Positions 1 to 22,487 of a stretch of 22,487 nucleotides of DNA are shown piece after piece. A program made the translations under genes and the position numbers. Location: positions 1 to 22,487 of IMG/VR virus record IMGVR_UViG_3300031951_001298; one strand, 5' to 3'. The stretch's first letter is position 1. Every line of letters begins with the position of its first letter. This stretch comes from a virus. The notes under the pieces are model-generated. The model had not been told where the DNA came from and did not search any database. It saw only the letters and a program-made list of their open reading frames with translations.

Positions 1-246
1 GGTCATGCCAAGTACTCTAGCAGGAGGAGTATTGGCTGGAGCAGCCTGAACTCTACTTGCAACATCAAATCTAGATGACAAGGTTCCATTGATGAAACTG
101 TCATTACTGAAAGCGGATTGAGCAGAAAGGTCAAATCCACTACCGACAGCGGTAACGAAAGTGCCCTTATTACCTTCACCCTGGAGAGCAAAAAGGTTAA
201 CAACCTCATGCTCATCATAATCTCTAAAAGGTCTAATTGTAGCCAT
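1..246 (-). CDS. Major capsid protein, N-terminal 82 codons (runs off left edge)
   Basis: The ATG at 246 opens a frame that stays open to base 1, giving 82 residues that begin MATIRPFRDYDEHEVVNLFA. This opening and the downstream segment ending PPARVLGMT resemble the N-termini of major capsid proteins of large marine-type tailed phages; that is recall of a family, not a search. The protein would form the icosahedral shell. Its position directly downstream of the protease-scaffold gene (36-base gap) is the classical protease, scaffold, capsid order. The leader is a run of TAAA units with no Shine-Dalgarno site and no GTGTA motif, so it is probably co-transcribed with the gene upstream. The C-terminal part lies outside the window. 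Confidence 0.75.
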   Translation of the reverse strand, partial: MATIRPFRDYDEHEVVNLFALQGEGNKGTFVTAVGSGFDLSAQSAFSNDSFINGTLSSRFDVASRVQAAPANTPPARVLGMT

Positions 247-282
247 ATTTTTATTTATTTATTTGTTAAGTTTTGTTTATTG

Positions 283-960
283 TTATTTGTTTTCTACTTT
301 GATAGTGTTACTGTTGAAAGCTTTAGCAAATTTCTGCCTAAGCGAATCCTCGGCAACTGCACCATTTGGAAGAGCAACTTCCTCAGCTTCAACTTTTTCA
401 AGTATATTAGCGACTTCTTGCTCTTTATTTTCTTGCTCTGAAGCAACTGCCTCAGTAGATTCTTTTTCTGATTCAGAAGCTTGGCTTTTTTCTTTCATTT
501 TCTCATCCTCAGCCATTTTTTTCTCCATCATCATTTTTTTGTTTTTACCTTTAGCAAAAACGTTAAAAGCTTTATACCATTTTTCAAAAGATTCTTGGTC
601 TAAGTTTTTAATTTGCTCTCCGATAACTTCGCGCTCTTCGTCATCCAAAGAAAACTCCTCATCAAGAGTTGTCATTCTGTTCTGAAATAACTCTTCTTTT
701 TCACGAGCTTCTGCCTCGATCTTAATTTTTTCAAGTTCAGCTTTCAATTGCTCGCCAGTTTGCTTTAACTCTTCAAGTTGAGCTTCGAGTTCAGCTTTTG
801 TTTTCTCTGCATCGGCAACAAGTTTATCTTTAGCTTCTTGAGCCTCGGCAAATTTTTCTCCAGCTTTTTTAATTTCCTCTTCGAACAATGCGCGAATATC
901 AGTAGCGCAAATCTGTTTCAAAGAGTCATCAGTTAAATCTTGGATTGACTTTATAAGCAT
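283..960 (-). CDS. Probable nested scaffold protein from an internal start
   Basis: An in-frame ATG at 960 (Met332 of the fusion) would produce a 225-residue protein comprising only the coiled-coil scaffold domain, starting MLIKSIQDLTDDSLKQ. It is preceded by an AAGGA at 971-975 with a ten-base spacer, set in a strongly A-rich stretch. This is one of the few recognisable Shine-Dalgarno sites in the left half of the window. Nested scaffold genes inside protease genes are known, lambda C/Nu3 being the textbook case. The coding sequence just before it (KKNKKENNK) reads like a leader forced into frame. No direct evidence of translation exists here. Confidence 0.5.
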   Translation of the reverse strand: MLIKSIQDLTDDSLKQICATDIRALFEEEIKKAGEKFAEAQEAKDKLVADAEKTKAELEAQLEELKQTGEQLKAELEKIKIEAEAREKEELFQNRMTTLDEEFSLDDEEREVIGEQIKNLDQESFEKWYKAFNVFAKGKNKKMMMEKKMAEDEKMKEKSQASESEKESTEAVASEQENKEQEVANILEKVEAEEVALPNGAVAEDSLRQKFAKAFNSNTIKVENK

Positions 961-1953
961 TTTATTATTTTCCTTTTTATTTTTTTGTTTTTCAAAAGAG
1001 TCAGAAGCAGCAGCTAAACTATCTGTATCTAATTTATTTGAAATTATATTTGTTTCTACAAGTTTTTCTTCTAATTGGGAACTTTCTACCTCTTCTTTTA
1101 TAGAAGAAGACTCCTCTTCTTTTTCATTTTCTTCTTCCAGATCTTCCGATCCAAAAACTTTAACGCCTTTAACATCAGCAGCTGGATTATTTGTAAAGCC
1201 TATTCCTAATGGTAAAACTTCACCTATTAAATTAATATAAAGAGGCTGACCATCATCGTCAAGACCATTTCCTCCAAAATGCATCAATTTATTTTTTATT
1301 TCAGAAACAATAGAATCATCTGAAATAATAGAAGCTTCTGATAAGTTAAGAGAGCCCTTTGCAATATTAAAATTCTTAAAGCCCATTTCCCAGCTAGTTG
1401 AAATAGTTAAATAAGATTCCGAAGAAGGATCAGAAGATGCCTCTAATTTGTCCGCGAACTCTTCATTCACAACTCTCCAAACAAATCCACTTAATACAAC
1501 ATTAAATGGATCTTTTTTATCCTTGACTTCTTCTAAAGTCAAAGGCTTGTCACTTCCATATTCGCTAAATCCATAACCAGTGATCAATCCAGCCACGTTT
1601 TTTCTTTTATGCTCAATATTCATCGGTTTAAACTTAAAGTTTTCAACAGATGATAAAGCCACATCAGTAGAAATAACTTGACCATTTTTATTTGCTCTAT
1701 TTACAACAAAAGCATTAAATGCAACGCCGATCAAATCATAATTTTTTTCTAAATCTATAGAAGAATCTAAGAAAGGTTTTAAAGAATCTATTCCAGCCTT
1801 AGCGATGTTTATATCCTTTTCCTGTGGTAAAAAAATCTTAACCGGTTCAGAAGCGAATATTGTTTGAAACGGAAATAATATCTTTGCTGATGGTCTGTAT
1901 TCTTCCGCGATTAAATCGCTAACCCAGATATAAGAATTTTCAAATTTAGGCAT
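283..1953 (-). CDS. Prohead maturation protease fused to scaffold protein
   Basis: This 556-residue protein has two parts. Residues about 1-270 look like a phage prohead serine protease: a His in NIEHKRKNVAG (H115) and a Ser in YLTISTSWEM (S185 or S187) fit the His/Ser arrangement of the family, in which the protease cleaves scaffold and capsid during head maturation. Residues about 270-530 are very rich in Glu, Lys, Gln and Ala and should form a long coiled coil, as expected of an internal scaffold. Met332 is preceded by an AAGGA site, so the scaffold half could also be made alone. The gene precedes the capsid gene by 36 bases and has a GTGTA motif 38 bases upstream. The protease/scaffold call is an inference from motifs, composition and position. 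Confidence 0.75.
   Translation of the reverse strand: MPKFENSYIWVSDLIAEEYRPSAKILFPFQTIFASEPVKIFLPQEKDINIAKAGIDSLKPFLDSSIDLEKNYDLIGVAFNAFVVNRANKNGQVISTDVALSSVENFKFKPMNIEHKRKNVAGLITGYGFSEYGSDKPLTLEEVKDKKDPFNVVLSGFVWRVVNEEFADKLEASSDPSSESYLTISTSWEMGFKNFNIAKGSLNLSEASIISDDSIVSEIKNKLMHFGGNGLDDDGQPLYINLIGEVLPLGIGFTNNPAADVKGVKVFGSEDLEEENEKEEESSSIKEEVESSQLEEKLVETNIISNKLDTDSLAAASDSFEKQKNKKENNKMLIKSIQDLTDDSLKQICATDIRALFEEEIKKAGEKFAEAQEAKDKLVADAEKTKAELEAQLEELKQTGEQLKAELEKIKIEAEAREKEELFQNRMTTLDEEFSLDDEEREVIGEQIKNLDQESFEKWYKAFNVFAKGKNKKMMMEKKMAEDEKMKEKSQASESEKESTEAVASEQENKEQEVANILEKVEAEEVALPNGAVAEDSLRQKFAKAFNSNTIKVENK
971..975 (-). promoter_or_regulatory. Internal Shine-Dalgarno site for nested scaffold
   Basis: AAGGA on the minus strand lies ten bases before the in-frame ATG at 960 inside the protease-scaffold gene. 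Most other phage-type starts in the window lack such a site, which makes it stand out. Confidence 0.45.
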
Positions 1954-1984
1954 GATATAAAAACAAATTATTTTTATTGTAATT

Positions 1985-1995
1985 CAAATTTACAC
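1985..1995 (-). promoter_or_regulatory. GTGTA-type putative phage promoter before protease-scaffold
   Basis: GTGTAAATTTG lies in the 77-base gap between the endolysin stop and the protease-scaffold start. It ends the shared pattern seen in six other gaps (GTGTA followed by an A/T-rich tail). Its G is 42 bases before the A of the ATG, so a transcript would have a short leader. Confidence 0.4.
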
Positions 1996-2030
1996 AATTA
2001 TATAAAAAATGTCACAAATAATTTTATATA

Positions 2031-2657
2031 CTAAATACAAGACTCTATTAAGCGAGCTTCTGCTTCGCGTCTTTCAATAAGTCCATCAAGATTTTTACCT
2101 TTCCATATTCTTTTCATATGGCGAAGTTCTTCTGCAATTTTTTTATAATCTTTTTTTGGTACAAGAACTTTTATATTTCTCATTTCTAGTCTTTTTTCAC
2201 CAACTAAGCTAGTTCCTCTGTTAAAAACTAAAGACACTATAGCTCCATAAGCATCAGGACATAAGTCGGACAATCCTGGAAATGTTTTTTCTGCTAATTT
2301 TGTAAACTTAGCCCATGTAATTTTTTGAAAAATCTCAAGAGCCTTTTCCCAATTAACGTTAATTCCAGCAGCTCTTAATTTTTTTGTATGCTCTCTGCCT
2401 TTTTCAGAAGTTTTTCCTACTGCCGCTTTTATTATTTCAACTTCTTCTTTCTTAAGAAAATTAAAAATATCAGCTAATTCATTTTCTGTATAATAAGCGC
2501 AATCTATACCAATTCCGATAGTTGGACCAGATGCTCCACCGGGCCATGTAAATTTAGAAAGATATTTTTCATAATAGTCTTTTCCACCACCAACTTCATA
2601 CTTCAATAAGAGTTCTAATGTTTTTTGTGATGGTTTAAACGAGTTCATAATCATCAT
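2031..2657 (-). CDS. Endolysin, lysozyme-like glycoside hydrolase
   Basis: This 208-residue protein should cleave the glycan strands of peptidoglycan at lysis. The N-terminal part has Glu21 in KYEVGGGKDYYEK followed by WPGGASGPTIGIGID (about 38-52). This matches the Glu...Thr-Ile-Gly-Ile-Gly arrangement of T4-type lysozymes, where Glu, Asp and Thr form the active site; here Glu21 and Thr46 are the likely counterparts. A second conserved stretch near residues 136-148 (DAYGAIVSLVFNRG) is typical of the fold. No signal peptide is visible, so release would depend on a holin. The start MMIMNS overlaps the end of the two-span membrane protein upstream by 23 bases; the ATG at 2648 is an equally good start. 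The gene ends in TAG, evidence that TAG is not recoded. Confidence 0.85.
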   Translation of the reverse strand: MMIMNSFKPSQKTLELLLKYEVGGGKDYYEKYLSKFTWPGGASGPTIGIGIDCAYYTENELADIFNFLKKEEVEIIKAAVGKTSEKGREHTKKLRAAGINVNWEKALEIFQKITWAKFTKLAEKTFPGLSDLCPDAYGAIVSLVFNRGTSLVGEKRLEMRNIKVLVPKKDYKKIAEELRHMKRIWKGKNLDGLIERREAEARLIESCI

Positions 2658-3057
2658 CTTTCACATTAGTTTGAATAACTGTAACAGAATTAATTGTTTC
2701 ATTTGCGCTCTCTATTGAAGCTCTTGAACTACTTCCATATTTCAAATCAACTACAGCTTGCGCACCAACATAAGACCCAATTATAATTGCTAATATCTCA
2801 ATTGTCTTGGAAAAAATAGTTACAAATCCAGAAATGAACTCTGCATTTTGTGGAATAAAGAACATAATGCCTAAACTGGCAAAATAAAAAAACGCAAGAA
2901 TCAAAACCGAAGTAAAAACAATATAGAATTTGCTAGAAGCCATATGATTTATAGCCCTCATTCTTTCTACATCTTCAATAGGAGTATTTGGCGGAACCAT
3001 ATGTCCGCTTAAATAAGAAACCAATGAAATTGCCGTATTTTTAATAGCTTGAATCAT
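2635..3057 (-). CDS. Two-span membrane protein, candidate holin
   Basis: This 140-residue protein has two strongly hydrophobic segments, about residues 44-68 (rich in Phe, Ile and Leu) and 76-104. They are separated by a short polar turn (PQNAEF). The N-terminal 40 residues are mildly amphipathic and the C-terminal 35 are polar and acidic, ending DDDYELV. It overlaps the endolysin start and lies five bases downstream of the GAF-like membrane protein. Size, two spans, charged tail and coupling to the endolysin support a holin that permeabilises the inner membrane. It is not similar to a specific holin family that I can name, so the call rests on topology and context. Confidence 0.55.
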   Translation of the reverse strand: MIQAIKNTAISLVSYLSGHMVPPNTPIEDVERMRAINHMASSKFYIVFTSVLILAFFYFASLGIMFFIPQNAEFISGFVTIFSKTIEILAIIIGSYVGAQAVVDLKYGSSSRASIESANETINSVTVIQTNVKDDDYELV

Positions 3058-3062
3058 ACAAT

Positions 3063-3713
3063 TTAATTGTGTTTTTCTATAGATACAATTGCTACATAGC
3101 CAGCTAAGAGTTTTGCTTCATTTTCTAATTCTTTATACAATTCATCTGATAGCCTACCGTTAAGATTATTAAAATCAATTCCGAGTATGGCAATAAAATC
3201 TCCCTCTAAACAGATAATTGGAAACATATACGATCTATGAACGCCTCTGTGTAGCCAAAAATCCTTGAATGCATTTTCATGTACCCCATCTGTCTCTACA
3301 ATAACCCCAGAATGACTTTCATTCATTTCAGTTAAAACATTGCTAAAAAATGATATTGGTAAATTTTGTAGCTTCATTAGGTCAGTAGATACTCCGGGCT
3401 TTGTTGACTCAAAAGTAGCAGACATTTTTTTCATGCTTTTATTTCCAGGATAAAAATTCCCTCCATTATGAAACTGAGCAATCCAAACTCTATCAAGGTC
3501 ATATTTACTCTGCAATAAATTTAACGTAGAATTAATTTTTTGCTGAACATTAATTGTTATATTAAAATCGTCGCGCCTTTTAGTTCTATCTTTTTCTTTT
3601 TTTGCACTCAGCGCATGTTTAAAATATAAAAGAACTATTGGACCCACTATGCCAGTTAAAAAAGCTACTAAAACGGGAACCATTTCTGAATGAATAATTG
3701 AAAAAGCCAGCAT
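3063..3713 (-). CDS. Membrane-anchored GAF-like domain protein
   Basis: This 216-residue protein starts with one membrane span (about residues 11-31, followed by a very basic KKEKDRTKRR stretch). A soluble domain of about 155 residues follows. The segment VWIAQFHNGGNFYPGNKSMKK (about 76-96) and the later FIAILGIDFNN resemble a GAF/sensor-type domain found in proteins of large marine phages whose function is unknown. Topology suggests an inner-membrane protein with the domain in the cytoplasm. It lies inside the lysis block, between the 41-residue membrane peptide and the candidate holin. A role in timing or sensing for lysis is possible but purely positional. It could also be a host-interaction protein that happens to sit here. 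Confidence 0.55.
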   Translation of the reverse strand: MLAFSIIHSEMVPVLVAFLTGIVGPIVLLYFKHALSAKKEKDRTKRRDDFNITINVQQKINSTLNLLQSKYDLDRVWIAQFHNGGNFYPGNKSMKKMSATFESTKPGVSTDLMKLQNLPISFFSNVLTEMNESHSGVIVETDGVHENAFKDFWLHRGVHRSYMFPIICLEGDFIAILGIDFNNLNGRLSDELYKELENEAKLLAGYVAIVSIEKHN

Positions 3714-3762
3714 ATTTTTTTTATAAAATGTATTTTTATTTTATATTAAATACATTAAAAAA

Positions 3763-3888
3763 TTAAAAAATAGACCCAATTATAAAACCAAAAACAAAAC
3801 CCAATCCAAAAAGACATTGAGCTGGATATTTAGCCGTTAAATTATTGATTTTTTCAATAAATAATTCCATATTAGTTTTAGATTTCAT
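3763..3888 (-). CDS. Small single-span membrane peptide, 41 residues
   Basis: ATG at 3888 reads MKSKTNMELFIEKINNLTAK and then a hydrophobic segment rich in Phe and Gly (about 24-41) to a TAA at 3763. The start follows the TAA of the spanin-like gene by one base, so translation is probably coupled. It may be a lysis accessory (for example an antiholin or second holin), but only its topology and location argue for that. An alternative start is Met7. A 49-base gap separates it from the GAF-like gene downstream. Confidence 0.6.
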   Translation of the reverse strand: MKSKTNMELFIEKINNLTAKYPAQCLFGLGFVFGFIIGSIF

Positions 3889-3889
3889 A

Positions 3890-4492
3890 TTAAAGTATTC
3901 CTTTTATTCTAAGATAAGTCGCGCCGCCGATTGTCAACAGCAATATAACTATAATAATATTTCTTTTTAAGATTGCCAAATCTTTTTCAACTAATTGTTT
4001 CTGCATTCTGTTAAGATCTTGAACCATTTTATTTGCATTTGCCTCTTGGCGCGCTAATTCCTCATCTACTTCGCTTTTAAATTTTAAAGCTTGCTCATGA
4101 TCTTTTTTTAATTGCTCAAAAATTTCTTTATCTTTTAACAATTGTTGGTATTCCTCTGAATTAACTACTACAACAGTATCATTTTTATATTCATCAGGAA
4201 TAACAAGAACACGTTGCTTATTAATAGAAATTGGAGTTTTAGGCTTTGCGGAACTTGCGACTACTGGAACAGTTACTGTTTTATATATAGGCTTAATTTC
4301 GATTTTATTTTTAGGAGGCTTAACAATTCGCGCCGCTTCAGACGCATATGAAGTTGCTAAATCAATTCTTGCCTTTTCAAATGAGTCTCTTGTTGCATAG
4401 ACAGACCTAGATAAGGCTTGGGATTGCTTTTCAGTATAAACTGTACAAGCTGGAAGTAATAGAAATAATGAAAATAAAAAATATTTATTCAT
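3890..4492 (-). CDS. Probable unimolecular spanin (lipoprotein with C-terminal membrane span)
   Basis: From the ATG at 4492 this is a 200-residue protein. It opens with a lipoprotein signal, MNKYFLFSLFLLLPAC, with Cys16 in an LPAC lipobox. A Pro/Lys-rich periplasmic part follows, then a coiled coil at about 113-177 and a C-terminal membrane span at about 179-195 (IIIVILLLTIGG). An outer-membrane lipid anchor at one end and an inner-membrane span at the other is the defining topology of unimolecular spanins such as T1 gp11, which fuse the membranes of Gram-negative hosts. It heads a lysis block that includes holin and endolysin candidates. I preferred the ATG to an upstream in-frame TTG at 4516 because the signal peptide then starts properly and a GTGTA motif lies exactly nine bases before it. 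The host should therefore have an outer membrane. Confidence 0.7.
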   Translation of the reverse strand: MNKYFLFSLFLLLPACTVYTEKQSQALSRSVYATRDSFEKARIDLATSYASEAARIVKPPKNKIEIKPIYKTVTVPVVASSAKPKTPISINKQRVLVIPDEYKNDTVVVVNSEEYQQLLKDKEIFEQLKKDHEQALKFKSEVDEELARQEANANKMVQDLNRMQKQLVEKDLAILKRNIIIVILLLTIGGATYLRIKGIL

Positions 4493-4495
4493 ATT

Positions 4496-4506
4496 AATTA
4501 TTACAC
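4496..4506 (-). promoter_or_regulatory. GTGTA-type putative promoter at leaderless distance, lysis block
   Basis: GTGTAATAATT begins 14 bases before the ATG of the spanin gene, leaving exactly nine bases between GTGTA and ATG. The same distance occurs before the genes starting at 9066 and 19479. Confidence 0.45.
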
Positions 4507-4550
4507 ACTTATTCAAGTAAATAATAAAAATGAATTTATTTTTTTACTAG

Positions 4551-6335
4551 TTAATTTTTAATTGGTGTCATAAATGCTGCTGCTTGTGCACCAGCAGTAG
4601 CAACAAATCGCCCTTCTCCGTAGGCAACCGCACTCCAATAGCTGCTGTTGGATATATTAGTAGAAGTCCATGTAATGCCATCGTCACTATGTAGTGCTGA
4701 AGTTGAACCAGTGGCAACAGCAACAAATCGCCCTTCTCCGTAGGTTACTGAAATCCAAGATCTACCTATAGGTAGAGTAACAGAAGTCCAAGTAATTCCA
4801 TCGTCACTATATGCTGCTGAAGTTGAACCAGCGCCTCCAGCAACAACAACAAATCTTCCTTTTCCGTACGTGACTGAATACCAAACTGGACTACTACTTG
4901 GCAAAGTAGAAGCAGCCCATGTTATTCCATCGTCACTATATGCTGCTGAAGTTGTCTGAGCAGCAACAGCAACGAATCTTCCCTTTCCATACGTGACCGA
5001 TTCCCAGTTAGAACTACTTGGTAGAACAGCAGCGGTCCATGTTATTCCATCGTCGCTATATGCTGCTGAAGTTGAACCAGTGGCAACAGCAACAAATCGC
5101 CCTTCTCCGTATGTTACTGATTGCCAAGAGGCGTTGCTAGGCATAGTCATAGAAGTCCAAGTAATCCCATCATTACTATATGATGCTGAAGTTGAACCAG
5201 TGGCAACAGCAACAAATCGCCCTTCTCCGTATGTTACTGAAACCCAATTGGCAAAACTAGGTAAAGTAGAAGAGGTCCATGTTACACCATCATCACTATA
5301 TGCTGCTGATGTACCGACATAAGCAACAGCAACAAATCGCCCTTCTCCGTATGTTACTGAATTCCAATTATGACTAATAGGCATAGTAGCAGCAGTCCAA
5401 GTAGTTGGAAATGTAGATAGATTTGTATATGCTGCGGTATTTGAATTAATCCCGCCAACAGCAACAAATCTTCCTTCTCCATATGTAACAGATCTCCAAC
5501 TAATATTGCTTGGTAAAGTTGCAGCAGTCCATGTTATACCATCATCACTATATGCTGCTGAAGCTGAACCAGAGGCAATAGCAACAAATCGTCCTTCTCC
5601 GTAGGTGACTGAGTCCCAACTGAGAACACTAGGCATGGTAGCATTGATCCAAGTAATCCCATCATCACTATATGCTGCTTTATTTGAGCCAGAGGCAATA
5701 GCAACAAATCTTCCTTCTCCGTAGGTTACTGATTCCCAATCACTGTTGCTAGGTAGAGTAGTATCGATCCACGTAATCCCATCATCACTATATGCTGCTT
5801 TATTTGAAAAATCACGAACAGCAACAAATCTCCCTTCGCCGTATGTTACACTCTTCCAACTCCCAGTGCTAGGTAAGGTAACATCGATCCACGTCACACC
5901 ATCATCACTATATGTTGCTTTATTTGAAGTTGCGGTAAAACTATAAACAACAGCAACAAATCTTCCTCTTCCGTATGTTATTGATCCAAAATCGCCACTA
6001 CTGAACATAGTAGCAGCAGTCCATGTTATACCGTCATCACTATATGCTACTATATTTGAACCAGAGCTAATAGCAACAAATCGTCCTTCTCCGTAGGTGA
6101 CTGACTGCCAATTGGCAACGCTAGGCATGGTAGCATTGATCCAAGTAATCCCATCATCACTATATGCTGCTTTATTTGAACTAGTAATTGAAATAGCAAC
6201 AAATCGTCCTTCGCCATACGCAACCGACCGCCAATTGGCAACGCTAGGCATAGTAGCAGCAGTCCATCCTAATGAGCCACTTTGTGTGCTTTGCTGTTTT
6301 GTTGATAATAATAGTTTTTTTGATGTGAAGCTCAT
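4551..6335 (-). CDS. Tail-associated double beta-propeller with Asp-box repeats
   Basis: This 594-residue protein is almost entirely 14 repeats of 38-44 residues, each opening with SVTYGEGRFVAV or a close variant. Twelve carry an Asp-box (SDDGITW, SDDGVTW or SNDGITW), the turn motif of BNR/sialidase-type propellers. The Asp-box is missing only in repeat 7 (replaced by TNLSTFPTTW) and in the truncated repeat 14, which divides the array into 7 + 7. Two seven-bladed propellers are the natural reading. The first 22 residues (Ser/Thr/Gln/Lys rich) may attach it to the virion. Its start overlaps the stop of the tail chaperone by four bases (ATGA), so it is probably a receptor-binding or glycan-binding tip protein. 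No catalytic sialidase residues are evident. Repeats are also highly similar as DNA. Confidence 0.75.
   Translation of the reverse strand: MSFTSKKLLLSTKQQSTQSGSLGWTAATMPSVANWRSVAYGEGRFVAISITSSNKAAYSDDGITWINATMPSVANWQSVTYGEGRFVAISSGSNIVAYSDDGITWTAATMFSSGDFGSITYGRGRFVAVVYSFTATSNKATYSDDGVTWIDVTLPSTGSWKSVTYGEGRFVAVRDFSNKAAYSDDGITWIDTTLPSNSDWESVTYGEGRFVAIASGSNKAAYSDDGITWINATMPSVLSWDSVTYGEGRFVAIASGSASAAYSDDGITWTAATLPSNISWRSVTYGEGRFVAVGGINSNTAAYTNLSTFPTTWTAATMPISHNWNSVTYGEGRFVAVAYVGTSAAYSDDGVTWTSSTLPSFANWVSVTYGEGRFVAVATGSTSASYSNDGITWTSMTMPSNASWQSVTYGEGRFVAVATGSTSAAYSDDGITWTAAVLPSSSNWESVTYGKGRFVAVAAQTTSAAYSDDGITWAASTLPSSSPVWYSVTYGKGRFVVVAGGAGSTSAAYSDDGITWTSVTLPIGRSWISVTYGEGRFVAVATGSTSALHSDDGITWTSTNISNSSYWSAVAYGEGRFVATAGAQAAAFMTPIKN
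4611..6230 (-). repeat. Coding tandem repeats of about 115-130 bases, 14 copies
   Basis: The core reading on the plus strand as caacaaatcgcccttctccg (with minor variants) recurs 14 times, each encoding GEGRFVA. Near-identical neighbouring units (for example around 5080, 5210 and 5330) suggest recent duplication or gene conversion. Such arrays can gain or lose blades by recombination. Confidence 0.85.
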
Positions 6336-6808
6336 GGTTTAATAGGCCAAATTATTTCATCTGGATTAGAAAACGTCTGAGGTATATCCCTTAATTGTAA
6401 TCTATATAGTGACCACGAAGCCTTAACTGACAAATCCATATTTTCCCATTTGTCTGGCATAATTTCAATATCTGATTCTTTTAATAGATTGTTTCTTTTA
6501 ATTCTAATAGAATGCCATTTTGCCTCAATGGTAGATTGATTTTCTCTATCAATTTCTTCTTGCGTTTTGTCTCTTGTTGTTATAATTTCTTTCACAACAT
6601 TTTCCTCAATAATATATTCAGTATTTTCTTGAATTTCTTTATTTTCAGAAATCGTTTCCACTGGAAGCCAACCGTTTTGTTTTATTATTGACATCTCTAT
6701 CTCATCTTCTGTATTCAATAAATAAAAATTAGAAATATTGCCCCAATTTGTCGGTAAACCGCCTATCTGTTTCACCTCATTATTTTCTACAAGTGCGAAT
6801 CTTTTCAT
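6332..6808 (-). CDS. Tail fibre assembly chaperone-like protein
   Basis: This 158-residue protein has a variable N-terminal half that opens MKRFALVENNEVKQIGGLP. Its C-terminal half has the pattern RIKRNNLLKESDIEIMPD ... WSLYRLQLRDIPQTF. The order 'R-x-R-N-x-L-L-x-x-S-D ... W-x-x-Y-R-x-x-L-R-D-I-P' is the hallmark of the phage tail assembly chaperone family (Phage_tail_APC type) found next to tail fibre genes. Such proteins assist folding or attachment of fibres. It lies between the long fibre (five-base gap upstream) and the propeller protein (four-base overlap), so it probably serves one or both. The final residues PDEIIWPIKP may attach to the tail. Confidence 0.7.
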   Translation of the reverse strand: MKRFALVENNEVKQIGGLPTNWGNISNFYLLNTEDEIEMSIIKQNGWLPVETISENKEIQENTEYIIEENVVKEIITTRDKTQEEIDRENQSTIEAKWHSIRIKRNNLLKESDIEIMPDKWENMDLSVKASWSLYRLQLRDIPQTFSNPDEIIWPIKP

Positions 6809-6813
6809 AATAA

Positions 6814-8754
6814 TTATTGATTTTGACTACTTACAAATGCAAACCAGTTTGCTCCACCGTCATGAGTCGTAAAGACAAATGTATCAACTTTATTCAATGT
6901 AGATGTCATCGTTGGATTGGTTCCTCCCGCCCATCTTGTTCCAGCGGGCCACGTTACTGCCCTTGCCGTCCCATCTGCAACAAATTGCAAAGTAAAAGAA
7001 ACTACTGCAGGAGAAGCTGGCACATTTTGAAGCGTCATTGTAGTTATAGCAGCATTTAAACTAACATAAAAGAAAGAAGCATTTGCTAAATTTAATGTTA
7101 AAGTTCCAGCAGAAATAGATGGCGTAGCTTTTGTTTCTAATGGCGGGTCCGTAAAAGTTAATGTACCATTAATTGTATGGTTTCCAGTAGTTGTTATATA
7201 ATTACTTAAAACAGTCGATCCAATATACCCGCTTGGATTTGAAGACGCGTAAAAAGCTCCGGTTTGCGTATTACGAACGTATCCACTTGGATTCGAAGCA
7301 GGATAAAATGCGCCAGTTTGCGAGCTAGTAACAAAGTTTCCAGTCTGGGAATTGGTCACGTAGTTCGAAAGATTCACGCCAGTTATGAAACCGCTCGGAT
7401 TGGAGGCAAGATAATAGCTCCCAGTTGTTTGCTTCGAATCTAAGGATGCCTGTAAATTACTTACATCTGAAATCTGCAAAGATTTTCCAGACCATAAATT
7501 ATTATTTTTATATAAAAATTGACCATTTAGAGATCCGGTAACTGCAACATCATGTAATTCATCTAATTCAAATCCATTCTGTACTTTTACAAAAATTTCA
7601 CCATTATTTTGCGCTCTTGTCACAACACCAAGATAAACTAAGTGATTTGGGGCGTATGGCTTATTAGCTAATCCATATATTAATGATCCAGTTGGACCCA
7701 GCCAAATAGGATCTCCAGCCACAGCAGCGCTTGTATTAAAATTTTGCAATAACCCATCAGTGATAACTGTTCCAGAAGCATTATTTAATAAGCTATCTTG
7801 TACAATAAATCCAAGCGTTTTAGATGAAGTGCCTTCGCTAGTATTTGAAGCCAAGCCGACTACGATATTTGTGCCATCCGCGCCCTTTATATAAACTGGC
7901 TGCCCTTTGTAGATTGTAGAACCTTCACCATTTTTAACATTAATTTGAGCAGAATAAACAACGCCGCTAATAATTGTATTATTTTGGACTTCTCCATTTA
8001 ATAATATTCCACTTCCATTAACTGTAGGTCTTAATAAAAAGTCCTTACTTCCATTGATTGATTGTGCTCCAGTTGTATAAACTAAATTAGATATACCAGT
8101 AATAAAGCCGCTTGGATTTGAAGATGCGTAAAACTGTCCAGTTTGCGAAGTAGCTACGTAATTTGAAAGATTCAAACTAGCGCTTGTTACAAAACCGCTT
8201 GGATTCGAAGCGGGATAAAATGCGCCAGTTTGTGAAGTCGTTACAAAGTTTCCAGTCTGCGAATTAGTGACGTAGTTCGAAAGATTTACGCCAGTAATAA
8301 AGCCGCTTGGATTTGAAGATGCGTAAAAAGCTCCGGTTTGCGTATTACGAACGTATCCACTTGGATTAGAAACTGGATAAAACGCGCCAGTTTGCGAATT
8401 CTGAACATACGAAGTCAAAGCAGAACTAGTAATAAAACCGCTTGGATTCGAAGCGGCGTAAAATGCGCCAGTTTGATTACTACGAATATACCCGCTTGGG
8501 TTAGAATTCATAGGATAAAAAGACCCAACAACCGTACTTATAAAGCCGCTAGGATTAGAAGCGGGATAAAAAAGTCCAGTTTGGTCTGCTGTTATATAAT
8601 TTCCAGGACCAGAAGCTCCTCCTGTAAACAAATAAAGCGTAGCTGGATCAGCCGTATTTTGATTAAAAGTACTTGGATCAGCTATTTCAAAACGAGTAAT
8701 ATCTCCTTCGAAAGCTTGCTTTTCGATCTTATTGATTGATATATCTTTAATCAT
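6814..8754 (-). CDS. Tail fibre with NPSGF/Y repeats
   Basis: This 646-residue protein begins MIKDISINKIEKQAFEGDIT. Residues about 55-230 are a run of repeats of the type NSQTGAFYPASNPSGF; NPSGF/Y occurs seven times here and three more times at about 440-540, making ten. Between them is a globular domain (about 255-400) with YKGQPVYIKGADG, FNTSAAVAGDPIWLGPTG and APNHLVYLGVVTRAQ, which I recognise from other phage fibre proteins. The C-terminal 110 residues (TLTLNLANASFFYVSL to VTWPAGTRWAGGTNPTMT and HDGGANWFAFV) form a domain common at the ends of fibres. It is likely a trimeric fibre or tail-spike shaft for host recognition. Four bases separate it from the small protein upstream. Confidence 0.8.
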   Translation of the reverse strand: MIKDISINKIEKQAFEGDITRFEIADPSTFNQNTADPATLYLFTGGASGPGNYITADQTGLFYPASNPSGFISTVVGSFYPMNSNPSGYIRSNQTGAFYAASNPSGFITSSALTSYVQNSQTGAFYPVSNPSGYVRNTQTGAFYASSNPSGFITGVNLSNYVTNSQTGNFVTTSQTGAFYPASNPSGFVTSASLNLSNYVATSQTGQFYASSNPSGFITGISNLVYTTGAQSINGSKDFLLRPTVNGSGILLNGEVQNNTIISGVVYSAQINVKNGEGSTIYKGQPVYIKGADGTNIVVGLASNTSEGTSSKTLGFIVQDSLLNNASGTVITDGLLQNFNTSAAVAGDPIWLGPTGSLIYGLANKPYAPNHLVYLGVVTRAQNNGEIFVKVQNGFELDELHDVAVTGSLNGQFLYKNNNLWSGKSLQISDVSNLQASLDSKQTTGSYYLASNPSGFITGVNLSNYVTNSQTGNFVTSSQTGAFYPASNPSGYVRNTQTGAFYASSNPSGYIGSTVLSNYITTTGNHTINGTLTFTDPPLETKATPSISAGTLTLNLANASFFYVSLNAAITTMTLQNVPASPAVVSFTLQFVADGTARAVTWPAGTRWAGGTNPTMTSTLNKVDTFVFTTHDGGANWFAFVSSQNQ

Positions 8755-8757
8755 TTT

Positions 8758-9066
8758 TTAATTTTGAGCTGTAAATCCACACCAAAAATTTCCCACGCCG
8801 CTTGCGATTGCTCTAACGCGTGTTACTGGAGTTGTTAAATAAGCTGGAGCAGCATAACCGGATTTCATTGCGTCAAAAGAATAAAAATCAACCCAGTCAT
8901 TTTCAAAAAATGGACTTTCGTATTGAAGAGAAACCGATCCTCCCTGAACGTTTGTATAAGCGGTGAAAACTGCATCTCTTGATCTAGCCATATTGACTGC
9001 TTCACCAGTAAAGGGCCCACATTGACCGCTTAATAATAATTTAGTTTGGATAAAAAATTGGTTCAT
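8758..9066 (-). CDS. Small structural protein of unknown function, probably tail
   Basis: This 102-residue protein starts MNQFFIQTKLLLSGQCGPFT and is rich in aromatic and small residues with a beta-strand pattern (FTAYTNVQGGSVSLQYESPF; VTRVRAIASGVGNFW). There is no membrane segment. The start is supported by a GTGTA motif exactly nine bases before the ATG. Its location between two proteins that share NPSGF repeats suggests a tail or fibre accessory protein. I do not recognise a named family. Confidence 0.6.
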   Translation of the reverse strand: MNQFFIQTKLLLSGQCGPFTGEAVNMARSRDAVFTAYTNVQGGSVSLQYESPFFENDWVDFYSFDAMKSGYAAPAYLTTPVTRVRAIASGVGNFWCGFTAQN

Positions 9067-9069
9067 GAC

Positions 9070-9080
9070 TATGACTACAC
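9070..9080 (-). promoter_or_regulatory. GTGTA-type putative promoter at leaderless distance
   Basis: GTGTAGTCATA starts 14 bases before the ATG at 9066, leaving nine bases between GTGTA and ATG. It lies within a 23-base gap after the gene at 9090. Confidence 0.35.
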
Positions 9081-9089
9081 TTTTTTTTA

Positions 9090-9638
9090 TTAAAAGCTAT
9101 TGTTTGATATAAAAATATTTAAATAACAATTTTCTTCTTGAATAGTGTCGGAAAAAAAAATACTACAACCCGAAACTGTTTTATTTTTAACTAAAGTTTG
9201 ATAAATAATATCATCTCCTCCATCTACGTTACAGAAAATAGAAGGAACAAGACTGAACTGAACCGGAAAAGAAATATCTAGCCTAGAAATACCAGTTTGA
9301 AGCCCCAAAGATATTTTTTTACTTGATTCTTTAACTACTCCTGAAACTTGTTCTAAATTAACAAAACCACTAGGATTACTTATCGAATAATAGCCAGAAA
9401 GATCCCCAGAAGTAGCGTATCCAAATGTAACCTCTCTAACTGTTTTGTCATTTTTTATGACATAAACCTTTTCATTTTCTGTTACAGAGCAGAGCTGACC
9501 AGAATAAGCAGTTGGATTATTTAACGCATAATCCTGTAAACCGCTTAATGTCTGAAAAACAGAAGAAGAGTCTAATGGAAAAGAATTAAGCCTTCTAAAG
9601 CCAATTGGAATATCAAGCCCATTCGTATTATTAGACAT
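9090..9638 (-). CDS. Structural protein with one NPSGF motif and lectin-like C-terminus
   Basis: This 182-residue protein opens MSNNTNGLDIPIGFRRLNSF. At about residues 80-95 it contains YYSISNPSGFVNLEQ, the same motif that is repeated ten times in the long fibre, so the two probably share a structural unit. The last 65 residues (ISFPVQFSLVPSIFCNVDGG ... CYLNIFISNNSF) have the strand pattern of H-type lectin-like domains found on phage fibres; that fold call is tentative. It lies directly downstream of the portal gene, with its own GTGTA motif in the gap. It is probably a fibre or baseplate component. Confidence 0.55.
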   Translation of the reverse strand: MSNNTNGLDIPIGFRRLNSFPLDSSSVFQTLSGLQDYALNNPTAYSGQLCSVTENEKVYVIKNDKTVREVTFGYATSGDLSGYYSISNPSGFVNLEQVSGVVKESSKKISLGLQTGISRLDISFPVQFSLVPSIFCNVDGGDDIIYQTLVKNKTVSGCSIFFSDTIQEENCYLNIFISNNSF

Positions 9639-9674
9639 AAATTCAATTTTTTTCCTATATAAAATAACTAATAA

Positions 9675-9685
9675 TAATTATACAC
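9675..9685 (-). promoter_or_regulatory. GTGTA-type putative phage promoter before fibre cluster
   Basis: GTGTATAATTA in the 71-base gap between portal and the 182-residue gene. The following bases (TTATTAGTTATTTTATA) closely match those after the motif before the portal gene (TTATTAATTATTTTATT), extending the similarity beyond the core. Confidence 0.5.
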
Positions 9686-9709
9686 GTTATATTTATACAA
9701 ATATAGGAT

Positions 9710-11728
9710 TTATCTTTTACTATGGAAAAGAATTGAAGCTGATCTATTATCTAAAGAGTGAAGTACTGCTAATTCATCAATCTGATTATATATATCTTGA
9801 TTGCTATTTGCTGGGTTTTCTATGTATTTTTCAAAAATAGATTGCCAATTTTCTATCTTTTCATTTTGAGCAACTATAATAGCTATCTCAGAGACGATAT
9901 TAAGCTGCTCTTCATTTAATTTTTTTAATTTAAATTTCTTTTTTAATGAAGATTCTATTTTTTTCTCTAAATCTGTCAAGGAAGCCATAACAGATTTCAT
10001 TTTATTGCAACTAAATTCTGTATTTGAAGAAGCCGAAACTTTTCTAGGAGAAGACTGTTTAATATTTTTCGTTCCAGATGGGCGCCCCGTATCTCCGGCT
10101 GGATTTTTACTTCCACCCGTTCCAGCAGGAGCGTCTCCTTCTTTTACTCCTCCTATTAATGGCTTATAGTAACCCTTATCTTTTAAATCTTTATATCTTT
10201 TTTGAGATTCTATACTTTCTTCAGATGTTGGAAGTCTTCCGCTTTGGAAAACATCAAAACCTTCTTCTGGAGTCAATACGCCAAGCTCTATCAGCCTAGA
10301 GTAAACTCTACTCATAAGAACATTATCTTCAAAATCAACATCTTCTAGTTTAGGCTTAGGAATTTGTTTAAACCCAAGAGCTTTTCCAACTTCTTTCATT
10401 TCAGGAATCAAAAAGTCTTTTAAAAACTTTTCTCGACCATATTTTAATCTAGCAAAAAATACTTTAACTTTAATTGACGTATTCGAGAACTTTTCTTCGC
10501 CAAATAAGATACTATTTAAACCCATCCTAATATCGTTATCTAGTATTTCATATTTTTTAGGATCTAACAAATTACCAATGTCGGGTATAACAAATTTAGC
10601 ATTAGTAGTATAATCTGCAACTAAAACCTTACCGACGCTTTGATTTTCGAACAACTTTCTCATCGAAGCTAGATTTTGAGCGCTTGGCATACCAACTTTT
10701 TCGTCGCCCATAGTAATCATAAGCACAGCTTGTTGAACCGATCTAGCAATTGCTTGATCAATCTTTTTAAGTTCCAATTTTGAATTAATATCCTCTAAAA
10801 CAGCAAAACCCATAGGAACAGAAAGCGGCTCATAATTTTGCTTCTTATAAAACACAGCGACAAGCCTATCTTTATCTAATTCTAACCCTATATTATTAAG
10901 ACCAGACGGAATTCCCATTTTTTGGGATGTAGCTTTTTTATCTAGAATGCTTTTTATTTCTGGTATTTTTTCTGCAATTTTTCTATCCGATTCAGTTTTA
11001 GGATTTATCAAATTTTGAAGTTCATAATCATTTAAAATTTTAACATAAACATTATCTAAGAAAGAAGACGATGTTACTATATTTATATCAGCTGGATTTA
11101 AAATTATATATTTAACTGGAATTGCAGAATCTGATAAATTTTCATTTTTAGCAGCTTTTGCGCCAAAAGCTTCTTGAATTTTCATCATATTTTCCCTGCC
11201 AAAGTCTGCTCTAAACTTATATATAAATATATTACCACTACGATAAAACTCCCTATAAAATTGATCCTGTAAATCCCAAGAGTTTATTTTCTGAAGCCAA
11301 AGATCAAAAAATTTTCTACTTTGCTCATTACCGCCAGTTAAATAAATCTCAGAAAGACTGAATTCAGTCATTAAATCTATAGTATTTCTAAAGATTGGCA
11401 CATTCCAGTACGCTTTCTGGCATAAAACAATTGCATCCTTAGCCGAAATATTAGAATCATAATTCCCCTTTCCCGTTCCGTAAACAAATGGAACAACGCC
11501 CTTTTCTAGATTTGCAAATCTATCGATTTTAGTAATCGAAGAAGAAATGTTTCTTCTCATAGACGTTTCTCCTGTTCTTTCACAAGTAGAAGCAAGAGAA
11601 ATACTTAAATTATCATCTAATGAAGCCATAACCGCCTCTGGAATTTCTATTTTTCTACTCTTATTAGAAATCTTCTGAGTTGAGGCTGATGCGAAAGATG
11701 AATCTTTTTCTGTTTTAGACTTAGGCAT
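9710..11728 (-). CDS. Portal protein
   Basis: This 672-residue protein is the right length for a large-phage portal, the dodecameric ring through which DNA enters and leaves the head. The region about 85-190 (KAYWNVPIFRNTIDLMTEF, SLSEIYLTGG, FYREFYRSGNIFIYKFRADF) has the conserved pattern of the portal wing/stem start. The following helical region with LKKIDQAIARSVQQAVLMIT fits the clip/stem helices. The last 130 residues are Ser/Gly-rich and then helical, and probably form the crown. It follows the large terminase by 66 bases, the standard neighbour. The call combines recognised pattern, size and location. Confidence 0.85.
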   Translation of the reverse strand: MPKSKTEKDSSFASASTQKISNKSRKIEIPEAVMASLDDNLSISLASTCERTGETSMRRNISSSITKIDRFANLEKGVVPFVYGTGKGNYDSNISAKDAIVLCQKAYWNVPIFRNTIDLMTEFSLSEIYLTGGNEQSRKFFDLWLQKINSWDLQDQFYREFYRSGNIFIYKFRADFGRENMMKIQEAFGAKAAKNENLSDSAIPVKYIILNPADINIVTSSSFLDNVYVKILNDYELQNLINPKTESDRKIAEKIPEIKSILDKKATSQKMGIPSGLNNIGLELDKDRLVAVFYKKQNYEPLSVPMGFAVLEDINSKLELKKIDQAIARSVQQAVLMITMGDEKVGMPSAQNLASMRKLFENQSVGKVLVADYTTNAKFVIPDIGNLLDPKKYEILDNDIRMGLNSILFGEEKFSNTSIKVKVFFARLKYGREKFLKDFLIPEMKEVGKALGFKQIPKPKLEDVDFEDNVLMSRVYSRLIELGVLTPEEGFDVFQSGRLPTSEESIESQKRYKDLKDKGYYKPLIGGVKEGDAPAGTGGSKNPAGDTGRPSGTKNIKQSSPRKVSASSNTEFSCNKMKSVMASLTDLEKKIESSLKKKFKLKKLNEEQLNIVSEIAIIVAQNEKIENWQSIFEKYIENPANSNQDIYNQIDELAVLHSLDNRSASILFHSKR

Positions 11729-11780
11729 TATAATGTTATTCTTTTAAACCAATAAAATAATTAATAATTATATTATTGTA

Positions 11781-11791
11781 TAATTCTACAC
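11781..11791 (-). promoter_or_regulatory. GTGTA-type putative phage promoter before portal
   Basis: GTGTAGAATTA lies just past the terminase stop in the 66-base gap and is followed by an A/T-rich stretch that resembles the element at 9675-9685. The motif starts 63 bases before the portal ATG. Confidence 0.5.
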
Positions 11792-11794
11792 ATT

Positions 11795-13726
11795 TTATAG
11801 AAAAAAGGGTGTAAAATTGTATTTAGGCTTTTCGGCTTTTTCAGAGTTTAAATCAAAATAAACCTTAACAGCCCAATTACCAAGCATTAACGCAGAATAA
11901 TTATCTTTTCTTGGTTTATTAGCCGTAGTCAATCTTCTTAAGTGAGCAGGTAAGTCAAAGCTTTGGGTACCGCGAGCCGTAGAAGAGACCTGAATTAAAG
12001 CACATTGATCTTTCGTATCTTTAATTATAAAGTCTTGTTGCTCCATGAAGTCTCTAACTCCAAGCTTAGCTCTCTCCACGGCGTCTTCTGGTGCGTCATC
12101 TATGCCTTTTGGATAAATATAATCTATTGGTATATTTAATGAAAACATTTGATTAACAATATCTGGATGAGCACATGAAGCGCTAGCAAACCAAACTCTT
12201 TTGTGATCAATACAGCTTTGAAGATAACTATTAGCTCTTCCTATAAACGAAGAAGTAAAATACTGTTTAATACAAATAGTTCCTGTATCAAAATTATATT
12301 GAGATTTGGCTTCTTTAAGCATTTCAAGATATTCCTCGCCCTCTTTATCAGAGTTAAATTCAAAAAAACCCACTTTCATTCCCTTGGCTTTAAAAATAGC
12401 CGATCCATTAGCTGCTTCAATAAATTGATCGCCACCCGCGTTATCAATAATAACTAATCTAATATTAAAATGCGTTAATAAATAATAAAAGTATTTAATA
12501 TGATCTTGAACACTTGCGCCAGCCTTCTGATAGCCATGAACATAAACAGAAGTGCCATCTTCCTCATTTAATTCCATTACAGCCATTGCAAAATAGTCAG
12601 AGCTTTTAGAAGCACTAAAACTTGGATCGATAGCTAAAACATATTTCTTATCTTTATCTCCTGCTATTTTAGTAGTTGGATATTGACCATTTGGAACCGT
12701 GCAAAGTGTCATTTTTTTAGGAGAAAAATACCCATCGCCTCCGTCAACGAATCGGGCACAGTATTCTCTAAGAAACGCCGAGTGACTTATTCCTCCGCTT
12801 TTAGCTAATTGAATAACGCCTTGGTCTATCATATGCTCTGGAAGCGATTCATAACTCATTTGAGATACAAAATAAGTAGAATTTTTCATAGCTTCCATTC
12901 TATCTTCTCCCACTTTTTCAGAATCATTAAGTAAATTTGGATCTCTAATAATATCAGACCAAATAGAGTAAAGTTCGAACAAGTATTCAAAAGTATAACT
13001 CGCCGAACTTAGAGTTATCATCTTGTTGACGTTTTTAAATACAGTTCTGTCTTTTTCCTGCATTCTTCCAGCGCGAATCATTTGATCTTCAACTTCTCTA
13101 ACTCTAATTCTTTCAGCAACATCTAGAGGAGAACTCATAAATGGCATTAATACTCTTTCTACGATATCTTTAGGCATTAATAGAAACTCATCAATAATTA
13201 AAACAGAAGCGCGGTAACCTCTAGTATTTTCTCCACCTAATGGAATAGCAGTTATAGAACCTCCGTGAGGCAACTCAACAGGATAAACGTATTCGTCGTT
13301 TCTTTTTACTGGATCTTTAAAGCATTGCTTTGCTAATCCTGCGTCCTTAGCATTAAGCATCTTGTCTATTTCCATAAACAGCCTACGAGACGTTCTAAAG
13401 TTAGCAGAAGCAATAAGTATTTTAGTTCCTGGCTCAAAAATACATTGCAGAATACAAAATACCGCAGCGCAAAAACTTTTTGAAGCTCCTCTTCCCCATG
13501 TCAACATAGAAAAGTTTCTATTAAACATGGCTTTAATATTAAGTTCTTGATATTTTTCTAGCTTAATTCCTAAAAATAATTCAGTAGTTAATCCTATATT
13601 AGATTTTAAAAATTTTGCCAGCGTTATTCTTGCGGTGGCGTCATCCATTTCGCCACGCATCTCCTTTAGCTCTTCATTGAAGTGCCTATCGGGAATAATT
13701 ATATCTTGATTTCCTACTTCCCACAT
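11795..13726 (-). CDS. terL: Terminase large subunit
   Basis: This 643-residue protein is the ATP-driven DNA packaging motor and headful/genome-cutting nuclease. The N-terminal ATPase has a Walker A-type loop in MLTWGRGASKS (residues 74-84) and Walker B with catalytic Glu in SVLIIDE (174-180). A coupling motif is probably in MITLSSASYTF (about 236-246). The C-terminal RNase H-like nuclease has YVLAIDPSFSA (D367) and LVIIDNAGGDQF (D428), plus a further acidic cluster near DDAPEDAVERA. Length is usual for the family. It is the last gene of a tight operon: the start lies two bases after the stop of the ERCC4 nuclease gene, without a Shine-Dalgarno site. Confidence 0.95.
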   Translation of the reverse strand: MWEVGNQDIIIPDRHFNEELKEMRGEMDDATARITLAKFLKSNIGLTTELFLGIKLEKYQELNIKAMFNRNFSMLTWGRGASKSFCAAVFCILQCIFEPGTKILIASANFRTSRRLFMEIDKMLNAKDAGLAKQCFKDPVKRNDEYVYPVELPHGGSITAIPLGGENTRGYRASVLIIDEFLLMPKDIVERVLMPFMSSPLDVAERIRVREVEDQMIRAGRMQEKDRTVFKNVNKMITLSSASYTFEYLFELYSIWSDIIRDPNLLNDSEKVGEDRMEAMKNSTYFVSQMSYESLPEHMIDQGVIQLAKSGGISHSAFLREYCARFVDGGDGYFSPKKMTLCTVPNGQYPTTKIAGDKDKKYVLAIDPSFSASKSSDYFAMAVMELNEEDGTSVYVHGYQKAGASVQDHIKYFYYLLTHFNIRLVIIDNAGGDQFIEAANGSAIFKAKGMKVGFFEFNSDKEGEEYLEMLKEAKSQYNFDTGTICIKQYFTSSFIGRANSYLQSCIDHKRVWFASASCAHPDIVNQMFSLNIPIDYIYPKGIDDAPEDAVERAKLGVRDFMEQQDFIIKDTKDQCALIQVSSTARGTQSFDLPAHLRRLTTANKPRKDNYSALMLGNWAVKVYFDLNSEKAEKPKYNFTPFFL

Positions 13727-13728
13727 AT

Positions 13729-14661
13729 TTAGATAAGATTATGCTCTATTAAATATTGAAAATCAAAAGTTTTAGCTTGAGCTACATTCAAAGCTAGTAT
13801 TTTTGGTATAAGCTCAGAAGACTCTTTTCTTCCTCCAGAAAAACAGAACTGAATATTTTCCGGAAAGTTTTTGCATACCTCTCTGAATCTGTGAAATATG
13901 AAATCCGTAGAAGCTTTTGCAAATCTACCAGTTCTAGAATAAGAAAATGATAAAAATTTATTAATATCACATTCTGTAACTACTACAATATACCCATTAG
14001 CTTCTCTAGCTCTTTCTACTTCTCTATTAAATCTATCAAAACCAGATGACAACGTAGAAACCAAATCATTTAATGATTTTCTCTCAACGGCTAACAGCTT
14101 GTCGCAAGAATAATCTCCAAATTCAAGTTTTTCGTTAATTATTTCATAATTTTTTAGCTTAATAGGCTTCTGCTCCCTTGTATCTACCGTTATGTTTTTT
14201 TGATAAATAAAATTGAAATTTAATTCATTTTTATTGTACGAATAACGCTTTTTTAAACCAGTAGATTTAATAAAATTATCCAGATCAGGAAAAAAAAATT
14301 CATATGTCTTAATAGATGGAAAATAAGACACGGTTCTCATCTCGGAAGATGAAGGAAAGTAGCATACACTTTTTAATTTTGAATGATCTATAATTTTATT
14401 CAATAAGAAATTTTTTGCTAATCCGTTTTTTTCAAGTTTAAGCCAAGATAGCATGTTTTTTTTATTAACAAAATCTGTTAATAAATATTGTTCAAAACTT
14501 TTGAATTCGATCGGCTCCTTAGTAAGAAAATCTCTCTTATTTAAATTCCATTTTAAGTATTGATCTATTTTTAAATCATGATCAACTTTTACATGTTTTA
14601 TAAACTTATCCTTATCGGAACAGGAATACGAACATCCAGACTCTTTACAAGAAAATTTCAT
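13729..14661 (-). CDS. Zinc-finger and ERCC4-type nuclease fusion
   Basis: This 310-residue protein starts with a C2H2 zinc finger: C5-x4-C10-x12-H23-x4-H28. The middle (about 30-150) is not recognised. The C-terminal part (about 155-300) is an ERCC4/XPF-Mus81-type nuclease domain, with ITVDTREQKP (D160), EFGDYSC (D183) and AVERKSLNDLVSTLSSG (E193-R194-K195 of the catalytic ERK motif). This domain cuts branched or flap DNA in eukaryotes and archaea, and occurs singly in some phages. Between a possible small terminase and TerL it may resolve branched replication intermediates ahead of packaging. That role is inferred from position only. The catalytic residues appear complete, so it is probably active. 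Confidence 0.8.
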   Translation of the reverse strand: MKFSCKESGCSYSCSDKDKFIKHVKVDHDLKIDQYLKWNLNKRDFLTKEPIEFKSFEQYLLTDFVNKKNMLSWLKLEKNGLAKNFLLNKIIDHSKLKSVCYFPSSSEMRTVSYFPSIKTYEFFFPDLDNFIKSTGLKKRYSYNKNELNFNFIYQKNITVDTREQKPIKLKNYEIINEKLEFGDYSCDKLLAVERKSLNDLVSTLSSGFDRFNREVERAREANGYIVVVTECDINKFLSFSYSRTGRFAKASTDFIFHRFREVCKNFPENIQFCFSGGRKESSELIPKILALNVAQAKTFDFQYLIEHNLI

Positions 14662-14666
14662 ATAAA

Positions 14667-15830
14667 TTATGTATTGAAAATTTCTTTTGGATCAATTCCT
14701 CTAATGATCGCCTTAAATTCATCAACCGACGATAGCTTTTCTACCTCTTCTTTTAATGCTTCTCTTTGCCTTTCAGCTAAAGCAATCATTCTTTCCCTAT
14801 TTTCTTCTTGCTTCCAAGCATAAACTAAATTTAAAATCGAAGCGTTCTCATTTCTTTTTTCTTCTATTCTTTTTGAGCGATTAACTGTTAAACTTTTGTA
14901 TAGCTTATCTTGTCTAGATATGCATTGATTATATTCAGTCTGAGCATTATTAATAGCTTCATTCAGGCTCATGCTTATTTTTCTACCATCAGATTCAGAA
15001 GCCATGTCGTCGAGCGACATTCTTAAATACTCTATTCTTCTCTGAATATCTGCTGCAATAACAACTTCATTTGATAAAGTAATAAATTGATCTATCTCTT
15101 CCTGCGTTAAATCATCTTTGTCATGAGTATATCTTATAAAAGCGTCTTCAAACAGCTCTCTATCTTCTTGTCTTGAGTAGTTATTTATCTGGTAAAGAAA
15201 TCTAAATATCTTAAGATATGAAAGCAAGGATTCTACGCATTTTATTTGCGCGCGTTTTAAATTTTCTTCTTTCCATCCGTAATTTAAATACTTATTTATC
15301 CTAGCAATAACCTGTACCATTGTAGCGGGAGGTCTATATTGTTCAGAAGGAACCTCACTTCTCTTAAAATTCGAAGACGGCTCGTAATTTATTGTTTCAA
15401 ACTCTCCAGAGTCACTAACTCTTAAGCTTTTTTTATCATCTTGATCTTGTAAATACTTAACATATTCATTAACAGCTCGGTGTTCCAAATGAAGCGCGCT
15501 AATTGTTTGATCATTCAATAAATTTCTTGTAAAAATAAGAGTAGTAAATCCATCTTTTTTATATTCCTGCCTAATTCTCTCCTTTTGTTCTTCAGAAAGA
15601 GCGTAGGGTTCCATTTTTTTTATAACATTGACTTTTACTTTACCAATCTGAAATTCAGATATATATTCTTTTATAGCCCTACCCTCTTTACTTCTTCCAT
15701 CTATTAGGGAATTATTAAAAACCTTCTGAGTCAATTCAGAAAGGTTAGGAGTTGCTCCATCTGCGAACGCAGCCCTAATCAAATCTTCCTGTTCTTTAGA
15801 AAGGATAATTTTTTCTTCTTCTGAATTCAT
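14667..15830 (-). CDS. Helical DNA-binding-like protein, possible small terminase
   Basis: This 387-residue protein has two related N-terminal units: LSKEQEDLIRAAFADGATPN (about 10-30, continuing to GRAIKEYIS) and LSEEQKERIRQEYKKDGFTT (about 78-98, continuing to RAVNEYVKYL). Each reads like a helix-turn-helix repeat of the kind used to bind DNA. The rest is helical and highly charged, with a probable coiled coil at about 270-370. It shares the A of a TAATG with the sigma-like gene upstream and is followed five bases later by the nuclease gene, with TerL next. The location suggests the DNA-recognition subunit of the terminase, but it is much longer than most small terminases. A transcription co-factor for the neighbouring sigma-like protein is an alternative. 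Confidence 0.5.
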   Translation of the reverse strand: MNSEEEKIILSKEQEDLIRAAFADGATPNLSELTQKVFNNSLIDGRSKEGRAIKEYISEFQIGKVKVNVIKKMEPYALSEEQKERIRQEYKKDGFTTLIFTRNLLNDQTISALHLEHRAVNEYVKYLQDQDDKKSLRVSDSGEFETINYEPSSNFKRSEVPSEQYRPPATMVQVIARINKYLNYGWKEENLKRAQIKCVESLLSYLKIFRFLYQINNYSRQEDRELFEDAFIRYTHDKDDLTQEEIDQFITLSNEVVIAADIQRRIEYLRMSLDDMASESDGRKISMSLNEAINNAQTEYNQCISRQDKLYKSLTVNRSKRIEEKRNENASILNLVYAWKQEENRERMIALAERQREALKEEVEKLSSVDEFKAIIRGIDPKEIFNT

Positions 15831-16549
15831 TAAGATTCCAATAATATTTGTTTAGCTATTTTATAAATTTTATTTTTAATCTTCTTTATTTGCTTATAGC
15901 CAGGTGATCTATTTTTTTCGCTAGTTTTATAGCCCATTACTTTTGCAGCTTCTATTTCATCTAAATTTTCAACATATAATAAGCTATAAACTCTCCAATC
16001 TATTGCCGACAGTTTGCCCTTCATGGCTTCATGAAAAATAGCGGTTTTAGAATCATAATCTATAAAAGAATAACTATCCTTAATGTCAATAACTTGCTGC
16101 TTCTGTTCTTTTGAAGAGTCGTTTTGACTATATGCATCTAAACTAACAGGCATTTTTACTAAATATGCATCTTTTTTACCTAGCTCCCACTTGGAATAGT
16201 CTTGGCAGTCCGAAGATTGCAATCCGTAAAGAGCACACAAGTTACCGCCTTGATTGTATTTACATTGCAGACAGGGTTTGGAGAAAGAAGAATAATTATT
16301 TCTTACCAAATTTGTCATTTGATTAGTAATAATTGTATTAATCCATGGTCTAAGAGCCCTTTTGTTATCCCATTGATCCCATTTATTAAATATATGCAAT
16401 CTTATTTTCTGACAAACGTCATCATAATCCATCCAAGCTATTGAATTCAGTCTCCATCTTGATTTTCTCTTTTGAAGTTCGGCATCTATAATATAGATGC
16501 AGTCAGAAAACTCTGGTTTATTGTCGCTAAATTTACTTTCATCCAGCAT
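15830..16549 (-). CDS. Sigma-70-like factor with Cys4 insert
   Basis: This 239-residue protein has a region-2-like segment (about 38-85: DYDDVCQKIRLHIFNKWDQW, then RPWINTIITNQMTNLVRNN), matching the sigma-70 pattern for -10 recognition and core binding. Immediately after it is a C-x2-C-x8-C-x9-C cluster (CLQCKYNQGGNLC...C), a probable zinc-binding insert seen in some phage sigma-like proteins. Near the C-terminus, LSAIDWRVYSLLYVENLDEI and EAAKVMGYKT look like a region-4 helix-turn-helix. It would redirect host RNA polymerase to phage promoters, and the GTGTA motifs are my candidate targets. It is one base after the zinc-ribbon gene and overlaps the next gene by one base. Confidence 0.75.
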   Translation of the reverse strand: MLDESKFSDNKPEFSDCIYIIDAELQKRKSRWRLNSIAWMDYDDVCQKIRLHIFNKWDQWDNKRALRPWINTIITNQMTNLVRNNYSSFSKPCLQCKYNQGGNLCALYGLQSSDCQDYSKWELGKKDAYLVKMPVSLDAYSQNDSSKEQKQQVIDIKDSYSFIDYDSKTAIFHEAMKGKLSAIDWRVYSLLYVENLDEIEAAKVMGYKTSEKNRSPGYKQIKKIKNKIYKIAKQILLES

Positions 16550-16550
16550 A

Positions 16551-17039
16551 TTAGTCTATATCTATTACTCTTGCTTTGCTAGATGATTCAGATCTTAATT
16601 CTTCTAATATTTGCTCTTTAGTTTTTCTATTTTCTATTGTATTAAAGCCTTGAAAATCTTTTGAAGCATTTGGCTCACTAGATGCTTTTTCCATTAATTC
16701 TCCAAAAGAAATTCCTCCGCCAAAATTTGATTTCTCTACAGTAACTCCGGATCTTTTTCTATTTCTTTTAAAGCTTTCTATATATTTTTGAGTACGTAAG
16801 TAGTCTTCTTCCAAATCTTGGTCTTCCTGTTCGATATCTTCGTTTTCATTGTCTAATACAGATTCGCTTCTGCTAACTGTAATATTTTCCTTTTTGAACT
16901 CTTGGGGTTTAATAAGTGAAGGACTAATAGAGGTGGCGCCAATAGAAGAAGAAATTTTTTCGCCACATTCAGGACAGAACTTAGGCTTAGAAAATTTGTA
17001 TTCTGTTTTGGCGTAGCATTTATTACAGTATAATTTCAT
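16551..17039 (-). CDS. Zinc-ribbon protein with disordered tail
   Basis: This 162-residue protein begins with a zinc ribbon (C5-x2-C8-x13-C22-x2-C25: YCNKCYAK ... FCPECGEK). The remainder is Ser/Glu/Asp-rich, probably disordered, with an acidic stretch ENEDIEQEDQDLEEDYL at about 66-82. A short conserved-looking piece FGGGISFGELMEKASSE lies near 107-123. The gene heads the operon that continues with the sigma-like factor. An adapter between RNA polymerase or DNA and another factor is plausible, but no function can be assigned. The start lacks a Shine-Dalgarno site and has no GTGTA motif. Confidence 0.65.
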   Translation of the reverse strand: MKLYCNKCYAKTEYKFSKPKFCPECGEKISSSIGATSISPSLIKPQEFKKENITVSRSESVLDNENEDIEQEDQDLEEDYLRTQKYIESFKRNRKRSGVTVEKSNFGGGISFGELMEKASSEPNASKDFQGFNTIENRKTKEQILEELRSESSSKARVIDID

Positions 17040-17108
17040 ATTTAGTATTGAATTTAATTTATTATTCTAACAGGCTACATTAAAATGTATTAATATATAT
17101 AATAATAT

Positions 17109-17750
17109 ATGAGAATTGACCAAATATCAAAAAAATATAAAATACAAAATTTTATAGAAAAAATTAGATCTCATTTGGCTGAATATAATGGTGAATTAAT
17201 TTTCAAATTTGGATTAAGCAATACGAGACGTTTTGATGGTGAGTTTTTGGAATCAGATATGATTATTAGATGTTTCATAGATCCAAATTCATCGTATTGG
17301 ATAGGTGTTTTGGCTCATGAATACGCTCATTTTTTACAATGCATAAGCGGCAATAAGTTTTGGATAAATTTTCAAGATGCTATATTTGATAATATAGAAG
17401 ATTTAGAGATAGTCTTTCATAAAGATGGAAAAAAACTAGATAAAAGATTAAGAAAAAAAATATCCAGCTGCATTATAAAAATGGAACTCGATTGCGATAA
17501 ATCTGCGCTAAAAATCATGGATAAATATAAGCTGCCAGTAAATAAAAAAGAATATCGATCTAAAGCAAATATTATTTTGTATAAATATTTATATTGGTCT
17601 GAGCATGGCGAGTGGCCAAGTTTAACAAACAAAAAAACAGGTAAAACCGTTGACTGGAAAAATCTAAATGTATCTAAGCTAATGGATCAAAAACAATACG
17701 CAAGCTATAAAAATATTCCACTAAAGTTAAGATATTTATTCGCTCAATAA
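17109..17750 (+). CDS. HExxH metallopeptidase-like protein
   Basis: This 213-residue protein has LAHEYAHFLQ (H70, E71, H74), the zinc-binding and catalytic motif of metallopeptidases. A downstream KMELDCDKSALKIM (E126, D130) could supply the third ligand. I recall related single-domain proteins in other phages, of unknown substrate. The last third (residues about 140-213) is rich in aromatic residues and Lys. It is the only plus-strand gene in the phage-type half. It diverges from the zinc-ribbon gene across a 69-base AT-rich gap, and its last 15 bases overlap the PhoH-like gene in the opposite direction. A possible TATAAT ends five bases before the ATG. A role in processing a host or virion protein is possible but unproven. 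Confidence 0.75.
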   Translation: MRIDQISKKYKIQNFIEKIRSHLAEYNGELIFKFGLSNTRRFDGEFLESDMIIRCFIDPNSSYWIGVLAHEYAHFLQCISGNKFWINFQDAIFDNIEDLEIVFHKDGKKLDKRLRKKISSCIIKMELDCDKSALKIMDKYKLPVNKKEYRSKANIILYKYLYWSEHGEWPSLTNKKTGKTVDWKNLNVSKLMDQKQYASYKNIPLKLRYLFAQ

Positions 17751-18551
17751 TTTAGGTTTTTTAATCAATCCAGCTTTTTCCATTACAAATCTTAGCAATC
17801 CAGACCTTACAATATCTGAATACTCCCTAAGCTCAAAGCAATGAATGCCAAAATCTTTGCTTTCTTGATCGTTAAATAAATTAAACATCTTTCTAAATCC
17901 AGATTTAGCACCAATATCATTTTGGTTAACAGAATCACCGATAAAAAAGATTCTAGTAAATTCGCCACATCTTGTTAGAATAAGAAATAGGTCATCCCAC
18001 GTCATCGATGATGCTTCGTCAACGATAACAGCCTTACAGTTCCAAGAACGACCTCTTACAAACCCAACTGGATGACAACTAATTCGATTATCTTTCTTTA
18101 ATCTAGCAATATCAGACTCAGATAACATTTCTTCTAGTTTGTCAAATAAAATAGCATTATATGGAGCCATTTTTTCTTCACTAGTTCCTGGAATGAAGCC
18201 AATTTTTCCGGTCGTAGACGATTCAACAGGATTTCTAATAAAAATTATCTCGTCGACTCTTTTCGCGTTTAATAATTTAAGAGAAGATAAGACTGCCAAG
18301 TAAGATTTCGAAGATCCGTATAAGCCGTCAATAAAAACGCACTTAGTATTTTTATTCGCAGCAATTTCGAGAATACTTTTTTGTTTTTCGGTTAGATCTG
18401 TACGCTCCTTAATTCCTAAAGTAAAACTTATCTTTGGTCTTTGCGTTACATGAAGAGAAGAATCTTTCTTTTCTTCTGAAGATCCATTGACTTGGGCTGT
18501 TTCATTACAAACTGCAGTTACATTCGCGCGCGGCTTTTTATTTTTAGACAT
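17736..18551 (-). CDS. phoH: PhoH-like ATPase
   Basis: This 271-residue protein has Walker A in IDGLYGSSKSYLA (G76-S83) and Walker B in KAVIVDEASSMTW (175-180 core). A third motif is IFFIGDSVNQND (about 201-212), and there is also RGRSWN (166-171); this is the order expected for PhoH-type P-loop ATPases. The first 40 residues are polar and probably disordered. PhoH-like proteins are frequent in tailed phages, especially aquatic ones, and their role is unclear; RNA-related functions have been suggested. The start has a TATATT ending six bases before the ATG, and a GTGTA motif lies about 200 bases upstream. Its 3' end overlaps the metallopeptidase by 15 bases. Confidence 0.85.
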   Translation of the reverse strand: MSKNKKPRANVTAVCNETAQVNGSSEEKKDSSLHVTQRPKISFTLGIKERTDLTEKQKSILEIAANKNTKCVFIDGLYGSSKSYLAVLSSLKLLNAKRVDEIIFIRNPVESSTTGKIGFIPGTSEEKMAPYNAILFDKLEEMLSESDIARLKKDNRISCHPVGFVRGRSWNCKAVIVDEASSMTWDDLFLILTRCGEFTRIFFIGDSVNQNDIGAKSGFRKMFNLFNDQESKDFGIHCFELREYSDIVRSGLLRFVMEKAGLIKKPKLLSE

Positions 18552-18587
18552 ATATGTAATATAATATTGGAAATTATTGAAAACTAA

Positions 18588-18734
18588 AATATTAATGACG
18601 ACGAAGAAAGCAAACTACTTAATAAGTTTGATCCAATAATTAATTGTAATTGTAATAACAATCGCACAGAATATAAATTCAATCAATTAAACTGGTCAAA
18701 GCAACCAACTACCCTAGCTTCGCCACCTCATTAA
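18588..18734 (+). other. 48-codon open frame without a start codon
   Basis: After an in-frame TAA at 18585 this frame stays open for 48 codons to a TAA at 18732. It reads like a protein tail (NINDDEESKLLNKFDPIINC ... NQLNWSKQPTTLASPPH), but there is no ATG, GTG or TTG start. It may be the remnant of a broken gene, chance, or use a rare ATT start (18591). It lies between two minus-strand genes. Confidence 0.2.
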
Positions 18735-18789
18735 GTTTATTCATAGTAAATATATACACTAAATCAGATTTAGCTTTAGTTTTATAAAA
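18735..18789 (-). terminator. Possible weak terminator hairpin after the FkbM gene
   Basis: Just downstream of the methyltransferase stop the minus strand has CTAAAT-CTG-ATTTAG, a six-pair stem with a three-base loop, followed by an A/T-rich stretch. The stem is AT-only and there is no long T run, so it is weak. It abuts the GTGTA motif at 18749-18759. Confidence 0.2.
18749..18759 (-). promoter_or_regulatory. GTGTA-type putative promoter upstream of PhoH-like gene
   Basis: GTGTATATATT on the minus strand lies ten bases before an ATG at 18744 that opens only an 11-residue peptide (MNKLNEVAKLG). It is about 200 bases before the PhoH-like ATG. It would give a leader that covers most of the 238-base gap. 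Confidence 0.35.
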
Positions 18790-19479
18790 TTAAATTTTTA
18801 CTATATAAAGGTTTGACCAAGGTTGATATATATATTCAACAATATTTGTATCGTCAATGGCAATAAATTCATTCAAGTTTTCATTATAATCGCAAACTTT
18901 GTACAATGGATATTGATTGATTAATGAAACTATATCGTTTAAGTTTTTTCCTCTTTCGAGAATGCAATTACCATATTCAAACTGTATCGAATGTATTTGG
19001 TTTGATCTGAAAAATTTATCCATGCCCATCATAACTTCCAACTCAAAACCTTCAACATCAATTTTAGCGTAAATCTGTTTATTGCTAGGAATCGTTAAAA
19101 AATCTTCGAGAACTATTAAATCGATTTCTATTTCTTCACACGTGAAAGCTCCGAATACGCCTCTTCGATTTAAACTCGACAAACCTTCGGCGTCTAAGTT
19201 GTCTGAAATTATTTTATAAAATTTACTTTTTTTATTTTCGTTAAAACATCCTTTTTGGTGCATATCTACTTTCTCATCACCAGAGAAAAGTTCGATGCAC
19301 TTATTAAGGTTAGTTTCAACAGGCTCAAAACAATAAACTTTATTAATTTTATCTCTTCTATTTGTTAATAAAGCCTTAGTATAAAACCCTTTATTTGCGC
19401 CTATGTCAAAACAAACTATATCTTCATCTAATGAATCAAATAATTCATTCAAAAACTTTTTTTCCTTTTCTGATATCAT
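18790..19479 (-). CDS. FkbM-family methyltransferase
   Basis: This 229-residue protein has the S-adenosylmethionine-binding motif I in IVCFDIGANKGFYT (residues 21-34) and an acidic motif II region in KVYCFEPVETN (47-57). It also has the family signature YAKIDVEGFELEVMMG (about 137-152), as in FkbM-type methyltransferases, which methylate sugars and other small substrates. Length matches a single-domain enzyme. Phages use such enzymes to modify surface glycans or their own components; the substrate here cannot be read from sequence. A GTGTA motif nine bases before the ATG ties it to the phage regulon of the left half. Confidence 0.85.
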   Translation of the reverse strand: MISEKEKKFLNELFDSLDEDIVCFDIGANKGFYTKALLTNRRDKINKVYCFEPVETNLNKCIELFSGDEKVDMHQKGCFNENKKSKFYKIISDNLDAEGLSSLNRRGVFGAFTCEEIEIDLIVLEDFLTIPSNKQIYAKIDVEGFELEVMMGMDKFFRSNQIHSIQFEYGNCILERGKNLNDIVSLINQYPLYKVCDYNENLNEFIAIDDTNIVEYIYQPWSNLYIVKI

Positions 19480-19482
19480 TTA

Positions 19483-19493
19483 AGTTTATACAC
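19483..19493 (-). promoter_or_regulatory. GTGTA-type putative promoter at leaderless distance, FkbM gene
   Basis: GTGTATAAACT begins 14 bases before the ATG at 19479 with nine bases between GTGTA and ATG, identical to the spacing at the spanin gene and the gene at 9066. Confidence 0.45.
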
Positions 19494-19582
19494 CAAAATG
19501 CGCATGCTGGAAAATAACGGCCCAGGCCGAAACGGCTCGAAACGAAAAACCACTCCTATTATTTCTAATTTTTTGAAAAATA

Positions 19583-19590
19583 GGGGGGGG
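19583..19590. repeat. G8 homopolymer tract, first copy
   Basis: Eight consecutive G on the plus strand preceded by TTTTTTGAAAAATA and followed by TACCCC, so that it can also fold. The second copy at 19837-19844 has the same length and a nearly identical left flank (TTTCGAAAAATT). Confidence 0.7.
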
Positions 19591-19766
19591 TACCCCACGC
19601 CCCTACGTATTCTACGAATAAAAAATAATAACAAGAAACATAAAGAAAAGAATAAAAAAGAATAGGTCAATCATAATAAGATTATATAAGATATTACATT
19701 AACAAAGATTAGATAGATTGTTTTTTATTTAATTAAATTGAAATAAAATAAATAATTAGGTTTTTA

Positions 19767-19805
19767 ATGGGGGAGACTGAATTTTAAGACCCCCATGCGC
19801 TTTTT
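19767..19805 (+). terminator. Possible terminator hairpin before the small-gene island
   Basis: ATGGGGG (19767-19773) pairs with CCCCCAT (19790-19796) around a 16-base loop and is followed, after GCGC, by five T. It would stop rightward transcription entering the island, though no rightward gene is seen just upstream. It could also be a regulatory hairpin. Confidence 0.35.
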
Positions 19806-19836
19806 GGGCCCGTGCCTATATGAATTTCGAAAAATT

Positions 19837-19844
19837 GGGGGGGG
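19837..19844. repeat. G8 homopolymer tract, second copy
   Basis: Eight consecutive G about 60 bases upstream of the -35 box of the first island promoter, flanked on the left by TTTCGAAAAATT as in the first copy. Confidence 0.7.
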
Positions 19845-19898
19845 TGTCAAGGGAAATCTTTCGATTGCCTGAAAATAAAAATTCATTTTTATTCAAAA

Positions 19899-19939
19899 AA
19901 TCCCTTGTCATTCGGGAAATAATTTTATACATTAAGACC
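19899..19939 (+). promoter_or_regulatory. Sigma-70-like leaderless promoter, unit 1
   Basis: TTGTCA, a 17-base spacer, TACATT, then six bases (AAGACC) and the ATG at 19940. If transcription starts seven bases after the -10 box, the first base is the A of the ATG. An A-rich ATTCAAAAAATCC precedes the -35 box, as it does in the other units. Confidence 0.65.
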
Positions 19940-20137
19940 ATGCAAAACGAAAACAACCTAAACGAAATCAGCCAAGAAGTGCTGTCCACTATCCGCGTCA
20001 CTCTCTGCATGACCCTGCGCCAGATGTATCCTCACCGCAGGGTGTTTCGGAAAGAGATCCGCGAGAAGATCGAGGCTCTGCGTGTCATGCGTAATAGCTT
20101 GGCTCTCTATCATCAACCATTTATCTGGGCTAAATAA
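19940..20137 (+). CDS. Small protein of unknown function, 65 residues
   Basis: It starts MQNENNLNEISQEVLSTIRV and ends YHQPFIWAK. The middle is basic and helical (MYPHRRVFRKEIREKIEALR), which suggests nucleic-acid or protein binding. There is no membrane segment. Codon choice (CTG, CGC, ATC, GTG) is quite unlike the AT-rich genes to the left. The start is fixed by the promoter geometry; there is no Shine-Dalgarno site. It is the first gene of a two-gene unit. I do not recognise a family. Confidence 0.65.
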   Translation: MQNENNLNEISQEVLSTIRVTLCMTLRQMYPHRRVFRKEIREKIEALRVMRNSLALYHQPFIWAK

Positions 20138-20154
20138 TTAGCCCTCAATAACTT

Positions 20155-20292
20155 ATGAATAAACGCACACATAGCAGGAAAACAAAAAAACAAATAAGCG
20201 AACAAGAGGAATTGCGTCGTAAACTGCAGATGCAGAGGGGTTTCCTATCACTATACTACCACTGGTTAGCTAACGGCAAGCCCGCTATCTAA
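20155..20292 (+). CDS. Small protein of unknown function, 45 residues
   Basis: ATG at 20155, 17 bases after the previous stop, reads MNKRTHSRKTKKQISEQEEL and ends SLYYHWLANGKPAI at TAA 20290. It has a basic N-terminus, a Gln/Glu/Arg helix and an aromatic end (YYHW). It is probably translated from the same transcript as the 65-residue protein. No family is recognised. Support comes from sensible composition, tight spacing and codon choice matching its neighbours. Confidence 0.55.
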   Translation: MNKRTHSRKTKKQISEQEELRRKLQMQRGFLSLYYHWLANGKPAI

Positions 20293-20300
20293 CTAACACT

Positions 20301-20460
20301 GCAAACCCTTGAGCATCAACTACTTAGGGGCCCGGCGGGCCCGTAAGTGCTTACTATGCAACGACTTACGCTTGGCACGAATCCTGCTAGGCAAGGGCCT
20401 GGCACGCATCCTGCTACAACAGGGCCTGGCATGCCGATTGCTTACAGCCCTCGAAAAAAA
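20301..20460 (+). repeat. Composite repeat cluster A: palindromes, GC hairpin, three TGGCAY motifs
   Basis: A worn palindrome (TTGAgcaTCAA, centre 20314) is followed by the hairpin GGGCCC-GGC-GGGCCC (20328-20342). A 29-base palindrome follows, with arms CGTAAGT/ACTTACG (20342-20370, centre 20356). The two palindrome centres are 42 bases apart. Three motifs follow at an exact 27-base period: TGGCACGAATCCTGCT (20373-20388), TGGCACGCATCCTGCT (20400-20415) and TGGCATGCCGATTGCT (20427-20442). These resemble the sigma-54 consensus TGGCACG-N4-TTGCW. An A-rich tract leads to the promoter of unit 2. Confidence 0.75.
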
Positions 20461-20484
20461 ATTCAAAAAAAATAAAAATATCCC

Positions 20485-20518
20485 TTGCTCTCTGTCTGAT
20501 CTGTGGTATCTTAAAAAC
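20485..20518 (+). promoter_or_regulatory. Sigma-70-like leaderless promoter, unit 2
   Basis: TTGCTC (20485-20490), a 16-base spacer, TATCTT (20507-20512), six bases (AAAAAC), then the ATG at 20519. The -10 to ATG distance is identical to the other three units. Confidence 0.6.
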
Positions 20519-20845
20519 ATGACAACGAACAACACCAACCTCACCAACAACGAAATCCCAGCCTCCACCGCTCTCGTGCGGTTCACCTACGCAAAGCCTC
20601 TCAAGGCGGGAGGTGTGGAAGTCACCCAGCGCATCATCCGCATGGGGCGTGAGGTTATCCTCCCCCTTCTCCGTGGCGGTAGCTCATGGGGCAAGTCCAA
20701 CACCCAACACCGCTTTGTTGCTCTCAACCGCAAAGACAAGGAGGCTCGCGAATACCTGCAAGGGGCTGAAGAGCAGGAGGATGGACGCCTTCAAATCAAA
20801 CGCTTCGACTTCTCCTACATCGACAACCTCGAAGTTGTCGCCTAA
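20519..20845 (+). CDS. Small protein of unknown function, 108 residues
   Basis: From ATG 20519 it reads MTTNNTNLTNNEIPASTALV, then a conserved-looking, probably beta-rich core with VRFTYAKPLKAGGVEVTQRI, LPLLRGGSSWGKS and HRFVALNRKDKEAREYLQG. It ends FDFSYIDNLEVVA. There is no membrane segment or signal peptide. The frame is open upstream to 20309 through cluster A, but that part is clearly repeat sequence, and the promoter geometry fixes the start. It is the best formed protein of the island and shares a unit with the 60-residue protein, 29 bases downstream. No family recognised. Confidence 0.7.
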   Translation: MTTNNTNLTNNEIPASTALVRFTYAKPLKAGGVEVTQRIIRMGREVILPLLRGGSSWGKSNTQHRFVALNRKDKEAREYLQGAEEQEDGRLQIKRFDFSYIDNLEVVA

Positions 20846-20874
20846 TTTACTCAACCTCAACCAAATACAAAAAT

Positions 20875-21057
20875 ATGTCTAAAAAACACTTCATCGCAAT
20901 CGCCGAAGCAATCAAATTACAATACGCGCAAGCCACTACTACAAAAGAGCTTAGGGTCGTCGAAAACATAGTGACAGACTTGTGCGCCACCTTCAAAAAC
21001 GACAATAACCTATTCGACGCCAAGCGTTTCCGCGAGGCTTGTGGAATAGAAAAGTAA
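20875..21057 (+). CDS. Small KHFIAIA-type protein, 60 residues
   Basis: It reads MSKKHFIAIAEAIKLQYAQA and ends FDAKRFREACGIEK. An opening of the type KHFIA(I/L)A(E/D)AI and a C-terminal DLC...F...RF motif is a pattern I recall in very small proteins of phages and plasmids with no known function. Helical, soluble, with two Cys. It starts 29 bases after the 108-residue gene and should be on the same transcript. Its presence is the only link of the island to other mobile elements that I can see. Confidence 0.65.
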   Translation: MSKKHFIAIAEAIKLQYAQATTTKELRVVENIVTDLCATFKNDNNLFDAKRFREACGIEK

Positions 21058-21061
21058 AACA

Positions 21062-21197
21062 AGCCGTAAGTTGCTGAAAATCAACGACTTACGGGCCCGA
21101 CAGGCCCCTAAGTGCTTGATATGCAACGATTTACAACTTGGCACGCATTCTGAATGTCTAAAATAGAGGCCTGGCACGACACCTGCTAAAGCCTCGA
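21062..21197 (+). repeat. Composite repeat cluster B
   Basis: Same plan as clusters A and C. A 29-base palindrome with arms CGTAAGT/ACTTACG (21065-21093, centre 21079) is followed by a GC hairpin GGGCC...GGCCC (21093-21107) and a second, imperfect palindrome (about 21107-21135, centre 21121). The centres are 42 bases apart. Then come TGGCACGCATTCTGAA (21139-21154) and TGGCACGACACCTGCT (21172-21187), 33 bases apart. An A-rich tract follows. Confidence 0.75.
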
Positions 21198-21227
21198 AAA
21201 AAAATCAATTAAATTCAAAAAAATTCC

Positions 21228-21261
21228 TTGTCTAAAATCATTCCTCTGATACATTCAATTC
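21228..21261 (+). promoter_or_regulatory. Sigma-70-like leaderless promoter, unit 3
   Basis: TTGTCT (21228-21233), a 16-base spacer, TACATT (21250-21255), six bases (CAATTC), then the ATG at 21262. Confidence 0.6.
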
Positions 21262-21363
21262 ATGGACATGACTGACAAAATCGCCTTCGGAGTTTTCTTC
21301 ATCTGGTTTCTCGCGATCGCTGTTTTACTAAAAATTCACCTTGAAACAAAAGACAACAACTGA
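21262..21363 (+). CDS. Single-span membrane peptide, 33 residues
   Basis: It reads MDMTDKIAFGVFFIWFLAIA and then VLLKIHLETKDNN: a polar start, one membrane span (about residues 8-24) and a polar tail. It is the first gene of a four-gene unit, with the leaderless promoter immediately upstream. The next gene starts 15 bases after the stop. Function unknown; peptides of this size can modulate membrane proteins or act as toxins or exclusion factors. Confidence 0.55.
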   Translation: MDMTDKIAFGVFFIWFLAIAVLLKIHLETKDNN

Positions 21364-21378
21364 TATAAAATAAAAATC

Positions 21379-21708
21379 ATGAACAATACAACTGCCACAC
21401 TCGACGCCGTGAACAACGCTCGACATTTCATCAAGGTTGCCTCTACTCACTACCGCAACAGCACAGGAACCCGTGACTATGGCACATTCCAGATTCACGC
21501 ATCTACTAATCTATTCCCTACCTTTGGGCGTGACTACTTCGGCAACGCTGATACAAAAGCGCGCCTTGCACAAAGCAACAAAGAGCTTCTTGCCTCTATC
21601 TGTGGTTTATATGGCATTGGCGGTCAATCTCTTACTTGCCAAGATGGGATCAAGCAAGAGGATGGTTCTTGGATATTCAATGGCTCTTATGATTGCTGGA
21701 GCGACTAA
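21379..21708 (+). CDS. Protein of unknown function, 109 residues
   Basis: It reads MNNTTATLDAVNNARHFIKV, continues with a Thr/Gly/Tyr-rich part (STGTRDYGTFQIHASTNLF) and ends QEDGSWIFNGSYDCWSD. It contains three Cys and several Trp/Tyr near the C-terminus. It is soluble and has no signal. It sits inside a unit made otherwise of tiny membrane peptides. Codon choice matches the island. No family recognised. Confidence 0.65.
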   Translation: MNNTTATLDAVNNARHFIKVASTHYRNSTGTRDYGTFQIHASTNLFPTFGRDYFGNADTKARLAQSNKELLASICGLYGIGGQSLTCQDGIKQEDGSWIFNGSYDCWSD

Positions 21709-21712
21709 TAAT

Positions 21713-21790
21713 ATGATACCAACACTAATCTTTGCCTTGTTAATGCTAACCCTTTTCGCAATAAGCGATTACATCACCTATAAAAAATAA
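21713..21790 (+). CDS. Membrane peptide, 25 residues
   Basis: ATG 21713 reads MIPTLIFALLMLTLFAISDY and then ITYKK. It is nearly all membrane span with a basic end. The start is four bases after the previous stop and the next ATG four bases after its own stop, which argues for co-translation. Too short for family recognition. The frame is open further upstream, but that part overlaps the 109-residue gene and is not preferred. Confidence 0.45.
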   Translation: MIPTLIFALLMLTLFAISDYITYKK

Positions 21791-21794
21791 TAAT

Positions 21795-21905
21795 ATGAGC
21801 CTCATCGAAAAACTTTTCTACCCTATCTTCTTGATTACCTTTACCTTGGCAATGTTGCATCTGTTCTTTGCCTTCGCTGACTATGTAGGCAAAAACGGGC
21901 TGTAA
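21795..21905 (+). CDS. Membrane peptide, 36 residues
   Basis: It reads MSLIEKLFYPIFLITFTLAM, then LHLFFAFADYVGKNGL. One membrane span covers about residues 8-28 with an amphipathic start. It is the last gene of unit 3, directly followed by cluster C. With the 33- and 25-residue peptides it makes three single-span peptides in one unit. Confidence 0.5.
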   Translation: MSLIEKLFYPIFLITFTLAMLHLFFAFADYVGKNGL

Positions 21906-21909
21906 AAAA

Positions 21910-22050
21910 TCCGTAAGTGGTTGAATATCAGCGACTTACGGGCCCGTCGGGCCTGCAAGTCATTGGAAATCAGCTACTTATGCAGAAAAGTTGGCATGGA
22001 TTCTGAACGCGTGAAACTATGGCCTGGCACGCCGATTGCTTACGGCGCCG
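21910..22050 (+). repeat. Composite repeat cluster C
   Basis: A 29-base palindrome with arms CGTAAGT/ACTTACG (21912-21940, centre 21926) is followed by hairpin GGGCCC-GTC-GGGCC (21940-21953). A second palindrome follows (about 21954-21982, centre 21968), its centre 42 bases from the first. Then come TGGCATGGATTCTGAA (21992-22007) and TGGCACGCCGATTGCT (22025-22040), 33 bases apart. The latter matches the sigma-54 consensus at every conserved position. Confidence 0.75.
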
Positions 22051-22071
22051 AATAAAAATTAAAAAAATATC

Positions 22072-22106
22072 TGGACATTTTAGACTGAATCGCATACCTT
22101 AAAACC
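22072..22106 (+). promoter_or_regulatory. Sigma-70-like leaderless promoter, unit 4
   Basis: TGGACA (22072-22077), a 17-base spacer, TACCTT (22095-22100), six bases (AAAACC), then the ATG at 22107. Confidence 0.6.
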
Positions 22107-22286
22107 ATGAAAGAGAACATCACCCTGAATGTGACAGCGGAACGCGCAGAAGAATACGCGGAGAACTTCCGCAAGTATCAGAACAACGAATGGGGTTGCC
22201 AGCAATGGGCTGACTACTGCACTATGCTTCTCGGAGAACTCATGCAGGAAAACAAGGACATTTTCATTCGGTTGAAAAATCGCTAA
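22107..22286 (+). CDS. Small acidic protein of unknown function, 59 residues
   Basis: It reads MKENITLNVTAERAEEYAEN and ends NKDIFIRLKNR. It is a mostly helical, soluble protein with two Cys and a central Trp-rich segment (NEWGCQQWADYC). First gene of unit 4, with its start fixed by the promoter. No family recognised. Confidence 0.65.
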   Translation: MKENITLNVTAERAEEYAENFRKYQNNEWGCQQWADYCTMLLGELMQENKDIFIRLKNR

Positions 22287-22299
22287 AATAAAAACTGCC

Positions 22300-22455
22300 A
22301 TGAAAAATAAAATCCTCCTCGCCCTTCACGACAATGGACAAAAATTCATCTATCGCGCACACGCCGCAGAACGGAATGGCAATCGTGTTTGCGCCTTTGT
22401 CAACTTTATACTTTTTCATTTGTGCTATAATATCCGCGACATTTTGAGAAAATAA
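22300..22455 (+). CDS. Small protein of unknown function, 51 residues
   Basis: ATG 22300, 13 bases after the previous stop, reads MKNKILLALHDNGQKFIYRA and ends FHLCYNIRDILRK. The C-terminal third is hydrophobic (VCAFVNFILFHLCY) and may touch a membrane. An overlapping frame on the other strand (22264-22476) exists, but its position over the 59-residue gene makes it less likely. The remaining 32 bases of the window hold nothing recognisable. Confidence 0.45.
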   Translation: MKNKILLALHDNGQKFIYRAHAAERNGNRVCAFVNFILFHLCYNIRDILRK

Positions 22456-22487
22456 TCCTTGCAATAAAATACTCAACCACTAAAATC

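Follow-up and report, generated by a model that had tools for sequence, protein, structure and literature searches.

Apparently mobile regulatory cassettes punctuate a probable early region of accessory genes in an uncultured tailed phage

Near one end of a viral contig from IMG/VR (record IMGVR_UViG_3300031951_001298; 22,487 nt, analyzed whole and called the window here), AT-rich minus-strand genes give way to a series of very short plus-strand frames, with the same regulatory module repeated between them. What kind of locus is this, and what might the repeated module do? A first-pass annotation of the sequence had offered two readings, an early-expressed locus for host takeover, exclusion or anti-defense, or an acquired cassette, and had found the module unlike any pattern familiar to it. 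We infer that the first, an early-expressed phage locus, is the better of the two, its predicted functions aside. In its arrangement and in the exchange of genes around it, the module resembles known promoter–terminator cassettes of phages, to which it adds new elements.

Results

The ten plus-strand frames lie between positions 19940 and 22455 in the order 2+2+4+2, as first described, and the size range originally given (25–108 residues) needs correction at its upper end, the longest frame having 109 residues. Their contrast in composition with the minus-strand genes is also borne out: the ten frames have a GC content of 0.32–0.56 and a GC3 of 0.42–0.70, against a GC3 of 0.18–0.28 in the 16 minus-strand genes measured. 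Position 22455 is, however, not the end of the island: the window takes in the contig from end to end, and additional units are found in relatives. The first-pass observation is partly confirmed, in that the island is real but forms one end of a larger region, and the contig stops inside the island.

All of the frames are on the plus strand. Unit 1 consists of g1 (65 aa, 19940–20137; 72% at the amino acid level in the relative L007 and 48% in L010) and g2 (45 aa, 20155–20292; 93% in L007, 48% in L011). Unit 2 contains g3 (108 aa, 20519–20845), which is found at 73–97% in L007 and L009–L012, with a weaker second copy within the same region in L009–L012, and g4 (60 aa, 20875–21057), a small protein distantly related to proteins of other phages. 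Unit 3 comprises g5 (33 aa, 21262–21363; a hydrophobic stretch by eye; 88% in L007, 59% in L011), g6 (109 aa, 21379–21708; conserved C-terminal GGQSLTC..DG..NGSYDCWSD), the doubtful frame g7 (25 aa, 21713–21790) and g8 (36 aa, 21795–21905; hydrophobic by eye; 100% in L007, 45–53% in L009–L012). In unit 4, g9 (59 aa, 22107–22286) precedes g10 (51 aa, 22300–22455), which is 78% conserved in L007, the sole non-identical relative having it. All of the ten frames except the 25-residue one have a counterpart in one or more non-identical relatives. Because g7 is not conserved in L007 (24% nucleotide identity, gapped, against 95% and 100% for the flanking g6 and g8), nine genes are supported rather than ten. 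Relative to L007, codon changes are mostly synonymous in g3 (6:3), g4 (10:2), and g6 (13:2) and not mostly so in g1 (8:18), g2 (1:3), and g5 (1:4); the ratio is 12:11 in g10, and g8 is unchanged.

Profile searches of the ten proteins gave no Pfam match above the cut-off, no PADLOC match (0/10, with no similarity to known anti-defense or defense families found), and no convincing PHROG match. The g3 sequence had no usable match among solved structures; its predicted model, mostly strands and of moderate quality (mean pLDDT 68), retrieved no fold from solved structures or viral models at an E value of 0.001. Searched against named phages, the island DNA had no match and the island of a relative a single short matching stretch, within GP88. 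The RNA family search returned no match at the gathering threshold.

The region recurs in five further phages (L007, L009, L010, L011, and L012), with unit contents reordered in some relatives. It adjoins a PhoH gene in four of the five, as in the window, L009 having other neighbors. In L007 the third separator (97%) and its promoter (93%) are kept and the gene behind them, g9 in the window, is replaced (48%). The module boundary thus coincides with gene exchange, in one clear replacement and in the reordered contents, and because related viruses swap genes between cassettes, the stretch has the look of a reshuffled early-gene region and not of an inserted foreign segment.

In a 134-kb relative, the island and the late genes differ in their use of the codons CGC (0.60 and 0.06, respectively), AGA (0.15 and 0.62), TTA (0.07 and 0.35), and ATA (0.08 and 0.35); the same relative has tRNAs Arg-TCT, Leu-TAA, and Ser-ACT, relative G006 has a tRNA Ile-TAT, and GC content in the 134-kb relative is 0.42 and 0.39 in the first 32 kb and 0.33–0.35 in the next 100 kb. 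The differences in GC content and codons follow a presumed split between early and late genes, with phage tRNAs that match late codons. Early expression is favored by the sigma-70-type promoters and by codon preferences that run contrary to those of the structural-side genes, whose favored codons the phage tRNAs match. A GP88 gene lies in the same region of relatives and has homologs near the start of several pelagiphage records, a position that lends weak support to the early class. On the minus strand, the window also encodes a sigma-70 region 2 protein (15830–16549), a candidate late sigma factor.

The shared module is indeed repeated ahead of units 2, 3, and 4. Each cassette consists of a rigid separator followed, in about half of cases, by gene-facing boxes, and it ends with a spacer rich in A ahead of a sigma-70-like promoter. 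Short genes stand between cassettes in units of one to four. The plus-strand promoters of units 2, 3, and 4 lie at 20485–20512 (TTGCTC, 16, TATCTT), 21228–21255 (TTGTCT, 16, TACATT), and 22072–22100 (TGGACA, 17, TACCTT), which is 43, 41, and 32 bp past the last box, respectively. That of unit 1 (19905–19933; TTGTCA, 17, TACATT) has no separator or box detectable upstream, and it is the only one of the four listed by a plain promoter consensus scan of 19480–22487, which gave 5 sites against 5.5 in shuffles. The first-pass description of the units as leaderless is a matter of geometry: a −10-like hexamer is 6 nt before the first ATG of all four, from which the units would appear to be leaderless. 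Across phages, this spacing is exact in 18/28 units under a picking rule that favors it and in 10/19 boxed rows when that bonus is removed.

The boxes read TGGCAYG-N4-YTGC and are most often 33 bp apart (exactly so in 23/34 neighboring pairs). In the window, TGGCAYG-N5-TGC has 5 exact matches and 7 with at most one mismatch, against an expectation of 1.1 and no more than 4 in any of 100 shuffles. On the plus strand there are three sigma-54-type boxes 27 bp apart at 20373–20441 (starting at 20373, 20400, and 20427), two 33 bp apart at 21139–21186 (TGA form at 21139, TGC form at 21172), and two at the same spacing at 21992–22039 (TGA form at 21992, TGC form at 22025). In eight records (which include the window, G001, which repeats it, and G003, whose island part agrees with G004), 36 of the 38 exact matches lie inside the island and face its genes; the reversed pattern has none in the same records. 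On a matrix built from 42 Escherichia coli sigma-54 sites, the proximal boxes have a median score of 19.2, against 15.6 for E. coli sites left out singly, and 31/35 reach 15.6, the median E. coli sigma-54 site. They conform to −24/−12 promoters in sequence and spacing, including informative positions and tolerated substitutions, and the distal boxes have A instead of C at −12 in 23/34. No rpoN gene was found in the ten records searched; a sigma-54 activator domain exceeds the cut-off in G008 only, a remoter contig rather than a cassette relative, with sub-cut-off matches in G003 and G004. The putative sigma-54-like protein of Pectobacterium phage Q19, as the relevant part of its description presents it (PMC7693777), is a matter separate from these boxes.

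The boxes stand on a constant helical face of their promoters. The distance from box to −35 is 30–33, 40–43, or 50–51 bp in 25/25 units with a rule-defined promoter, a count that leaves out L007 as too close to the window and drops the 7/35 box clusters without such a promoter. Phasing at 10.5 bp gives R = 0.75, a value reached by none of 20,000 uniform draws, although the units share descent and so are not independent draws; the peak lies near 10 bp, with sites and promoters whole helical turns apart. Moreover, the same gene stands at differing whole-turn distances in different phages: 43, 42, 50, and 33 for the g3 unit and 51, 50, and 42 for the GP88 unit. In held-out relatives, where 12/20 box clusters were dropped for want of a rule-defined promoter, 7/8 distances fit (33 and 42 in L112; 32, 32, 40, 41, and 41 in L117), the misfit being an eighth, looser box in L117, at 61. 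When spacers were shuffled, 660/7,500 shuffles gave any promoter and 30% of those fell in the distance classes, with every pick doing so in at least one small replicate; the scarcity of promoters among the shuffles makes this a weak control.

The separator is a 67-bp element of two 25-bp dyads flanking a 17-nt GC core, and it occurs at 20302–20368, 21067–21133, and 21914–21980. In six phages, the core measures exactly 17 nt and the arm gaps exactly 5 in 39/42 dyad pairs; of 52 separators in six phages, 28 are flanked on one side by a box no more than 75 nt away and 24 are followed by none. The late parts of two relatives (L052–L056 and L062) contain three dyads and no pair, and two distant g6 relatives (L118 and L119) are without the exact box and the separator pair. 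In the 134-kb relative, a separator (14651–14717) sits between convergent ORFs, 4 nt from each stop (14646 and 14722), placed as a two-way terminator would be. Folding of six separators gave z values of −1.9 to −7.1. Arm base pairs showed no covariation in 49 repeats (G007 contributes some of them twice), the separators lack a following T-run, and a plain terminator consensus scan of 19480–22487 gave 3 sites against 4.1 in shuffles, none at a separator. An RNA stem was rejected as the main constraint because the arms, at their variable positions, show no better pairing than shuffled ones (b–c, 0.454 versus 0.538; a–d, 0.444 versus 0.436), and a helical-turn rule for core length (17/18 versus 28) was dropped after L112 gave 25. 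The arms read CAA-N4-TTA, which we take to resemble the IHF consensus; IHF sites were considered and set aside because a convergent pair of such sites would overlap in a span of 25 bp. The exact arm-plus-box pattern was absent from the species genomes searched, and single dyads occur in 43 scattered stretches of bacterial genomes; an initial composite scan of viruses returned 20 stretches, of which 16 lack a box. One of two dyad-bearing short contigs among metagenome-assembled genomes (MAGs) also encodes an endolysin.

Discussion

T4-type phages reportedly possess mobile regulatory cassettes termed PeSLs (promoter-early stem-loops), said to have been treated by Arbiol in 2010 and Comeau in 2014. 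On balance, we favor the view that the island is the start of an early region of accessory genes in an uncultured tailed phage, punctuated by apparently mobile PeSL-like cassettes with a different separator and added sigma-54-type boxes. As in PeSLs, whose role is outlined in PMC4503421, the repeated unit couples a promoter with a palindromic, terminator-like element and recurs among small, probably early genes where gene content changes fast, genes are exchanged between cassettes, and a host sigma-70-like promoter sequence appears to occupy a regular place in the element. The cassettes differ in that a double dyad of constant length (67 bp) takes the place of a simple stem-loop, that sigma-54-type boxes keep to one face of the helix, and that starts are leaderless by geometry. 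No T4-type marker was found among the window proteins tested, and terminase matches are weak (22–28% among the 20 matches listed, to Microcystis, Bacillus, Mammaliicoccus, and Clostridioides phages). A conserved promoter with an inverted repeat also recurs ahead of most genes of one genome arm in the archaeal virus HGTV-1, where these PeSL-like motifs involve a TATA-type archaeal sequence and the relevant portion of the report mentions no further boxes (PMC3950731).

In the mechanism that we propose, the separator would end transcription of the previous unit and insulate the next, and host RNA polymerase carrying its main sigma factor would transcribe a leaderless mRNA from the promoter. The boxes would be occupied either by host sigma-54, with or without polymerase, or by some protein that shares its specificity. 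Once bound, this factor would, from one constant side of the helix, influence the downstream promoter, and it might in addition initiate a second transcript with a leader. Because cassettes resemble one another, units could recombine, so that the small early protein set could change with expression kept. More tentatively, and as a possibility only, several apparently unrelated environmental phages may share this separator and box grammar, in which host sigma-54, or a protein resembling it, would assist leaderless early promoters of host type as an accessory factor set in phase with them.

The boxes might instead be operators of a phage or host activator, asymmetric direct repeats from which polymerase is touched from about −74, −84, and −93, a reading that we consider unlikely. 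Helical phasing, the frequent 33-bp pairing, and the A-rich spacer would suit it, as would a −35 of TTGACA or TTGACC, by eye, in several unboxed separator units; if transcription starts 7 nt after the −10 hexamer, the box centers also lie near the CRP positions of −72.5, −82.5, and −92.5 given in the pertinent text of PMC5352689. CRP class I promoters likewise have the regulator's site in constant helical phase with a host-type promoter that lies downstream, and phi29 p4 is a phage regulator of an early promoter region, but the site here is an asymmetric direct repeat, whereas p4, in the portion of PMC3100819 that bears on it, reads inverted repeats. Against activator operators, the proximal boxes agree with the sigma-54 consensus even at its informative positions and tolerated substitutions, no AraC-type protein was found in nine virus records, and an automated comparison gave no weaker −35 in boxed units (mean 4.74 of 6, n = 19) than in unboxed ones (3.91, n = 35, a set holding many wrong-strand picks).

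Conversely, the boxes could be pure sigma-54 −24/−12 promoters of leadered mRNAs, with the sigma-70-like promoter secondary and the separator dyads as enhancer sites. The likeness to bacterial sigma-54 (RpoN) promoters extends to sequence, spacing, orientation, and distance to the gene: matrix score and box orientation agree, and 65–84 nt separate box end and start codon in 18 leaderless units, near the average of 71 nt stated for PEP-CTERM sigma-54 motifs of Proteobacteria in the passage concerned of PMC1569441. Yet the boxes are tandem, are phased to a sigma-70-like promoter in a way that this reading leaves unexplained, and are mostly altered at −12 in their distal copies, these phages have no recognizable sigma-54 gene, and separators also occur with no box following and between convergent stops. 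Two boxes 33 bp apart could presumably hardly accommodate two holoenzymes. We regard pure sigma-54 promoters as distinctly improbable.

It is very unlikely that host-type repeats of the REP/BIME kind invaded the phage and serve it no function. Single dyads do occur in a dozen stretches of Fibrobacter MAGs and six of one Verrucomicrobiae chromosome, which has 10 dyads against 0 for the reversed pattern, but in two MAGs all dyads fall on one short contig (8/8 and 2/2), and in the phages they are regularly placed between stop and promoter. A recently acquired foreign cassette, the other first-pass reading, would account for the GC and codon contrast; its presence in five further phages, in four beside PhoH, and a contrast that spans tens of kilobases and fits the phage tRNAs make that highly improbable. 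Chance frames with chance repeats, which g7, the many small alternative frames, and plain consensus scans without excess might suggest, are scarcely credible beside the conservation of most frames in diverged relatives, the box counts, and the distances.

PeSL-like cassettes of the kind favored here would turn a list of peptides into a testable regulatory system: a half turn inserted between box and promoter is predicted to abolish expression and a full turn to keep it. The separator would also make such regions easy to recognize in uncultured phages. Should sigma-54 be what reads the boxes, early phage expression would be tied to a host regulator of stress and nutrients, a tie of which a narrow search of open-licence papers found no description. 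If this is true, these phages would have a sigma-54-linked early regulon that reads the nitrogen or stress state of the host at infection. More broadly, the cassettes suggest a way in which phages other than those of the T4 group may retain accessory early genes and trade them.

Results

The window, which spans an entire virus contig of 22,487 bases, encodes on its minus strand a terminase, an endolysin, an ERCC4 nuclease, an FkbM methyltransferase, a sigma-70 region 2 protein and a PhoH relative, the last named from its matches. The terminase and PhoH proteins are distant from those of named phages (22–31% among the matches listed). The sigma-70 region 2 protein (15830–16549, minus strand), a candidate late σ-factor, is 59–63% identical in the related viral loci L010, L011, and L012. 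Also on the minus strand, at 4551–6335, lies a highly repetitive protein with YSDDGITWT..YGEGRFVAV-type repeats, by its position of the tail-protein kind.

The first-pass annotation had described ten small plus-strand frames starting at 19,940 in units of 2, 2, 4, and 2, and this arrangement was borne out. Nine of the ten were found again in one or more non-identical relatives, which for g10 means the close relative L007 alone; g7 (21713–21790) was not found again in these relatives. Family searches gave no usable match for any of the ten proteins. Searched against named phages, g3 (20519–20845) and g6 (21379–21708) had no match, and g4 matched once, in a Brevundimonas phage. A 21-nt direct repeat (19571–19591 and 19825–19845) that terminates in an eight-G run plus T lies in the gap from which the minus-strand genes and the island diverge, possibly an origin or promoter-switch region.

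Scanning viral contigs with g3 yielded seven loci, L006 to L012, in which the kinds of small gene are common to all and gene order varies. L006 is the same as the window in each protein compared, L007 has about 94% nucleotide identity to it across g2–g8, and L008 and L009 (the latter from a 134-kb contig) have the same island matches with equal identities; L010, L011, and L012 are the others. Loci from a later scan with g6 (L112, L114, L117, L118, and L119) were taken as held-out material, a set that is not fully independent, since L112 and L011 share 91% identity across 668 nt. In L009 a GP88 (PF17338) gene (8504–9175) lies inside the boxed region, and several pelagiphage records have GP88 homologues close to their start.

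The units are punctuated by a separator, sigma-54-type boxes and a promoter. The separator consists of the dyad TAA-N4-TTG-N5-CAA-N4-TTA, a GC-rich core, and the dyad repeated. In six phages, the core is exactly 17 nt and both gaps 5 nt in 39 of 42 dyad pairs, under a pattern that permitted other lengths; in the held-out loci the core is 25 nt (L112) and 17 nt (L117). Among contigs without recognised kinship to the island phages it is 28 nt in L064, L065, and L070, 30 nt in L068, and mostly 18 nt in L103 (5/6). Separator RNA does fold; no covariation of the variable arm letters was found, however, which speaks for a DNA element read by a protein. The GC core of the 134-kb relative is confined to 3.9–23.7 kb, and one of this phage's separators lies between convergent ORFs, 4 nt from either stop. 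None of the nine separators from 10.9 kb on has a box there, and seven are followed, on the side shown, by a promoter-like sequence, as judged by eye. Across the six phages a box lies within 75 nt of 28 of 52 separators; thus, separator and box are separable parts.

The box, TGGCAYG-N4-YTGC, is oriented toward the genes of its unit. In eight records, 36 of 38 exact matches fall inside the island, and the reversed pattern has none. Neighbouring boxes at most 60 bp apart (34 pairs) are spaced by 33 bp in 23 cases, 27 bp in 4, and 34 bp in 3; copies distal to the gene mostly end in TGA (23/34) and proximal copies in TGC (28/35). Boxes were scored with a matrix built from 42 Escherichia coli sigma-54 ChIP-seq sites (taken from PMC4591121). 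The medians are 15.6 for the E. coli sites, left out one at a time, 19.2 for 35 proximal boxes, and 16.9 for 34 distal boxes, scores that are partly built in, since a loose TGG..TG pattern was used to gather the boxes. The 134-kb relative has 29 windows that pass the lower-quartile score (13.0); the plus strand of its 7-kb boxed stretch holds 17, and the other 12 lie elsewhere. No rpoN was recognisable in the phages, and a sigma-54 activator domain passed the cut-off only in G008, a remoter contig. On the minus strand of L112, the strand opposite to that of the g6 unit, two further sigma-54-type boxes (5019 and 5131) have no promoter by the rule below.

The promoter, called by rule, reads TTGnnn or TGGACA, 16–17 nt, a TAnnnT hexamer and, often exactly 6 nt later, the ATG. 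The last box lies 30–33, 40–43, or 50–51 bp upstream of the −35 element in all 28 units with a rule-defined promoter; 7 of 35 box clusters have none by this rule (four upstream of a separator, one within a gene, and two in L012). These counts overstate independence, the units being related by descent. With L007 excluded, the classes hold in 25/25, with R = 0.75 at 10.5 bp, a value reached by none of 20,000 uniform draws; the best-fitting period is closer to 10 than to 10.5. In 18 units that are leaderless by geometry, the distance from box to ATG, a measure less sensitive to how the promoter is chosen, was matched in 3 of 20,000 uniform draws. A spacer-shuffle control was weak, with 660 picks out of 7,500 shuffles, 30% within the classes, and plain promoter and terminator scans gave no excess. 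In the held-out loci, a promoter was found for 8 of 20 box clusters, at 33 and 42 bp in L112 and at 32, 32, 40, 41, and 41 bp in L117, where a looser TGGTAT box lies at 61 bp. The distance changes between phages for the same unit: 43, 42, 50, and 33 bp for g3 and 51, 50, and 42 bp for GP88. On visual inspection, the spacers before g3 in the window and in L012 differ along their whole length and not by a single repeat, so that slippage of a 10-nt unit does not readily explain them.

Codon use was compared in the 134-kb relative between 1,839 codons of island-region ORFs and 10,014 from large late-side ORFs. Island and late shares are 0.60 and 0.06 for Arg CGC, 0.15 and 0.62 for AGA, 0.07 and 0.35 for Leu TTA, 0.08 and 0.35 for Ile ATA, and 0.04 and 0.18 for Ser AGT. 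This phage carries tRNAs for AGA, TTA, and AGT, and the relative G006 one for ATA. On the simplest reading, early genes are written for host tRNAs and late genes for phage tRNAs, "early" and "late" being classes inferred from gene kind. A Shine–Dalgarno-like motif is rare in both (2 of 19 and 2 of 18 genes). The same phage has several tRNAs and a tmRNA gene whose tag peptide is EAEYIFNNADEFLAGFEEESCALAA (L054:5898–6311, minus strand).

Discussion

A dyad arm paired with a sigma-54-type box also occurs in L064 (229 kb), L044, L063, and L065. L064 and L065 have another palindrome, CCTTACGAAAATGTAAGG with its variants, immediately 3′ of the TTGGCAC box and ahead of a TATAAT-type promoter. Several contigs (L029, L031, L033, L036, and L040) share a possibly related regulatory element, ATCAACGACTTAC..TTGGCACGATTCT, which is spaced more widely from the TGCTAT that follows. 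Dyads are found in cellular assemblies as well: 10 are scattered in one Verrucomicrobiae chromosome, a Fibrobacter metagenome-assembled genome has 8 where the reversed pattern has 3, and in each of two metagenome-assembled genomes all lie on one short contig (8/8 and 2/2). It seems very improbable that the cassettes are host-type repeats that invaded the phage.

The genes behind a cassette appear exchangeable. Compared with the window, L007 keeps separator 3 at 97% identity, its boxes at 86%, and its promoter at 93%; the gene behind is replaced (48%) by one resembling the first gene of another unit in L011, and g10 resumes at 80%. Gene exchange of this kind is described in an account of the promoter-early stem-loop (PeSL) cassettes of T4-type phages (PMC4503421).

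Position and statistics suggest that the separator would serve as terminator and insulator, the promoter as a leaderless early start, and the box as a phased protein site. The box sequence points to sigma-54 and the box phasing to an accessory factor, and we combine both readings: sigma-54, or a protein sharing its specificity, would sit on one face of the DNA and help or gate a host-type promoter, possibly with a transcript of its own. The plain scans, the weak shuffle control, and the limited coverage of host genomes take a little from our confidence in the explanation and the proposal given next and add a little to the host-repeat alternative. As a whole, the region is best explained, with modest confidence, as an early accessory-gene region punctuated by cassettes. 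We tentatively suggest, as a less probable proposal, that in several phages host sigma-54 or a look-alike may act as a phased accessory factor on leaderless early promoters.
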